A DNA stretch of 64,000 nucleotides. Origin: Hyphomicrobiales bacterium (GTDB lineage: Bacteria > Pseudomonadota > Alphaproteobacteria > Rhizobiales > Rhizobiaceae). The notes under the pieces were generated by a model. It worked only from the letters and a program-made list of their open reading frames with translations, had not been told where the DNA came from and did not search any database. Within the stretch, counting starts at the first letter, position 1. The number at the start of each line of letters is the position of its first letter. Positions 1-64,000 of the stretch are shown piece by piece. Made by a program: the position numbers and the translations under genes. The stretch covers positions 1 to 64,000 of the forward strand of contig UBXV01000006.1 in the NCBI GenBank assembly GCA_900469625.1, written 5' to 3'.

Positions 1-201
1 CCTAGGGCGTGCCACTGTGACCCTCCAGAGACATTTTTGAAGTTCTAGCAGCCCTTCTGCGCGCGTCTTGCCATGTTCCGCCCGGCGCGATGAGCGGCGT
101 GGATCCGGTAGCCTAACAAGAACGTCCGTCTGATTTCATCTAGGGCATGCGCCCACCGGCTGCACTGCGGGCCCCACGCCTTCAACAGGCAGGCCCGCCG
201 A
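1..201. other. Window edge, no gene seen
   Basis: This stretch lies beyond the 3' end of recJ and reaches the window edge. I see no ORF with family features, no tRNA and no convincing terminator in it. The one open frame here runs antisense into recJ and has no recognisable domain. Confidence 0.4.
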
Positions 202-2004
202 TTAGAAGGCCTTGGCAGCGTCGCTGACGCGCAACTGGACGCGGCGCTGACCTTGCCAGAGATCAGCCGAAATCGAGCCGGCAACGTGGATCGACGCGCC
301 GCGGCTTGCAAACAGGAAATCGCCGAGCGGCGTTTCCACGGCCCGAAAGGCGATACCGTCGAGGCGGCCGCCATCCTGGCCTTCCAGCGTTACCTTGATA
401 TGGTTGGCACCGACCTGGCGACAGTCGCGCAGCCGATGCGCGGGAAAGGCAAAGACGGGTTGCGGATGGGCGGAGCCATAGGGGCCTGCCTGTTCCAGGA
501 GATCGATGAGTTCCAATGTCGCGCCGGAGGCGCCAAGCGCTCCATCGACTTTCAACGTCTGCACCGCGACGAGATCGCGCACGGCCGCCTCGGCCTTCTC
601 CTCGAAAAATTGGCGCAACCGGCCGAGGTTCGTCCGCTCGACCGTGAGGCCCGCCGCCATGGCATGGCCACCACCCTTCACCAGCAGGCCGCCATCGACG
701 GCGGCGCGAACCATCTTTCCCATGTCGAAACCGGCGATCGAGCGCCCCGACCCCGTGCCTCGCCCATTCGGATCAAACGCGATTGCGAAGGTCGGCCGGC
801 GAAATTTTTCTTTGATTCTTGCCGCAATCAGTCCGACGATACCCGGGTGCCAGTTTTCCCGCGCCGTTACGATCACCGAGGCACCCTCGCCCGTTCCGTA
901 CTCCGCGAGCACCTCCGCTTCCGCCTCGGCAAGCATGGCGGCTTCCATTGCCTGTCGCTCGCGGTTCAGTTCGTCGAGCCGTGCTGCGATCGTTTCTGCT
1001 GCAGCACTGTCCTCCATCGTCAGCAGCCGGCTGCCGAGCGCCGCGTCGCCGATCCGCCCGCCGGCATTGATGCGCGGGCCAACGAGGAAGCCGAGATGAT
1101 AGGGCGTCACCGGGCCGCCTATGGCCGCCTTACGCAGCAAGGCCGCGAGGCCAACATTGCCCATGTGCCGCGCAGCAATCAGACCCTTGACGACATAGGC
1201 GCGATTGAGCCCCTTCAGCGGCACCACGTCGCAAACGGTTGCGAGCGCAACGAGATCCAGTTGTGCCAGCAGATCGAAGGAAGCGACGCGTTTGTCGCCG
1301 CTGGCGCGAAGAACGCGCACCGCGTTGACGAGAACGAGATAGACGACGCCGGCAGCGCAAAGGTGCCCCTGCCCCGAGAGATCGTCTTCGCGGTTGGGGT
1401 TGACGAGCGCATGGCAGGGCGGCAGCGTTGCGCCGACCTGGTGATGGTCGATGACGACGACATCGATGCCGCGCTCTGCTGCCACGGCCAGCGAATCATG
1501 GCTGGTCGAGCCGCAGTCGACGGTGACGATCAGCTTCGCCCCGTTGTCGATCAGTTGCTCGATTGCCTGCGGATTGGGGCCATAACCTTCGAATATCCGG
1601 TCTGGAATGTAGATCTCCGCCTCGAGCCCGAAATGCCCAAGGAAGCGCGCCATCAGCGCCGATGAAGAGGCACCGTCGACGTCATAGTCGCCGAAGACCA
1701 CCACCTTCTCGCGCCGGGAAATCGCCAACGAGAGGCGCTCCGCCGCCTTGCGGCAATCGGTCAAGGTATCTGGGTCGGGCATCAGCGCGCGCAACGTCGG
1801 GTCGAGGAAGGTTGCGGCATCATCAAGCGAAACGCCGCGCCCGGCCAGCACGCGGCCGATCAGGTCGGAATAGCCGTGCACCTGGCTGATCGCCAGCGCC
1901 CGGTTCTGACCGGCCTGATCGAGACGCGACACCCAGCGCTGAGCGCTGATCGACTGCTCCACGCCAAGGAATGCGCGCTGTATCGGATCTACCGGTTCTT
2001 CCAT
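202..2004 (-). CDS. recJ: Single-stranded-DNA-specific exonuclease RecJ
   Basis: RecJ is a 5'-3' exonuclease on single-stranded DNA that acts in RecF-type recombination and in mismatch and base-excision repair. The 600-aa product has the DHH-family phosphoesterase motifs: GDYDVDG at about residues 105-111 and DHH at about 186-188. A DHHA1 region with GRSIAGFDM and GGGHAMAAG follows, and then the C-terminal OB-like domain. Length is typical of the family. I chose the ATG at 2004 because an AGGTGG Shine-Dalgarno lies 5 nt upstream. An in-frame GTG three codons earlier (2013) has no such site. It is separated from hom upstream by a strong terminator, so it probably has its own promoter or relies on read-through. 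Family assignment is secure. Confidence 0.96.
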   Translation of the reverse strand: MEEPVDPIQRAFLGVEQSISAQRWVSRLDQAGQNRALAISQVHGYSDLIGRVLAGRGVSLDDAATFLDPTLRALMPDPDTLTDCRKAAERLSLAISRREKVVVFGDYDVDGASSSALMARFLGHFGLEAEIYIPDRIFEGYGPNPQAIEQLIDNGAKLIVTVDCGSTSHDSLAVAAERGIDVVVIDHHQVGATLPPCHALVNPNREDDLSGQGHLCAAGVVYLVLVNAVRVLRASGDKRVASFDLLAQLDLVALATVCDVVPLKGLNRAYVVKGLIAARHMGNVGLAALLRKAAIGGPVTPYHLGFLVGPRINAGGRIGDAALGSRLLTMEDSAAAETIAARLDELNRERQAMEAAMLAEAEAEVLAEYGTGEGASVIVTARENWHPGIVGLIAARIKEKFRRPTFAIAFDPNGRGTGSGRSIAGFDMGKMVRAAVDGGLLVKGGGHAMAAGLTVERTNLGRLRQFFEEKAEAAVRDLVAVQTLKVDGALGASGATLELIDLLEQAGPYGSAHPQPVFAFPAHRLRDCRQVGANHIKVTLEGQDGGRLDGIAFRAVETPLGDFLFASRGASIHVAGSISADLWQGQRRVQLRVSDAAKAF

Positions 2005-2069
2005 GCTGCCCACCTGCCCATACTCGTCTTGTTCTTAGCGAACGATGCGCGCCAGCAAAACCCGCCATG

Positions 2070-2106
2070 AAAAAAGCCCCATCGACGCCTGCGGTCGATG
2101 GGGCCC
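2070..2106 (-). terminator. Rho-independent terminator of hom
   Basis: Read on the minus strand, an 11-bp stem (GCCCCATCGAC paired with GTCGATGGGGC) is followed by TTTTTTC. It lies 25 nt past the hom stop codon and before recJ. Confidence 0.9.
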
Positions 2107-2131
2107 TTTCTCAACAGATTTACGCCAGGAA

Positions 2132-3454
2132 TCAGGCTGCCTTGGGCCGTTCGATGCGGATCACCTGCGGTTCGCCGACCAGGTAGCCTTCGCTCTTGAT
2201 CGCCACGATCGCATCGCGCACCGAATGTTCGGCGGTCGCGTGGGTGACCAGGATGATCGTCTGCGGCTCGTCGGATTCCTTCGGATGCTTGGAATGCTGC
2301 ATGATCGATTCCAGCGAGATCCCGTTTTCCGCCATGCGCGATGCAATGCTGGCAAAGACGCCGGTACGGTCGACGACCTTCAGGCGGATGAAGTAGCCGC
2401 CCTCATGGCTCTGGATCTGCGAACGCGTATAGGGCAGCAGCGCATTGGTCGGACGGCCGAACGCCGGCACGTGCTGGGCACCGGGACGGCTCTTGGCGAT
2501 ATCAGCGACATCGCCGAGGACGGCGGATGCCGTCGCGTTGCCGCCGGCACCGGGACCGACCATCAGCAATTCGCCGAGAATATCGGATTCGATCGCCACC
2601 GCATTGGTGACGCCGTCGACCTGGGCGATCACCGAATCATAGGGAACCATCGTCGGATGCACGCGCTGCTCGATACCGCTTTCCGTGCGCTGGGCGACGC
2701 CGAGAAGCTTGATGCGGTAGCCGAGATCGGCCGCCGCATTGATATCGTCGATGGAGATGTTGGTGATGCCTTCCAGATAGATGTCGTCGGCTGCGATCGC
2801 CGTGCCGAAAGCAAGGCTCGTCAGGATCGACAGCTTGTGGGCCGTGTCGTTGCCTTCGATATCGAAAGCCGGGTCGGCCTCGGCATAGCCGAGCCGCTGG
2901 GCCTCCTTCAGGCAGGCCTCGAACGACAGACCTTCCTTTTCCATCTTGGTCAGGATGTAGTTGCAGGTGCCGTTCATGATGCCGTAGACGCGCGAAATCG
3001 TGTTGCCGGTCATGGACTCGCGCAGCGCCTTGATGACCGGAATGCCACCGGCAACGGCCGCTTCGTAATTGAGCAGAGCGCCCTTTTCCTCGGCAACGGC
3101 CGCAAGCTCGATGCCATGCGCTGCCAGCAACGCCTTGTTGGCGGTGACGACATGGATGCCGCGGCCGAGCGCCGTCTTCACTGCGGAATAGGCCGGATCG
3201 CCGGCACCGCCCATCAATTCGATGAACACGTCGATATCGGCATTGGCAGCGAGCGAAACGGCATCGTCGAACCAGGAAGCCCCGGAAAGATCGACACCGC
3301 GATCCTTCGTCCGGTCACGTGCCGTTACGGCTGTAATTTCGATTGCCCTGCCGCATGTCGTTGCCAGCATCTCGTGACGTTCCTGGAGGATCCGCACGAG
3401 CGAGGCACCGACAGTACCCAAGCCCGCAATGCCAATTTTGAGGGCATCTGCCAT
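2132..3454 (-). CDS. hom: Homoserine dehydrogenase
   Basis: It reduces aspartate semialdehyde to homoserine with NAD(P)H, the branch point to threonine and methionine. The 440-aa protein starts with a Rossmann motif GLGTVG at residues 11-16. The catalytic middle part includes GIMNGTCNYIL and the AEADPAFDIEGND block. It ends with an ACT domain (about residues 350-430), the usual site of threonine feedback control. The start chosen is ATG 3454, with AGGA 7 nt upstream; a TTG two codons earlier lacks a better site. It lies 84 bp downstream of the aminotransferase gene on the same strand, so co-transcription is possible. It ends at a strong terminator. Confidence 0.97.
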   Translation of the reverse strand: MADALKIGIAGLGTVGASLVRILQERHEMLATTCGRAIEITAVTARDRTKDRGVDLSGASWFDDAVSLAANADIDVFIELMGGAGDPAYSAVKTALGRGIHVVTANKALLAAHGIELAAVAEEKGALLNYEAAVAGGIPVIKALRESMTGNTISRVYGIMNGTCNYILTKMEKEGLSFEACLKEAQRLGYAEADPAFDIEGNDTAHKLSILTSLAFGTAIAADDIYLEGITNISIDDINAAADLGYRIKLLGVAQRTESGIEQRVHPTMVPYDSVIAQVDGVTNAVAIESDILGELLMVGPGAGGNATASAVLGDVADIAKSRPGAQHVPAFGRPTNALLPYTRSQIQSHEGGYFIRLKVVDRTGVFASIASRMAENGISLESIMQHSKHPKESDEPQTIILVTHATAEHSVRDAIVAIKSEGYLVGEPQVIRIERPKAA

Positions 3455-3538
3455 AGCCAATTCCTAACATGTGAGGCCAGCCCGCCAGAACGGCGGGGCC
3501 GTTGCGGTAGGGGCGCGCGCCTGGCACGCCCCCGTCTT

Positions 3539-4756
3539 TTACCGGTGCGCGTTGAGCGAGATGACGTTGTGCATCGTCTCGTCAGCCGTGGACAGGAACT
3601 TCTTGATGTTGCGGGCCGCCTGCCTGATCCGGTGCTCGTTCTCGACAAGCGCGAGGCGCACGTAGTCGTCTCCCTGCTCACCGAAGCCGATGCCGGGCGC
3701 TACGGCTACATCCGCTTTTTCGACCAGAAGCTTGGAGAATTCGAGCGAGCCAAGATGGCGGAACTTCTCCGGGATCTTCGCCCAGGCAAACATCGTGGCC
3801 GCAGGCGGCGGCACGTCGAAGCCGGCCTTGCCAAAGCTTTCGACCATCACGTCACGACGGCGCTTGTAGATGTTGCGGACTTCGGCGATGTCGCTGCCGT
3901 CGCCGTTGAGTGCCTGGGTGGCTGCAACCTGGATCGGCGTGAACGCGCCATAGTCGAGATAGGACTTGACCCGCGTCAATGCCGCGATCAGCCGCTCGTT
4001 GCCGACTGCAAACCCCATGCGCCAGCCGGGCATCGAGAACGTCTTCGACATCGAGGTGAATTCGACCGTGCAGTCGATCGCACCCGGAACTTCCAGGACC
4101 GACGGCGGCGGCGCGTCGTTGAAGTAAATTTCGGAGTAAGCCAGATCCGAAAGCACGATGATGTCGTGCTTCTTTGCGAATGCGATCACGTCCTTGTAGA
4201 AGTCGAGCGTTGCGACCTGCGCCGTCGGGTTCGACGGATAGTTGAGGATCAGCGCGAGCGGTTTCGGGATCGAGTGCCTGACGGCCCGCTCGAGCGGCCC
4301 GAAGAAGCTCTCGTCCGGCTCGACCGAGATCGAACGGATCACGCCGCCTGCCATCAGGAAGCCGAAGGCATGGATCGGATAGGTCGGATTGGGGCACAGG
4401 ATCACGTCGCCGGGTGCGGTGATCGCCTGCGCCATATTGGCGAAACCTTCCTTGGAGCCAAGGGTGGCGACGACCTGCGTATCCGGGTTCAACTTGACGC
4501 CGAAGCGACGGGCGTAATAGGCGGCCTGGGCACGACGCAGCCCGGGAATGCCCTTCGACGACGAATAACGATGCGTGCGCGGGTCCTGAACGGCCTCGCA
4601 GAGCTTGTCGACAATCGACTGTGGAGTGGGAAGATCCGGATTGCCCATGCCGAGGTCGATGATGTCAGCACCGGCCGCTCGCGCGCTAGCTTTCAAACGG
4701 TTGACCTGTTCGAAAACATAAGGCGGCAAACGCCGGACTTTGTGAAACTCTTCCAT
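3539..4756 (-). CDS. alaC: AlaC-type class I/II aminotransferase
   Basis: This is a PLP-dependent fold-type I aminotransferase of 405 aa, close in length to E. coli AlaC (glutamate-pyruvate transaminase). The PLP-binding lysine lies in SMSKTFSMPGWR at roughly residue 240, and the N-terminus MEEFHKVRRLPPYVF is typical of the AlaC/diaminopimelate-aminotransferase-like group. Start ATG 4756 has GAGG 7 nt upstream. A longer frame runs to 4861 but carries no family sequence. Its position directly upstream of hom suggests amino-acid biosynthesis (alanine or a related transamination); the actual amino donor and acceptor cannot be read from sequence. The symbol is by similarity. Confidence 0.85.
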   Translation of the reverse strand: MEEFHKVRRLPPYVFEQVNRLKASARAAGADIIDLGMGNPDLPTPQSIVDKLCEAVQDPRTHRYSSSKGIPGLRRAQAAYYARRFGVKLNPDTQVVATLGSKEGFANMAQAITAPGDVILCPNPTYPIHAFGFLMAGGVIRSISVEPDESFFGPLERAVRHSIPKPLALILNYPSNPTAQVATLDFYKDVIAFAKKHDIIVLSDLAYSEIYFNDAPPPSVLEVPGAIDCTVEFTSMSKTFSMPGWRMGFAVGNERLIAALTRVKSYLDYGAFTPIQVAATQALNGDGSDIAEVRNIYKRRRDVMVESFGKAGFDVPPPAATMFAWAKIPEKFRHLGSLEFSKLLVEKADVAVAPGIGFGEQGDDYVRLALVENEHRIRQAARNIKKFLSTADETMHNVISLNAHR

Positions 4757-4880
4757 CTCCAAACCTCGTTTGGCGCACGTCTCCGCCAGCGGTTGGCCGT
4801 CGCGAAAACATGCGCTTTGGTGAACGGCCGTCACTGCGGCCATTGAACGCTTTGCGTCCAAATCACCCGAAACGCAAGCG

Positions 4881-5189
4881 CTAATTCGTGATCTGTTTCA
4901 GCGTGTCGGAGCCGTGACCTTCGGCGAGCGCACGCATTTCCTTCATGCGGCGCTGATACTCCGCTTCAGAGATGGAACCGGATTTGCGCGCGGCCCCGAG
5001 AGAGGACAGTCGCGCCTGCATGTCGGCGGCTTCTTCATTGGTCATCTGCTGCGTCGCGGCGGGCTTTTGACCGTAGACGGAGGGATAGTTTTCGAACGGG
5101 GTCTTCTGGGTGTTGCAGCCCGCGAGCGTGCCGAGGAGAATGATCCCGGCAACCCAGGTGATGGAGCGCTGTTTTCCGACGGCGAGCAT
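4881..5189 (-). CDS. Small lipoprotein, function unknown
   Basis: A 102-aa protein with a short basic N-terminus, a hydrophobic stretch (about residues 11-23) and a lipobox LAGC, so it should be acylated on the cysteine and anchored in the envelope. The mature part holds a short helical segment, ARKSGSISEAEYQRR, that resembles a SHOCT-like oligomerisation motif. The start is ATG 5189 with AGAGG 9 nt upstream. It is divergent from phaC and ends 124 bp before the aminotransferase gene. No enzymatic motif is visible and I do not recognise a named family. Confidence 0.75.
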   Translation of the reverse strand: MLAVGKQRSITWVAGIILLGTLAGCNTQKTPFENYPSVYGQKPAATQQMTNEEAADMQARLSSLGAARKSGSISEAEYQRRMKEMRALAEGHGSDTLKQITN

Positions 5190-5298
5190 ACTGGCAAAGA
5201 CCTCTGTTTTCGTGGCGCGACGATGCGCTAGCCCTTGTAATCATTTTCGGGCAGAATGTAAAAATACAAAACAAACAAGATGCTGTGGAGGAAACCGG

Positions 5299-7149
5299 GT
5301 GACAGCAGACAGGAACGCCGAAGGCCAGGCCGGCAAGGACGGCTTTGCTGGCTTCGACCCGAAGTCCGTTGAACCCTACATCGTCAAGGATCCCGAGGGC
5401 CTCGCGGTGAACCTCGCCCGGGCGATGGAACAGCTTGGCAAGGCCGCCTCCGCCTGGCTTGCACCGCGTGAAACCGGCGAGAAATCCGACGTCTTTGCCG
5501 AACCCGTCACCGACATGGTCAAGACGCTCTCCAGGGTTTCGGAGTACTGGCTATCCGACCCGCGCCGCACGCTCGAAGCGCAGACCCATCTGATGGGCAG
5601 TTTTTTCGAGATGTGGTCGCGCAGCCTCAACCGCATGTCCGGCGACCCCGCCGCCAACGATACCGCCGCTCCGCTGCGCGCCGACAAACGCTTTACCGAC
5701 GAGGACTGGGTCAAGAACCCCTTCTTCGATTTCGTCCGCCAGGCCTATTTCATCACCTCCGACTGGGCCGACAAGATGGTGCGCGATGCCGAGGGCCTTG
5801 ATGACCACACCAAACACAAGGCTGCCTTCTACGTCCGCCAGATATCGAGCGCGCTTTCGCCGACCAATTTCATCACCACCAATCCTCAACTCTACCGGGA
5901 GACGGTCGCCACCAGTGGCGCCAATCTCGTCAAGGGCATGCAGATGTTTGCGGAGGATGTGGTCGCAGGCCGCGGCGACCTGAAGATGCGCCAGACTGAT
6001 ACCAGCAAATTCGCGATCGGCGAGAACATCGCCATCACGCCCGGCAAGGTCATCGCCCAGAGCGATGTCTGCCAGGTGATCCAATACGAAGCTTCCACGG
6101 AAACGGTGCTCAAGCGTCCGCTTTTGATCTGCCCACCCTGGATCAACAAGTTCTACGTGCTCGACCTCAATCCGCAGAAATCCTTCATCAAATGGGCAGT
6201 CGATCAGGGGCACACGGTCTTCGTGATCTCCTGGGTCAACCCGGACGAGCGGCACGCGGCCAAGGATTGGGAATCCTATGCGCGCGAAGGCATCGGCTTT
6301 GCGCTCGACACCGTCGAACAGGCGACCGGTGAGCGCGAGGTCAACGCCATCGGCTATTGCGTCGGCGGCACGCTGCTGGCGGCAACGCTCGCCCTTCATG
6401 CCGCCGAGGGCGACGATCGCATCCGCTCTGCGACGCTGTTTACCACCCAGGTGGATTTCACCCATGCCGGCGATCTCAAGGTCTTCGTCGACGAGGACCA
6501 GATCAGCCAGATGGAAGTGGGCATGCAAGCTTCCGGCTATCTCGACGGCTCGAAGATGGCGACCGCGTTCAACATGCTGCGCGCCTCGGAACTGATCTGG
6601 CCGTATTTCGTCAACAACTACCTCAAGGGCCAGGAGCCCCTGCCCTTCGACCTGCTCTACTGGAATTCCGATTCGACCCGGATGCCGGCGGCCAACCACT
6701 CGTTCTACCTGCGCAACTGCTATCTCGAAAACCGGCTGTCGAAGGGCGAAATGAAGCTCGCGGGCAGGCAGGTATCGCTCGGCGACGTCAAGATCCCGAT
6801 CTACAACCTGGCGACCAAGGAAGATCACATCGCCCCGCCGCGCTCGGTTTTCATCGGCTCCGCCGCCTTCGGCGGCAAGGTCACTTACGTGCTGTCCGGA
6901 TCCGGCCATATCGCCGGCGTCGTCAACCCGCCCGACAAGGGCAAATACCAGTTCTGGACCGGCGGCCCACCCAAGGGCGAATTCGACGACTGGGTGAAGA
7001 GCGCCAAGGAAACCCCTGGCTCCTGGTGGCCGCACTGGCATCAGTGGATCGAGACGCTCGACAAGAAGCGGGTGCCGGCGCGCAAGCCCGGCGGCAAGCT
7101 CAACACGCTGGAAGAAGCACCCGGCTCCTACGTGCGCGCCCGCGCCTGA
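5299..7149 (+). CDS. phaC: Class I polyhydroxyalkanoate synthase PhaC
   Basis: It polymerises (R)-3-hydroxybutyryl-CoA into poly-3-hydroxybutyrate on the granule surface. The 616-aa product has the PhaC N-terminal domain (about residues 100-270) and an alpha/beta-hydrolase core. The lipase-like box GYCVGG places the nucleophile at Cys354. The other triad members are Asp509 (KEDH) and His537 (SGSGHIAG). Length fits class I enzymes, which need no PhaE or PhaR subunit. The start is GTG 5299, preceded by GGAGG; the open frame extends further upstream but that part is not family-like. It is transcribed divergently from the lipoprotein gene. phaA and phaB are not in this window, as is usual in Sinorhizobium. 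Confidence 0.95.
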
Positions 7150-7181
7150 CGCCCGCACCTGACGAAAGCATAGACCTTACC

Positions 7182-7913
7182 GTGATCTTCGACCGCCCCC
7201 TCGTGCCCGCAACGCTGGTGCAGCGTTACAAGCGCTTCCTGTTTGATGCGACCCTGTCGGATGGCACGGCTTTAACCGGCTCATGCCCCAACACCGGCTC
7301 AATGCGTGGACTGACGACGCCGGGCTCGCGCATCTGGATGTCTGAGCATGACAGCCCGACGCGCAAGTACCGGCAGATGCTCGAAATCGTCGAGGCGGAC
7401 GACACGCTCGTCGGCATCAACACCGGCCTTCCCAATCGCCTGGCGGAAGAGGCCATTCGCATGGGGCTCGTCTCGGACCTGCATCTCTATGAGACACTCG
7501 AGCGAGAACGGAAATACGGGCGCAATTCGCGCATCGACATGTTGCTTAGCGACCCGGGACGCCGGTTTGCCTATGTCGAGGTGAAAAATGTTCACTTCAG
7601 CCGGACGCGCGGTGTCGCCGAGTTTCCCGACAGTCCGACGACACGCGGCGCCAAACACCTGGAGGAGTTGGGAGACATGGTCGAAGCCGGGCATCGGGCG
7701 ATCATGATCTATCTCATTCAGCGAAACGACTGCGACAGCCTGAAAATCTGCCGGGACTACGACCCTGTCTATGCCGCGGCCTTCGATCGCGCCATGGCGC
7801 GCGGCGTCGAGGCCTATGCTGTCAAATGCCTGATATCGCCGACGGAGATCGCACCGACAGGACTGATCCCAGTCGATCAGGCGGATAACGCCGCACTTGG
7901 CAATCCGGCTTGA
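7182..7913 (+). CDS. sfsA: SfsA family DNA-binding/nuclease-like protein
   Basis: SfsA was named for stimulating sugar fermentation in E. coli and is thought to act as a DNA-binding regulator; the family has a nuclease-like fold. The 243-aa product shows the family signatures RYKRFLFDA near the N-terminus, CPNTGSM, SRIDMLL, and YVEVKNV followed by [13 protein letters not shown]. It begins 32 bp after phaC, so co-transcription is likely. The start is uncertain: GTG 7182 gives the family-like [14 protein letters not shown]-terminus but has only a weak ribosome site, and no ATG occurs before residue 30. The same frame stays open through phaC, which is a shadow. Confidence 0.88.
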
Positions 7914-8117
7914 GCAAGCGCTTTACCCGCTGATCCCACCGGCAACATTCTGCAGATAGCCGCGGCCATTGATCCGCGTTAGGCTTGCCGATCGAGCGCC
8001 AAAGCAGCGAGGGGCGAAATGCTCCCTGCTATATCGGCGCCTCGTAGCCAACGGTAGTGGACGAGGCCGCCCCTGCTGCATTATGAAATGTGACAGGAAA
8101 CAACTGAAAGTTCTGGA

Positions 8118-8957
8118 ATGGTGACTTACATCGAGGCGGGGTCTGCGCCCTACAAGAACACCGGCGTCATCCGGCTCTACGGACCGGAAGGGTTCGAGGG
8201 CATGCGCAAGGCCTGTCAGGTGACGGCGCGTTGCCTGGACGAGCTGGTGTCGCGGGTCCGGCCGGGCGTGACGACCGAGGAGATCGATCGCTTCGTCTTT
8301 GAATTCGGCATGGACAACGGCGCGCTGCCGGCGACGCTGAACTATCGCGGCTACACCAAGTCGTCGTGCACCTCGATCAACCATGTGGTCTGCCATGGCA
8401 TCCCCAACGACAAGCCGCTTCGCGACGGCGATATCGTCAACATCGACGTTACCTATGTGATCGACGGCTGGCACGGCGATTCCAGCCGCATGTACCCGGT
8501 CGGCGAAATCAAGCGCGCTGCCGAACGCCTGCTCGATGTGACGCATGACTGCCTGATGCGCGGCATTGCTGCCGTGCGCCCCGGCGCGCGAACCGGTGCG
8601 ATCGGCGAAGCGATCCAGGTCTATGCCGAAGCCGAACGCTGCTCGGTCGTGCGCGATTTCTGCGGACACGGCGTTGGTCGTCTGTTCCACGATGCGCCCA
8701 ACATCCTGCATTACGGCCGCGCCAACGAGGGCCCGGAACTGCGCGAAGGCATGATCTTCACCATCGAGCCGATGATCAATCTCGGCAGGCCGCATGTGAA
8801 GGTTCTGGCCGATGGCTGGACGGCCGTCACCCGTGACCGCTCTCTTTCGGCGCAGTATGAGCACACAGTCGGCGTGACCGCCGATGGTTGCGAGATTTTC
8901 ACCCTGTCGCCGGCCGGCCTGTTCAAGCCGAGCATGAGCTCCATGGGCGCCGCATGA
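8118..8957 (+). CDS. map: Type I methionine aminopeptidase
   Basis: It removes the initiator methionine from new proteins. All five metal ligands of the pita-bread fold are present in the 279-aa protein: Asp110 (NIDV), Asp121 (HGDSS), His184 (GHGVG), Glu217 (IEPM) and Glu248 (YEHT). It has no N-terminal zinc-finger extension. It overlaps radC by four bases (ATGA), which suggests translational coupling. The 204 bp upstream hold no gene and presumably the promoter. Confidence 0.96.
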
Positions 8958-9745
8958 AGAAAAACGACCGCTTATCCGCAGCCGACAGAACGCAGCCGGC
9001 GGATGAGCGGTCGCTTTTCAAAGATCTGGCGCCGCAGGACACGCCCCTGCCCGGCGCAAGCCCCGCGACCGAAGAGGCGCATTATCTCGGTCACCGTGAC
9101 CGGCTTCGCACCCGATATCGCGAGCACGGCGACGGCGCGCTTGCCGACTATGAAATTCTCGAAATGCTGCTGTTCCGGCTGATCCCGCGCAAGGATACAA
9201 AGCCGATCGCCAAGGCGCTGCTTGCGCGCTTCGGCACGCTCGCCGGCGTGTTCGGCGCGCCACTCGCGCTGCTGCAGGAGGTTAAGGGGATTGGCGAGAC
9301 CGTCGCTCTCGACCTGAAGCTCGTCTCGACGATCGGCCACCGGACGCTGAAGAGCGAGCTGCGCAAGAAACACGTGCTGTCCTCCTGGTCGGCGGTCGTC
9401 GAATATTGCCATGCGGCTATGGCCTACGAGACCAAGGAGCAGTTCCGCATCCTGTTCCTCGACAAGCGCAACACGCTGATCGCAGACGAGGTCCAGCAGA
9501 CCGGCACCATCGACCACACGCCGGTCTACCCGCGCGAGGTCGTCAAGCGGGCACTCGAGCTGTCGGCAACGGCACTGGTCTTAGCACATAATCATCCCTC
9601 CGGAGATCCGACACCGTCACGGGCGGACATCGACATGACCAAGCAGATAGTCGAGACGGCCAAGCCGCTCGGCATCGCCGTGCACGATCACATCATCATC
9701 GGCAAGGACGGCCATGTCAGCATGAAAGGCCTGCGCCTGTTCTAA
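8954..9745 (+). CDS. radC: RadC family JAMM/MPN+ domain protein
   Basis: RadC proteins carry a JAMM metalloprotease-like domain; despite the name, a repair role is not firmly established. The 263-aa product has a disordered N-terminus (about 45 aa), a helix-hairpin-helix region with [11 protein letters not shown] (about residues 110-125), and the JAMM motif at 212-225 ([14 protein letters not shown]), with both histidines and the aspartate. The start ATG 8954 overlaps the map stop; the ORF is open further upstream but there overlaps map. It converges on corA with 15 bp between them. Confidence 0.93.
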
Positions 9746-9760
9746 GCAGGAGGTTGGGCC

Positions 9761-10801
9761 TCAAAGCCACCTGGCGCGGCGGAAGAAGCGATAGAGCGTT
9801 GCGCAGAGCCCGATGATCACGGCAAGCACGACGAAATAGCCGTAGCGGAATTTCAGCTCGGGCATATCGTCGAAGTTCATGCCGTAGATCCCGGCGATGG
9901 CCGTCGGCACTGCCAGGATCGCCGCCCACGACGCAAGTTTGCGCGAAATCTCCGTCTGCTCCGATTGCCCGATCATCAGGCTTGCCTCGAACGTGAAGGC
10001 CAGGACCTCCCGCAAGGCATCGATATCTTCCTGTACCCGACGAACATGGTCGGTGACATCCCGAAACAGCGGCTGCAGCGCCGCTTCCATACCGGGCAGA
10101 TCGATATGCTCGTGACGCCGACAAACATCGACCAGCGGCACCGCGGCATTGCGCAGCCTGAGCAGGTTGCGCCTGAGCAGGTAGAGCCGCTCTACGTCCG
10201 TCTTCTCCAGCCGCTGACGCAAGAGGCGATCCTCGAGCCGCTCGACCTCCTCGTGAATGGCCTCGATCACCGGCATGTAGTTGTCGACGATGAAATCGAG
10301 GATCGAGTAGAGAATGTAGTTCTCACCATGCGCAAGGGCGGCCGGCGACGCCTCGCAACGCTGCCGCACGGCCATGTAGGAGGTCGACGGCCCGTGGCGA
10401 ACCGAGACGACATAGCCGCGGCCGACAAAGAGGTGCGTTTCGCCGAAGGCGATTTCGTCTCCGACCATGTGGGCGGTGCGCGCGACGACGAAAACCGAAT
10501 CGCCATAAATCTCCAGCTTCGGGCGCTGGTGCGCCTTGCATGCGTCCTCGATCGCGAGGTCATGCAGGTCGAACGCGTGCTGCACTTGCCGCAACAGGGC
10601 AGCGTCCGGTTCATGAAGACCGATCCAGATGACGGCGCCCGGCCGGTCTCGCCATTTGCTGGCATCCTCGACGTGAATGTCCTGGATGCGCACGCCGTTT
10701 TCGTAAACGGCCGCGGCGATCACCCCCTGGCGCTCTTCGGCATGCGGCGCCTGTCCAAAGCGCGAATTGGCCGAGCGTTCGTTCGTCAGGTCCAGCGCCA
10801 T
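9761..10801 (-). CDS. corA: CorA-type magnesium/divalent cation transporter
   Basis: A pentameric inner-membrane Mg2+ (or Co2+/Ni2+/Zn2+) channel subunit of 346 aa. The large N-terminal cytoplasmic domain ends in a long helix. Two C-terminal membrane segments follow, with the signature loop GMN at 307-309 (YGMNFDDMPEL). The MPEL loop after GMN is the CorA rather than the ZntB form. The start ATG 10801 is set by a perfect GGAGG 7 nt upstream; the frame is open to 10972 but that part is unlike the family. It is divergent from sthA. Confidence 0.93.
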   Translation of the reverse strand: MALDLTNERSANSRFGQAPHAEERQGVIAAAVYENGVRIQDIHVEDASKWRDRPGAVIWIGLHEPDAALLRQVQHAFDLHDLAIEDACKAHQRPKLEIYGDSVFVVARTAHMVGDEIAFGETHLFVGRGYVVSVRHGPSTSYMAVRQRCEASPAALAHGENYILYSILDFIVDNYMPVIEAIHEEVERLEDRLLRQRLEKTDVERLYLLRRNLLRLRNAAVPLVDVCRRHEHIDLPGMEAALQPLFRDVTDHVRRVQEDIDALREVLAFTFEASLMIGQSEQTEISRKLASWAAILAVPTAIAGIYGMNFDDMPELKFRYGYFVVLAVIIGLCATLYRFFRRARWL

Positions 10802-10923
10802 AGAAGTCCTCCCATACGCGCATGAATTCATGGACCGGTATGCCATTGGACCGCCAAGCATACGCGTATTTACTGATATTCGCACGCAGCAGGTTTCAAA
10901 CTCGAAAACCACTTCATCAAACT

Positions 10924-10974
10924 GTGCGATTGACGGTATAGACGCATGCGGGCGACACTTTTCGCATCGCACAA
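10924..10974. promoter_or_regulatory. TGC-type box and inverted GTGCGAT/ATCGCAC pair before sthA
   Basis: The 16-mer TTTTCGCATCGCACAA ends at 10974, 27 nt before the sthA start. An inverted arm GTGCGAT lies at 10924-10930, opposite ATCGCAC at 10966-10972. The same 16-mer and the same inverted arm occur upstream of gltA (60935-60978). The core CGCATCGCACAA differs only in its first base from TGCRNYGCASMA. Operator function is inferred. Confidence 0.5.
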
Positions 10975-11001
10975 CGATTCTCCCTTTTTGACGGAATTGC
11001 C

Positions 11002-12408
11002 ATGAACCAGTTCGATCTCATCGTCGTCGGAAGCGGACCCGCCGGCCGCCGCGGCGCCATCCAGGCCGCCAAGCTCGGCAAGAAGGTTCTCGTCATCGAA
11101 CAGGGCAAACGCGTCGGCGGCGTTTCCGTGCATACGGGCACTATTCCTTCGAAGACATTGCGCGAGACGGCGCTCAACCTCTCAGGCTGGCGCGAACGCG
11201 GATTTTACGGTCGCTCCTACCGCGTCAAGGAAGAGATCAGCGCGGACGACCTGCGCCAGCGGCTGATCATCACCCTCAACCACGAAGTCGAAGTCCTCGA
11301 ACATCAGTTTTCCCGCAACCGCGTGCAGCAGATGCGCGGCAAGGCGAGCTTCGTCGATCCGACCACGCTCGAGGTCGTCAAGGACGACGGCGAGACGTTG
11401 CTCGTTTCAGGCACCAGCATCATGCTGGCCGTCGGCACCAAGCCCTTCCGCCCGGATTACATGCCGTTCGACGGCAAGACCGTTCTCGACAGCGACGAGT
11501 TGCTCGACATCTCGGAGCTGCCACGCTCGCTCGTGGTCATCGGTGCCGGCGTCGTCGGCATCGAGTATGCGACGATCTTCAGCGCGCTCGACACGCAGGT
11601 AACGGTGATCGACCCCAAGACCACGATGCTCGACTTCATCGACAAGGAGATCGTCGAGGATTTCATCTACCAGTTGCGTGACCGCAACATGAAGCTGCAT
11701 CTCGGCCAGAAGGCCGACAAGGTCGAACGACTCGACAACGGTAAGGTGTTGCTGACACTCGACAATGGCCGCCGGATCACGACGGACATGGTGCTGTTTG
11801 CCGCCGGGCGCATGGGGGCGACCGACACGCTCAACCTCTCGGCGGCCGGGCTCGAAGCCGACAGCCGCGGTCGCCTCAAGGTCAATCCCGAAACCTTCCA
11901 GACCTCCGTGCCGAACATCTATGCCGCCGGCGACGTGGTCGGGTTTCCGAGCCTCGCCTCGACATCGATGGAACAGGGCCGCATCGCGGCACGTGTCGCC
12001 GTCGGCGCGATCGCCATGGAGCCGCAGAAGTACTTCCCCTACGGCATTTACGCGGTTCCCGAAATCTCCACCTGCGGACTGTCGGAGGAAGAGGTCAAGG
12101 AACGCGGTATTCCCTATGAATGCGGCATGGCGCGCTTCCGCGAGACCTCGCGTGGCCACATCATGGGCCTCGATTCGGGATTGTTGAAGATGATCTTCTC
12201 CTTGAAGACGCGCCGCCTGCTCGGCGTGCACATCATCGGCGAAGGTGCCACGGAGCTGGTTCACATCGGCCAGGCGGTCCTCAACCTGAAGGGAACGGTC
12301 GAGTACTTCGTCGAGAACACCTTCAACTACCCGACGCTTGCCGAGGCCTACAAGATCGCCGGCCTCGACGCCTGGAACCGCATGGGCGAGATCAAGCCGG
12401 CTGCATGA
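11002..12408 (+). CDS. sthA: Soluble pyridine nucleotide transhydrogenase (Si-specific)
   Basis: It transfers hydride between NADPH and NAD+ in the cytosol and helps drain excess NADPH. The 468-aa flavoprotein belongs to the disulfide-reductase family: N-terminal FAD motif GSGPAGRRGA, a second dinucleotide motif GAGVVGIEYA, the late FAD motif IYAAGDVVG, and a C-terminal dimerisation domain. The CxxxxC active-site pair of lipoamide dehydrogenases is replaced by GGVSVHTGTIPSK, which is diagnostic for SthA. It is divergent from corA and shares an upstream sequence with gltA. Confidence 0.95.
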   Translation: MNQFDLIVVGSGPAGRRGAIQAAKLGKKVLVIEQGKRVGGVSVHTGTIPSKTLRETALNLSGWRERGFYGRSYRVKEEISADDLRQRLIITLNHEVEVLEHQFSRNRVQQMRGKASFVDPTTLEVVKDDGETLLVSGTSIMLAVGTKPFRPDYMPFDGKTVLDSDELLDISELPRSLVVIGAGVVGIEYATIFSALDTQVTVIDPKTTMLDFIDKEIVEDFIYQLRDRNMKLHLGQKADKVERLDNGKVLLTLDNGRRITTDMVLFAAGRMGATDTLNLSAAGLEADSRGRLKVNPETFQTSVPNIYAAGDVVGFPSLASTSMEQGRIAARVAVGAIAMEPQKYFPYGIYAVPEISTCGLSEEEVKERGIPYECGMARFRETSRGHIMGLDSGLLKMIFSLKTRRLLGVHIIGEGATELVHIGQAVLNLKGTVEYFVENTFNYPTLAEAYKIAGLDAWNRMGEIKPAA

Positions 12409-12592
12409 ATTTCGACGAGGCTCCCCTTCCGATCTCGAACAAGGCACCGCGAATCAGCTAGCTTTGCGGTCCTGATTTCCTCAGGGCCGCACGCTTGACC
12501 ACGTCATCAGGCCATGGCGCTGCATCTTGTTTTCACGCACTGCCGGAGGGCGCAGCACATCTTCCGGCGGCCTGTCCCGGCGAGCTTTGATC

Positions 12593-13402
12593 ATGGCCCT
12601 TCGTATCCTTTCCCTTAATGTCTGGGGCGGCAAGCTGCATGCGGCGCTGATCCCGTATCTTGTGGAAGCAAACGCAGACGTTCTGTGCCTGCAGGAAGTC
12701 GTGCGATCACCGGAGACGACGTCCGACTGGCTGCTTTACCGCGACCGCGACGTCGAACTCCCGCAGCGTGCCAACCTTTTCGACGAAATTCGGGCCGCCC
12801 TTCCTGATCACGACGGCTCCTTCTTTCCGACGTCGAGAGGCGAGCTTCACGATGGCGACGGCATGGTTCATGCCGAATTCGGACTGGCGACGTTCGTGCG
12901 CAAATCCTTCCCGGTCATCGGCCAGGCACTCGGCTTCGTCCACGGAGCGTTTTCACCTGATGGCTGGGGCGACCATCCGCGACCGCGGAACGCCCATTGC
13001 CTCCGTCTTGTCGACTATGAAAGCGGATGTTCCATCACAATCGCACAAATGCACGGCCTGCGGACGGAGAATGGCAAGGGCGACACGCCAGAACGCCAGG
13101 CGCAGGCGGATGCCCTGGTCCGACTGATCGGCGGCATCTGGCCCGGCAATGAAAAGCTGGTGGTCTGCGGCGATCTCAATCTTCTGCCCGATAGCGCCAC
13201 CTTCGACGCTCTCGGCGCACTCGGCCTCGCCGATCTCGTCACCGGTCGCGGCCACACAGATACGCGCACGTCGTATTACGGGAAGCCGGGGCGCTTCGCC
13301 GACTACATGCTGGCGACGCCAGATGTCGAGGTCGTTGGTTTCGACGTGATCGAACAGCCTGAGGTCTCGGATCACCGGGCCCTGCTGCTGGATCTCCGTT
13401 AG
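12593..13402 (+). CDS. Endonuclease/exonuclease/phosphatase (EEP) family protein
   Basis: A 269-aa metal-dependent hydrolase of the EEP fold shared with exonuclease III, DNase I and sphingomyelinases. Visible motifs are LSLNVWGG (N-terminal Asn), CLQEV (metal Glu), CGDLNLLP (Asp/Asn) and SDHRALL (C-terminal Asp-His). There is no signal peptide, so it is probably cytoplasmic. The substrate cannot be told. The start ATG 12593 begins the conserved MALRILSLNVW; the ribosome site is weak. The 184 bp between sthA and this gene hold no recognisable element. Confidence 0.85.
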   Translation: MALRILSLNVWGGKLHAALIPYLVEANADVLCLQEVVRSPETTSDWLLYRDRDVELPQRANLFDEIRAALPDHDGSFFPTSRGELHDGDGMVHAEFGLATFVRKSFPVIGQALGFVHGAFSPDGWGDHPRPRNAHCLRLVDYESGCSITIAQMHGLRTENGKGDTPERQAQADALVRLIGGIWPGNEKLVVCGDLNLLPDSATFDALGALGLADLVTGRGHTDTRTSYYGKPGRFADYMLATPDVEVVGFDVIEQPEVSDHRALLLDLR

Positions 13403-13444
13403 CAAGCCGCGTCGCCACCGCCCGCGCGTAGCTATCTGCAGAAT

Positions 13445-13480
13445 GGAAAAGGCCCTGCCGCAAAACGGCAGGGCCTCTGA
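13445..13480 (-). terminator. Terminator of tig
   Basis: An 11-bp perfect stem (AGGCCCTGCCG and its complement) around a 5-nt loop is followed by TTT on the minus strand. It lies 25-55 nt past the tig stop. It also faces the end of the EEP gene and may serve both. Confidence 0.85.
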
Positions 13481-13503
13481 ATGTCAGGCAATCGAAGAAA
13501 CGA

Positions 13504-14982
13504 TTACTCGGCGCTGTCGTCAGCGGCCTTCTTCTTGGCCGGAGCCTTCTTCTTCGGAGCTGCGGCTTCTTCGCCTTCAGCAGCCTCAGCCTTGGCAGCG
13601 GCCTTCTTTTTGGCCGGAGCCTTCTTGGCAGCGGTGCCTTCGGCTTCTTCGTCGTCAGCCGTCAGCTCTTCCTTGGAAACCGTCTTGTCGGTTACCGAGA
13701 TCTCGGAGAGCAGGTGATCGACGACCTTTTCTTCGAACAGCGGAGCGCGCAGCGAAGCGGCAGCACCAGGGGTGTTCTTGAAGTAGTCGAGGATCTGCTT
13801 TTCCTGGCCCGGGAACTGGCGCAGCTGCTCGAACAGCGAACGCTGCAGTTCGTCGTCGCTGACCTGGACGCCGGCCTTTTCGCCGATTTCCGAGAGAACG
13901 AGACCGAGGCGAACGCGACGCTCGGCGAGCTTGCGGTACTCGGCGCGGGCTTCTTCTTCGGTGGTTTCTTCGTCAGCGAATGTCTTGCCGGCCTGCTGCA
14001 GGTCGGTGTTGATCTGGCGCCAGATGTTTTCGAATTCTGCTTCGACGAGGCGTTCCGGCGTGTCGAACTGGTAGAGTTCGTCCAGCTGGTCGAGGATCTG
14101 ACGCTTCACCTTCTGGCGGGTCAGGTTGCCGTACTGGCTCTCGATCTGGCCGCGAACGATTTCCTTCAGCTTGTCAGCCGATTCGAGACCGAGCTTGGTG
14201 GCCAGTTCGTCGTTGATTTCGATGTCCTGGGCGGAAGCGACATCCTTGACGGTGATGTCGAAGGTGGCTTCCTTGCCGGCGAGGTTCGCTGCCGGGTAAT
14301 CGGCCGGGAACGTCACGGTGATGGTCTTTTCGTCGCCAGCCTTGACGCCGACCAGCTGCTCTTCGAAGCCCGGGATGAAGCGGTTGGAGCCGAGAACCAG
14401 CTCTGCGTCTTCGTCCTTGCCGCCGTCGAAGGCTTCGCCGTCAACCTTGCCGAGGTAGTCGATGGTCACGCGGTCGCCGTTGGCAGCCTTGCCCTTCTTC
14501 GATTCGTACGAGCGAGCGCTTTCAGCGATCTTCAGGATCTGCTCGTTGACTTCGTCTTCGGCGATCTCGACGACTTCGCGCGTCACCTTGATGCCGCTGA
14601 CGTCCTTGAGTTCGATCGCCGGGATGATTTCGTAAGCGACGGTGAACTCGAGGTCAGCCTCGGCGTTCAGGATCTTGTCGGCTTCGGACTCGTCCTCGGT
14701 CATCGCGATTTCCGGCTGGGTCGCCGACTTCTCGCCACGGCCCGAAAGGATCTCGGTCGGCTTTTCACGAACGATCTCGTTGACGAGATCTGCCATGATC
14801 GACTTGCCGTAGACCTTCTTGAGATGCGCGAACGGCACCTTGCCCGGACGGAAGCCGTTGATCTTTACACGGTCCTTCACTTCGGCCAGGCGCTCGTTCA
14901 TCCGAGCTTCCATGTCCTTGGCCGGGATAACGACCTTGAGTTCGCGCTTCAGCCCTTGAGCGAGCGTTTCGATAACCTGCAT
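13504..14982 (-). CDS. tig: Trigger factor, ribosome-associated chaperone
   Basis: It binds at the ribosome exit tunnel and shields nascent chains; it has a peptidyl-prolyl isomerase domain. The 492-aa protein shows the ribosome-binding signature GFRPGKVP at about residues 45-52, an FKBP-like PPIase domain (about 165-250, with [14 protein letters not shown]) and the C-terminal chaperone arms. It ends in a low-complexity Lys/Ala/Glu tail of about 40 residues (repeated PAKKKAA), common in rhizobial Tig but absent from E. coli. The start ATG 14982 has AAGG 8 nt upstream. It is monocistronic, ending at a strong terminator. Confidence 0.97.
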
Positions 14983-15162
14983 GTTCAAACCTTCATTTCA
15001 CGTTGACTGTGCTCTTCCCCTTTGAAAGGTCTGGCGAGCACGTGAGCCGATCCATTTGCCGGGAGTGGCTTTACGCAGTTCCGTAACCGTTTTGCAAGCA
15101 AAATGGCACTCCAGCCCCCTTCATCATTGCAGAATCCGGACTTTTTGGCGCGATCATTGTCC

Positions 15163-15247
<85 letters not shown>

Positions 15248-15423
15248 GTTCAGACAATCGCACCGACTGAGCGTATTCCCGCAACACCAACCAACGGAAA
15301 CACCGCGGATACAAAGGGCATGCTGAGGTTCAGGGCTTTCCCGAGCGCGGCGTCTCTATATCACTCGTTTTCGCGGGATCAAAGGGAAAATACAGTTACC
15401 CACGGCAGATCGATCCTAAGCGC

Positions 15424-16017
15424 TCAGTAGAGTGGCTCTTCATAAACGGGCGCGCCCGCGACGGCGATCTGGCGGATCTGTGCGCGCCCGGCATCATTGA
15501 TGCGAACGCTCACCGAAAGCGCCTCGGCGTTTCGGGCCTGCTCCAGCACCCGGCCCTCGCCTTCCGGCACGTAGAAGCGCTCGATGCCATAGGCGACGTC
15601 GACGGACGTCGGGCTTTCACTCGACTGGGGATAATAGGTGAAGGGTTGCGATTGCAGAAGGACGGTGCCGTCCGCCGGCGCGAGCGGCTGGAAGGACGCT
15701 TCAGAGGCCGCCCAGAAGCCGTCTGGTTGCGGCGCGAGGCGCACAAAGACCGTTGCCTCCTGGGCGACCGTAGGCAAACCGATTTTGAACAGCTCCGGCG
15801 GCAGCCTGGAAATGTCATAGCTCAGGATCACATAATCGCCACGCAGCAGATCTCGTGGATCGACCGGCACGGTCTTCAGCAATACCTCCTTGCCGCTGCG
15901 CAGGATCGACGCCCGGCTTTCGACCATGTAGCCCAGTGCTGCGGTTTGAAGCACCGCTGCAATCAGTGCGGCAATTAACGGCGGCAGCCAACGGCGTTTT
16001 GGCGACAGGCCACTCAT
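15424..16017 (-). CDS. GDYXXLXY domain membrane-anchored protein
   Basis: A 197-aa protein with a basic N-terminus, one hydrophobic helix (about residues 12-30) and a periplasmic domain with the family hallmark GDYVILSYDIS at about residues 60-70. The family is uncharacterised and is usually encoded next to DUF2157 membrane proteins, as here: its ATG overlaps the stop of the preceding DUF2157 gene by three bases, so the two are translationally coupled and probably form one complex. No catalytic motif is seen. Confidence 0.85.
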   Translation of the reverse strand: MSGLSPKRRWLPPLIAALIAAVLQTAALGYMVESRASILRSGKEVLLKTVPVDPRDLLRGDYVILSYDISRLPPELFKIGLPTVAQEATVFVRLAPQPDGFWAASEASFQPLAPADGTVLLQSQPFTYYPQSSESPTSVDVAYGIERFYVPEGEGRVLEQARNAEALSVSVRINDAGRAQIRQIAVAGAPVYEEPLY

Positions 16018-17123
16018 GGCGAAACCTCCTCGCTGCGCGTGCGCATCAATCGCCCCTCGATTCGGATGACCAGCCAGGCGATCGCAGCCACCAGAAGCCC
16101 CGAAATCAGGAAGAACCCTGAGGTTCCGAGCATAGAGCCGAGCGTCTCGAAGGCGAGATAGAGAAGTTCGCCGGCAAAGGCGGCATAGCCGAGATAGCGC
16201 ACGGCGCCGTTTTGGGCGCCGGCAAGCGTGATCCCGACAACGGCCACGATCAGCACGGCCGCACCGGCTGCCACTTCGGTAAACAGGCCGACCGCCTCGA
16301 ACTGCAGCACCGAGAAACCGATGAGTGCGAGGCTGAACGAATAGAATGCAGGCGCCGAACCGGCTTCAAGCGCGATGGGGCGAAGGGGCGAGCCGGGCAT
16401 CGCCGCGGCGAGGAAAGCCAGGCTCCCCCCGCCTGCCAAAGCACCGGCAAATGCAAGCGACGAGTTTTCAATATAGAGAGAGATGAGCCACCCCATTACC
16501 AGGAGATAAGCGAGGTGACGGGCGCGACCGGCATCCGTTACGCGCACCAGAGCAACGACGAGGACGGCGAGGCCCGGCACGATCCAGGTCCGCCACTCAA
16601 CGATATCGCCAATGCCGCCCTCCGAAAGCAATGTCAGGAAATAGGCCCAGGCCAGCCCGCCACACAGCGCCGTGACGGCGCCCGACCGAAATGCGAGCGC
16701 GGTCACACATGCGCCGGCGATCCATAGCAGGATCGCGTCGGCTGCATCCCCGGAGAGATGATACATCTGGCCGACAAGCGCGATGCCGGCTCCGAACGAC
16801 ATCGCCGCCAGCACCAGGGCGGCCGCCGCAAGGCCGCCGTTGCCGCGCGCGGTGAACATGGCCCCGGCAAAATGAAAGCCCCATATCAAGGCTACGATGC
16901 CAACGAGGCGCGCAAGTCGGGGAAGCGCCTCCCAATTGGCAGCCACCAGCAACAGGATCGAGGCGGACAGCAGCAGGGCAGCCAGGACGAGAAGCACGCG
17001 CCCTGCCCGAAACGTGGATTCGCGACCGTCATACTCCGCAAGCATCTGCCGCGCGGACGCCTCCGGCAGCAGACCCATGCCAACCCAATGCTTGAAATCC
17101 CTTTCGAGACGACCGCGATACAT
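16014..17123 (-). CDS. DUF2157 polytopic membrane protein
   Basis: A 369-aa protein with a short N-terminal cytoplasmic region carrying the DUF2157 pattern (HWVGMGLLPEASARQML) and then about ten hydrophobic segments rich in Ala, Leu and Gly. The function is unknown. It is coupled to the GDYXXLXY gene downstream. I chose ATG 17123 because the family sequence begins there; an in-frame GTG at 17180 would add 19 residues. Its upstream region is the sRNA island. The TGC-type box at 17288 lies 165 nt upstream and could also bear on this gene. Confidence 0.8.
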   Translation of the reverse strand: MYRGRLERDFKHWVGMGLLPEASARQMLAEYDGRESTFRAGRVLLVLAALLLSASILLLVAANWEALPRLARLVGIVALIWGFHFAGAMFTARGNGGLAAAALVLAAMSFGAGIALVGQMYHLSGDAADAILLWIAGACVTALAFRSGAVTALCGGLAWAYFLTLLSEGGIGDIVEWRTWIVPGLAVLVVALVRVTDAGRARHLAYLLVMGWLISLYIENSSLAFAGALAGGGSLAFLAAAMPGSPLRPIALEAGSAPAFYSFSLALIGFSVLQFEAVGLFTEVAAGAAVLIVAVVGITLAGAQNGAVRYLGYAAFAGELLYLAFETLGSMLGTSGFFLISGLLVAAIAWLVIRIEGRLMRTRSEEVSP

Positions 17124-17287
17124 GCTGCCCCACTTTCCTGCGACGACCGGCCAACGCAAGGCCCGGGTCGAGACGCCCACCTAATCATGCAAAGGCGGAA
17201 AAACACAACCGTTCCATCGCTTGCGTTCCCAGGTTCTCCTCCCGGCTCCGATGGCTTGCGCGATGCGCATATCTTCCATGCAGATAT

Positions 17288-17320
17288 TGCACTGCACAAA
17301 TCGATTTAAAGACCCTATAT
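17288..17320 (+). promoter_or_regulatory. Promoter-like element with a TGC-type box over its -35
   Basis: CTGCAC (17292-17297), a 17-nt spacer and CTATAT (17315-17320) fit the rhizobial sigma-70 pattern CTTGAC-N17-CTATAT. The box TGCACTGCACAA (17288-17299) covers the -35, the typical position of a repressor site, and matches TGCRNYGCASMA at every position. The downstream sequence to about 17350 resembles the region before the first DUF1127 gene (shared CAAATCGATT, TATATTC, CATCAGA and AGCCAAG blocks). The transcript would reach sRNA copy 1 after a leader of about 100 nt. Confidence 0.55.
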
Positions 17321-17424
17321 TCAAATCATCAGAGGCGAACGACGGCAGACAGCCAAGCGGACGCCAGCGGCGATGGTTAGCCGCCCCGGATCCCGGGAAA
17401 GACCCGGACGAAAGTTCGATGGAA

Positions 17425-17549
17425 TTCGGAGCGGCGCACTCCTCCTCCCAGCGCCCCTCCGATACGATTGGCAACACTCCTCCTCCCAGTTGCCAATCAC
17501 TTTCAATGACGCTCGCTGGACCTCCTCCCCCAGCGGGCGTTATTCGTTT
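17425..17549 (+). ncRNA. Anti-Shine-Dalgarno sRNA, alpha-r14/cuckoo type, copy 1
   Basis: Three consecutive hairpins each present a CTCCTCC-containing loop able to pair with Shine-Dalgarno sequences. SL1 is GGCGC/GCGCC (17433-17455). SL2 is the perfect 9-bp ATTGGCAAC/GTTGCCAAT (17467-17497). SL3 is a 10-bp stem CGCTCGCTGG/CCAGCGGGCG (17510-17539) followed by TTATTCGTTT, the terminator. The architecture matches the trans-acting alpha-r14 family of Sinorhizobium (includes NfeR1) and the Rhodobacter CcsR 'cuckoo' RNAs, from memory. The 5' end is estimated. No sigma-70 promoter sits at the place equivalent to copy 2; the nearest is at 17292-17320. Confidence 0.82.
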
Positions 17550-17668
17550 CTGCCCTCCCGTTTCATGCATTTCGACCGATCGAAGCATCTGCACAAAGTT
17601 TGCGCATGTTTTTGGCATCCGCACGTCAAGCCATGCGCAAGATGCATACGTGCCATGAAGCATTTGAT

Positions 17669-17697
17669 CTACACAAAATCAGCAGACTAAACTATCT
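17669..17697 (+). promoter_or_regulatory. Sigma-70-like promoter of sRNA copy 2
   Basis: CTACAC (17669-17674), a 17-nt spacer and CTATCT (17692-17697) match four and five of six positions of the rhizobial consensus CTTGAC-N17-CTATAT. Transcription would start near 17704, just before the first hairpin of the sRNA. Confidence 0.6.
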
Positions 17698-17703
17698 TGA
17701 ACT

Positions 17704-17832
17704 CATCGATCGGGGCGGCGCACTCCTCCTCCCAGCGCCCCTCGATTTGGATCGGCAGCACTCCTCCTCCCAGTTGCCGATCAGAACAAAACGACGCTCG
17801 CTGGATCTCCTCCCCCAGCGGGCGTTGTTTGA
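17704..17832 (+). ncRNA. Anti-Shine-Dalgarno sRNA, alpha-r14/cuckoo type, copy 2
   Basis: A second copy of the same three-hairpin RNA, about 280 bp downstream of copy 1. SL1 spans 17717-17739. SL2 (17750-17782) has ATCGGCA/TGCCGAT arms; the stem bases differ from copy 1 but changed on both sides, so pairing is kept. SL3 is CGCTCGCTGG/CCAGCGGGCG (17795-17824) and is followed by TTGTTTGATT as terminator. Loops again carry CTCCTCC. The compensatory changes are strong internal evidence for a functional RNA. It has its own promoter at 17669-17697. Confidence 0.87.
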
Positions 17833-17945
17833 TTCTGGCACTGAGCTTCTCCTCAAAGTTCGCAATCCAGCCGCACCCGCATCGACATCATGGCCGAACC
17901 GGCGTCGGCTCGCGGCTGCCCAGAGACTTGCACCTTCTGCATGGG

Positions 17946-17957
17946 TGCGATGCAGCA
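17946..17957. promoter_or_regulatory. TGC-type box before the first DUF1127 gene
   Basis: TGCGATGCAGCA matches TGCRNYGCASMA at all positions. It lies 101 nt before the DUF1127 start, ahead of a possible -10 (TTATAT, 17986-17991). Its role as an operator is inferred from recurrence in the window. Confidence 0.45.
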
Positions 17958-18058
17958 TTGTCTCTGTAAGTTTTGCTCAAATCGATTATATTCCAGCCAT
18001 CAGATGACGGCCAGCCAAGAGATAAGCGCTGGCACACGACCCTAGAAAGGATAGGATC

Positions 18059-18202
18059 ATGAACCTCGCACGCTCTTTCAACAATTGGCGCAAGTATCGT
18101 CAGACCTGCAACGAACTCGGCCGCATGAGCGACCGGGAACTGAGCGACCTCGGCATCGGCCGCGGCGACATTCCCTACGTTGCACGTCAGGCCATCAAGT
18201 AA
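18059..18202 (+). CDS. DUF1127 micro-protein, 47 aa (first)
   Basis: A 47-aa basic protein beginning MNLARSFNNWRKYRQ and carrying the DUF1127 core MSDRELSDLGIGRGDI, followed by a short tail ending RQAIK. The ribosome site AAAGGAT lies 7 nt upstream. In Agrobacterium, short DUF1127 proteins affect phosphate and carbon uptake; in Rhodobacter one (CcaF1) is encoded with CcsR 'cuckoo' sRNAs and binds RNA (both from memory). Here two cuckoo-type sRNAs lie immediately upstream, so an RNA-related role is a fair inference. It ends at a strong terminator. Confidence 0.9.
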   Translation: MNLARSFNNWRKYRQTCNELGRMSDRELSDLGIGRGDIPYVARQAIK

Positions 18203-18242
18203 TTCCAGGAGCGCTGCTTCGCGCAGCGCGCCGGACATTACC

Positions 18243-18277
18243 GACGCCCTCCGGGTCATGCCCGGGGGGCGTTTTTC
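18243..18277 (+). terminator. Terminator of the first DUF1127 gene
   Basis: A 12-bp GC-rich stem (ACGCCCTCCGGG with CCCGGGGGGCGT) and TTTTTCG. A smaller hairpin, GCGCTGC-TTC-GCGCAGCGC, lies just before it at about 18211-18229. Confidence 0.9.
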
Positions 18278-18440
18278 GTTTCCGCTTACCCAGCGCCACC
18301 TCTTCGCAGTTGCGAAAGCCGCCAGCAATCACGCTTGACTGGCTGCAGCCATGAATGCCGCCACGAACATTACGGAGCGAGCATCAAGGCTCGCGGAATA
18401 AGCGGCACAATTACAACACCTTAACGCGCCGGATCGAATT

Positions 18441-18455
18441 TTAATCATTCTTTAA
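18441..18455. promoter_or_regulatory. CtrA-type site TTAA-N7-TTAA
   Basis: TTAA (18441-18444), TCATTCT, TTAA (18452-18455) is an exact full CtrA consensus. It lies in the 429-bp space between the two DUF1127 genes, 176 nt before the second. The rest of 18278-18440 shows nothing I can name. Confidence 0.5.
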
Positions 18456-18493
18456 GTGATGGCGCATTTTCGAGCGGGCGCAAATCCTGCCCA

Positions 18494-18533
18494 GCAATGC
18501 AGCGATGCACTGCACAAATGCATAGCAGCTGCA
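18494..18533. promoter_or_regulatory. TGC-rich box cluster before the second DUF1127 gene
   Basis: The core TGCACTGCACAA (18506-18517) matches TGCRNYGCASMA fully and shares the 14-mer TGCACTGCACAAAT with the site at 17288. It is embedded in a run of six TGC/GCA half-sites. It lies 114 nt before the gene start, nearly the same distance as at the first DUF1127 gene. Confidence 0.5.
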
Positions 18534-18631
18534 TTTTCTTTGCACTCCACCTTCTAATTAGACAAGCGTATAAGAACCTCAACGACGCAGACAGATGGCT
18601 GTCGCGACAAACCGATCTTGAGGAAAAGACC

Positions 18632-18775
18632 ATGAACCCGATTCGCATCGCAAAAAGCTGGATCAACTACCGCCGCACCGTCAGCGAGCTCGGCAACCTG
18701 TCGAACCACGCTCTCAACGATATCGGCATCACCCGCTACGATATCCGCAACATTGCATCGCGCTCCTTCCGTTAA
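18632..18775 (+). CDS. DUF1127 micro-protein, 47 aa (second)
   Basis: A paralogue of the first DUF1127 protein with identical length, beginning MNPIRIAKSWINYRR and carrying LSNHALNDIGITRYDI. Both have a Trp-x(2)-Tyr-Arg N-terminal half and the Leu-x-Asp-(I/L)-Gly-Ile core. The ribosome site GAGGA lies 8 nt upstream of ATG 18632; the longer open frame from 18497 is not family sequence. It ends at its own terminator. The upstream region carries a TGC-rich cluster and a CtrA-type site, so growth-state or cell-cycle control is possible. Confidence 0.9.
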   Translation: MNPIRIAKSWINYRRTVSELGNLSNHALNDIGITRYDIRNIASRSFR

Positions 18776-18797
18776 TCGGATCGCGAGACCAGACTTC

Positions 18798-18829
18798 CAA
18801 AACGGCGCCTTTCAGGCGCCGTTTTCGTT
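18798..18829 (+). terminator. Terminator of the second DUF1127 gene
   Basis: An 11-bp perfect stem AAAACGGCGCC / GGCGCCGTTTT with a 5-nt loop and a further T run (CGTTTG). Confidence 0.9.
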
Positions 18830-18885
18830 TGCTGCGATAGCAACGACAGTTGGAACGACGGGGCGAGCATGGTAGGAAGCCGGCC

Positions 18886-20298
18886 ATGAGCAAAGACACC
18901 TCTTCCCATTCTCCCATCCATGTCATCGGCGGCGGACTTGCCGGGTCCGAAGCTGCCTGGCAGATCGCCGAGGCTGGCGTTCCCGTCATTCTGCACGAGA
19001 TGCGCGGCGTCCGCGGAACCGATGCACACAAGACCGACGGCCTTGCCGAACTCGTCTGTTCCAACTCGTTCCGCTCCGACGACGCGACCAGTAACGCCGT
19101 CGGCGTGCTCCATGCCGAAATGCGCCTTGCCGGCTCGCTGATCATGAAGGCGGCCGATGCCAACCAGGTTCCGGCCGGCAGCGCGCTTGCCGTCGATCGT
19201 GACGGTTTCTCCGACGCCGTTACCGCGGCAATTGCCGCCCACCCGCTGATTTCGGTCGTTCGGGAGGAAGTTCGAGGCCTGCCGCCCAGGGAGTGGGACC
19301 TGGCAGTGATTGCCACCGGCCCGCTGACCGCCCCTGACCTTGCCGAATCGATCCGCGCGGAAACCGGCGCCGATGCATTGGCCTTCTTCGACGCCATCGC
19401 GCCGATCGTCTACACCGAGACGATCGACATGGACATTTGCTGGTACCAGTCGCGTTACGACAAGGTTGGCCCCGGCGGCACCGGCAAGGACTATATCAAC
19501 TGCCCGATGAACGAGGAGCAGTACCACGCCTTCATCGACGCGCTGGTGGCAGGTGACAAGACCGGCTTCAAGGAATGGGAAGGTACACCCTATTTCGATG
19601 GCTGCCTGCCGATCGAAGTGATGGCGGAGCGTGGCCGCGAGACCCTGCGCTATGGGCCGATGAAGCCCATGGGGCTGACGAACGCCCACAATCCGACGGT
19701 CAAGGCCTATGCCGTCGTCCAGCTGCGCCAGGATAACGCGCTTGGCACGCTTTACAACATGGTCGGATTCCAGACCAAGCTGAAGTATGGCGCGCAGGCG
19801 GAAGTGTTCCGGATGATACCGGGCTTGGAGAACGCGGAGTTCGCGCGTCTCGGCGGCCTGCACCGCAACACCTATATCAACTCGCCCACGCTGCTCGATG
19901 GAACGCTGACGTTGAAATCGCGGCCCGGCCTGCGCTTTGCCGGCCAGATTACCGGCTGCGAGGGCTATGTGGAGAGCGCCAGCATCGGCTTGCTTGCCGG
20001 TCGCTTCGCCGCCGCCGAACGCAAGGGGCAAGCCTTGACCGCGCCTCCGGCAACGACTGCGTTCGGCGCGCTGCTCAACCATATCACCGGCGGCCACATC
20101 GTGTCCGACGACGAGCCGGGCAAGCGTTCATTCCAGCCGATGAACGTCAATTTCGGGTTGTTCCCGCCGCTCGATCCGGGCGCCATCACCAAGCCTGAAG
20201 GCGTCAAGCGTTTCAGAGGCAAGGAAAAGGCAGCTGCAAAGAAGCAGTTGACGGCGGCGCGCGCGCTCAACGACTGCGCCGCCTGGCTGAACGGCTGA
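18886..20298 (+). CDS. trmFO: Folate-dependent tRNA m5U54 methyltransferase TrmFO
   Basis: It makes 5-methyluridine at position 54 of tRNA using methylene-tetrahydrofolate and FADH2. The 470-aa protein has an N-terminal FAD motif [15 protein letters not shown], the block [11 protein letters not shown], the middle segment [16 protein letters not shown], and a C-terminal FAD-binding [16 protein letters not shown]. The start ATG 18886 has AGGAAG about 10 nt upstream. It ends with [10 protein letters not shown] and a short tail. The next 218 bp downstream hold no gene. Confidence 0.96.
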
Positions 20299-20516
20299 CG
20301 CTGGCCCAGGAGAGCCGCAACGCGGCTTTCCGTCAGGACAGTGCGGAGACAAGGAGATGACGCATCTCTGCGCCTTCGCCGGAGCCAGAAGCGCCCAGGC
20401 GGAGAGCCAAGGTTTAGACCTGCAATACCGATCACTTCCGGTTTGCAGGTCTCACATTTCGATAGCCCACCATCAGCGCCGGCATTGCTGCGGCACTTGC
20501 TGCCGGGCAGCCTCCG

Positions 20517-20984
20517 CTATTCGCTTGCTTGTGCCGGTGATGGCAGGTCGGCCCCATCGGTATTGAATTCCGATTTCGGGCTGAAGCTTCCCAGGAGCCA
20601 TAGCGAAACCTCGGCAGCCTCGCCCGCATTTTGAAACTCGAATGCATTGTCGAGATACGCGAAGTCCGGGAAATGCACGATCAGCCCACGTCCGCTTTCA
20701 GAGCTGTTGACGCGCACCTTGCCAGGTTGAATGACGTGGCAAACATGATGTGTGCCGTGTGACTGAATGAAACCGGCCTTGCCGTCGTGCAGCCTCAGGA
20801 AAATCGCCTTGCGGTCTGCCGTCGAATGCAGAGCACGAATCGCCTCATCGGGAAAGGCGCGCCCGAAGTCGACCATGGCCGAACCGGCATCGGGATTGTC
20901 CCAGTCGCGCTCGTTGCGCGCATTCATCCACATGTAGAACGCGCCAGCGAGAATGGCGATGATGATGAAAAGCAGCCAGAGCAT
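20517..20984 (-). CDS. Membrane-anchored protein of unknown function
   Basis: A 155-aa protein with one N-terminal transmembrane helix (about residues 1-20, MLWLLFIIIAILAGAFYMW) and a soluble domain containing IFLRLHDGKAGFIQSHG and GLIVHFPDFAYLDN. The gene ends in an acidic, proline-containing tail. I recognise no family and no catalytic motif. It stands alone, 114 bp from the phytoene-synthase-like gene on the same strand. GC and codon use look like the neighbours, so it is probably a real lineage-specific gene. Confidence 0.6.
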   Translation of the reverse strand: MLWLLFIIIAILAGAFYMWMNARNERDWDNPDAGSAMVDFGRAFPDEAIRALHSTADRKAIFLRLHDGKAGFIQSHGTHHVCHVIQPGKVRVNSSESGRGLIVHFPDFAYLDNAFEFQNAGEAAEVSLWLLGSFSPKSEFNTDGADLPSPAQASE

Positions 20985-21098
20985 CGGACGGGCACCCCTT
21001 CAATGGGCAGGAAGCGATAGGCTCCCATCTATAAGGTGCGAGCCTTGCGCCAATTTGACCAAACGCGCGACACCGCCTCGACGGAATGTGCGCCCTGT

Positions 21099-21941
21099 CT
21101 AGAACCGCTTGCGCCTGTTCGCCCGCCACATCCACCATTGCCGCCGCCATTGCGCTGGTCTTATCGGCTTGCGCAACAGGTCTGCACCGACGGCGTCAGC
21201 GCGATCGAAGACGGGCTCGACCAGTGCCAGCGGAATGAACGCCGCAAAGTTATCGGCCGAAATCGTCGAGATTCGGGCGCGCGCCTTTGCCAGGTGGTCG
21301 CGGCCGTATCCGGTGAAGGCCCGTATCGCCCGCCCGATCGCTTCCAGATCCTGTCCGGCGAGAAGCGTCTCGCGGTCAAGCCCGGTTGCCCTGAGCAGCT
21401 CGGCCGGTAGATACACCTGCCCGCGTCGGCAGTGTTGCGGCAACAGCAACAACAGGCCGGCGACCGTCTGGGCGACGCCAGCGTGACCGGCGGCTTCCGC
21501 GGACGTTGCCGCGTTTTTCGGGTCGAGCACGAGCGAGGAAAGCTGAACGAGCGCCGATGCCGTTTCCCCGGCGTAACCTTCGAACGCCGCCCTGTCTTCC
21601 ATCGGGTCATCGTAGAGATCGAAGATTCTGGCGTCGATCATGTTCTGGAACACGGAGACCGGCAGGCGGTGCTTGCGAATGCACTCGAGCAAAGCGCGTG
21701 CGAGCGGGTGTCCCTCGCCGGTCGCCTCCTCGTTCTCCAACAGTTCCCGCCACCACTGCATGCGGATCTCGCCGGGAATCGGCTCATGCACCAGTTCGCG
21801 AATGCGGGCGAGTTCGGCGTTGAAGGCATAGAGCGCTGCGAGCGACGGCTGGCTTTCGACCGGCGCGAGCAGGCAGGCGAGGTAACGGTCACGATCCGTA
21901 TCCCTGAGGTCGGTCAGGATCTGGCTATCGGTGTCTTGCAC
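21099..21941 (-). CDS. Squalene/phytoene synthase-fold protein, NDUFAF6-like
   Basis: A 280-aa all-helical isoprenoid-synthase-fold protein. The first Asp-rich motif of true phytoene synthases is missing (FNAELARIRELV instead of a DDxxD context), so prenyl condensation is doubtful. Human NDUFAF6, a complex I assembly factor, belongs to the same family. The neighbouring gene encodes an NDUFAF3-type protein, which supports an assembly role over carotenoid synthesis; no crt genes are near. I chose GTG 21941 (AGGGA 8 nt upstream); a TTG at 21962 is the longest alternative. Confidence 0.8.
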   Translation of the reverse strand: MQDTDSQILTDLRDTDRDRYLACLLAPVESQPSLAALYAFNAELARIRELVHEPIPGEIRMQWWRELLENEEATGEGHPLARALLECIRKHRLPVSVFQNMIDARIFDLYDDPMEDRAAFEGYAGETASALVQLSSLVLDPKNAATSAEAAGHAGVAQTVAGLLLLLPQHCRRGQVYLPAELLRATGLDRETLLAGQDLEAIGRAIRAFTGYGRDHLAKARARISTISADNFAAFIPLALVEPVFDRADAVGADLLRKPIRPAQWRRQWWMWRANRRKRF

Positions 21942-21962
21942 GGACGTTTTCCCTGGCCGCAA

Positions 21963-22349
21963 TCAGACGGCAATCAGCGCGACGGCAACCGCGCGCGCTT
22001 CGGCCAGCATCACGTTGTAGGTTCTGACGGCAGCGCCGGTGCTCATCGGGTCGGACGAGATGTTGACTGCCCGCAAGGCGGTCTTCAGGTCTGCCGGCAG
22101 CGGGCGAATGTCGCGGCCGGTGCCAACCAGCAGCACTTCGATATCGCGCGCCTCATCCAGAACACGCTGGAATTTTTCCGGCAACAGCGGATCCCCTTCC
22201 GCCACGTCCCAGGCATAGACGCCCGAAGGCAGCATCAGGACGGAACCGCGGTGCGACATGTCGGCAAAACGGAAGCCGCCATTGCCATAGGCATCAATCG
22301 GGGCGCGCCCCGGAAAGTGCGCTTCGCGGATTTCGATACCCCTTGGCAT
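21963..22349 (-). CDS. Mth938-like domain protein (NDUFAF3 homologue)
   Basis: A 128-aa protein with the compact Mth938/DUF498 fold: GRAPIDAYGNGGFRF, a SVLMLPSGVYAWDV strand pair, LLVGTGRDIRPLP and TYNVMLAEARAVAVALI. Its mitochondrial relative NDUFAF3 helps assemble the Q-module of complex I, and conserved linkage of this family to secDF in alphaproteobacteria was noted when NDUFAF3 was described (from memory). Here it starts one base after the secDF stop, so the two are coupled. Start ATG 22349 matches the family; the longer ORF runs inside secDF. Confidence 0.88.
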   Translation of the reverse strand: MPRGIEIREAHFPGRAPIDAYGNGGFRFADMSHRGSVLMLPSGVYAWDVAEGDPLLPEKFQRVLDEARDIEVLLVGTGRDIRPLPADLKTALRAVNISSDPMSTGAAVRTYNVMLAEARAVAVALIAV

Positions 22350-22350
22350 T

Positions 22351-24921
22351 TCAGACAGAACCCTTTGCCGTTTGCGCCGTCCCGGCGCCCGGGCCGGAGA
22401 TGTGCTCGCCGCCCTGGAAATGGTCCGTCCGCTTGCGGAAGAGGATGAGGATCGGACCTGCGATGTAGATGGAAGAGATCGTGCCGACGACGACACCAAA
22501 CAAGAGCGTCACGCTGAAAGAGCGAATAAGACCACTACCGAAGAAGTAGAGCGCCGAAAGCGCCAGCACCGTCGTCAGCGCCGTCAGGATGGTGCGTGAC
22601 AGCGTCTGATTGATCGAAGCGTCAATCAGAACCGAAAGCGGCATCTTCTTGTAACGGCTGAGGTTCTCGCGGATGCGATCATAGATGACGACAGTGTCGT
22701 TGAGGGAGTAACCGATGATGGTCAGGAAAGCGGCGATGCTGCCGAGGTTGAACTCAATGCCGGTGATGACCAGGAAGCCGATCGTCAGCAGCACGTCATG
22801 CAGGGTCGCGATGATGGCTCCCACGGCAAAGCGCCACTCGAAGCGAAGCCAGACGTAGAGCAGGATTGCGGCAAAGGAGACGGCAAGGCCGATGGTGCCC
22901 GCGCGGGTCAGTTCGCCCGATACAACCGGGCCGACGACCTCGACGCGCTTGAAATCATATTCATCGCTCAGTTCGGCCCTGATGACGCCGACCGCGGTTT
23001 GCTCCGCGTTATCGCCGGCCTCCTGCGAGGGGACGCGCACCAGAACGCCTCTGCCGGACCCCAGATGCTGCACCTGCACCTCGCCAAGGTTCAGCTCGTC
23101 GAGGCGCACGCGCAGATCGGCGATATCGACGTTGCCTGCCCTGCTCTCGAGCTCGATGATCGACCCGCCCTTGAAATCGACCCCGAGATTGAGACCGAGG
23201 CTGGAGAGCAGGACGACGGAGGCGATCGATAGCGCCGCCATCACGATGAAGATCGGGTTGCGGATCGCCATGAAGCGGATGTCGAGATCGCTGAAGCGAC
23301 CGGTTCGAATGCCCTTCGGCAGATGCTGCGCCTTCCAGCCGCGAAGCCAGGCCTTGGCGATCCTGCGCGTCACCGTATAGGCGGTAAACAGCGTCGTGAC
23401 GCTGCCGATCGCGAGCGTGACGGCAAAGCCGCGCACGGAGCCGGAGCCGAGATAAAAGAGAATCGCACCTGCAATCAGCATCGTCAGATTGGCATCGAAG
23501 AGGCTGGTGAAGGCACGCGCAAACCCCTTGTTGACCGACTGGACCAGCGGTTGCCCCGTGCGCGCTTCCTCGCGGATGCGCTCGTAGATCAACACGTTGG
23601 AATCGACAGCAACGCCGATCGTCAGGATGATCGCGGCAATGCCCGGCAGTGTCAGCGTGGCACCGGTGAGCGACAGCGCGGCGATGATCAGAATGAGGTT
23701 CACGGCGAGCGCCGCAACGGCGAAGATGCCGAAGACGCCGTAGAAGAAGATCATGGATGCAGCGACGGCGACGGCGGCAATGAAGCCGGCCTTCAGGCCA
23801 TCACCGATCGCATCGTCGCCGACGCCAGGCCCGACGGTCCGCTCCTCGACCACAGTCAAAGTCGCCGGCAAAGGTCCGGTTCTGACGAGAGCGGCAAGAT
23901 CGCCAGCTCCTTCCTCCGGCAGATCGGCGGCAATGATCGCGGTATCACCCTTGATGGTGTCGCCCAGCGCCGCCGTTGCAACGACTTGATCGTCCAGAAC
24001 GATCGCCACCTTCTGGCCAGCACCTTTCGCCTGCAGTGCAGCCATACGCCCGGTCGCCGCCGGAGACAGTTTGATGGCAACCGAGGCCGCGCCGCCTTCT
24101 GCGGCCATCTGCGGCTGAGCGCCGATGAAATCTTCGCCCGACAGGAGCGGCGCCTTTTCGACCAAATAGGGGATCGGCGGATCGTCGAAGGAGTAAAGCA
24201 CTTCGTTGCCGGCCGGGGGCTGCGCATCGATGGCCTGCTGCACGGGAACGGCATCGTTCTGCAAATGGAATGAAACACGGGCGCGCTGGCTGAGCAGATC
24301 CTTCAGCCGCTGCGGATCAGCGAGACCGGGCACCTGAACGATCAACCGATCGTCGCCACGACGCTGGATCAACGGATCCGCCACTCCGACTTCCGCGATC
24401 CTGCGCTGAACGACACCGGCCGCCTGGCCCAAAGCCTGAGACAGGCGGTAGTCAATGCCTTCATCGCTCAGGCGAAGCCGGATCAGATCATCCTCTTCAG
24501 CACTGTCGAAGGCCAGTTCCGAAACTTCGTCGTTGACCAGTCCACCGGTTTCGACCGGCACCAGCAAGGGCGCGAGTGCTGCGCGCGCGGCGGGCAATTT
24601 CGCACGGTCGCGAACCCTGAGCGAAATCCGCTGGCCTTCGCCCGACAGGCCGATATAAGCGATGTCGGCATCGCGCAGGGCTTTGCCGACATCGTTTGTC
24701 ACGGTTTCAAGCCGTTCGGCGACGATATCGTCGCGCGCAGCCTGCAACATGAAGTGCGAACCACCCTGCAGGTCGAGACCCAGAGTGACCTGACGGTGCG
24801 GAAGCCAGGACGGCATCGCACCGGCCTGTTCCTTCGTCAGGAAATTCGGCATCGCAAACGCGACACCCAAAAGGACTGCCAGCCAAACAAGAGCGCTCTT
24901 CAACGGCTTCAGATTGGACAT
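22351..24921 (-). CDS. secDF: Fused protein-export membrane protein SecDF
   Basis: SecD and SecF pull pre-proteins across the inner membrane using the proton gradient, working with SecYEG and YajC. The 856-aa protein is a natural fusion: the SecD half (about 1-520) has an N-terminal helix, the large periplasmic P1 domain and five clustered helices; the SecF half (about 540-840) has a second periplasmic domain and helices. GVAVDSNVLIYERIREE and GYSLNDTVVIYDRIREN are the paired helix-4 motifs, with the conserved Asp in each. The start ATG 24921 has GGAG upstream. It follows yajC by 50 bp. Confidence 0.96.
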   Translation of the reverse strand: MSNLKPLKSALVWLAVLLGVAFAMPNFLTKEQAGAMPSWLPHRQVTLGLDLQGGSHFMLQAARDDIVAERLETVTNDVGKALRDADIAYIGLSGEGQRISLRVRDRAKLPAARAALAPLLVPVETGGLVNDEVSELAFDSAEEDDLIRLRLSDEGIDYRLSQALGQAAGVVQRRIAEVGVADPLIQRRGDDRLIVQVPGLADPQRLKDLLSQRARVSFHLQNDAVPVQQAIDAQPPAGNEVLYSFDDPPIPYLVEKAPLLSGEDFIGAQPQMAAEGGAASVAIKLSPAATGRMAALQAKGAGQKVAIVLDDQVVATAALGDTIKGDTAIIAADLPEEGAGDLAALVRTGPLPATLTVVEERTVGPGVGDDAIGDGLKAGFIAAVAVAASMIFFYGVFGIFAVAALAVNLILIIAALSLTGATLTLPGIAAIILTIGVAVDSNVLIYERIREEARTGQPLVQSVNKGFARAFTSLFDANLTMLIAGAILFYLGSGSVRGFAVTLAIGSVTTLFTAYTVTRRIAKAWLRGWKAQHLPKGIRTGRFSDLDIRFMAIRNPIFIVMAALSIASVVLLSSLGLNLGVDFKGGSIIELESRAGNVDIADLRVRLDELNLGEVQVQHLGSGRGVLVRVPSQEAGDNAEQTAVGVIRAELSDEYDFKRVEVVGPVVSGELTRAGTIGLAVSFAAILLYVWLRFEWRFAVGAIIATLHDVLLTIGFLVITGIEFNLGSIAAFLTIIGYSLNDTVVIYDRIRENLSRYKKMPLSVLIDASINQTLSRTILTALTTVLALSALYFFGSGLIRSFSVTLLFGVVVGTISSIYIAGPILILFRKRTDHFQGGEHISGPGAGTAQTAKGSV

Positions 24922-24971
24922 GCCTCAAACGCTCCGTTTCCCGGACGCTTCCGGTTGTGGCTGGACTTCGG

Positions 24972-25307
24972 TTATTCCTTTACGGGTTCGCCCTTGACGC
25001 GAACCTCCGAAACGCCGGCGCGCGCGACGCGGATCTTGACGCCGTCAGCAATTTCCACTTCCAGCTCGCTGTCGTCGATGACCTTCGTCACCTTGCCGAG
25101 GATGCCGCCACCGATCACGACCTGATCGCTGCGACGGATGTTCTTCAGCAGCTCTTCGCGGCGCTTCATCTGCGCGCGCTGCGGGCGAATGATCAGGAAA
25201 TACATGACTACAAAGATCAGCAGGAAAGGCAGAATGGACATCAGGATGTCGGCGCCGCCGGTCGACGGCGCGCCAGCTGTCTGCGCAAAAGCTTCGGTAA
25301 TGAACAT
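24972..25307 (-). CDS. yajC: Preprotein translocase subunit YajC
   Basis: The small partner of SecDF. The 111-aa protein has one transmembrane helix (about residues 25-45, ending VVMYFLIIRPQ) and the conserved RPQRAQMKRREELL, with a beta-rich domain after it. The ribosome site AAGGAG lies 7 nt before the ATG. It is the first gene of the yajC-secDF-NDUFAF3-like-NDUFAF6-like run and is divergent from the DUF815 ATPase; the promoters must lie in 25308-25546. Confidence 0.95.
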   Translation of the reverse strand: MFITEAFAQTAGAPSTGGADILMSILPFLLIFVVMYFLIIRPQRAQMKRREELLKNIRRSDQVVIGGGILGKVTKVIDDSELEVEIADGVKIRVARAGVSEVRVKGEPVKE

Positions 25308-25546
25308 CGATCACTCCTTGAGTTCAAAATATGCGACGGTTTCTCCGCGCCAAATCGGCCGGAATATAAGGGCGCGCAGCCGCATTGCAAAGCGATGGCA
25401 CCCGTATCCGATGCAGTGCCTCTGACACAATTTCCGCAAGAGGAGAACCCCCTCTCCCGCCCGCTGCGGCCTTTTCCAGCGCAAACCTGCGTGCTACCCG
25501 GTTTAAGCAAAGCCAAGTGACTGATTCAGCAAGCGGAGATGGACCG

Positions 25547-26416
25547 ATGAGTGAAACCAGGATCGACGTTCTCATCAAGGAAATGCAGAAGCTTTCCGCA
25601 GCGCTCGAGCGCATCGCCGGCCCTGCTGCCGCTGCCAACGACTGGGATGCCGCCGAGTGTTTTGTCTGGGCGCCGGCCAGCCATCATCTGCAACCGGTCA
25701 AGCGACCGAACCGCATCGAATTGTCCCTCATCACCGGCGTCGATCACGTGCGCGACATCCTCGTCGACAACACGCTGCGCTTCGCGGAAGGTTACCCGGC
25801 AAACAATGTGCTGCTGTGGGGCGCGCGCGGCATGGGAAAATCCTCGCTGGTCAAGTCCGTCCATGCCCAGGTCGCCCGCGATACGGGCGTCGCAATCAAG
25901 CTCGTGGAAGTTCACCGCGAGGATATTGCCACCCTGCCGGCCTTGATGGAGATCCTGAAATCGGCGCCAACGCCGGTGATCGTCTTCTGCGACGATCTTT
26001 CCTTTGACCATGACGATACGTCGTACAAGTCATTGAAGGCTGTGCTCGATGGCGGGGTCGAGGGACGGCCGAGCAATGTCCTGCTCTATGCAACATCGAA
26101 CCGGCGCCACCTTCTGCCGCGCCATATGATGGAAAACGAACAGTCGACCGCCATCAACCCGTCGGAAGCGGTGGAAGAGAAGGTGTCGCTGTCGGATCGC
26201 TTCGGCCTGTGGCTCGGATTCCACAAGTGCAGCCAGGACGATTATCTGGCGATGATCGACGGCTATGCCGGTCACTATGGGCTGAAAGTCGACAAGGAGA
26301 CGCTGCACGCCGATGCGCTGGAATGGTCGACGACGCGGGGCGCAAGGTCCGGCCGCGTCGCCTGGCAATTCATTCAGGATCTGGCCGGTCGCCTGCGCCA
26401 CCGGCTGGAAGGCTGA
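25547..26416 (+). CDS. DUF815 AAA+-type ATPase
   Basis: A 289-aa ATPase with Walker A GARGMGKS at residues 92-99, Walker B VIVFCDDLSF, and a sensor-like region NVLLYATSNRRHL. A later motif LSDRFGLWLGF is typical of DUF815. The family is widespread and poorly characterised; the target is unknown. Start ATG 25547 has GGAG 8 nt upstream, while the frame stays open to 25385. Linkage to yajC-secDF is conserved in relatives as far as I recall, but a role in secretion is only inference. It converges on the nlpD-like gene with 23 bp between. Confidence 0.85.
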   Translation: MSETRIDVLIKEMQKLSAALERIAGPAAAANDWDAAECFVWAPASHHLQPVKRPNRIELSLITGVDHVRDILVDNTLRFAEGYPANNVLLWGARGMGKSSLVKSVHAQVARDTGVAIKLVEVHREDIATLPALMEILKSAPTPVIVFCDDLSFDHDDTSYKSLKAVLDGGVEGRPSNVLLYATSNRRHLLPRHMMENEQSTAINPSEAVEEKVSLSDRFGLWLGFHKCSQDDYLAMIDGYAGHYGLKVDKETLHADALEWSTTRGARSGRVAWQFIQDLAGRLRHRLEG

Positions 26417-26439
26417 TATCGACCAGCGGTGATATCGGC

Positions 26440-28002
26440 CTATTCGAGGAAGGTTGCCGGGTTCACGGCGCTTGCGTTCTTGCGCACTTCGAAGTGAACC
26501 TGAGGCTGGCTGGCACGACCGGTCATGCCTGATGCTGCGAGCGTCTGGCCGCGCTGTACCTTCTGGCCGCGCTGCACCTTCAGTTCGGAAGCATTGCCGT
26601 AGACGGTCACCGTGCCGTCGTCGTGGCGGATGAGGACGGCGTTGCCAAGTTCCTTCAGGCTGCTACCGGAATAGATGACCACACCATTTTCGGCTGCCTT
26701 GATCGGCGTACCCTCGGGAACGGAGATGTTGATGCCGTCGTTGCGATTGCCATCGACGTTGGCGCCGTAGCCGGCAACAACCGCACCGCGCACCGGCCAG
26801 CGATACTTGCTGATGCCCGTGGACTTCGGCGATTCCTCGTCGACATCCGCCGTCTTGCTGGCGACTTCCGACACACTCTGCTTGGCCACGGGGGGCTGGT
26901 ATTCGGCAGGCTTGCTCTTGTCGAGCGAGGCGACCTGACCTTCGGCCTTCTTGCTCGGAACTGACGCGGTCTTGACCTGGTCGGTCGCAGCAGCACCGGC
27001 ACGCGGCAGCTTCAAAGTCTGTCCAACGCGGATCGATTCAGCCGTCAGGCCATTGGCCTGCTTGAGCGCATCGACCGAAACGCCGGTCGCCTTGGCAATG
27101 CGGTTGAGGCTATCGCCCGGCTTGACGGTGTAGGAGCCGGCAGAGCCGCCCTCACCCGTCGCGGCAGTCTTGCCAGCAGCCACATCGGACTTGTTTTCGC
27201 TCTTGTCGCGCGACTGAGCCTGTCCAGGCAGGATCGCGACATCGCGCTGATCGGCAGGCAGCGGCGAAGGCTGGCGCTTGCCGCCATCAAGGTCGGTAAT
27301 CGTGTTGGTGGCCGCGGCCCTTGCCGCGCTGCTTGCAACGCCGAAGGTCGGAATGACGAGACGCTGGCCGGGCTCCACCTGTCCTGCGGTCTTCAACCCG
27401 TTGGCCTTCAGGATCTCCTTTTCAGGCACCCCGAAACGCTTCGACAGGACGGAAACGCTGTCACCCTGGCGAACCATGATCGACGGCGCGTTCTGGGTCG
27501 TCCAACCGCTCTTGCTCGCGACTTCCCCGCTGGCTGCAGCAGCAGGCAAGGCCTGCCGGCTTGCAGAAGATGCCTGCTCGACCTGGCGCGCGGCAGGGAA
27601 CGGCTGCGGGTCGGTCCGGCGGGCAGCGGCCGTCGTCGGATCGGCGAGCGTCGAGCGCTGAACGTTCATCGGCGTCGAGGCAGCACGTGCGCTCGACATC
27701 GGCGTCGATGCCGTATTGACCGGATCATAGGCGCCGTTTGCCGAAGGATAGGGCTGACCGAGCGCCGAGTTGCGCGCGTCGGCTGGCGCGACGACAGCCA
27801 TCTGGCCGTTGTCGACATCGCCGCGCGGCACCGGGGTCGTGTTTCGCTGGATGGAGTTGGTGGTCAGCGTGTCCGACCTTGAGAACAAGCCGTCGAAACG
27901 GCTGGCGTCGGAGCTGCAGCCTGTGGCAACACCTGCCAAAAGGACTGCTGCACATAGGCGGATCGTGGACTTTCCAACCTTGGGAGATACAAACTGACGC
28001 AT
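26440..28002 (-). CDS. nlpD: NlpD-like LysM/LytM lipoprotein with degenerate active site
   Basis: A 520-aa envelope lipoprotein (lipobox ATGC after a hydrophobic N-terminus). Two LysM peptidoglycan-binding modules lie near residues 174-218 and 290-335, and a C-terminal LytM/M23 domain near 404-518. The zinc ligands are largely lost: the HxGxD motif reads NDGIN and the HxH motif reads QVHFE. It is thus probably an amidase activator like E. coli NlpD, not a hydrolase. The neighbourhood surE-pcm-(x)-nlpD mirrors the classic surE-pcm-nlpD cluster. A CtrA-like site lies 56-70 nt upstream of the start. Confidence 0.9.
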   Translation of the reverse strand: MRQFVSPKVGKSTIRLCAAVLLAGVATGCSSDASRFDGLFSRSDTLTTNSIQRNTTPVPRGDVDNGQMAVVAPADARNSALGQPYPSANGAYDPVNTASTPMSSARAASTPMNVQRSTLADPTTAAARRTDPQPFPAARQVEQASSASRQALPAAAASGEVASKSGWTTQNAPSIMVRQGDSVSVLSKRFGVPEKEILKANGLKTAGQVEPGQRLVIPTFGVASSAARAAATNTITDLDGGKRQPSPLPADQRDVAILPGQAQSRDKSENKSDVAAGKTAATGEGGSAGSYTVKPGDSLNRIAKATGVSVDALKQANGLTAESIRVGQTLKLPRAGAAATDQVKTASVPSKKAEGQVASLDKSKPAEYQPPVAKQSVSEVASKTADVDEESPKSTGISKYRWPVRGAVVAGYGANVDGNRNDGINISVPEGTPIKAAENGVVIYSGSSLKELGNAVLIRHDDGTVTVYGNASELKVQRGQKVQRGQTLAASGMTGRASQPQVHFEVRKNASAVNPATFLE

Positions 28003-28057
28003 GACGCTTACCCACTCCGAACGCTACTCGATGTGGGATGATTAAAGCGTATTAGAG

Positions 28058-28072
28058 TTACCGCACGGTTAA
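28058..28072. promoter_or_regulatory. CtrA-like site before nlpD
   Basis: TTAC-N7-TTAA differs from the CtrA consensus at one base. It lies close to the likely nlpD promoter. A GGTTAG/CTAACC inverted repeat is nearby at about 28089-28114. Only suggestive. Confidence 0.3.
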
Positions 28073-28153
28073 GGTCGGCACCATCAAAGGGTTAGTTTGA
28101 CAGAATGCTAACCATAGGGCGGCGCGAAAGCGCGCCAACCGGCGCATTGGCTT

Positions 28154-28798
28154 CTAAAACAGTTCGGAATAAAGGCGTTCGATTTCCGAGACGCCGCGCC
28201 GCTCGGTCGGCTCTTCCTCATAGCTGATGCTCGTCACGTCCCAGGCAAATATCTGACGTCCCAGCGGCGAGACAGGTGCTTCGGACTGTGCGGTCTTGTC
28301 CTCTTCAAGCAACACGCTGACCAGCGTCTGGAAGGTCGCCTCGCTGTCGAGACCGCTTGCGTGATCGTATTCGAGGGAGCGCAGCCCGGCGACGGCAGCC
28401 TCTCTTGTCCCGAAATAGCGCAGGCTGTTCTGGTCCTCCGACCGAAGGCCGTCATAATAATCGATGAAGCCCTTATAGTATCCGCTGTGGTCGCCGGTCT
28501 CGAGGAACTTGCCGAAGGCCTGGTACTCCCTGAGTGCCAACTGAGGCGACAAGCGATTGTTCCACTCGTCCCGCGTCAAAGCAGGCTGCCCATCGGAGGA
28601 TTTTCTGTTTTGGCCGAGATAGAGCAGCGCATCGGCGGAAAGCGAGATGCGCGGCGTCGGATCGAAAAAGGTCGCTTGCATCGCCTGGGCAGCACTCTCG
28701 TCCTTGCCGCCTGCGCCGGATTGTCCCGCCGCACGACCGGCAAGGTTGCCCAGCCCATCGCCCGATGTCGCGGTCACTACCCTGTTTGCGATCTGCAT
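28154..28798 (-). CDS. Conserved protein of unknown function
   Basis: A 214-aa acidic soluble protein with no signal peptide or membrane segment. The first 45 residues are Gly/Ala-rich and probably disordered; the rest is helical with several aromatic residues (YLGQNRKSSDG, GYYKGFIDYYDGL). I recognise no domain. The start ATG 28798 has GGAG 7 nt upstream. It sits between pcm and the nlpD-like gene on the same strand. A short GC hairpin (GGCGCG/CGCGCC, about 28113-28130) follows its stop. Confidence 0.65.
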   Translation of the reverse strand: MQIANRVVTATSGDGLGNLAGRAAGQSGAGGKDESAAQAMQATFFDPTPRISLSADALLYLGQNRKSSDGQPALTRDEWNNRLSPQLALREYQAFGKFLETGDHSGYYKGFIDYYDGLRSEDQNSLRYFGTREAAVAGLRSLEYDHASGLDSEATFQTLVSVLLEEDKTAQSEAPVSPLGRQIFAWDVTSISYEEEPTERRGVSEIERLYSELF

Positions 28799-28946
28799 AT
28801 GCCGTCTCCGTCAACAACACGAACAGACAACCTTTCCGAACCGCGTGGATATTCAGCGACTCGCAAGGCCAAGCCTTTCGTGCAGCCACAGGCCTATGGC
28901 GTGAAGCTTGCGCGAAACTGGAGAAATTAGGAACTCGTTAACCATT

Positions 28947-29034
28947 GGCCACTCGCGGAGGCATTCCGAGGAACGCTGTCGCACGGGTGCAACGGGACGA
29001 CGCCCTCTTGAGGGCAAAGCCCTTGCGAGTGGCC
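28947..29034. repeat. 88-nt cruciform-like structured element
   Basis: A 10-bp perfect closing stem (GGCCACTCGC at 28947-28956, GCGAGTGGCC at 29025-29034) encloses three small hairpins: TTCC-GA-GGAA (28964-28973), GCAC-GG-GTGC (28981-28990) and GCCCTC-TT-GAGGGC (29002-29015). A further hairpin CCGAGA-AA-TCTCGG (29039-29052) follows and abuts the pcm stop. Size and layout resemble palindromic intergenic mosaic elements of rhizobia (RIME type). It could also be a structured RNA. No second copy is visible in the window. Confidence 0.6.
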
Positions 29035-29053
29035 CCGTCCGAGAAATCTCGGC

Positions 29054-29707
29054 CTAAAGGTAAGACGCCAGTTGCGGAACGATCGGAAGGTAAGGCGCGT
29101 CGAACAGATCTTCGCGGTCGAAGCGGCTGCCCGTGCGGCTGACACGAACGACGCGACAATGGGTTTCGCTCATCATGATCGGAACGACCAACGTGCCGCC
29201 CGAAACCAGATGATCTGAGAACATGCGCGGCAAGCTGTTGAAGGCGGCCGTTATCAGGATGCGGTCGAAGGTACCCTCGCCTGGCACACCGGCACTGCCG
29301 TCGGCATGGCGGACGATGACGTTGCGCACGCCGGATTTTTCCAGGTTCTTCTGCGCCGTCGAAACGAGCGTCTGATAGCGATCGATCGTCAGGACGCGTT
29401 CGGCGATGCGCCCCATCACCGCGGCGGTAAAGCCGCTGCCCGTGCCGACCTCCAGAATACGCTGACCGGACTTGAGATTGAGGCAATGCAGCAACCGCAC
29501 GACAAAATCATAGCCCTCCATGAACGAGCCGCAATCGAGCGGGATCGTTCGCTGGGAATAGGCCTCTGCCTGGAATTGCGGCGGCGCGAAATGGCCGCGT
29601 TGCGTCTGCTCGACAGCGTTCAGAAGGCTCTGGTTGTTGATGCCTTCGGCACGAAGCCTAAGCACCATTGCCGCAAAGCCTTCCTGTTCCGAAACACGTC
29701 CGCTCAA
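29054..29707 (-). CDS. pcm: Protein-L-isoaspartate O-methyltransferase (surE-linked)
   Basis: It repairs isoaspartyl damage in aged proteins by SAM-dependent methylation. The 217-aa protein has the PCMT substrate region [15 protein letters not shown] and the SAM motif [15 protein letters not shown]. The start is TTG 29707, which overlaps the surE stop (TTGA) and has AGGGG 8 nt upstream, so it is translationally coupled to surE. A second, different pcm lies at 55663-56331. Confidence 0.92.
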
Positions 29708-30474
29708 TCGACGGCCCCTTCGTTCAAGGCCCGCGCGAGGCGGTCCTGCACGGCGTAATCGGTCAGGTCGAGCTTGAGCGGCGTCACCGAGATGCGGTTT
29801 TCGCGCAGCGCGTGGATATCGGTCCCGGCGCGGAAATCGCCGAAGCGTTCACCGAACCGCAGCCAGAAATAGGGAAACCCGCGACCATCGGAGCGTTCAT
29901 CGATCGTCAGTCCGAAATCGAGCTTGCCTTGCGAAGTCACTTCGGTGCCGGCGACGGCGTCTGCCGAGCACTTCGGGAAGTTGAGGTTGAGCAGCGTCCC
30001 ATCCGGCAGATCGACTGTCAGAAGATTTCGGATCAATGCAGGCGCATGCCGTTCGACGACGTCCCAGGCAACCGCCTCGCCGACGACATGGCTGTAGGCC
30101 TGGCTCAGCGCCATCGAACGGATGCCTTGCAGCGTTCCTTCCATCGCGCCGGCGACGGTGCCAGAATAGGTGACGTCGTCGGCCATGTTCGCGCCGATGT
30201 TGACGCCGGAGAGCACAAGGTCCGGCTTGCGGTCCAGGACCTTTCGCACCGCCATGATAACGCAATCGGTCGGCGTGCCGCGGAGCGCAAAGCGCTTTTC
30301 GGAAATCTGGCGCAGACGCAACGGTTCCGACAGCGTCAGCGAATGGGCAAGCCCGCTCTGATCAGCCTCTGGTGCCACCACCCAGACGTCATCGGAAATC
30401 GTTCTTGCAATCCGCTCGAGGACCGCGAGGCCCTCGGCATGGATGCCATCGTCGTTTGTCAGCAGGATCCGCAT
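29704..30474 (-). CDS. surE: 5'/3'-nucleotidase SurE
   Basis: A metal-dependent nucleoside-monophosphate phosphatase linked to stationary-phase survival. The 256-aa protein begins [10 protein letters not shown] with the Asp8-Asp9 metal pair, then ADQSGLAHS with the metal-binding Ser, and SGVNIGANM with the Asn. The ATG 30474 follows a GGGGAAG site; the longer frame to 30594 lies inside serS. It is 16 bp downstream of serS and overlaps pcm. Confidence 0.96.
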
Positions 30475-30490
30475 TGCGACTTCTTCCCCG

Positions 30491-31774
30491 TCAGGCTGCT
30501 TTTTCGATACGCGTCTGGCCGCCCATATAGGGCAGCAAGGCATCCGGCACCGAGATTGAACCGTCGGCGTTGAGGTAGTTCTCGATGACGGCAATCAGCG
30601 CCCGACCGACGGCGACGCCGGAACCGTTCAGCGAATGCACGAACTTGGTACCCTTGTCGTCCTTGTTGCGGTAACGCGCATTCATGCGTCGCGCCTGGAA
30701 ATCGCCGCAGACCGAGCAGGACGAGATTTCGCGATAGGTATCCTGCCCCGGCAGCCAGACCTCGAGGTCGTAGGTCTTGCGGGCGCCGAAGCCCATATCG
30801 CCGGTGCACAGTGTCATCACGCGGTAGTGCAGCCCCAGACGCTTCAGCACTTCTTCGGCACAGGCCGTCATGCGCTCGTGCTCGGCGACGGATGTCTCCG
30901 CATCGGTGATCGAAACCAGTTCGACCTTGTTGAATTGGTGCTGGCGCAGCATGCCGCGCGTGTCGCGCCCCGAGGATCCGGCTTCCGAACGGAAGGACGG
31001 CGTGAGAGCGGTAAAGCGAAGCGGCAGTTTCTCTCCTTCGAGAATCTGCTCGCGCACGATGTTGGTCAGCGGCACTTCGGCCGTCGGGATCAGCCAGCGA
31101 TCATCGGTGGTGCGGAACAGGTCTTCGGCAAATTTCGGAAGCTGTCCTGTGCCGTACATCGCGTCGTCGCGCACCAGGAGCGGCGGCTGGACTTCGATGT
31201 AGCCGTGCTCCTGCGTGTGCAGGTCGAGCATGAACTGGCCAAGCGCACGCTCGAGCCGGGCGAGCTGCCCCTTCAGGATGGTAAACCGCGATCCGGCGAT
31301 GCGAGCAGCGCCTTCGAAATCCATCAGGCCCAGCGCCTCGCCGACTTCGAAATGCTCGCGCGGCTGATGGTTCCAGGTGGGCTTGGCGCCGATGATGCGT
31401 GTCACGACGTTGCCGGATTCGTCCGAACCGACGGGGACGTCGTCGAGCGGTACGTTCGGCAGGCGCGACAGGGCGTCGTTCAGTTGTGCCTCGACCTGCC
31501 GGCTCTCGTCCTCAAGCGCCGGCATCGAATTCTTAAGCTCGGCCACTTCGGCCTTCAGCTTTTCCGCAAGCTCGGTGTTCTTCTGCGCCATCGCCGCGCC
31601 GATATCCTTCGAGGCGGCATTGCGTCGCGACTGCATGTCCTGCAGCGACTGAAGGATCGTTCGGCGACGTTCGTCGATGGCGATCAGCGACGCGGACGAT
31701 GGTTCCGCGCCCCGCTTGGCCAGGGCGGCGTCCAGCACATCGGCATTCTCACGGATCCATTTGATATCAAGCAT
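30491..31774 (-). CDS. serS: Seryl-tRNA synthetase
   Basis: It charges tRNA-Ser (and tRNA-Sec). The 427-aa class II synthetase has the N-terminal coiled-coil arm (about 30-105) that contacts the long variable arm of tRNA-Ser, motif 2 ([17 protein letters not shown]) and motif 3 ([17 protein letters not shown]). Length is typical. It lies 47 bp after tatC and 16 bp before surE, so it belongs to a long minus-strand operon. Confidence 0.97.
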
Positions 31775-31821
31775 TGTCGTTCCACGCGTTTGTCAGGTCA
31801 CGGCGCGGAACCGTCGAATGC

Positions 31822-32664
31822 TCAGCCCTGTGCGGGGCCAACCTCTTCGGAAGTTTCTTCGTGCGACTGGGCGGCTTCGCGCTGTTGCGCATCCGCTGCC
31901 CGTCGTCTTTCGACGAGTCGCGCCATATGGATCGAAATTTCGTAGAGAAGGATGGCCGGCAGTGCAAGGCCGATCTGGGATACCGGGTCCGGCGGCGTCA
32001 GCACGGCGGCGACGACGAAGGCGATCACGATCGCATATTTGCGCTTTTCGGCAAGGCCCTGGGCGGTCACGAAGCCTACACGCGCCAGAAGCGTTGTGAT
32101 CACCGGCAGCTGGAACACGAGGCCGAACGCAAAGACCAACGACATGATCAGGCTGAGATATTCGGAAACCTTCGGCAGAAGCTGGATCGCCACGTGGCCC
32201 TCGTCAGCGCCCTGCTCCATCGCCAGGAAGAACCACATGACCATCGGCGTAAAGAAGAAATAGACCAGCGCGCCGCCAAGCAGAAACAGAAGCGGCGAAG
32301 CGATCAGGAACGGCAGGAAGGCCGCGCGCTCGTTCTTGTAGAGGCCGGGAGCAACGAACTTGTAGATCTGCGACGCGATGACAGGAAAGGCGATCACCAA
32401 GGCACCGAACATCGCCACCTTGATCTGGGTGAAGAAGAATTCCTGTGGCGCCGTATAGATCAGCTCGACACTGCGTTGATCCATGCCCGCCCAGGCAACG
32501 GCCCATTTGAACGGCAGGACCAACAGGTTGAACAGACCCTTGGCAAAATAGAAGCAGACGAGAAAGGCGATGAAGAACGCGCCGACGGCCCACATCAGCC
32601 GCTTCCTGAGCTCGATCAGATGCTCGATCAGCGGCTGCGGCCGGTCCTCGATATCGCCGCTCAT
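31822..32664 (-). CDS. tatC: Sec-independent translocase subunit TatC
   Basis: The receptor for twin-arginine signal peptides in the inner membrane. The 280-aa protein has six hydrophobic segments and the family motifs PLIEHLIELRKRL near the N-terminus and APQEFFFTQIKVA after the first periplasmic loop, with the conserved glutamates. A hydrophilic tail of about 35 residues ends it. It overlaps tatB by four bases (ATGA). Confidence 0.97.
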   Translation of the reverse strand: MSGDIEDRPQPLIEHLIELRKRLMWAVGAFFIAFLVCFYFAKGLFNLLVLPFKWAVAWAGMDQRSVELIYTAPQEFFFTQIKVAMFGALVIAFPVIASQIYKFVAPGLYKNERAAFLPFLIASPLLFLLGGALVYFFFTPMVMWFFLAMEQGADEGHVAIQLLPKVSEYLSLIMSLVFAFGLVFQLPVITTLLARVGFVTAQGLAEKRKYAIVIAFVVAAVLTPPDPVSQIGLALPAILLYEISIHMARLVERRRAADAQQREAAQSHEETSEEVGPAQG

Positions 32665-33344
32665 GCGTCACCTTTCTTGCGCGTTGTCGCGCGTGTCTTT
32701 TGGGGCTTTTCGTTCGGTGCTTCGACCGCGGCCTTGGCGGGCTTCTTGACGGCGGGCTTTTTCGCGGCCTTCGCGGGCACTGTTTCCACTGGCGCCACCT
32801 TGGAGGCCGATGCCTTCTTCGGTGCAGGTGCTGCGTCTGCCTTCGCCTTCACTGTGCGCTTCGGCTTTGCTACAGGCTCGGGCGTCCCGGCACGCTGCAT
32901 CTGCCGGCCGGCCGAACCGATCGCGGCCGCAGCGACAGTGTCTGCCGGCTTTGCCTCCGTCGCGGCGGCCACAGGAGCACTCGCAGGGACCGCCGCCACA
33001 GCACTCGGCTCTGGCGAAGCCGCAACGGCGGGCTTATCCGGCGATGCGGCCTTCTGAAGGTCGGATTTGATTTCGTCGCCGATCTGGCGCAGCGGGTTCA
33101 TCGCCTCGCGGAGCGCATTTGCCGGGTTGAGGCTCTGCGCATCGCTGATGGTCTTGCGAACATCCTCGAGGTCTGCCTCACGCAACGCCTCGTCGAATTG
33201 CTGACGGAAGTCCGACGCCATGCCACGCAGCTTCGACGTCATGCGGCCAAAGGCCCGCAACATCGGCGGCAAGTCCTTCGGTCCGACGACGATGATGAGT
33301 ACGATGGCAATGACGACTAGCTCGGTCCAGCCGATATCAAGCAT
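32661..33344 (-). CDS. tatB: Twin-arginine translocase subunit TatB
   Basis: It docks with TatC to bind the RR signal peptide. The 227-aa protein begins MLDIGWTELVVIAIVLIIVVGP (one transmembrane helix with Glu8), then an amphipathic helix DLPPMLRAFGRM. The C-terminal 120 residues are Ala/Pro/Lys-rich and probably disordered, longer than in E. coli TatB. It lies between tatA (74 bp) and tatC (overlap). Confidence 0.95.
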   Translation of the reverse strand: MLDIGWTELVVIAIVLIIVVGPKDLPPMLRAFGRMTSKLRGMASDFRQQFDEALREADLEDVRKTISDAQSLNPANALREAMNPLRQIGDEIKSDLQKAASPDKPAVAASPEPSAVAAVPASAPVAAATEAKPADTVAAAAIGSAGRQMQRAGTPEPVAKPKRTVKAKADAAPAPKKASASKVAPVETVPAKAAKKPAVKKPAKAAVEAPNEKPQKTRATTRKKGDA

Positions 33345-33418
33345 GCGATATGTCCTGCAAACCCGTGATGCGGCCAGCCGGGACGAAATCCCAGCCTGGC
33401 CCTATCGGTGCTCGATCT

Positions 33419-33625
33419 CTAGCGAACTTCGTCAGACTTGTGATCGACAGTCTTGCCGTCCAGCGGCTTGTCGGCCGAAGCGACGTCGTCGTCGTTCATG
33501 CCCTTCTTGAAGCTCTTGATGCCCTTGGCAACGTCGCCCATCAATTCCGGAATCTTGCCGCGACCGAACAACAGCAGCACTACGACCAGAACGATCAGCC
33601 AGTGCCAGATACTAAAGGAACCCAT
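33419..33625 (-). CDS. tatA: Twin-arginine translocase subunit TatA
   Basis: It forms the transport pore-like assembly. The 68-aa protein has one N-terminal helix ([20 protein letters not shown]) with the [23 protein letters not shown] hinge and amphipathic helix, typical for TatA. First gene of tatABC. Confidence 0.95.
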
Positions 33626-33719
33626 GCGTATTCTCCCTCTGAGCCTTCCCCGATTTAGGCTCTATTCGCGTGTCAATTTTCAGGCGCTCCACCAGCAGCA
33701 CCTGTTTTCGCCCCAGACC

Positions 33720-34832
33720 CTAAGGTGTTGGAACGTCTTTTTCAAACAGCAATATATCTCGCTCGTTAACGGAAAGCATGACATCACGCAATCCTTGCGG
33801 CAATTGGTCCGCCCGGATGCGCGCGCGCACCGTTGCGTCGCAGCCCGGCACGGCAAGCTCCAGCAGTTCGACGACGCCGATGAAGCGGCGCGAGACGATT
33901 CGCGCCTGTATGTCGCCCTCGTCCTCGCCGACATGGAGGCCAGAAAGCCTGACCGCCACCGAAAGACGCTGCCCGTCGCGATACGCGCCGGCATCCACCC
34001 CGCCCAGCGGCGTATCTACTCGGCCATTGCTAACTCTTGCGTCGAACACGTTGATTTCCGAGAAGAAACCCGCTGCAAAAAGGTCCCGGGGCCGGCGATA
34101 GAGCTCGTCGGCGGTGCCCACCTGAACCAGGCGCCCATCCTTGAGAAGGGCGATACGGTCAGCCATGCGCATCGCCTCCTCGGCATCATGCGTGACGACG
34201 ATCGCCGTCGCACGCGTCTCGCGCAGGATCGCCAGAGTATCGGCCCGGATCGAATCCTTTAGCCTGGAGTCGAGGCCGGAGAAGGGTTCGTCCATCAACA
34301 AAACCGCCGGCCGCGGGGCAAGCGCGCGGGCGAGAGCCACGCGCTGCTGCTCGCCGCCCGAAAGGACATGGGGATAACGATCGGCGTAGTGCGACAGGCC
34401 GACCCGTTCCAACGCCGTATCGGCCTGGATCAACGCTTCCTTCTTGGGAAGAGCTGTCAGACCGAAGCGAACATTGTCGCGAATGGTCATGTGTGGAAAC
34501 AGGGCAAAGTCCTGAAACATCAGTCCGACGCCGCGTTTTTCCGGTGGAAGGAAGACGGACGGTCCGGAAATCTCCTGGCCGTTGAGCAGGAGGCGACCGG
34601 CGCTCTGCATCTCGATGCCGGCGGCGATGCGCAGGAGCGTCGTCTTGCCGGAACCGGAAGGGCCAAGCAGGCAGAGGACTTCGCCGGCCTTCGCCGCCAG
34701 ACTGACGCCCTTGATCGTTTCCTTGGCATGGTAGCTGTGGTGAATATCCTCGAAAGTCAGGCTCGCAGCGAACGATACACCCGCCGTCCGTCGCGTTGCC
34801 ATGACGGGCCCGTCCTGCGGATCTGAAACCAT
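33720..34832 (-). CDS. Orphan ABC transporter ATP-binding protein (Fe3+/spermidine type)
   Basis: A 370-aa ATPase with Walker A GPSGSGKTT, Q-loop GLMFQDFALFPHM, signature LSGGEQQR, Walker B LLMDEPFSGLD and a switch His (VVTHD). The C-terminal part has a TOBE-like domain (about 285-365). The profile resembles FbpC/PotA importers. No permease or binding protein gene adjoins it; it lies between scpB and tatA, breaking a linkage that is tight in many relatives. The ATG 34832 has AGGA about 10 nt upstream. The 88-bp gap to scpB may hold a promoter. The substrate is unknown. Confidence 0.88.
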   Translation of the reverse strand: MVSDPQDGPVMATRRTAGVSFAASLTFEDIHHSYHAKETIKGVSLAAKAGEVLCLLGPSGSGKTTLLRIAAGIEMQSAGRLLLNGQEISGPSVFLPPEKRGVGLMFQDFALFPHMTIRDNVRFGLTALPKKEALIQADTALERVGLSHYADRYPHVLSGGEQQRVALARALAPRPAVLLMDEPFSGLDSRLKDSIRADTLAILRETRATAIVVTHDAEEAMRMADRIALLKDGRLVQVGTADELYRRPRDLFAAGFFSEINVFDARVSNGRVDTPLGGVDAGAYRDGQRLSVAVRLSGLHVGEDEGDIQARIVSRRFIGVVELLELAVPGCDATVRARIRADQLPQGLRDVMLSVNERDILLFEKDVPTP

Positions 34833-34920
34833 GCTGCGTATTCCTTGACACCGGTGGCACCGCGGCGACCAAGCCGCGTGCAGGCTCGACGGAGAAAGCC
34901 GAGATCCCCAATCAGGTTTT

Positions 34921-35649
34921 TTAATCGGCTTCTTCGCCCTTCGGAGTCAAGAGCCCCAGCTCTTCCAGATCGAGTTGGGTGATCGGATCCTCGTTTTCCG
35001 CCAGATCGTCCTCGCCGACGGGAACCGGAATATGCAGGTTGGACGGAACGCGACCCGAGAGAAGCCCTGCCCCCTTCAACTCTTCGATACCGGGCAGATC
35101 GCGCAACTCCTCCAGGCCGAAGTGGTCGAGGAAATCGCGCGTCGTTCCGAACGTGACGGGGCGTCCCGGCGTGCGCCGGCGACCACGGAACCGAACCCAG
35201 CCAGCTTCCATGAGCACGTCGAGCGTGCCTTTCGATGTCTGAACGCCACGTATGTCCTCGATCTCGGCACGCGTGACCGGCTGGTGGTAGGCGATGATCG
35301 CCAGGACCTCGAGTGCGGCGCGCGAGAGCTTGCGAACCTCCTGTTCGTCCGTTTGCACGACGAAGGACAGGTCAGCAGCAGTGCGGAAGGCCCAGTGATC
35401 GGCCACCTGTACCAGATTGACGCCGCGGCTGGCATAAAGTGCCTTCAATCTCGCCATGATGCGCGGGACGTCGGCGTTGCCCGGCAGGCGGCTGGCAATG
35501 TAGGTCTCCGAGACTGGCTGAGCGGAGGCGAAGACCAGCGCTTCGGCAATCCGCTCGGCTTCCTGCTCCATGCGCGGATCGTGCCGTGGGCCGTCGTTGT
35601 CGCCTGCCTCGTCTTCGACGCCCGGCAGATATTTTTGCGGCTCAGCCAC
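34921..35649 (-). CDS. scpB: Segregation and condensation protein ScpB
   Basis: A kleisin-interacting winged-helix protein of the SMC-ScpAB condensin. The 242-aa product shows EALVFASAQPVSE, LSRAALEVLAIIAYHQPVTRAEIE and the second winged helix with GRPVTFGTT. Acidic tails are found at both ends. The start is GTG 35649, set by GGAGG 7 nt upstream; it overlaps scpA by eight bases. Confidence 0.95.
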   Translation of the reverse strand: MAEPQKYLPGVEDEAGDNDGPRHDPRMEQEAERIAEALVFASAQPVSETYIASRLPGNADVPRIMARLKALYASRGVNLVQVADHWAFRTAADLSFVVQTDEQEVRKLSRAALEVLAIIAYHQPVTRAEIEDIRGVQTSKGTLDVLMEAGWVRFRGRRRTPGRPVTFGTTRDFLDHFGLEELRDLPGIEELKGAGLLSGRVPSNLHIPVPVGEDDLAENEDPITQLDLEELGLLTPKGEEAD

Positions 35650-36508
35650 GGGAGGCCTCCATATCGGCGAGTGTCGCCGCATCGATCGGGTTTGGGCCCC
35701 GCCTCAGGTAAATCGGCGCGAATGCTTCCTCTTGGCGGATCTCCAGCCGTCCCTCGCGCACCATTTCCAGCGAAGCGGCAAAGGAGCTGGCGATGGCCGT
35801 CGCCCGCTCCTTCGGGCTCGTCATGTAGCGCAGAAGGAAGTGATCGAGCGCTGTCCAGTCATCGAGCTGACCAACGATGCGCGCCAGGATCAGGCGCGCA
35901 TCGGACAGCGACCAGACATGGCGCTTCTCGATCGTCACCTGGGTGATCGCCGTCCGCTGGCGCAGGCTCGCATAGGCGGTGAGGAGATCGTACAGCGAAG
36001 CGTCGTAGTCCGACTTGCGCTCAGTGACGATGTGTTCCGGCGCGCCACGCATGAAGACATCGCGCCCGAGACGGTTCCGGTTGATCAACCGGGTTGCCGC
36101 CTCGCGCATGGCCTCGAGCCGCTTCAGCCGGAATGCCAGCGCCGAAGCCATTTCCTCGCCCGAAGGGCCGTCATCCTTTGCCTGCTGCGGAATGAGCAGG
36201 CGCGATTTCAGATAGGCAAGCCAGGCCGCCATCACCAGATAGTCGGCCGCCAGTTCGATGCGGATGCTGCGCGCACGCTCAACGAAAGCGATGTATTGCT
36301 CGGCCAGGGCCAATACCGAAATGCGGGCAAGGTCGACACGCTGGCTACGGGCAAGATGCAAAAGCAGATCGAGCGGCCCCTCGAAGCCGGCGATATCGAT
36401 GACGAGCGCTTCCTCGTGCAGGCCGCGCTCCGCGGTCTCGTCCTGCCACAGGGGATCCATCGGCGCTTTCGCCCCGGACCTACCCTGTTTGTCGCTGCCG
36501 TTGCTCAC
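35642..36508 (-). CDS. scpA: Segregation and condensation protein ScpA
   Basis: The kleisin subunit that bridges the SMC heads. The 288-aa product has the N-terminal kleisin motif FEGPLDLLLHLARSQRVDLARI (about residues 42-63) and a C-terminal winged helix. The start is GTG 36508 after an AGGGA site. It lies 37 bp after nagZ and overlaps scpB, so nagZ-scpA-scpB form an operon. Confidence 0.95.
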   Translation of the reverse strand: MSNGSDKQGRSGAKAPMDPLWQDETAERGLHEEALVIDIAGFEGPLDLLLHLARSQRVDLARISVLALAEQYIAFVERARSIRIELAADYLVMAAWLAYLKSRLLIPQQAKDDGPSGEEMASALAFRLKRLEAMREAATRLINRNRLGRDVFMRGAPEHIVTERKSDYDASLYDLLTAYASLRQRTAITQVTIEKRHVWSLSDARLILARIVGQLDDWTALDHFLLRYMTSPKERATAIASSFAASLEMVREGRLEIRQEEAFAPIYLRRGPNPIDAATLADMEASRG

Positions 36509-36545
36509 GAACGCTCAATTCCCTTGCCGCCGTCGGTACCCGTCT

Positions 36546-37562
36546 TCAAGCCGTCGCGAACAGCCCGTTGAATTCTGCCCGCAGTTCCTGCTCATTCTCG
36601 TCGTCGGGCGCGCGGAACGCCGCCTCGGCCGCCCTTGCCCTGCGCAGCGCCTCGCCGGCCAGAACCGGCACCACATCCGCGACAGCCTTCATCTCGTCCA
36701 TTATGCCATGACAATGCAAGACGAGATCAAGCCCGGCATCGATGATGTTGCGCGCGCGCGTGGTCATGTCACCGGCCAGCGCATTCATCGACACATCGTC
36801 CGACATCAGCAATCCATCGAAGCCGATGTAACCGCGGATGATCTCACGGACCACCTTGGCGGACGTCGTTGCCGGATTTTCCGGATCGATCGCGGTGAAA
36901 ACCATGTGTGCCGACATCGCCATGACTTCATCCTTCATCGCGATGAAGGGAAGGAAGTCACTCTGAGCAAGCACGTCGAACGTGTCGCTGACCACGGGCA
37001 GATTGTGGTGCGAATCAACGAAGGTGCGGCCATGGCCGGGCATATGCTTCATCACCGGCAGCATGCCGCCGCTCTTCAAGCCTTCCGCCATGGCGCGGCC
37101 GATCGCCGTCACACTTTGCGGATCGTGCCCATAGGCGCGATTGCCGATGACATCGTGACTGCCGGAAACCGGAACGTCCAGCACCGGCAGGCAATCGACC
37201 GTGATGCCGAAGCGCATCAGGTCGAACGCATGCAACCGTCCCATCAGCCAGGCCGCCCGCAGGCCGCCCTCGGCGTCCCGGCGGTAGATTTCGCCGATGG
37301 CGGCGCCATTCGGATACTGCTGAACGAGCGGGGGCCGGATACGCTGGACGCGCCCACCCTCCTGGTCGATCAGCACGGGTGCGGCAGGATTGCCGATACT
37401 GTCGCGCAGGGCTGCGACCAGATCGGAAATCTGCTGTTCCTCGCCAATGTTGCGGCCGAAAAGGATGAAACCCCAGGGACGCTCGTCACCAAAGAAGCTG
37501 CGCTCTTCGCTCGAAAGAGAAAGGCCCTTGCAGCCGGAGATAAATGCTTTTGATTCGCTCAT
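36546..37562 (-). CDS. nagZ: Beta-N-acetylhexosaminidase NagZ
   Basis: A cytosolic GH3 enzyme that removes GlcNAc from anhydro-muropeptides in peptidoglycan recycling; in many bacteria it links recycling to AmpC induction. The 338-aa product has the GH3/NagZ signature KHMPGHG with the catalytic His, the DSHH block that follows, and the nucleophile Asp in MSDDVSM. No signal peptide is present, as expected. The start ATG 37562 opens the conserved N-terminus; the frame to 37664 is spurious. Confidence 0.96.
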   Translation of the reverse strand: MSESKAFISGCKGLSLSSEERSFFGDERPWGFILFGRNIGEEQQISDLVAALRDSIGNPAAPVLIDQEGGRVQRIRPPLVQQYPNGAAIGEIYRRDAEGGLRAAWLMGRLHAFDLMRFGITVDCLPVLDVPVSGSHDVIGNRAYGHDPQSVTAIGRAMAEGLKSGGMLPVMKHMPGHGRTFVDSHHNLPVVSDTFDVLAQSDFLPFIAMKDEVMAMSAHMVFTAIDPENPATTSAKVVREIIRGYIGFDGLLMSDDVSMNALAGDMTTRARNIIDAGLDLVLHCHGIMDEMKAVADVVPVLAGEALRRARAAEAAFRAPDDENEQELRAEFNGLFATA

Positions 37563-37650
37563 CCCAAAAGCATAGTGCGCCGTCTGCCGACAGCGAAGCG
37601 AGAAAAATTCCCGGTGTGCTTCATGCACAGACGACTGGCGCCGAAACGGG

Positions 37651-37682
37651 AAAGGGCGCGGCATTTCTGCCGCGCCCTTTTC
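37651..37682 (-). terminator. Hairpin terminator of the SPOR-domain gene
   Basis: A 12-bp stem (AAAGGGCGCGGC and its complement) with a 6-nt loop ending in TTT, 20 nt past the stop of the upstream gene. The T run is short on the minus strand. Confidence 0.7.
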
Positions 37683-37701
37683 GATGACTATCGCCGCCTG
37701 A

Positions 37702-40653
37702 CTACTTGGTCACGAGGCAGCTGCCGCCGGCACCCTTGTAGCGCGTGCAAAGGGCATTGGCCTCTTCGCGCGAGCCCGCCGGAATGCGGACGCGATAGTA
37801 GGTACCCTTGCCGGCGATCTCCGCCTTGCGGATATCGACGCCGCGACCACCGATGACGCTGCCGAACTTGTTCGACAGGCTGTTGTAGGACTTCTGCGCC
37901 TCAGCCTCGGACGGCAACGACGCCACCTGGATGAAGTAGGAACCTACCGGCACCGAAGCAGTCGAAACCTGCTGAGTGTCCGCAGCGGCGCTCGCGGCAG
38001 CTTGCGCTTCCGCCGGACGCGCGGTGGCGGCTGCAGCAACGGTGGTCGGTTGTTCGGCCGCCGGACGGGTCTGCGGCAGCGGCGCTTGCTGGCCAGCCGA
38101 GTTGACGGTGGCATTGCTTGCAGCAGCAAGCGCAACCTGGTCTGCGCCCGCCGTCGCCTCGCCTGCGGCGCGCAGGTCGGAGCCGGCGCCGGTGGCCGTT
38201 GCCTGTCCCTCGATGCCCGACGAAGCCGCTTGACCAGCTGCCGTTGCCGGAACCGATTGCGCATTGCCGGCAACTTCAGTCGCAGGTGCGGCGACCGGCT
38301 CTTCGCGGGCGACAAGCGTGCCGTCCGGCTTGACGATCATCGTGCGAACTTTTCGCGGCGCCACTGCGGGGGCCTTGTCTTCTTCCGCCGGCGCGGTAGC
38401 GCCGTCATCCGGTAGAAGGCGAGCGGCGTCTTCGTCAGCGGCAGGCGACGCGGCTCCCAGTTCAATCTCATCGCTGCTATCGTTCGGCAGGTTCTCCGGT
38501 GTCAGCGTGCGCTGCACGACGTCCATCGGTTCCTCGGTCGACGAGACCAGTGCCTCCTGACGGGGACCGGTGCCCTGAGCACCCGCGACCCGGTCATAGA
38601 CCGCCTTGTCCTGGTTCGGCACGGTCTTGCCGCCCTTTTCTTCGGGCACGACCTTCACCGGCGACTTGTCGGCGAGAATGATCTTCGGCCCTTCGGCGGA
38701 CGATGCGGCATCGCTGCCACCCATCCAGGCATAAACGCCCGCTCCACCGAGAATGATGACGCCTGCAACGCTGGCGGCCAGCAGCATCCCACGCTGCGAG
38801 CGACGGCCGGAGCCGTACTCGTTGTAGCCGTTGGCATCGGCCTGGCCCGACATGGGCTGGACGCGCTCGGCTTCCCGCGGCGCATTCTGGCGCTCGACCA
38901 TCGAACGGCGGAAATCTTCTTCCATCGCCTTTTCGAACTCGTCGAAATCATCCATCGGCGCGGCGCCGTGCGACATGGCAGGCTTCGCGGCCGGTGCCGC
39001 AGCGCGTGCCGCTTCGCGGGCCTCGCCCGGGCGAGCTTGCGTTTCCCGGGTGATCGGTGCCGGCGTGCCGAAGAGCTGAGCCATTTCCGCGTCGATATCA
39101 AGATCGTAGTCGGCGGGATAGGCAGCCGGCTTTTCCGTTTCGATAACCGGCAGTTGCGGCACATCCATATCGGCGATCGGTGCTACCCCGGTATCGGCTT
39201 CGGCGATCATCGAGGGGTCGAAAGGCAATGCGCTTTCGACAGGCGGCTCATCGAATTCGATGGGCGCCGCTGCGACCTGTGGCGCATGATAGGGTTCTTC
39301 CCGCTGCACCGGGACCGGCGCCGGCTCGGCGACAGGCAGGACCGGCTGCTGCACGGCAGCGGCCATATCTTCAGACGCGTCGAAATCCGGAAGCTCCAGC
39401 TCCATCGCCACATCGGAGAGCTCCATTTCGAAGTTCTCGATGTCAAAGCTTGGCTCGTTCTCGGGTTCGATCGCTGCGCGAGCAGGCTCGGCTACGGGGA
39501 CCACTGCCGGCGCTGCAACTGCAACGGCGGGTGCCGCGGCTGCAGGGAGCGACGAAACGATCGGCCCGGCGAAGGCGCGTTGCTGGCCGACGCCCGAGGC
39601 CGACGCCACAGGGGTTGCCCGGCTGAACGTCGGCGTGAACGGATAAGGGCTCTTCCTGACCGGAGCGACAGGTGCCGCAACGGGCTCGACCCGCGCATGA
39701 ACGGCCGGATGAGCATGCACCGCTGCAGCGACCAGCCCGGTCGCAGCAGGCACCGGATACCGCTCGATATCGGCCAGAAGCTGATCGACGCCGTTGTCGG
39801 TCGCCGGCTCCATCGCAACAGGTGAGGCCGCTTCGATCACCGCCGACTCATAGGCATAAGCATCATGCGACGCGTAGGCGTTGCTGGCTTCGGCAACCGG
39901 GGCCGCATGGAAAACGGGCTCAACCGGCAATGCTGCCTGTTGCGCGGCGCCTTCGCCTGCAAACTCTGGAACGTCGAACGCAATGTCGGCGGCCGGGGCA
40001 TGCCACTCTTCGTGTGCCACGCTTTGCGGTTCAGCCAGCGAAATCTCGGCGGTTGGCGACAGGTCGACATCACCGAGCGACAGCTCGAGTTCACGCTCGA
40101 GGTCGAACGACGGCTCGACCTCGTGAGACGCAAAATCCTGGGCAGCGACATCGGCGGCGGGACCGAAATCGGCTTCAAAAGAAGCGATCTCCGAAACCGC
40201 GGCGACTTCGGCGTGGTGGCGATCAACCTCGTCGGCAGCCGCCTCGGGCCATGCCTGCGCGATTGGCTCATATGCCGGTTCGATCGCCGGCAAGTCTTCT
40301 ACCGGCGCCGATTCGGCGACGGCGAACTCGACCGGCGCAAACTCCGGCACGGGCTCGAGCTGCGTCGCTACTTCTTCTGCCGGCGCAACAGCCTGCTCAG
40401 CCGGACCGCTGTCTGGCTGAACATCGACCGCGCGCGGCGCGTCGTAGGTATCGAACTCGCGAAGAAGCTCTTCCTCGAGGTCGAAGGCCGGATCCTGACG
40501 GACGGCTTCCTGGTGGCGTTGCAATTCCTGCAACTGCTGGACAGCCGGCCGTGCATCGTAGCCGACGATCCGGGCGAGTTCGGCCAACGGATCATCGTCT
40601 GCCAATACATCGAATTCAGCCGGCCCGCTTCGTGCGAATTGTTTGTCTGCCAT
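37702..40653 (-). CDS. Large SPOR-domain membrane protein
   Basis: A 983-aa bitopic protein. Residues 1-600 are cytoplasmic, acidic and rich in Ala, Glu, Pro and Val, with recurrent short patterns such as EPSFDLE and EPSFDIE. One transmembrane helix lies near 625-645. A low-complexity periplasmic linker follows, and a C-terminal SPOR domain (about 901-983, starting GSYFIQVASLP) should bind denuded septal glycan. The location suggests cell-division or polar-growth duty with nagZ and scp. I chose ATG 40653; GTG 40662 is possible. Much longer than E. coli FtsN (319 aa), with the extra length in the cytoplasmic part. Confidence 0.88.
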   Translation of the reverse strand: MADKQFARSGPAEFDVLADDDPLAELARIVGYDARPAVQQLQELQRHQEAVRQDPAFDLEEELLREFDTYDAPRAVDVQPDSGPAEQAVAPAEEVATQLEPVPEFAPVEFAVAESAPVEDLPAIEPAYEPIAQAWPEAAADEVDRHHAEVAAVSEIASFEADFGPAADVAAQDFASHEVEPSFDLERELELSLGDVDLSPTAEISLAEPQSVAHEEWHAPAADIAFDVPEFAGEGAAQQAALPVEPVFHAAPVAEASNAYASHDAYAYESAVIEAASPVAMEPATDNGVDQLLADIERYPVPAATGLVAAAVHAHPAVHARVEPVAAPVAPVRKSPYPFTPTFSRATPVASASGVGQQRAFAGPIVSSLPAAAAPAVAVAAPAVVPVAEPARAAIEPENEPSFDIENFEMELSDVAMELELPDFDASEDMAAAVQQPVLPVAEPAPVPVQREEPYHAPQVAAAPIEFDEPPVESALPFDPSMIAEADTGVAPIADMDVPQLPVIETEKPAAYPADYDLDIDAEMAQLFGTPAPITRETQARPGEAREAARAAAPAAKPAMSHGAAPMDDFDEFEKAMEEDFRRSMVERQNAPREAERVQPMSGQADANGYNEYGSGRRSQRGMLLAASVAGVIILGGAGVYAWMGGSDAASSAEGPKIILADKSPVKVVPEEKGGKTVPNQDKAVYDRVAGAQGTGPRQEALVSSTEEPMDVVQRTLTPENLPNDSSDEIELGAASPAADEDAARLLPDDGATAPAEEDKAPAVAPRKVRTMIVKPDGTLVAREEPVAAPATEVAGNAQSVPATAAGQAASSGIEGQATATGAGSDLRAAGEATAGADQVALAAASNATVNSAGQQAPLPQTRPAAEQPTTVAAAATARPAEAQAAASAAADTQQVSTASVPVGSYFIQVASLPSEAEAQKSYNSLSNKFGSVIGGRGVDIRKAEIAGKGTYYRVRIPAGSREEANALCTRYKGAGGSCLVTK

Positions 40654-40716
40654 GCTCTCCACTCACAATTGCCTGCATTCACTTGCCAGTGCATTGTGGG
40701 AAAATGGTGACAATAC

Positions 40717-42477
40717 TTATCGCATTTCTTCCGGTGCGGAGGTGCCTGTAATGGACAGGCCCGACTTCAGTACGGAAGCGACAGCATGCACCAGCCCGAG
40801 TCTGGCAGTACTTAATTCTCTATTCTTATCGTTAACAAAACGTAATTCCGGATTCTCTTTACCTTTGTTCCAGTGTCCATGGAAGGCAGCAGCCAGATCG
40901 TACAGGTAAAACGCGATGCGATGCGGCTCCTGCGCCAGCGCAGCGGCCTCGACGACACGCGGATATTCTGCAAGCTTGGCGACCAGTTGCAGCTCTGCCG
41001 GATCAACGATCGCGCCATTGATGGCACCGGCAAGATCGACCGTAGACAGATCAAGATCCGGGAACGCATCGGCAGCCTGGCGGAAGACCGAGCTGCAACG
41101 CGCATGCGCGTATTGCACGTAGAAGACCGGGTTATCCTTGGACTGTTCTGTCACCTTGGCGAAATCGAAGTCCAACGGCTCCGAGCTCTTCCGATAAATC
41201 ATCATGAAGCGGACCGAGTCGCTTCCGACTTCGTCGACGACCTCGCGCAGCGTCACGAAATCGCCCGAGCGCTTGGACATCTTCACCGGCTCACCGTCAC
41301 GGTAGAGCTTGACGAGCTGGCAAAGCAGCACGGTGAGCTTCGATGCGCCTCCGGACACGGCCCGCGCCAGGGCTTCCAGGCGCTTGACGTAACCGCCATG
41401 ATCGGCGCCGAGCACGTAGATCATCTCATGGAAGCCGCGGTCGAACTTGTCCTTGAAGTAAGCAACGTCGGCGGCAAAGTAGGTATAGCTTCCATCCGAC
41501 TTGATCAAAGGCCGATCGATATCGTCGCCGACTTCCGTCGAACGGAACAGCGTCTGCTCGCGGTCTTCCCAATCCTCCGGCAACTGTCCCTTCGGCGGCG
41601 GCAACGTACCCTTGTAGACATGCCCCTTGAACGTAAGGTCGTTGATGGCGGTTCGGATCTGGGCGGCGCCATTGGCGTGCAGGGTCCGCTCCGAGAAGAA
41701 GACGTCATGAGTAACGTTGAGCGCGGCAAGATCCTCGCGGATCATCACCATCATCGCGTCGATGGTGCGTTCCTTGACGAGCGGCATCCACTTGTCGTCG
41801 GGCATCAACCGCAGGCTCGTGCCGAACTCGTCGGCGAGCGCTTCGCCAACGGGCACGAGATAATCACCGGGATATAGGCCCGAAGGGATTTCGCCGATCT
41901 CCTCGCCGAGCGCCTGGCGGTAGCGAAGGAAGACCGACCGAGCCAGCACATCGATCTGCGAACCGGCGTCGTTGATGTAGTATTCCTTGGTCACATCGTA
42001 GCCGGCGAAGCTCAGCAAGTTCGCGAGCGCGTCACCGACGACGGCGCCGCGGCAATGGCCGACATGCATTGGGCCGGTCGGGTTGGCCGACACGTATTCG
42101 ACATTGACCTTGCGACCAGCACCGGTCGTGCTGCGGCCGTAGTCCGTGCCGGCGCGAACCATCGCGGTCAGAAGCTTTTGCCAATAGGAAACCGAAAGCC
42201 GCACATTGATGAAGCCGGGTCCGGCCACGGAAACATCCGTGACTTCAGGGTCCTGCCTCAGCTTATCGACGATCAGATCGGCGAGCGCGCGCGGGTTCAT
42301 GCCCAGCGGCTTGGCGAGCACCATCGCGGCATTGGTCGCGACATCGCCGTGGCTGGGATCGCGTGGCGGCTCGACATTGATACGGCTGAAGTCAAGCTCG
42401 GATCGCTTTTCTCGAACGCTATCAATCGTTTCGAGAATGTCCTTAATTCTTGCTTCGAAGTCCGTGAAGAGATTCAT
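40717..42477 (-). CDS. argS: Arginyl-tRNA synthetase
   Basis: It charges tRNA-Arg. The 586-aa class Ia enzyme has the N-terminal Add-1 domain, the HIGH-type motif HVGH in [13 protein letters not shown], the KMSKS-like [11 protein letters not shown], and the DALR anticodon-binding domain at the end. The start ATG 42477 matches the family; a longer frame upstream is not. It lies 63 bp before the SPOR gene and 95 bp after dgt. Confidence 0.97.
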
Positions 42478-42520
42478 CTGTTCCGTCCGCTTTTCCCGAC
42501 AAAATATGGTCGGTGCAAAA

Positions 42521-42559
42521 CTCAAAAGGAGGCTCGGCTCGTTTGAACCAAAAGCCTCC
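42521..42559 (-). terminator. Probable terminator of dgt
   Basis: Outer 7-bp stem GGAGGCT/AGCCTCC with an interrupted inner helix, then TTTTGAGTTTTG on the minus strand, 14 nt past the dgt stop. It overlaps the argS upstream region. Confidence 0.6.
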
Positions 42560-42572
42560 GGGCGCGGCGTCC

Positions 42573-43790
42573 CTACCGCAAATCGGGCGTATGGTCAAAC
42601 AAACGCCGGTGAACACTGACGGCAAAGGTATCCGTCATGCCTGCCAGATAATCGCCCACATGGCGCGCCCGGGCCGGCTCTGCCATCCCGGGGATCTGGT
42701 CGATCCAGTAGTGCTCGCGCATCAGCAACGGGTCGGCCATGAAGGCCCGGTAGAGATCGCAGACGATCGACGCGGCACCTTCGCGCACCCGCATCACTTC
42801 CGGATGGCGGTAAATCCGCGTCATCAGCAGTCGTTTGATCTGGCGGTCGGTCTCGCTCATCTCGTGCGAAAACGTCGCGATGACCTTGCCGGCGTGCCTG
42901 ACATCCATCGCGCTTTCCGGCCTGATATCGGCGAGGCGCGCCTGTGCGACCGCGATCACATCCTCGACCATCGCCGTGATCTGGCGTCGCATGATCTCGT
43001 GGGTGAAGCGGCTTGCCTCAAGCCCCGGATAACGATCGCTGACCTCGCGCATCAGGCGGGCGAGGAACGGCACATCTTCCAGCATCTCGAAGGTCAGGAA
43101 TCCCGACCTCAGGCCATCGTCGATATCGTGGGTGTTATAGGCAATGTCGTCGGCAATCGCGGCAACCTGCGCCTCCAGGCTCGCAAAGCTTGCCAGCTCG
43201 AGGTCGTGAATGGCGCAATAATCGAGGATGGGTTGCGGCACCGGACCGTGCGTACCCTGCCCGTCAGGCATCAGAAGCGGTCCGTTGTGCTTGACCAGTC
43301 CCTCCAGGCTCTCCCACGTCAGGTTGAGCCCATCGAACTCGGCATAGCGCCGCTCGAGCTTGGTGACGATGCGCAGCGACTGTGCATTGTGGTCGAAGCC
43401 GCCATAGGGCTTGAGCATATCGTGCAGCGCGTCCTCGCCCGTATGCCCGAACGGCGTGTGGCCGAAATCGTGCACGAGCGCTACACCTTCGGCAAGGTCC
43501 TCGTCGAGCTTCAGCGCTCTCGCCAGAGCACGGGCAATCTGTGCCACCTCGATCGTATGCGTCAGCCGGGTACGATAATGATCGCCGTCGGCAGCGATGA
43601 AGACCTGGGTCTTGTGTTTCAGCCGGCGAAAAGCCGTCGTGTGCACGATCCGGTCGCGGTCGCGTTGAAAGTCGGATCGCGTCGGGCTTGTCGCTTCCGG
43701 GTAGAGCCTGCCGCGCGTCGCCCAGGGGTTCGACGCGAACAGCGCATGTTCACCGTAACCGAAGCCGAGCGCATTTTTGTCCAACGTCAT
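42573..43790 (-). CDS. dgt: Deoxyguanosinetriphosphate triphosphohydrolase-like protein
   Basis: An HD-domain hydrolase of the dGTPase-like group (type 2), which splits dNTPs to nucleoside and tripolyphosphate. The 405-aa protein has the metal motif LTHTIEV...[13 protein letters not shown] (H...HD...D) and the conserved [11 protein letters not shown] ahead of it. The start ATG 43790 has AGGTG 6 nt upstream. It is divergent from erpA. Confidence 0.93.
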
Positions 43791-44003
43791 CGCACACCTG
43801 CATGGGTCGTCCCATTGACGGGACATTCAAGCCTTCATACCTATAGTGAAAGCTACGGGAAAGCGGTCAGCAAGCATCGACCGATTCCTGAAGTCAAAGC
43901 AATGGTTTGGCGCTCATCGTTGAAAGACATGTCACCACCAGGCCGTTACGGATCCGCAAAGAAGACGAATCTCTCCGGTTCTTGACCCCGGCAGGAGGCA
44001 AAT

Positions 44004-44336
44004 ATGACACAGGAAACAGTGACCCTTTCCGACGCGGCGGCCAGGCGGATCGCCACGATCCTGCGCTCCGACGGGCACAAGAATGCCATGCGCGTTTCCG
44101 TCGAGGGTGGCGGCTGTTCAGGCTTTTCCTATAAATTCGATCTGGTCGACGACGCCAATGACGACGACCTCGTGCTGGAGAAGGACAATGCCAAGGTGCT
44201 GATCGACAGCCTCTCGCTCGTCTATATGGGTGGCTCTGAGATCGACTTCATCGACAACCTGCTCGGCCAGTCCTTTCAGATAAAGAATCCGAACGCCGTC
44301 GCAAGCTGCGGATGCGGAACGAGTTTTTCGATCTGA
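44004..44336 (+). CDS. erpA: Iron-sulfur cluster insertion protein ErpA
   Basis: An A-type carrier that delivers Fe-S clusters to apo-proteins. The 110-aa protein has the three conserved cysteines: Cys38 (GGGCSGF), Cys102 and Cys104 (SCGCGTSF). A near-perfect ribosome site CAGGAGG precedes the ATG. It is a single gene here, converging on the cardiolipin synthase gene; no suf or isc genes are in the window. Confidence 0.94.
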   Translation: MTQETVTLSDAAARRIATILRSDGHKNAMRVSVEGGGCSGFSYKFDLVDDANDDDLVLEKDNAKVLIDSLSLVYMGGSEIDFIDNLLGQSFQIKNPNAVASCGCGTSFSI

Positions 44337-44366
44337 CCAGACGGCACGCTCGGCCCGCCGGGCGAC

Positions 44367-45830
44367 CTAGAGGTAAGGTGAGCCGAGCCAGAGCAGGCGG
44401 TTCATCAGCCTTGCGGCCAGCGGCTGTGCATTCAAATCCTTTAGCGTCACCTCGCGCGCTTCGGCAACGATCGCCGCGATACGGTTGCTGACACCACGCG
44501 CGAAGACATCGTCAAGCACCTCGAGATCGAACTCGAAGTTGAGACGCAACGATCGCGGGTCGATGTTCGTCGACCCGACATATGCCCAGCGCTCGTCGAC
44601 GGCGAGCAGTTTCGAGTGGTTGAAGGCGCCCTTGGCGCGCCAGACCCGGCAATGCCCCTTCAGCACCTGATCGAACTGCGCCGTCATCGCACGATCGACC
44701 AGCAGCAGATTGTTGACCGCGGGCACGACGATATCAACCTCCACGCCTCGGCGCGCGGCCGTGACAAGCGCGCTGATCAACTCACGGTCCGGCAGAAAAT
44801 ACGGCGACATCAGCCGGATGTTCTTGCGCGCGACCGAGAATGCACCCATCAGCATCTTGTGGTTGGTTTCGTTGGTCTTGTCCGGACCCGAGGGCACCGC
44901 GCGGATCAGCATACCCGCAGCTTTGGCTGGCCGTGCAATCGGCTCGATCGCCCACGTCTTATCCGACAGGCGTTCACCCGTCGAAAACTGCCAGTCTTCG
45001 GCCGAAACCTGGAACACATCGGCTACGACCGGGCCGACAATACGGAAATGCGTGTCGGAGGACGCCTCGGCGCCGGCGATTTCGGTGGTGAACCCGGCGC
45101 GGATGTTCATGCCGCCGGCAAAGGCGACGCTGCCGTCGACCACCAGGATCTTGCGGTGCGTGCGCAGGTTCGCGTAGGGCAATCTGAGCCCCATGATGAT
45201 GTTGCCGTTGAAGACGGCCGTCGGCACACCTGCAGCCTTCAGGTGGCCGACGATGCTCGGCACCGAGTAGCGTGCCCCGACCGCATCGATCAGCACCCGC
45301 ACCTCGACCCCTCGCCCGCGCGCCGCGATCAGCGCGTCGGCAAAGCGCAGGCCGAGCGCATCCCGATCAAAAATGTAGCTCTCGAGCAGGATACTGCGGC
45401 GGGCATTGGCGATCTCATGCAGCATGGCGGCATAGGCGGCATCGCCGCCCTCCAGCATCGTTATGCCGTTGCCTGTGGACATCGCGTGCCGCGAAACACG
45501 ATCACCGAGGATCTTCATCGACGCGAATCGCTGACCAAAGCGGGTGCCGATCTCCGCGTCGGACACATCGAAGCGTCCGAACTGATCGGGACCGCGGCCA
45601 GGCAGCAGCGAACGCTGCATGCCGATGGAGGAACGTCGGATGCGGTTGATGCCGGCAATGGCGTAGACGAGCGCTCCAACGATGGGCGACAGAAGCACGA
45701 CGCCCACCCAGCCCGCAGCGGCACGAACATCGTCCTTGGTCATGGCAGCATGGATCGCCGCCGGCACGCCGAGGACGAAAGACAGGAAGACGAGAAAATG
45801 CGGCCAGTAGTTCTGGATGAAGTCGATCAT
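44367..45830 (-). CDS. cls: Cardiolipin synthase-type phospholipase D protein
   Basis: It condenses phosphatidylglycerol to cardiolipin. The 487-aa protein has two N-terminal transmembrane helices and two PLD HKD motifs: THRKILVVDGSVAFAGGMN and NHSKLLAVDERWAYVGSTN. Length and layout fit bacterial ClsA. I chose ATG 45830, where MIDFIQNYWPHFL begins the first helix; the frame upstream to 45932 adds a non-homologous segment. It is divergent from xth. Confidence 0.9.
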   Translation of the reverse strand: MIDFIQNYWPHFLVFLSFVLGVPAAIHAAMTKDDVRAAAGWVGVVLLSPIVGALVYAIAGINRIRRSSIGMQRSLLPGRGPDQFGRFDVSDAEIGTRFGQRFASMKILGDRVSRHAMSTGNGITMLEGGDAAYAAMLHEIANARRSILLESYIFDRDALGLRFADALIAARGRGVEVRVLIDAVGARYSVPSIVGHLKAAGVPTAVFNGNIIMGLRLPYANLRTHRKILVVDGSVAFAGGMNIRAGFTTEIAGAEASSDTHFRIVGPVVADVFQVSAEDWQFSTGERLSDKTWAIEPIARPAKAAGMLIRAVPSGPDKTNETNHKMLMGAFSVARKNIRLMSPYFLPDRELISALVTAARRGVEVDIVVPAVNNLLLVDRAMTAQFDQVLKGHCRVWRAKGAFNHSKLLAVDERWAYVGSTNIDPRSLRLNFEFDLEVLDDVFARGVSNRIAAIVAEAREVTLKDLNAQPLAARLMNRLLWLGSPYL

Positions 45831-46036
45831 GTGCCGGACTATAGCCTGCACCGGGGTGGAATCAATTCGCAACCAGCGCGCGCACGCAGCCGCCACGGTA
45901 AAAGAACCGCCCGTCATGGCTGTGCCGGCCACGTCTCGATCAAATCTCCGCAGGTCGCGGATTTGTCAAAAGAATCCGAAGCCGGTAGAAGAAATGGTCC
46001 GAGCGGATTCACTGAGATGGAAGGGCTTTTCGAGCC

Positions 46037-46831
46037 ATGAAGATTGCCACCTGGAACATCAATGGCGTCAAGGCGCGCATCGACAGCCTGCTGTCATGGT
46101 TGCAGGAATCGAACCCGGACATCGCCTGCCTGCAGGAGATCAAATCCGTCGACGAAAACTTTCCGCGCCTGGAAATCGAGGCCCTCGGCTATCACGTCGA
46201 AACGCACGGCCAGAAAGGCTTCAACGGCGTTGCACTGCTGTCGAAGCTCAAGCCGGATGAAGTCAATCGCGGCTTGCCCGGCGACGACGCGGACGAACAG
46301 GCGCGCTTCATCGAGGGCGTGTTCTCCGTTTCCGGTGGCGTGATCCGCGTCTGCTCGCTTTATCTGCCCAACGGCAATCCGGTCGACAGCGAGAAGTATC
46401 CCTACAAGCTGCGCTGGATGGAACGCCTCTCAGCCTACGCAAAACGGCGGCTGGACCTTGAGGAGCCGTTGATCCTTGCCGGCGACTACAATGTCATCCC
46501 CGAGGCGCACGACTGCTGGGACGTCAAGGTGTGGCAGAACGATGCGCTGTTTCTTCCCGAGACCCGTCGCGCCTTCCGCCAGTTGCGCAATCTCGGTCTG
46601 ACCGACGCAGTCCGCTCAACGACGGACGAGGTCCCGCTCTACTCGTTCTGGGATTATCAGGCCGGATGCTGGCCGAAGAATTTCGGCATACGCATCGATC
46701 ACCTGATGCTTTCGCCAGAAGCCGCGGACCGGCTGGTTTCGACCTCGATTGAAAAACATGTGCGCGCCTGGGAAAAACCGTCCGACCACGTACCGGTCGC
46801 TGGCTATTTCAACTTCGAACGTCCGCTTTGA
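46037..46831 (+). CDS. xth: Exodeoxyribonuclease III
   Basis: An AP endonuclease and 3'-5' exonuclease for base-excision repair. The 264-aa EEP-fold protein has MKIATWNINGVKARI, CLQEIKSVD (metal Glu), AGDYNVIPE (Asp/Asn), and the C-terminal IDHLM and SDHVPV. It is more similar to the XthA group than the EEP protein at 12593. The ATG 46037 follows GAAGGGC. Confidence 0.94.
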   Translation: MKIATWNINGVKARIDSLLSWLQESNPDIACLQEIKSVDENFPRLEIEALGYHVETHGQKGFNGVALLSKLKPDEVNRGLPGDDADEQARFIEGVFSVSGGVIRVCSLYLPNGNPVDSEKYPYKLRWMERLSAYAKRRLDLEEPLILAGDYNVIPEAHDCWDVKVWQNDALFLPETRRAFRQLRNLGLTDAVRSTTDEVPLYSFWDYQAGCWPKNFGIRIDHLMLSPEAADRLVSTSIEKHVRAWEKPSDHVPVAGYFNFERPL

Positions 46832-47049
46832 AGCGGACGCAGCGCCCGGCAGCGGTCAGAGCGCGGTCCGGAAACGCACGTGGTTGTTTTTCGCAAAGAC
46901 GGTGTGACGGATAGCGAGAGACGAATTGTTTGCGCGACCACAGCAGGGCGTCGGGCATTTTTGGATTCAAAGGAACGACAGGGACACGCAATCGCGTTCG
47001 TTCCACGCAAGCCTGGGAGGAACCGCTTTGCGCCGTTCCCGCATGTGCG

Positions 47050-47856
47050 TTAGTCGTCGTCGCCCTGCGCGTGCATGTTCTGCGACAGGGTGATGGCCTT
47101 GCGGCGATCGTCTTCCGTGGCAAGCGAGAATGCCTGTTCCTGCATCGACTGCAGCCACGGACGATCCTTGGGCAAACACTGGTCGAGGGCCGCCGTCATA
47201 TAAGCGAGGCCGCGGATGGTCTGGCCTTCCTGGAAAATGACGTTGCCGAAAACGCCCATGGCGCCGGCATGACCATTCTTGCGGGCGCGGTTCAACCACT
47301 TCTTCGCCTGCTGAACGTTGACGTTGCCGCCCTCACCCGAAAGCAGCATGCGCGCCAACTGAAACTGTGCCTCGGATACGCCAAAGGTCGAGGCCGCCTG
47401 GAAATAGAGCTGGCGTGCCTGCGACATGTCCGATTTGACCGGGCTGTCGGGAATACCGCGGCGATAGTAGCCGGCAAGCGAGATGAGCGCGTTGACGAAG
47501 TAGCCCGTGTCTTCCGAGCCGGGCTCGACACCCTGCTGGGCGATCTCGCTGTAAATCTTGAAGGCTTCGAGGTCGTTCTCGGCGACGCCATCGCCATAGG
47601 CATACATGTTGGCCAGGGCCCAGCGGGAGCCGGTATGTCCCTTTTCGGCGGCGTAGCGATAGGCTTCGACCGCCTCGTCCTTGCGGCCGCTCTTGTAGGC
47701 GGAGAAGCCGAATTTGAACAGGGCGAACGGACCGGATTCCTTGCTGACGCCGGTGCCCGGATCAAAGGCACGCGCCGGATCGGCCGTCGCACCGCCGAAC
47801 ACCAGCGACACGCCGAGCATCGCAACCTTCAGAGACTTCAGTTCACCCGCAAGCAT
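47050..47856 (-). CDS. exoR: Exopolysaccharide regulator ExoR
   Basis: A periplasmic Sel1-repeat protein that binds the sensor kinase ExoS and holds the ExoS-ChvI system off; its proteolysis switches on succinoglycan and represses flagella. The 268-aa length equals S. meliloti ExoR. A signal peptide ends at ...ADPARA before FDPGTG (about residue 30). TPR/Sel1 repeats follow (KGHTGSRWALANMYAYGDG, FGVSEAQFQLARMLLSGEGG, NGHAGAMGVFGNV). It ends HAQGDDD. The start ATG 47856 is preceded in frame by a GTG. Long upstream region of about 400 bp with a palindrome. Confidence 0.95.
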   Translation of the reverse strand: MLAGELKSLKVAMLGVSLVFGGATADPARAFDPGTGVSKESGPFALFKFGFSAYKSGRKDEAVEAYRYAAEKGHTGSRWALANMYAYGDGVAENDLEAFKIYSEIAQQGVEPGSEDTGYFVNALISLAGYYRRGIPDSPVKSDMSQARQLYFQAASTFGVSEAQFQLARMLLSGEGGNVNVQQAKKWLNRARKNGHAGAMGVFGNVIFQEGQTIRGLAYMTAALDQCLPKDRPWLQSMQEQAFSLATEDDRRKAITLSQNMHAQGDDD

Positions 47857-48257
47857 CACAGTCTAATTCTTCCGTTCCAGCCGGCCACGCCGAACTCATC
47901 ACCGCTGCAAACACAAACGCCTGAACAGCCCTTCGCCATTCAATTGTCCACCGAAACCGCCGAGAACATCGGCGCACCAAGTCCAGGATGAAACTCCATT
48001 CCGTGTAGCCATACAGACCTATTTTCGCAGAAGTGCGGCAATACGCTGTCGGCGACACATGACTTCGTTTCGAAACGAACATTGCAGGCTCGATCATGAA
48101 GTTGCATGTTCGTCCCCAACATCGCTGCTCCCTGTTTGTGGCGGGAAATGGACATACTCGCCTCGAGTCCAACCCTATCAAACTCTAGCATGAAATGTGT
48201 TGCTGAATCGTCACATTGGCGCGCATCGAAACAACCACCAGCAGATGTCGACAGGAC
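47857..48257. other. Long exoR upstream region
   Basis: About 400 bp without a gene between exoR and the terminator of the porin gene. It is less GC-rich than coding DNA and contains a perfect 16-bp palindrome (48064-48079). No tRNA or ORF of family type is present. It presumably carries the exoR promoter and leader. Confidence 0.5.
48064..48079. promoter_or_regulatory. 16-bp perfect palindrome before exoR
   Basis: TTCGTTTCGAAACGAA is self-complementary over its full length and lies 208 nt before the exoR start. The dyad is typical of a dimeric repressor site. The binding protein is unknown. Confidence 0.45.
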
Positions 48258-48290
48258 AAAAGAAAGGCCCGGGTTGAACCGGGCCTTCAG
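48258..48290 (-). terminator. Terminator of the FadL-type gene
   Basis: Stem AAGGCCCGG / CCGGGCCTT around TTCAAC with TCTTTTG after it, 20 nt past the stop codon at 48310. Confidence 0.85.
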
Positions 48291-48309
48291 CTTCCTGATC
48301 GATGAAAGA

Positions 48310-49578
48310 TCAGAACTTTATCTTGACTGCAGTCGAGATGGCACCGAAGAAATCATTGCCATAATCGTAAGAAACATCGCCGCCGATAACCTGGCCACCG
48401 AAGTTGACCGGACCGGAGCTACCGCTCGTCAGGATGCCGACGGCGCCCGCCAGACGGAACTCGACGTTCTTGGTCGGGGCATAGGCAACGCCAGTTCCCA
48501 GCGACCAGGTATCGGACTGCGTGCCATAGCCATGGCTCGTTCCGCGATCCCAGGTCAGGCTGACGGCGCCGCTCCACTGGTCGTTGAACTTGTGGCCGAC
48601 GCCACCCGAGATCGTCCAGCCATCGCGATAGAGCAGGTCAAGCGACGTGCAAGGCTGCGCAACCGTGCCGCCGGATGACGGGCAGAACTTGAGAACCTGC
48701 AACTGGCTCCAATCGGTCCACTTCACCGAACCGAATGCCACCCAGCCGGGCGCGATACCGGATTGAACCTTGAGCTCCAGCGAATCGGGCATCGAAGCGA
48801 AACCGGTCACGCCGTAGAAATTCACTGGTGCCGGACCGCGCGCATTGCGCAGGTCGATCGTACCGGCAAGATTGTCGAGATCCACGGCGCTGTTGTAGAC
48901 GAGGCTCGCGCGCACGGCATATTCGGGAATTTCGTAGCCGACGCCAGCGCGCCATCCCCAACCGTCGCCCTGAAGGTCCAGTCGGCCGATACCGCTGAAC
49001 GGTACGCCAGAGCCGGTAAAGTCCTGAACGAGCCGTTCCTTGAAGCCACCCACTTCCTGGTAGAACACGCCGCCAATCAGACGAAACTGACCCTGGCCCA
49101 TGTCGAATTTGTAGGAGCAGGTCGCCGCGTAATTGTCGCTCTTGACCTTCGTCTCGATGTTGCTGTTTGCGCCGGCCCAGTTGAGGCCCGGCTTCGTGTG
49201 CGCGCCCCAGGGCTGCGAGTAATCAGCCATACAGTCGATGTCATCGCCGAAGCGCGCCTTGATGCCGACGCGCGGCACCCAATAGCTCTCGGTTTCACCG
49301 ACAGAGTTCGGCCTGGAATTGAGATTGCCGCCGCCCGTCAGGCCGGGGGTCGTTCCGGGCAACGGAACAGCCGATGTGGTATCCGTATCTCTGACGTTCT
49401 TCAATTCGCGCTGCGGATTGACATAGGTCGTCGTCGCCTCGACAGCGTAGTCGGACGGATCGAACAGCAGGTCGATATTGTAACCGCCGCGTTCGAGACC
49501 GCCAGCGTGCGCCGCCGATGCAACCAGAATTCCGGCCGCCAATGTCAGGACGCCCCGCTTCAAATTCTCATGAGCCAT
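48310..49578 (-). CDS. OmpP1/FadL-type outer membrane transport protein
   Basis: An outer-membrane beta-barrel for hydrophobic substrates such as long-chain fatty acids. The 422-aa protein has a signal peptide (LTLAAGILVASAAHA before GGLERGG), alternating beta strands with aromatic girdles, and a C-terminal strand ending in Phe (STAVKIKF). An S-type N-terminal hatch as in FadL is suggested by GGLERGGYNID. The start ATG 49578 has GGAGGAG 5 nt upstream; the frame to 49617 is not needed. The substrate is not known. Confidence 0.85.
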   Translation of the reverse strand: MAHENLKRGVLTLAAGILVASAAHAGGLERGGYNIDLLFDPSDYAVEATTTYVNPQRELKNVRDTDTTSAVPLPGTTPGLTGGGNLNSRPNSVGETESYWVPRVGIKARFGDDIDCMADYSQPWGAHTKPGLNWAGANSNIETKVKSDNYAATCSYKFDMGQGQFRLIGGVFYQEVGGFKERLVQDFTGSGVPFSGIGRLDLQGDGWGWRAGVGYEIPEYAVRASLVYNSAVDLDNLAGTIDLRNARGPAPVNFYGVTGFASMPDSLELKVQSGIAPGWVAFGSVKWTDWSQLQVLKFCPSSGGTVAQPCTSLDLLYRDGWTISGGVGHKFNDQWSGAVSLTWDRGTSHGYGTQSDTWSLGTGVAYAPTKNVEFRLAGAVGILTSGSSGPVNFGGQVIGGDVSYDYGNDFFGAISTAVKIKF

Positions 49579-49968
49579 CAAGCTCCTCCCCCTGCATTTC
49601 AATCTGCGACAATCCACCTCACGTCGCCCGTGGCCAAAGTATTCTCACGATCGTGTGAAATCGCAAATGGCGCATTCTGGGGAGGCCGCGCACACCGGCG
49701 CCGCAAAATTTACGTAAGTTTCTCATCATTTGGACACAATGCGGATAATCTGGAACGATTTTGCGCCAATCATAGATTTTCCCGCTAATGTTAGGATGAG
49801 ATCCCAACCTAATCCGAAAGTGTTACCCAACGACAACAACATTCCTTTTTGCACCAAAAACCGCATTTGGGGGTTTGAAAGCACAACGGCGCGAGCCTAG
49901 CAGGCGCGACAGAAAGCCGCCGACGGCAAGGCGCGAATCGGCTTCGCGGCAAGGCAAAGCGCTTTCCG
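49579..49968. other. Intergenic region before the FadL-type gene
   Basis: About 390 bp without a gene between the valS terminator and the porin start, AT-richer than the flanks (for example around 49690-49860). It must hold the porin promoter. I see no RNA gene or repeat in it. Confidence 0.4.
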
Positions 49969-50001
49969 AAAAAGGAAAAATCCGCGGCGTTTCCGCCGCG
50001 G
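49969..50001 (-). terminator. Terminator of valS
   Basis: A 9-bp stem TCCGCGGCG / CGCCGCGGA with a GAAA loop, followed by TTTTTCCTTTTTC on the minus strand, 30 nt past the valS stop. Confidence 0.88.
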
Positions 50002-50031
50002 ACGATAGGTAAACAAGCGCGTTGCGCGGGT

Positions 50032-52872
<2,841 letters not shown>

Positions 52873-52943
52873 TTTGAAGCCAATTTTGGAGATTGATGTC
52901 TGTGTCTTGTAAACCGGAAGGACCGGTGCAAGTCAACACGAAC

Positions 52944-52972
52944 GCAAAAAGGCCGCGACGGTTCCGCGGCCT
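52944..52972 (-). terminator. Terminator of the popZ-like gene
   Basis: An 8-bp stem AGGCCGCG/CGCGGCCT with a 7-nt loop and TTTTTGCG after it on the minus strand, 25 nt past the stop. Confidence 0.82.
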
Positions 52973-52995
52973 CCCGTATCGAAACGGTTCAGATC

Positions 52996-53820
52996 CTAGC
53001 GTCGGGGGCCGCGCGCGACGCGTTCGATTTCCTCGCGCACGAGCCGCTCGACCAAGGTCGGCAGGTTGTCGTCCAACCATTCCTGCAGCATCGGGCGCAG
53101 CATCTCCTCAGCAATTTCGTCGAACGACCGCCGCGTGCTGAGATCGACCGCCTGGGCAAGACTGTCGAAGGACTGCGCGACCTGGCGACCAACTTCGGGC
53201 GAGACGATGGCGGGCGCAGCCTTCTCGGCAACCGGTTCTTCGGCAATCACAGCCACCGCCCCGACGGAGACGGCGACGCTTACGGGCTCGCTTGCGTTTA
53301 CCCGCTCGACTTCGGTTGCCACACCGTGATTGACCGGCGCCTGGACGAGGCCGACTGCGAGGCGATCGGCCGGCGCCGGCGGTGCGGAGACCGCTGCCAT
53401 GCGCGAGGTAATCACCGGGCTGTCCTGCACGCTGCGCACCGGCGCATCGCTGACCACGTCCTTGGCCGAATAGGTCATCGTGTGGCGCTCGGAAGCGGCC
53501 CTGACACGGGCGGCAACATCGGCGAGCGACAGCGGCGGCTGCGCCATGTTTGCCGGCGGCTCGGACGGGATGACGGCCACTTCGATCTCCGGCGATGGCG
53601 TCGCGGGCTTCGGCGCCTCGACTGCCTCATCCCGCCGGCCGAACGCGGCAGCCTCGATTTCGCTGTCTATCGTCAGTTCGATCTCATCGGAACTGTCGTT
53701 ATCGTAGTGGTCGTGCGCCGAGAAATCGACCTGCCCCGGCTCGTTGCTCTCGATGATCTTGCGAATGGATGCGAGAATCTCATCCATCGAAGGTTCGCGC
53801 GCGACATTGAGCTGTGCCAT
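52996..53820 (-). CDS. popZ: PopZ-like polar organising protein (DUF2497)
   Basis: PopZ self-assembles at the cell pole and tethers centromeres and cell-cycle regulators; in Agrobacterium it marks the growing pole. The 274-aa protein has the N-terminal helix MDEILASIRKIIE (about residues 12-24), a long acidic and Pro/Ala/Val-rich disordered middle, and the C-terminal oligomerisation helices (MLRPMLQEWLDDNLPTLVERL, then VREEIERVARG). This three-part layout is the PopZ hallmark. The ATG 53820 follows GGGGAT; the frame to 54189 is spurious. The symbol is by similarity. Confidence 0.88.
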   Translation of the reverse strand: MAQLNVAREPSMDEILASIRKIIESNEPGQVDFSAHDHYDNDSSDEIELTIDSEIEAAAFGRRDEAVEAPKPATPSPEIEVAVIPSEPPANMAQPPLSLADVAARVRAASERHTMTYSAKDVVSDAPVRSVQDSPVITSRMAAVSAPPAPADRLAVGLVQAPVNHGVATEVERVNASEPVSVAVSVGAVAVIAEEPVAEKAAPAIVSPEVGRQVAQSFDSLAQAVDLSTRRSFDEIAEEMLRPMLQEWLDDNLPTLVERLVREEIERVARGPRR

Positions 53821-53971
53821 TTCTATCCCCGTTTGACGCGGCCGAGCATGTGTCCCGAAACGACGCATGTGCCGATTACAGACAAACCTTAAGTGAGTTC
53901 GCGCACGAAACATACGCCGCGAATCAGACACTTGGATTGTTGCACAGATTTGTTTTGGCCGGCAGAAGCAG

Positions 53972-53997
53972 AAACGCCCCGGTTTCCCGAGGCGTTT
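53972..53997 (-). terminator. Terminator of tolC
   Basis: Stem AACGCCTCGG / CCGGGGCGTT (one wobble pair) with a GAAA loop on the minus strand, followed by TCTGC, 8 nt past the tolC stop. Confidence 0.75.
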
Positions 53998-54004
53998 TCT
54001 TTGA

Positions 54005-55375
54005 TCAGCGTCCGTCGACGGTTCGAAGTCCGAACCACTTGTCCTTGACGGCTTCATAGTGCTCTTCGGCACGGTACTCGGCAACCTGCAAGCCCTGGCT
54101 CTTGACGCCGAGAACAGCGGTTGTGGCGAGCAAGCCGTAACTTGCGACGACCGCGTCACGCTGGGCGATGGCAAGCTGCTCCTGCGCATTCAGCACGGTC
54201 TGCTGCGAATCGAGAACGTCGAGGGTGGTGCGCTGGCCGACCTTGCGCTCTTCGATGACGCCAGCGAGCGCCATGTTGGCAGCCGAGATCTGCGTCTTGT
54301 TGGCGCCGATACGTGCGATTGCAGCTTCCATCTGGGCGTAGGCGGTCACGACGTTCTGCTGGACCGCGGCGCGCTGCGAATCGACGAGGATGCGCTGCTG
54401 GCCCAGGGTTTCCTTGGCGCGACGGATCTGGCCGTATTCTGCGCCGCCCTGATAGATCGGAACGGTCAAGCGCGCGGTGATGCTGGCCGCATCGCTGTCG
54501 ATGCCGTCGCCCGCGTTACCGGTCGTGCGTCCGACCTGACCCTGAAGCGAAACGCCCGGCAACATCGTGCCTTCAGCCGACTTCACCTGGTAGCCGGCCG
54601 TATCGACGTTATACTGCGCGGCAAGAATGGTCGGGTGCTGACGCAAACCTAGGGCAACTGCCTGATCGAGCGAGCGCGGGAGCCCCTTGGATGCCGGAGC
54701 CGGCTGCTTGATCCCCTTCGGCGCAACGCCGACGATCTGGACGTAAACTGCCTCGCTCTGTTTCAGCTGCGCGATGGCGCTAATAAGCAACGACTGGGCG
54801 TTGGCAAGCGATGCCTCAGCAAGGCTGACGTCGGTACGTGTGCCTTCACCCACGTCAAGACGGGCCTGGGACGCGTTCAGCTGTTCCTTGAGGAAGGCGA
54901 TGTTCTGCCGGCGGATCGTAACGATCTGCTGGTCGCGCGCGATATTGGCGTAGGACGTGGCCGCGGCCAGCAGAATCTGGATCTCGTTTGCCCGCAGCGA
55001 TTCGCGGTTGGCAAACACATTCGATTCGGCAGCGCGAACATTGTTCAGCGTCTGGAAGCCGTCGAACACCATCTGGGTTATGGAGACCCCGATCTGTCCC
55101 TGGTGAAAGTCACGGGTTCCGACGACCGCGTTGTCCGTGTTTGTAAGCGTTCCGTTTGCAAATGCTGAAACCTGCGGGCGAAATCCGGACTTTGCAATCG
55201 GAACACCTTCGTCGGTCGCCCGAAGGCCAGCGCGCGCAGCGTTCAAATCCGGATTATTTGCATAGGCATTGGCCATTGCGCCGAAGATCGTCTCCGCCAG
55301 CACGGCCTGCGGTGCAAGCAGTACACTCGTCGAGATCGCAGCCCAAAAGGCTGCTTTGCGGACAATCGACACCAT
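54005..55375 (-). CDS. tolC: TolC family outer membrane channel
   Basis: The outer-membrane exit duct of type I secretion and multidrug efflux. The 456-aa protein has a signal peptide (about residues 1-28, ending VLAETIF), two OEP repeats of long helices, and the conserved GLRQHPTILAAQYNVDTAGYQVK and GLLATTAVLG segments. No adjacent membrane-fusion or ABC/RND gene is present, so it probably serves several pumps. In S. meliloti TolC is needed for EPS I and protein export (from memory). The start ATG 55375 has GAGGG upstream. Confidence 0.93.
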   Translation of the reverse strand: MVSIVRKAAFWAAISTSVLLAPQAVLAETIFGAMANAYANNPDLNAARAGLRATDEGVPIAKSGFRPQVSAFANGTLTNTDNAVVGTRDFHQGQIGVSITQMVFDGFQTLNNVRAAESNVFANRESLRANEIQILLAAATSYANIARDQQIVTIRRQNIAFLKEQLNASQARLDVGEGTRTDVSLAEASLANAQSLLISAIAQLKQSEAVYVQIVGVAPKGIKQPAPASKGLPRSLDQAVALGLRQHPTILAAQYNVDTAGYQVKSAEGTMLPGVSLQGQVGRTTGNAGDGIDSDAASITARLTVPIYQGGAEYGQIRRAKETLGQQRILVDSQRAAVQQNVVTAYAQMEAAIARIGANKTQISAANMALAGVIEERKVGQRTTLDVLDSQQTVLNAQEQLAIAQRDAVVASYGLLATTAVLGVKSQGLQVAEYRAEEHYEAVKDKWFGLRTVDGR

Positions 55376-55662
55376 ACTTCCCTCTCCGATCGGGGCGGCA
55401 AAGCCAGCCCACCATTTCCTGCGGCACCATTCCGGGATCGAAATCGAGCCGCCCTAAATTCGGCGATGAAGCGCCCACACCGCCCACCGGTGAGCAAATC
55501 ACTACCTCAGCACTCTTTGAAACCCGGAATCGGCCCGATCACAACTGTACACCGATACTGCGCACGATCATTTCAAAAAGAAACAGGTGGTTCGTTGCCA
55601 ATTGGCAACATTGCTATTTTAGCAGCACAATTAAATGTTGAGATACCTCAATAAGTGGCACC

Positions 55663-56331
55663 TCAAAAAACAAAAGTCGCCTCGCGGCGGAAGCCGGGCA
55701 GCGGCTTTACCGCAGTGTTGAAATCAGCCCTTTCGGACGTCTTCCCATTCTCATGCACGTACAGCTTAGCACGCGAAGCATTACCGAAGCCTTCGACGGC
55801 AATCAGACGGCCGCCGTCGCGCAGCTGCTCAAACAGGGCCGCAGGAAGAACCTCGACCGAACCGGAAACGAAGATGACATCATAAGGCGCTTCGGCAGCG
55901 TAGCCCTTGCCAAGATCGCCAGTGACGACCGCAACATTGTCATATCCCAGGCGCGCCAGAGTTTCGGTGGCCGTTGCAGCAAGCGCTTCATCGCTCTCTA
56001 GTGCCACGACAGAGCCGGCAATCAGCGAAAGCAGTGCGGAGGCATAGCCGGCACCACAACCGATCTCCAGCACGACGTCCGATTTCGAGATTTCGGCGAG
56101 TTGCAGCAGCTTGGCGAGCGGCGACGGTTCCATCAGGTAGCGCGGACCGGCGCCCTTCGTACCGTCAAGCTCGATGTCGGCATCGATATAGGCAAGCTCC
56201 CGCATCCGGGCAGGCACGAACTCTTCGCGCGGCACGGAAAGGAAAGCGGACAGGACGGCGTGGGACGTGACATCCGTGGTCCGGATCTGGTTGTCCACCA
56301 TCTTGGTGCGCGCCGCTTCGAAATTCATCAT
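55663..56331 (-). CDS. Second protein-L-isoaspartate O-methyltransferase family protein
   Basis: A 222-aa SAM-dependent methyltransferase of the PCMT family with motif LEIGCGAGYASALL and N-terminal MVDNQIRTTDV. The usual PCMT block around RTIPL is replaced by GAGPRYLMEPSPLAKLL, so it belongs to the diverged group common in alphaproteobacteria beside tolC. Its activity is uncertain. The ATG 56331 (followed by another ATG) has GAGG 5 nt upstream. It lies 287 bp upstream of tolC on the same strand, with no visible terminator between. Confidence 0.85.
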   Translation of the reverse strand: MMNFEAARTKMVDNQIRTTDVTSHAVLSAFLSVPREEFVPARMRELAYIDADIELDGTKGAGPRYLMEPSPLAKLLQLAEISKSDVVLEIGCGAGYASALLSLIAGSVVALESDEALAATATETLARLGYDNVAVVTGDLGKGYAAEAPYDVIFVSGSVEVLPAALFEQLRDGGRLIAVEGFGNASRAKLYVHENGKTSERADFNTAVKPLPGFRREATFVF

Positions 56332-56532
56332 ACTGCCCTCGTATCCGGATGAGCGCGGCCGGTATCTCCGAAAACCACGCAATCGCCTTTTGGCTGCCAG
56401 TGCGCAACCTTTGCATAAGCTCATAAATCGCCGCCCCGCCGGTTTCAAGCGACAGCGACATCTTGCAGCGGAAAAAGGGGGGAGGAAACGGCGGAACCGG
56501 CGATTGCGTGGCCGGTTCGGCGCAGCAGGCAT

Positions 56533-56554
56533 GCTCGCCTGCCGGCAGGCGAGC
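56533..56554. repeat. 22-bp perfect palindrome after exbD
   Basis: The 11-bp arm GCTCGCCTGCC is followed directly by its complement. It begins 12 nt past the exbD stop codon. There is no T tract, so it is either a processing or attenuation hairpin or a protein-binding dyad. Confidence 0.55.
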
Positions 56555-56565
56555 AAACGCCCGGC

Positions 56566-56991
56566 TCAGCGGCCAGGCGCGCCCTCCAGCCCGACGAGGG
56601 CGATCTTGGTATAGCCGGCGTTCTGGATGAGGTTCATGACCGTCATCAGTTCACCGTAGTCGACCGCCTTGTCGGCGCGCAGCAAGACGCGGGTCTCGGA
56701 GTTGCCATCCGTCAGGCGTTGCAACTCGGCTGCGAATTCTTCGCGGGCCGTTTCCTCGTTTCCGATGGCCAGACCGAGGTCGGCATTCAGCGTCACGAAG
56801 ACAGGCTTGTCGTCACGCGGCGTCGGCTTCGAGACCGATTGCGGCAGGTCGACCTTCATGTCCACGGTCGCCAGCGGCGCCGCGACCATGAAGATGATCA
56901 GCAAGACAAGCATGACATCGATGAAAGGGGTTACGTTGATCTCGCTGTTTTCGTCGAGATCGCCGCCGCTGTCGCTAACTTTACCGGCCAT
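56566..56991 (-). CDS. exbD: Biopolymer transport protein ExbD
   Basis: A subunit of the proton-driven motor that energises TonB. The 141-aa protein has one N-terminal transmembrane helix (VMLVLLIIFMVAAPL) with the essential Asp25 in PFIDVML, and a periplasmic domain ending VGLEGA. It starts 3 bp after exbB. Confidence 0.95.
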   Translation of the reverse strand: MAGKVSDSGGDLDENSEINVTPFIDVMLVLLIIFMVAAPLATVDMKVDLPQSVSKPTPRDDKPVFVTLNADLGLAIGNEETAREEFAAELQRLTDGNSETRVLLRADKAVDYGELMTVMNLIQNAGYTKIALVGLEGAPGR

Positions 56992-56994
56992 GCC

Positions 56995-58119
56995 TCACCC
57001 GATCCTTGCGATGGACGCTTCAGCAGGATGGGCAAAGCCTTCCTGACGGCGCGGCTGCGCCTTGCGCACGAGACGATGATCGAGATCACGGCTGACAAGA
57101 CGCTCCACCGCCGCGGCAGCATCGGCAAGAACCACCTTGTAGCCACCGACCGAGCGGGCAAAATAGTTGTAGATGATGACAGCCGGAATGGCGGCGACGA
57201 GACCGATCGCGGTGGCGAGCAGCGCTTCGGCGATACCCGGCGCAACGATGGCGAGGTTGGTCGTCTGCGCCTTGCTGATGCCGATAAACGAATTCATGAT
57301 GCCCCAGACAGTCCCGAACAGGCCGACAAACGGGCCGACAGAGCCGATCGAAGCGAGGATGCCCGTGCCGCTGGTCATGCGCTTGCCGGCGCGAACCTCG
57401 ATGCGCGTCAGCAGCGATGCGACACGCTCCTTGAGACCCGCCGCCGGAGCGTGATCGAGCACGGCCTCCGAGCGCACCATTTCATCGATGGCCGCCGCAA
57501 CCATTTCGGCCGCGGGCCCCGACTTGCCGTCGAAAGTGGACTTGAGTTCGCTCAGCCCGTTTGCAGCCGAAAGCTGGCGCACGGCGCGCGCAAGGCGGGC
57601 CTTTGCCGCAAAGAGCTCCAATGTCTTGACCACGAAGATCGCCCAGGTGATGACCGAGGCAAGCGCCAGTCCAATCATCACCGCCTTGACCACCATGTCT
57701 GCGGCCAGGAACATGCCCATCGGCGAGAGATCGTGTGGCAGGACCGGGTTGGCCGACAGTTCCAGCGGCGCTTCGACGGCTTCGGCTGCAGGCGTCTCGA
57801 CAGCAGCAGGTGTCTCGGTGGATGCGGACGGCGTCTGTGCACCAGGCTCTGCACCGGGAACCGTAACTCCACTCGCCACTGGCTGCGCTTGAACAAGCGG
57901 CTGAGCGACCGACGGCTGCGACGTGGCGGGCTGCTCACCTTCAACAGCGCTCGCCGGTGGTGTTGCTGCGGGTGCGGCGTTCTGGGGCTGGTCGATAACG
58001 GGTGTCGCCGTCTCGGTCGAGGTGGCCTGGCCGAAAGCAGACGTCGAGGAAACACCACATGCCAGCACCAAAGTCGCTGCCGCCAATAAATTCAGCTTCG
58101 ATCGGGTTCGGTTAGGCAT
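56995..58119 (-). CDS. exbB: TonB-system energiser ExbB with long N-terminal extension
   Basis: It forms the proton channel with ExbD. The 374-aa protein is longer than E. coli ExbB (244 aa). The extra N-terminus is a signal peptide (to about residue 30) and a Pro/Ala/Thr-rich periplasmic stretch to about 120. Then come three transmembrane helices, the GSVGPFVGLFGTVWGIMNSF motif and GIAEALLATAIGLVAAIPAV. No tonB gene follows. The ATG 58119 has GAGG about 7 nt upstream. The upstream 159 bp show no iron box I can name. Confidence 0.94.
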   Translation of the reverse strand: MPNRTRSKLNLLAAATLVLACGVSSTSAFGQATSTETATPVIDQPQNAAPAATPPASAVEGEQPATSQPSVAQPLVQAQPVASGVTVPGAEPGAQTPSASTETPAAVETPAAEAVEAPLELSANPVLPHDLSPMGMFLAADMVVKAVMIGLALASVITWAIFVVKTLELFAAKARLARAVRQLSAANGLSELKSTFDGKSGPAAEMVAAAIDEMVRSEAVLDHAPAAGLKERVASLLTRIEVRAGKRMTSGTGILASIGSVGPFVGLFGTVWGIMNSFIGISKAQTTNLAIVAPGIAEALLATAIGLVAAIPAVIIYNYFARSVGGYKVVLADAAAAVERLVSRDLDHRLVRKAQPRRQEGFAHPAEASIARIG

Positions 58120-58278
58120 CTTGTCCTCGCGTCCGGGTGCGTTTCGTCGTCACAAAAATCACAGGCAGCTGAAATCCGAGCCACCTCAACGTGTATCGGC
58201 CGCTCTTTACGACAAACTATGACCGAAAGACAAGGATTTGTGGAGTATATAAATCAAGAATAATTTCACGCCAGAAAA

Positions 58279-60771
58279 TCAGTCCTGAAGGCCAGTCGCC
58301 GCCGGGCCGTCGAGAAAGCGCCCGCTTCGCCAGTCATAGGCGCGGTGTCGCTCCCAGGGGCGTGCAAGCGAGGCGAACGACGGCTCGAACCGCATCCTCG
58401 CTCGCTTCTGACCCGCAACCGGCTCCGCAAAAATCTCGATCGCGCCGGTCAGCCGCAACCCGCCCCCGCTCACGATCCGCGCCTGCCCGGACGGGCAGGT
58501 TCTCTCGTTAAAGCTCCCCGGCACGATCATCAGGTCGGCCTGGTCGCAAAGGACCTCGAACAGGCCCGGATTCTCGACGAAGGCAACGGTCCAGCCGACA
58601 CCGCTTCGGGCGACGCACCATTGCTTGTCGCGACAGGAAAAGACATCGGGCGCAGAGCCCGCAAGCGCCGCGACGATATCCTTTCGGATGGCGGCGGCCT
58701 TTTGCGCGTCGACGATCTTCAATGGCGTCTTGCCCGATCCGCTCTCCGGCCCAAGATAAAGATCGTCGGCAAGCGGCGTCGCCGGTGCGACCGGAGCGAC
58801 GTGACCTTCAATCGCCAGAGCGCGCTGCCATTGCGAGAAGAGAAAATCGGAGGGGCGCGCCCTGTTCGTCGCGATGGCTGCGTTGGTGACAAGACCGACC
58901 AGCCGTCCATCTTCGGACACGACGATGGACGGCTGTTGCCTGTCCGCAAACACCAGGCAGAACACGCCCGAGAGCAGGACCACGCCACCAAATGCCGCCA
59001 GCCAAGTCCGCAAGACGCAGAGGATGATCCCGCCAAAGGCGATGAGCAGGAACGCTGCAGGGGCGATACGACCGGTCAAGACCTCGCCGTCCAGTGAAGT
59101 CACGAAGCGCGCGATCACCAGCATGCCGTCCAGCCCCCATGCCATGACGGCGAGCGGGTATTGTTCCAGACCCAAAGGCATCAGCATCATCGAAAACAGG
59201 CCGAAAGGCATGATCACGATGCTGATCAGTGGCGCCGCCAGAATATTGGCCAGCAACCCGTAGGCCGGCAGACGATGGAAATAGGCGGCAGAATAGACTG
59301 ATGTCGCCAGGCCGCCGATCAGCGAGGTCGCGACCACGCCGACGATAAAGCCAGTCACGAGCCGCCTGCCCCACGATCGTCCGTCGACTGCCGGCCCATT
59401 CGCTGCTGTCTGCTCACGCCAGCGGGCATAGCCGGCAACCAGCGCCACGGTCGCGGCGAACGACATCTGAAACCCCGGGCCGGCGACCGCCGACGGGGTC
59501 ACCACGATGATGACGATGGCCGCCAGTGCTATGTTGCGCAGGCTGATCGACATGCGATCGAAAAACACTGCCACTAGCATGATCGAAATCATGATCCACG
59601 CCCGCACGGCAGACACGGCGCCACCGGAAATCAGAATGTAGAGAAAAACCATCGTCAGAGCGCCGGCCGCGGCAATCTTCTTGACCGCGACGCGCTGCGC
59701 CAATCCTGGCACCGCGCTCAAGATGGTTCGCGCACCGATCAGGAATGTGCCTGCCGCCAGCACCATGTTGAGGCCGGAAATCGCCAACACATGCGCCAGG
59801 CCCGACTGCCGCAGCATTTCGACCGTGTCGCGACCGATGGCTCTCTCTTCCGCCGTCACCAGAGCTGCGGCGAGCGCGCCGGTGTCGCCGCCGATCACCG
59901 TGCGGATCCGTTCGCCCACATGCTCGCGCGTTGCAGCCAATCGTTCCGCGACCTCGGCCCAAAGCGAGCGGTCATCCGCCGCCGCAGGGTCGACGGGCGC
60001 GCTGTCGGGCGCGCCATAGAAATAGCCAACCGCGCCGATCTGCCGATAGAAGGAATCGAATGCGAAGTCATTGAGACCCGGTAGCGCCGGGCCGGACGGC
60101 GGCGAAAGGCGCGCCCTGCCCTCGATCGCGGCGCCGATTGCGAGCGGCGCATGGGGGCTGCGCGACAGGACCATCACCTTGCGCGGCGCCCGTCGCAATC
60201 TCGGCTCGGCAGTCTGCTCGACGAGGATGCCGTAGCGCCAGTGCTGGCGGTCGTTCTTCTCGCGTGAAAGGACCGTGCCGCGCACGGTCGTGGTTACCGG
60301 TCCATCGAGCACAATGGTGTCGACACGCGCTGTTTCGATCGCCACGAACATCATCCCGGCAATAAACAGCGAGGCGGCAATCATCGGCGCGCGTAAGGTT
60401 CGCGCCCGGACGCTCGACAGCGCCGCGGCTATTCCGAAAATGCAAAGCAGCAGTGCAAGTTTGTCGATTCCGACGTCATAAGGCAACGACAGCCAGGTCA
60501 GCACGCCGGCGGACAAGAACACCGGAGCGAGCACCAATCCATGGCCGAACGCCGTCTCTTCCTCGACGGCGGCCCGAAAAGATCGGGCAATAACCGCGGG
60601 CCGAAAGCGCCTGCGTGTGGCGGCGTGCAAAGACTTCAGGAAAGGCAAAATGGTGCTGCGGCGCGTATTCCCGGGCGTTGCACGGACATCGTCGGCCAAA
60701 ACCGAAGCGGGTAATATGGCAGCGACACGAACCGCGTCCTCCGTCGAAGGCCGTGCTTCGATCTCGCTCAT
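58279..60771 (-). CDS. comEC: ComEC/Rec2 family competence protein
   Basis: The inner-membrane channel for DNA uptake in competent bacteria. The 830-aa protein has the N-terminal DUF4131 region, a Competence domain with the LAHVLAISGLNM motif and many membrane helices. The C-terminal metallo-beta-lactamase domain is not recognisable: no HxHxDH motif is present. This form is common in rhizobia, where natural transformation is mostly unproven. The start is uncertain: ATG 60771 (MSEIEARP), ATG 60789 or TTG 60819. It is divergent from gltA. Confidence 0.88.
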   Translation of the reverse strand: MSEIEARPSTEDAVRVAAILPASVLADDVRATPGNTRRSTILPFLKSLHAATRRRFRPAVIARSFRAAVEEETAFGHGLVLAPVFLSAGVLTWLSLPYDVGIDKLALLLCIFGIAAALSSVRARTLRAPMIAASLFIAGMMFVAIETARVDTIVLDGPVTTTVRGTVLSREKNDRQHWRYGILVEQTAEPRLRRAPRKVMVLSRSPHAPLAIGAAIEGRARLSPPSGPALPGLNDFAFDSFYRQIGAVGYFYGAPDSAPVDPAAADDRSLWAEVAERLAATREHVGERIRTVIGGDTGALAAALVTAEERAIGRDTVEMLRQSGLAHVLAISGLNMVLAAGTFLIGARTILSAVPGLAQRVAVKKIAAAGALTMVFLYILISGGAVSAVRAWIMISIMLVAVFFDRMSISLRNIALAAIVIIVVTPSAVAGPGFQMSFAATVALVAGYARWREQTAANGPAVDGRSWGRRLVTGFIVGVVATSLIGGLATSVYSAAYFHRLPAYGLLANILAAPLISIVIMPFGLFSMMLMPLGLEQYPLAVMAWGLDGMLVIARFVTSLDGEVLTGRIAPAAFLLIAFGGIILCVLRTWLAAFGGVVLLSGVFCLVFADRQQPSIVVSEDGRLVGLVTNAAIATNRARPSDFLFSQWQRALAIEGHVAPVAPATPLADDLYLGPESGSGKTPLKIVDAQKAAAIRKDIVAALAGSAPDVFSCRDKQWCVARSGVGWTVAFVENPGLFEVLCDQADLMIVPGSFNERTCPSGQARIVSGGGLRLTGAIEIFAEPVAGQKRARMRFEPSFASLARPWERHRAYDWRSGRFLDGPAATGLQD

Positions 60772-60934
60772 CAAACGGCACTTCTCCATAAGGACGATCG
60801 CCGTCCATGATGCAACCAACGGCGCCTGTCGGCAACCAGAACGTTATGTGCCGAAAAAAGCGGCAATCCTATATGGAATGGTCCCCCACCATCGTCCTGA
60901 TGGTCATTGATCCCGTTGGCCATATTGTCTTAAC

Positions 60935-60978
60935 GTGCGATTATTGCGTCGCCATATGCACATTTTCGCATCGCACAA
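60935..60978. promoter_or_regulatory. TGC-type box and inverted GTGCGAT/ATCGCAC pair before gltA
   Basis: The arm GTGCGAT (60935-60941) faces ATCGCAC (60970-60976), and CGCATCGCACAA (60967-60978) sits in the 16-mer TTTTCGCATCGCACAA that is also present before sthA. It ends 109 nt before the gltA start. The operator role is inferred. Confidence 0.5.
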
Positions 60979-61087
60979 TTTGCCTTTCGTACAGCTTGGC
61001 AGCCGAAAATAAATCATATAGCAACTTCGCAACGTTCATTTTCGTGGCATATCTCTATGCCACGTTGCCATAAGACGGAGGGTCCCC

Positions 61088-62377
<1,290 letters not shown>

Positions 62378-62393
62378 GCCTTCGACGTAACAC

Positions 62394-62427
62394 GAAAAAG
62401 CCCGGTCAGAAATGACCGGGCTTTTTT
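62394..62427. terminator. Bidirectional terminator between gltA and lpxB
   Basis: Stem AAAAAGCCCGGTCA / TGACCGGGCTTTTT with a GAAA loop; U-tracts arise on both strands, so it can stop gltA and lpxB transcripts. Confidence 0.9.
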
Positions 62428-62501
62428 CATTCAGACACCGGACCATTGCCTGCCGCATCTGGTAGCGCGGTGACGGCGGCGTCGAAATTGGTTGAACGTC
62501 T

Positions 62502-63680
62502 CTAGCGAGACTTCTTGGCTTGCAAATAGGAGAGGACGATCTCTGCGCCCATTTCACCGGGCGGACGGCGTGTTGCCATGCGTTCCTGTACGAGCGCGTA
62601 GCCGTCGAGCATGGATGCGCGCTGGGCGGTCTCGGCAGACAGCCGCTCGACCCAGCGGGTCAAGGCGCCCGGCCGGATGCTCTGGTTGAAGTATTCCGGC
62701 ACGATCGGGAAATCGGCGATCAGATTGGGAAGTGCGCCGCTCCAGATGCGGATGCGGCTGTGCAGCAACCGCACGAGCCAGTCGGCATCATAGGTGGAGA
62801 CGACGGGCACACCGGCAAGCGCGAGTTCGAGAATGACAGTTCCCGATGCCGCGATCGCAGCATCCGCCTTATCGAACGCCGCCCATTTCTCCGCTGCACC
62901 GGTCGAAATCTCTGGCTGGACAGCCCAGTTCGCCGTTATCTCGCGCACCAACTTTTCCTGACGCGGAACGGTGGGCAGCAAGAAACGCACACCGGGATGT
63001 CGCGCTGCAAGCTCCCCGGCCATCTGCCCGAAGATGGGCAGCAATCGCCCGATCTCGCTCGCGCGCGATCCCGGTAGAAGCAGGCAGGTGGCAACCGCGC
63101 CGGCATTGTCCGCATTCGGTCTCTGCCGCCGGCTGGCGCGTACCGCAAGAACATTGGCATCCGAGGCGAGCCGGTGGCCGATATAGGTCGTCGGCGGCCC
63201 CTCGAGCTTGCGCATGGTCTCGGGCTCGAACGGCAACACCGCAAGCACATGATCGACATAGCCGCGCATGCGCGGCGCCCGCTCCGGCTTCCAGGCCCAC
63301 ACGCTGGGGCAGACATAATTGATGACGGGCAGGTCCGGCAGTGCCGCACGCACCCGGCGCGCGACGCGATGGGTGAAGTCAGGACTGTCGATGATCAGCA
63401 GCGCATCGGGGCGGGCAGCGATAATGGCATTTGCGGTCTGGCGAATGCGCATGATGAGCTTGGGCAGCCGTGCAAGCACCTGAGAAAAGCCCATGATCGA
63501 CAGTTCGGAATAATCGAACAGCGACTTCAGGCCCTCGGCCTCCAGCCCGTCGCCACCGACACCGACAAGCGCGAGATCCCCGCCGCATTGGCTACGCAGT
63601 GCCCGCACCAGATCCGCGCCGAGCAGATCGCCCGAAACTTCGCCGGCAATCACCGCCAGCTTGTAGCCTTGTCCGCTCAT
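62502..63680 (-). CDS. lpxB: Lipid-A-disaccharide synthase
   Basis: It joins UDP-2,3-diacylglucosamine with lipid X to form the lipid A disaccharide. The 392-aa GT19 enzyme starts YKLAVIAGEVSGDLLGADLV and has PSVWAWKPER (about residues 128-137), FEPETMRKLEGPPTTYIGH and LLPGSRASEIGRL. It overlaps lpxI by four bases (ATGA). The rest of the lpx cluster lies beyond the window. Confidence 0.96.
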   Translation of the reverse strand: MSGQGYKLAVIAGEVSGDLLGADLVRALRSQCGGDLALVGVGGDGLEAEGLKSLFDYSELSIMGFSQVLARLPKLIMRIRQTANAIIAARPDALLIIDSPDFTHRVARRVRAALPDLPVINYVCPSVWAWKPERAPRMRGYVDHVLAVLPFEPETMRKLEGPPTTYIGHRLASDANVLAVRASRRQRPNADNAGAVATCLLLPGSRASEIGRLLPIFGQMAGELAARHPGVRFLLPTVPRQEKLVREITANWAVQPEISTGAAEKWAAFDKADAAIAASGTVILELALAGVPVVSTYDADWLVRLLHSRIRIWSGALPNLIADFPIVPEYFNQSIRPGALTRWVERLSAETAQRASMLDGYALVQERMATRRPPGEMGAEIVLSYLQAKKSR

Positions 63681-64000
63681 GCCTTTTCCCGACGTTCGCC
63701 GCGCTCGACACCGATGACAAACAATCCCGCGCGATTGGCGGCCTCGACCACTTCGGCCCGCTCGAGCACCAGAGCACGGCCGGCTTCGATCGCAATTCCA
63801 GCGAGCCCCGCAGCAAGGGCGCCTGCCACGGTCGACGGCCCAATCGACGGCAGATCCGCCCGCAGGTCCTGCCCGGGCTTGCAGAGCTTGACCAACACGC
63901 CGCGTCGACGCGCAGAGACACGTCCTTCAGCCTTCAGGGCCGCGACGCGTTCCAGCATGGCATCCGTGCCCTCGGCGCCCTCAAGCGCCACCACGCGGCC
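63677..64000 (-). CDS. lpxI: UDP-2,3-diacylglucosamine pyrophosphatase LpxI (partial)
   Basis: It makes lipid X from UDP-2,3-diacylglucosamine, the step just before LpxB. Only the C-terminal 107 residues are inside the window; the frame continues past base 64000. Visible signatures are VVALEGAEGTDAML, LCKPGQDLRADLPSIGP and AIEAGRALVLERA, typical for the LpxI C-terminal domain. Alphaproteobacteria use LpxI where enterics use LpxH. It is coupled to lpxB. Confidence 0.93.
   Translation of the reverse strand, partial: GRVVALEGAEGTDAMLERVAALKAEGRVSARRRGVLVKLCKPGQDLRADLPSIGPSTVAGALAAGLAGIAIEAGRALVLERAEVVEAANRAGLFVIGVERGERREKA

Follow-up and report, generated by a model that had tools for sequence, protein, structure and literature searches.

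A bacterial gene cluster linking NDUFAF3 (C3ORF60) to SecF, SecD and YajC, as well as to C8ORF38 (NDUFAF6), was reportedly described by Saada et al. in 2009 (Am J Hum Genet 84:718). By that account, both the neighbourhood considered here and its interpretation in terms of complex I are already known: the present locus has the same surroundings and the same reading, and what is added to the earlier cluster is a motif survey, an arrangement lacking secDF and counts of NuoD-bearing genomes. A literature search for the SecF/SecD/YajC link or for a bacterial mutant test, which was not aimed at co-loss, identified no report. NDUFAF3 itself is a member of the PF04430 family. With regard to NDUFAF6, the available passages of one study describe a role of the human protein in ND1 biogenesis, and DxxxD motifs are stated there to be lacking from NDU1, NDUFAF6 and their orthologues (PMC8007014). 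Correlated evolutionary rates of NDUFAF3, C8orf38 and C2orf56 are mentioned in an excerpt of a further study (PMC3436739).

Layout of the locus and its paired proteins

The window, meaning the whole stretch of 64,000 nucleotides analysed from a relative of the soil rhizobia, carries on its minus strand the gene order yajC, secDF, DUF498/Mth938 gene and SQS_PSY-fold gene (Table 1). The original prediction had placed an Mth938/NDUFAF3-type gene one base past the secDF stop and an NDUFAF6-type gene 21 bp further on, and both positions and spacings are correct. The secDF stop codon occupies 22353-22351 and is followed, after a gap of 1 nt, by the DUF498 ATG at 22349; the SQS_PSY reading frame opens with a GTG at 21941, 21 nt past the end of the DUF498 frame (21963), and a TTG at 21962 offers an alternative start. 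The pair is probably co-transcribed with yajC and secDF. Of 80 named loci (the best 80 of at least 553, all from close relatives of Rhizobiales type), 55 carry behind the pair a counterpart of the hypothetical protein listed last in Table 1, which is often the gene that comes next in Rhizobiales.

Table 1. Genes of the yajC-secDF locus in the window, with their profile and structure matches
Feature	Position	Strand	Remarks
yajC	24972..25307	-	Upstream of secDF; PF02699 1.5e-25; TIGR00739 over cut-off
secDF, fused protein translocase subunit SecDF, 856 aa	22351..24921	-	NF011315 1272 bits, cut-off 1249
DUF498/Mth938-fold protein (NDUFAF3-like), 128 aa	21963..22349	-	PF04430 8e-29; PDB 2fi9 1.2e-45
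SQS_PSY-fold protein without synthase motifs (NDUFAF6-like), 280 aa	21099..21941	-	PF00494 1.4e-52
Hypothetical protein	20517..20984	-	Hydrophobic N-terminus by eye; no Pfam or NCBIfam match at E <= 0.001

For both proteins, profile matches and predicted models agree with the family and fold that had been proposed. The DUF498 protein matches the PF04430 profile with 100 bits against a cut-off of 33, and its predicted model (pLDDT 92.5) was matched by Foldseek to 2fi9, with a TM score of 0.88 by query length and an E-value of 1.8e-16. This Bartonella structure, together with 2fvt from Rhodopseudomonas, 2gm2 from Xanthomonas and 3cpk from Bordetella, shares the PF04430 family and the Mth938 fold with the DUF498 protein. 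Among the solved-structure matches listed for this protein no NDUFAF3 chain is named, and the human chain present is C11orf67 (2ab1).

The SQS_PSY protein matches the PF00494 profile with 179 bits (cut-off 26) and is the sole such match of the genome, so that the statement that no carotenoid genes are near holds as far as this profile goes. Its predicted model (pLDDT 95.7) displays the all-helical prenyl-synthase fold and has 33 PDB matches at E <= 0.001 in Foldseek, the best being the CrtM-like 8is8 (TM 0.86 by query length); no NDUFAF6 chain is named among the solved-structure matches listed. The fold is common to CrtM-type chains (TM 0.77-0.86) and to HpnC 4hd1 (TM 0.74), again by query length. 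These synthases and those of the HpnD type differ in that their catalytic acidic residues are replaced in the SQS_PSY protein, which also scores far below the equivalog cut-offs. Human NDUFAF6 and Candida NDU1 share with it the PF00494 family and, as the available passages describe them, the loss of the Asp-rich motifs (PMC8007014); both are mitochondrial, and the bacterial protein may be likened to them by family, fold and motif loss.

The protein had been said to lack the Asp-rich motif of phytoene synthases. This applies to the two leading Asp residues of motif 1, in place of which most members have Ala and Arg, and to the acidic residues of motif 2, replaced by non-acidic ones, but not to the last position of motif 1, where 18 of 21 aligned members retain an acidic residue (E49 in the window protein). 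Residues E43, R60 and W63 are invariant in all 21 and constitute a family signature. Synthase motifs are absent from 26/26 SQS_PSY reading frames of linked loci in 25 genomes, the window's own included, and, by pattern, from the SQS_PSY proteins of all 80 named loci; the HpnD-type comparison proteins, which were picked by motif beforehand, carry D, D, D and E at the four motif positions in 20/20 cases. None of the NCBIfam synthase equivalog cut-offs was reached by the window protein (HpnD, 102 vs 278.6 bits; HpnC, 42 vs 250; two CrtB models, 27 vs 550 and 24 vs 500), nor by three SQS_PSY-like members from the family of genome G273. As a control, the HpnD cut-off was passed by 4/4 HpnD-type proteins tested. 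Loss of the DxxxD motifs within an SQS_PSY fold, the feature that marks NDUFAF6, is found in the window protein. Judged from sequence, the replaced motifs and the equivalog cut-offs appear to rule out a working phytoene or squalene synthase. The protein is best described as a putative pseudo-synthase, presumably devoid of enzyme activity.

Distribution with NuoD across the class and in one family

Neither DUF498 nor an SQS_PSY-like gene was found in 22 genomes of the class without any NuoD match (0/22 for each), two of which (G297 and G308) were placed in this group by elimination and then searched; the 22 genomes are small (0.8-2.0 Mb), which makes gene loss in general a confounding factor for this count. 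Among larger NuoD-bearing genomes, DUF498 is present in 68/80 and an SQS_PSY-like gene in about 74/80, the motif having been checked in the 30 best only. Misses are possible in the latter survey, and in the first pass over the family of G273, because at most 28-32 first-look candidates were scored per genome. Small NuoD-bearing genomes hold DUF498 in 10/45 cases and an SQS_PSY-like gene in 9/45, with both factors missing in 31; at least one factor thus occurs in 14/45 of these genomes vs 0/22 of those without NuoD (one-sided Fisher p 0.0017, uncorrected for kinship). Thirteen weak-NuoD genomes were examined, which are not the full weak set, 15 matched genomes falling below the NuoD cut-off; the SQS_PSY-like gene is kept in three of the 13 (G121, G249 and G253) and DUF498 in one (G249). 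The weak NuoD matches are probably hydrogenase-like in nature, and that of G253 (1.8e-19) is as weak as those in five genomes of the G273 family counted as NuoD-less. The small, larger and weak sets were chosen by size, family and E-value. Together, the counts suggest that the presence and absence of both genes tend to follow those of complex I, and the proposed tie to a respiratory complex, taken as a matter of distribution, leans towards this enzyme.

The family of G273, perhaps the Acetobacteraceae, allows the two genes to be considered separately. Only 2/90 genomes of this family have a DUF498 match over the cut-off, while NuoD exceeds its own in 79/90. With no intact copy in 88 of the 90, DUF498 therefore appears not to be strictly required, and the idea that both factors are needed for complex I is not upheld. 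The SQS_PSY-like gene occurs in 66/69 genomes with native NuoD, in 1/10 with fused NuoCD only and in 0/6 with no or a very weak NuoD match. The fused NuoCD lies over the NF008728 equivalog cut-off in all 10 genomes concerned, as against 0/3 for the native NuoD tested; the other 66 native-NuoD genomes were classed by score and reading frame, and a long open frame is not diagnostic of NuoCD, two native genes having one too. Full candidate scoring had added SQS_PSY-like genes in G410 and G432 and a broken remnant in G414, and two pattern labels were overridden by eye, the G409 match being a short HpnC piece rather than an NDUFAF6-like protein and the G430 protein not being synthase-like. Exceptions are G369, which keeps the SQS_PSY-like gene with fused NuoCD only, the draft assemblies G372 and G420, in which it persists alongside nothing but weak NuoD relatives, and G373 and G403, which have native NuoD without it.

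Before G410 and G432 were added, the contrast stood at 64/69 vs 1/16 (two-sided Fisher p about 1e-11). This value is not taken as proof, because a tree of 49 HpnD proteins (without G375) leaves only 2 independent pairs (sign test p = 1), and the loss pattern in the family amounts to one or two independent events on one branch. A tentative reading, with chances slightly short of even, is that assembly of the native, mitochondrial-type complex I has the SQS_PSY-like protein as its dedicated factor, which would be dispensable for the E. coli-type NuoCD enzyme and would have been lost where the native enzyme was lost or only the other type remained, as in one branch of this family.

Conserved neighbourhood and competing explanations

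The direct basis for interpreting the pair is the family and fold of each protein, the loss of the motifs, the order of the genes and a co-distribution with complex I in which kinship is not completely accounted for. The explanation favoured here, with some reserve, is that a pseudo-synthase and an Mth938 protein are bacterial counterparts of the mitochondrial complex I assembly factors and aid assembly of the enzyme. The SQS_PSY protein, which retains the synthase fold, would have lost catalysis; on the model of human NDUFAF6 and ND1, it may chaperone an early intermediate of complex I at the membrane surface, the NuoH/ND1 stage being the likeliest. The DUF498 protein could assist the neighbouring Q-module in the manner of NDUFAF3, and would be an accessory that lineages can lose. 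Contact of both proteins with complex I subunits, at these steps, is presumed.

The DUF498/SQS_PSY pair is adjacent in 80/80 named loci, and of the 30 best DUF498 loci from distant larger genomes of the same class, 29 also contain SecF or SecDF; these two counts exclude a chance neighbourhood. SecF or SecDF is also present in 11/11 DUF498 loci from the survey of no-NuoD, small and weak-NuoD genomes, and in 20/20 loci fetched because both genes had already been seen there. Such a constant place behind yajC and secDF would be expected if the pair worked with YajC-SecDF in membrane-protein insertion at large or in envelope biogenesis, complex I being one large membrane-protein client. This explanation is nonetheless unlikely, given that yajC and the pair are kept in 6/80 named loci with no secDF found in the locus, that 30 loci of the G273 family (flanks up to 1.5 kb) gave a yajC match in 17 cases but no SecDF match close to the SQS_PSY-like gene, and that both genes are missing from the 22 NuoD-less genomes, in which SecDF is expected. 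Of the ancient alphaproteobacterial module with insertion machinery that was originally proposed, one part is upheld, the neighbourhood being deeply conserved across Alphaproteobacteria; the membership of SecDF is not, its link being weak on account of the six loci without secDF.

Less likely still, the SQS_PSY protein could remain an enzyme or ligand binder for an isoprenoid or other lipid, for example a ubiquinone-related one, and track respiration generally. The fold is retained at high model confidence, positions 49 and 108 are acidic in most aligned members, and the solved relatives include prenyl transferases. However, the diagnostic acidic residues are replaced, the synthase cut-offs are missed by the window protein and the three G273-family members alike, and the gene is absent from nine of the ten NuoCD-only genomes, which presumably still respire with quinones. 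By a small step the least probable account is that of a frozen gene order whose distribution reflects genome reduction and shared ancestry, with unrelated bacterial roles and recruitment to complex I in mitochondria: the small size of the NuoD-less genomes, a single family-level loss pattern of one or two events and the genes kept in some weak-NuoD genomes speak for it, but size-matched NuoD-bearing genomes do retain at least one factor (14/45 vs 0/22) and 8 of the 9 NuoCD-only genomes without the gene measure 2.2-3.7 Mb and are not strongly reduced.

If the pair does consist of bacterial complex I assembly factors, two human disease proteins would become open to study in simple bacterial genetics, and the pseudo-synthase would be an example of an enzyme fold that had become a chaperone before the origin of mitochondria. 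The loss of the SQS_PSY-like gene together with the native enzyme type is a new lead that is directly testable. Should the reading in terms of the native enzyme hold, complex I assembly in bacteria would depend on enzyme type, and the family of G273 would constitute a natural swap experiment.

The gene block and its two proteins

The gene for the DUF498 protein (Mth938/NDUFAF3-like) and that for the SQS_PSY-like protein (NDUFAF6-like), together termed the pair, follow secDF on the minus strand, with 1 nt between secDF and the DUF498 gene and 21 nt between the latter and the SQS_PSY gene. The positions and identities that the original prediction gave for secDF and for the Mth938-type and SQS_PSY-fold genes were correct, as judged from ORF coordinates, gaps and family matches above cut-offs. 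The next ORF, for which neither Pfam nor NCBIfam gave a family at E <= 0.001, constitutes a further candidate member of the block. Elsewhere in the window, the two ar14 copies lie approximately 284 nt apart, with repeat blocks that are 88-90% alike.

Features of the locus and its surroundings in the window
Feature	Positions	Strand	Family match or remark
DUF815 AAA ATPase gene	25385-26416	+	PF05673, 1e-105; divergent from yajC
yajC	25307-24972	-	PF02699, above cut-off
secDF	24921-22351	-	NF011315, above cut-off
DUF498/Mth938 gene, 128 aa	22349-21963	-	PF04430, above cut-off
SQS_PSY gene, 280 aa, GTG start	21941-21099	-	PF00494, above cut-off
ORF after SQS_PSY gene	20984-20517	-	adjoins the pair in 55/80 named loci
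ar14 small RNA (alphaproteobacterial)	17421-17545	+	RF02344, 119.8 bits
ar14 small RNA (alphaproteobacterial)	17705-17830	+	RF02344, 104.2 bits

The model of the DUF498 protein (pLDDT 92.5) matched, among the structures listed at E <= 0.001, 2fi9 from Bartonella (62% identity), 2fvt, 3cpk, 2k2e, 2gm2, 1ihn, 2cyj and human C11orf67 (2ab1, two chains); no chain named NDUFAF3 was present among these matches. The SQS_PSY protein is the sole PF00494 match in the 6.54-Mb genome, and its AlphaFold2 model (pLDDT 95.7) resembles CrtM-type synthases (8is8, TM 0.86 by query length, 14% identity). Its scores fall far below the cut-offs for HpnD (102 against 278.6 bits), HpnC (42 against 250) and two CrtB models (27 against 550 and 24 against 500), while four of four HpnD-type proteins from other genomes passed the HpnD cut-off. 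At positions 45, 46, 166 and 169, all 20 HpnD-type proteins compared, a set picked by motif, carry D, D, D and E, where A1, an alignment of 21 SQS_PSY-like proteins selected for their linked genes rather than for motifs, mostly has A, R, L/A and I/Q/L. The predicted loss of the Asp-rich motif holds in most members at these four positions but not at position 49, the final residue of motif 1, which is acidic in 18/21 (D in 12, E in 6). Residues E43, G57, E58, R60, W63, W64 and P79 are invariant in A1, with W64 common to HpnD. The replaced motif residues and the low scores mark it as a pseudo-synthase by sequence, one that we infer to be inactive.

Gene order across genomes

Saada et al. 2009 (Am J Hum Genet 84:718) reportedly linked NDUFAF3 to a bacterial SecF/SecD/YajC cluster and to C8ORF38, and the neighbourhood finding is therefore already known; that study is cited in PMC3436739. 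Among the own genome and its relatives, DUF498 is present in 59 of 61 genomes and an SQS_PSY relative in 45 of the 49 of them searched. The order yajC-secD/F-DUF498-SQS_PSY was found in 20/20 loci, all chosen for the presence of both genes. The two genes of the pair are neighbours, separated by a median of 49 nt, in 80/80 named loci, the best 80 of at least 553, from Ensifer, Rhizobium, Mesorhizobium, Brucella and others. In six of these (L100, L103, L106, L118, L124 and L129) yajC is followed by the DUF498 and SQS_PSY-like genes, and tblastn found no secDF in the locus.

In other bacterial orders, the pair is often separated. Among 67 genomes in which both genes gave a match, the SQS_PSY match, in some cases synthase-like, lies up to 12 kb downstream of DUF498 and in the same orientation in 54, and no more than 300 nt away in only 8. 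The gap repeatedly holds a gene for a membrane protein, on either strand, and the two examples tested (L319:2459-3058 and L045:2023-2664) matched Urate_ox_N. By eye, a gene for a similar protein separates the SQS_PSY-like gene from secF/DUF498 in six further loci (L006, L277, L279, L284, L301, L323), and a superoxide dismutase-like ORF takes its place in three (L146, L148, L286).

Distribution of the pair relative to complex I

Across 289 genomes of the class (completeness >= 90%), 22 had no match to the complex I marker NuoD. DUF498 was detected in 0/22 of these, in 1/13 with weak NuoD and in 10/45 small NuoD-bearing controls, the corresponding counts for SQS_PSY-like proteins without synthase motifs being 0/22, 3/13 and 9/45; the matches of G204, G285 and G273 were rejected as synthases with motifs. 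At least one factor occurs in 14/45 small NuoD-bearing genomes versus 0/22 without NuoD (one-sided Fisher p 0.0017, uncorrected for kinship). Among 80 larger NuoD-bearing genomes, DUF498 was found in 68 and an A1 profile match in 78, about 74 of the 80 being SQS_PSY-like, since four matches (G098, G120, G156, G167) appear synthase-like by match position. Motif 1 was kept in 0/30 main A1 matches, the 30 best being those checked.

In the family of G273, NuoD exceeded the cut-off in 79/90 genomes, was absent (G273) or very weak (G378, G396, G402, G409, G435; E 4e-12 to 6e-20) in six, and was of ambiguous class in five (G350, G363, G365, G372, G420). Fused, E. coli-type NuoCD was the only NuoD above the cut-off in 10/79, all ten passing equivalog NF008728 (900-1169 bits, cut-off 840; three native controls 394-407), and the remaining 69 were classed as native. 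The SQS_PSY-like gene was detected in 64/69 native-NuoD genomes by A1 and in 66/69 with a family-specific profile, which added G410 and G432, neither with motif 1; G414, with NuoD above the cut-off, holds a broken remnant with stop codons (G414:C1:289821-290130), and neither profile found the gene in G373 and G403. It occurs in 1/10 fused-NuoCD-only genomes (G369), 0/6 with NuoD absent or very weak and 4/5 ambiguous ones. Fused-only G375 has a single match, a 580-aa ORF that resembles HpnC joined to HpnD and carries synthase motifs in each half (L342, G375:C1:1879900-1882600). DUF498 exceeded its cut-off in 2/90, plus one remnant. An HpnD tree of 49 proteins places eight fused-only genomes that lack the gene in a single 15-row branch, together with the six genomes whose NuoD is absent or very weak and with native-NuoD G376. 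It contains two independent pairs (sign test p = 1); the pattern is suggestive, not proof. Judged by score and frame length, five genomes (G385, G401, G412, G422, G430) apparently hold native and NuoCD-like matches together; all five have retained the SQS_PSY-like gene.

A putative role in complex I assembly

The original prediction took the shared operon of the pair and membrane-insertion machinery as support for an ancient alphaproteobacterial module for respiratory complex assembly. The tie to SecDF is one of gene order only, dropped in some lineages. Complex I assembly is the best-supported reading for the pair itself. Of the human proteins, NDUFAF6 is connected with ND1 biogenesis in PMC8007014, a table of PMC10910544 assigns NDUFAF3 to the Q module and NDUFAF6 to the PP module, and PMC3436739 describes correlated evolutionary rates for NDUFAF3, C8orf38 and C2orf56. 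By analogy with human NDUFAF6 and NDUFAF3, the pseudo-synthase would act on an early membrane-arm intermediate of complex I, and the Mth938 protein may serve as an accessory for the Q module.
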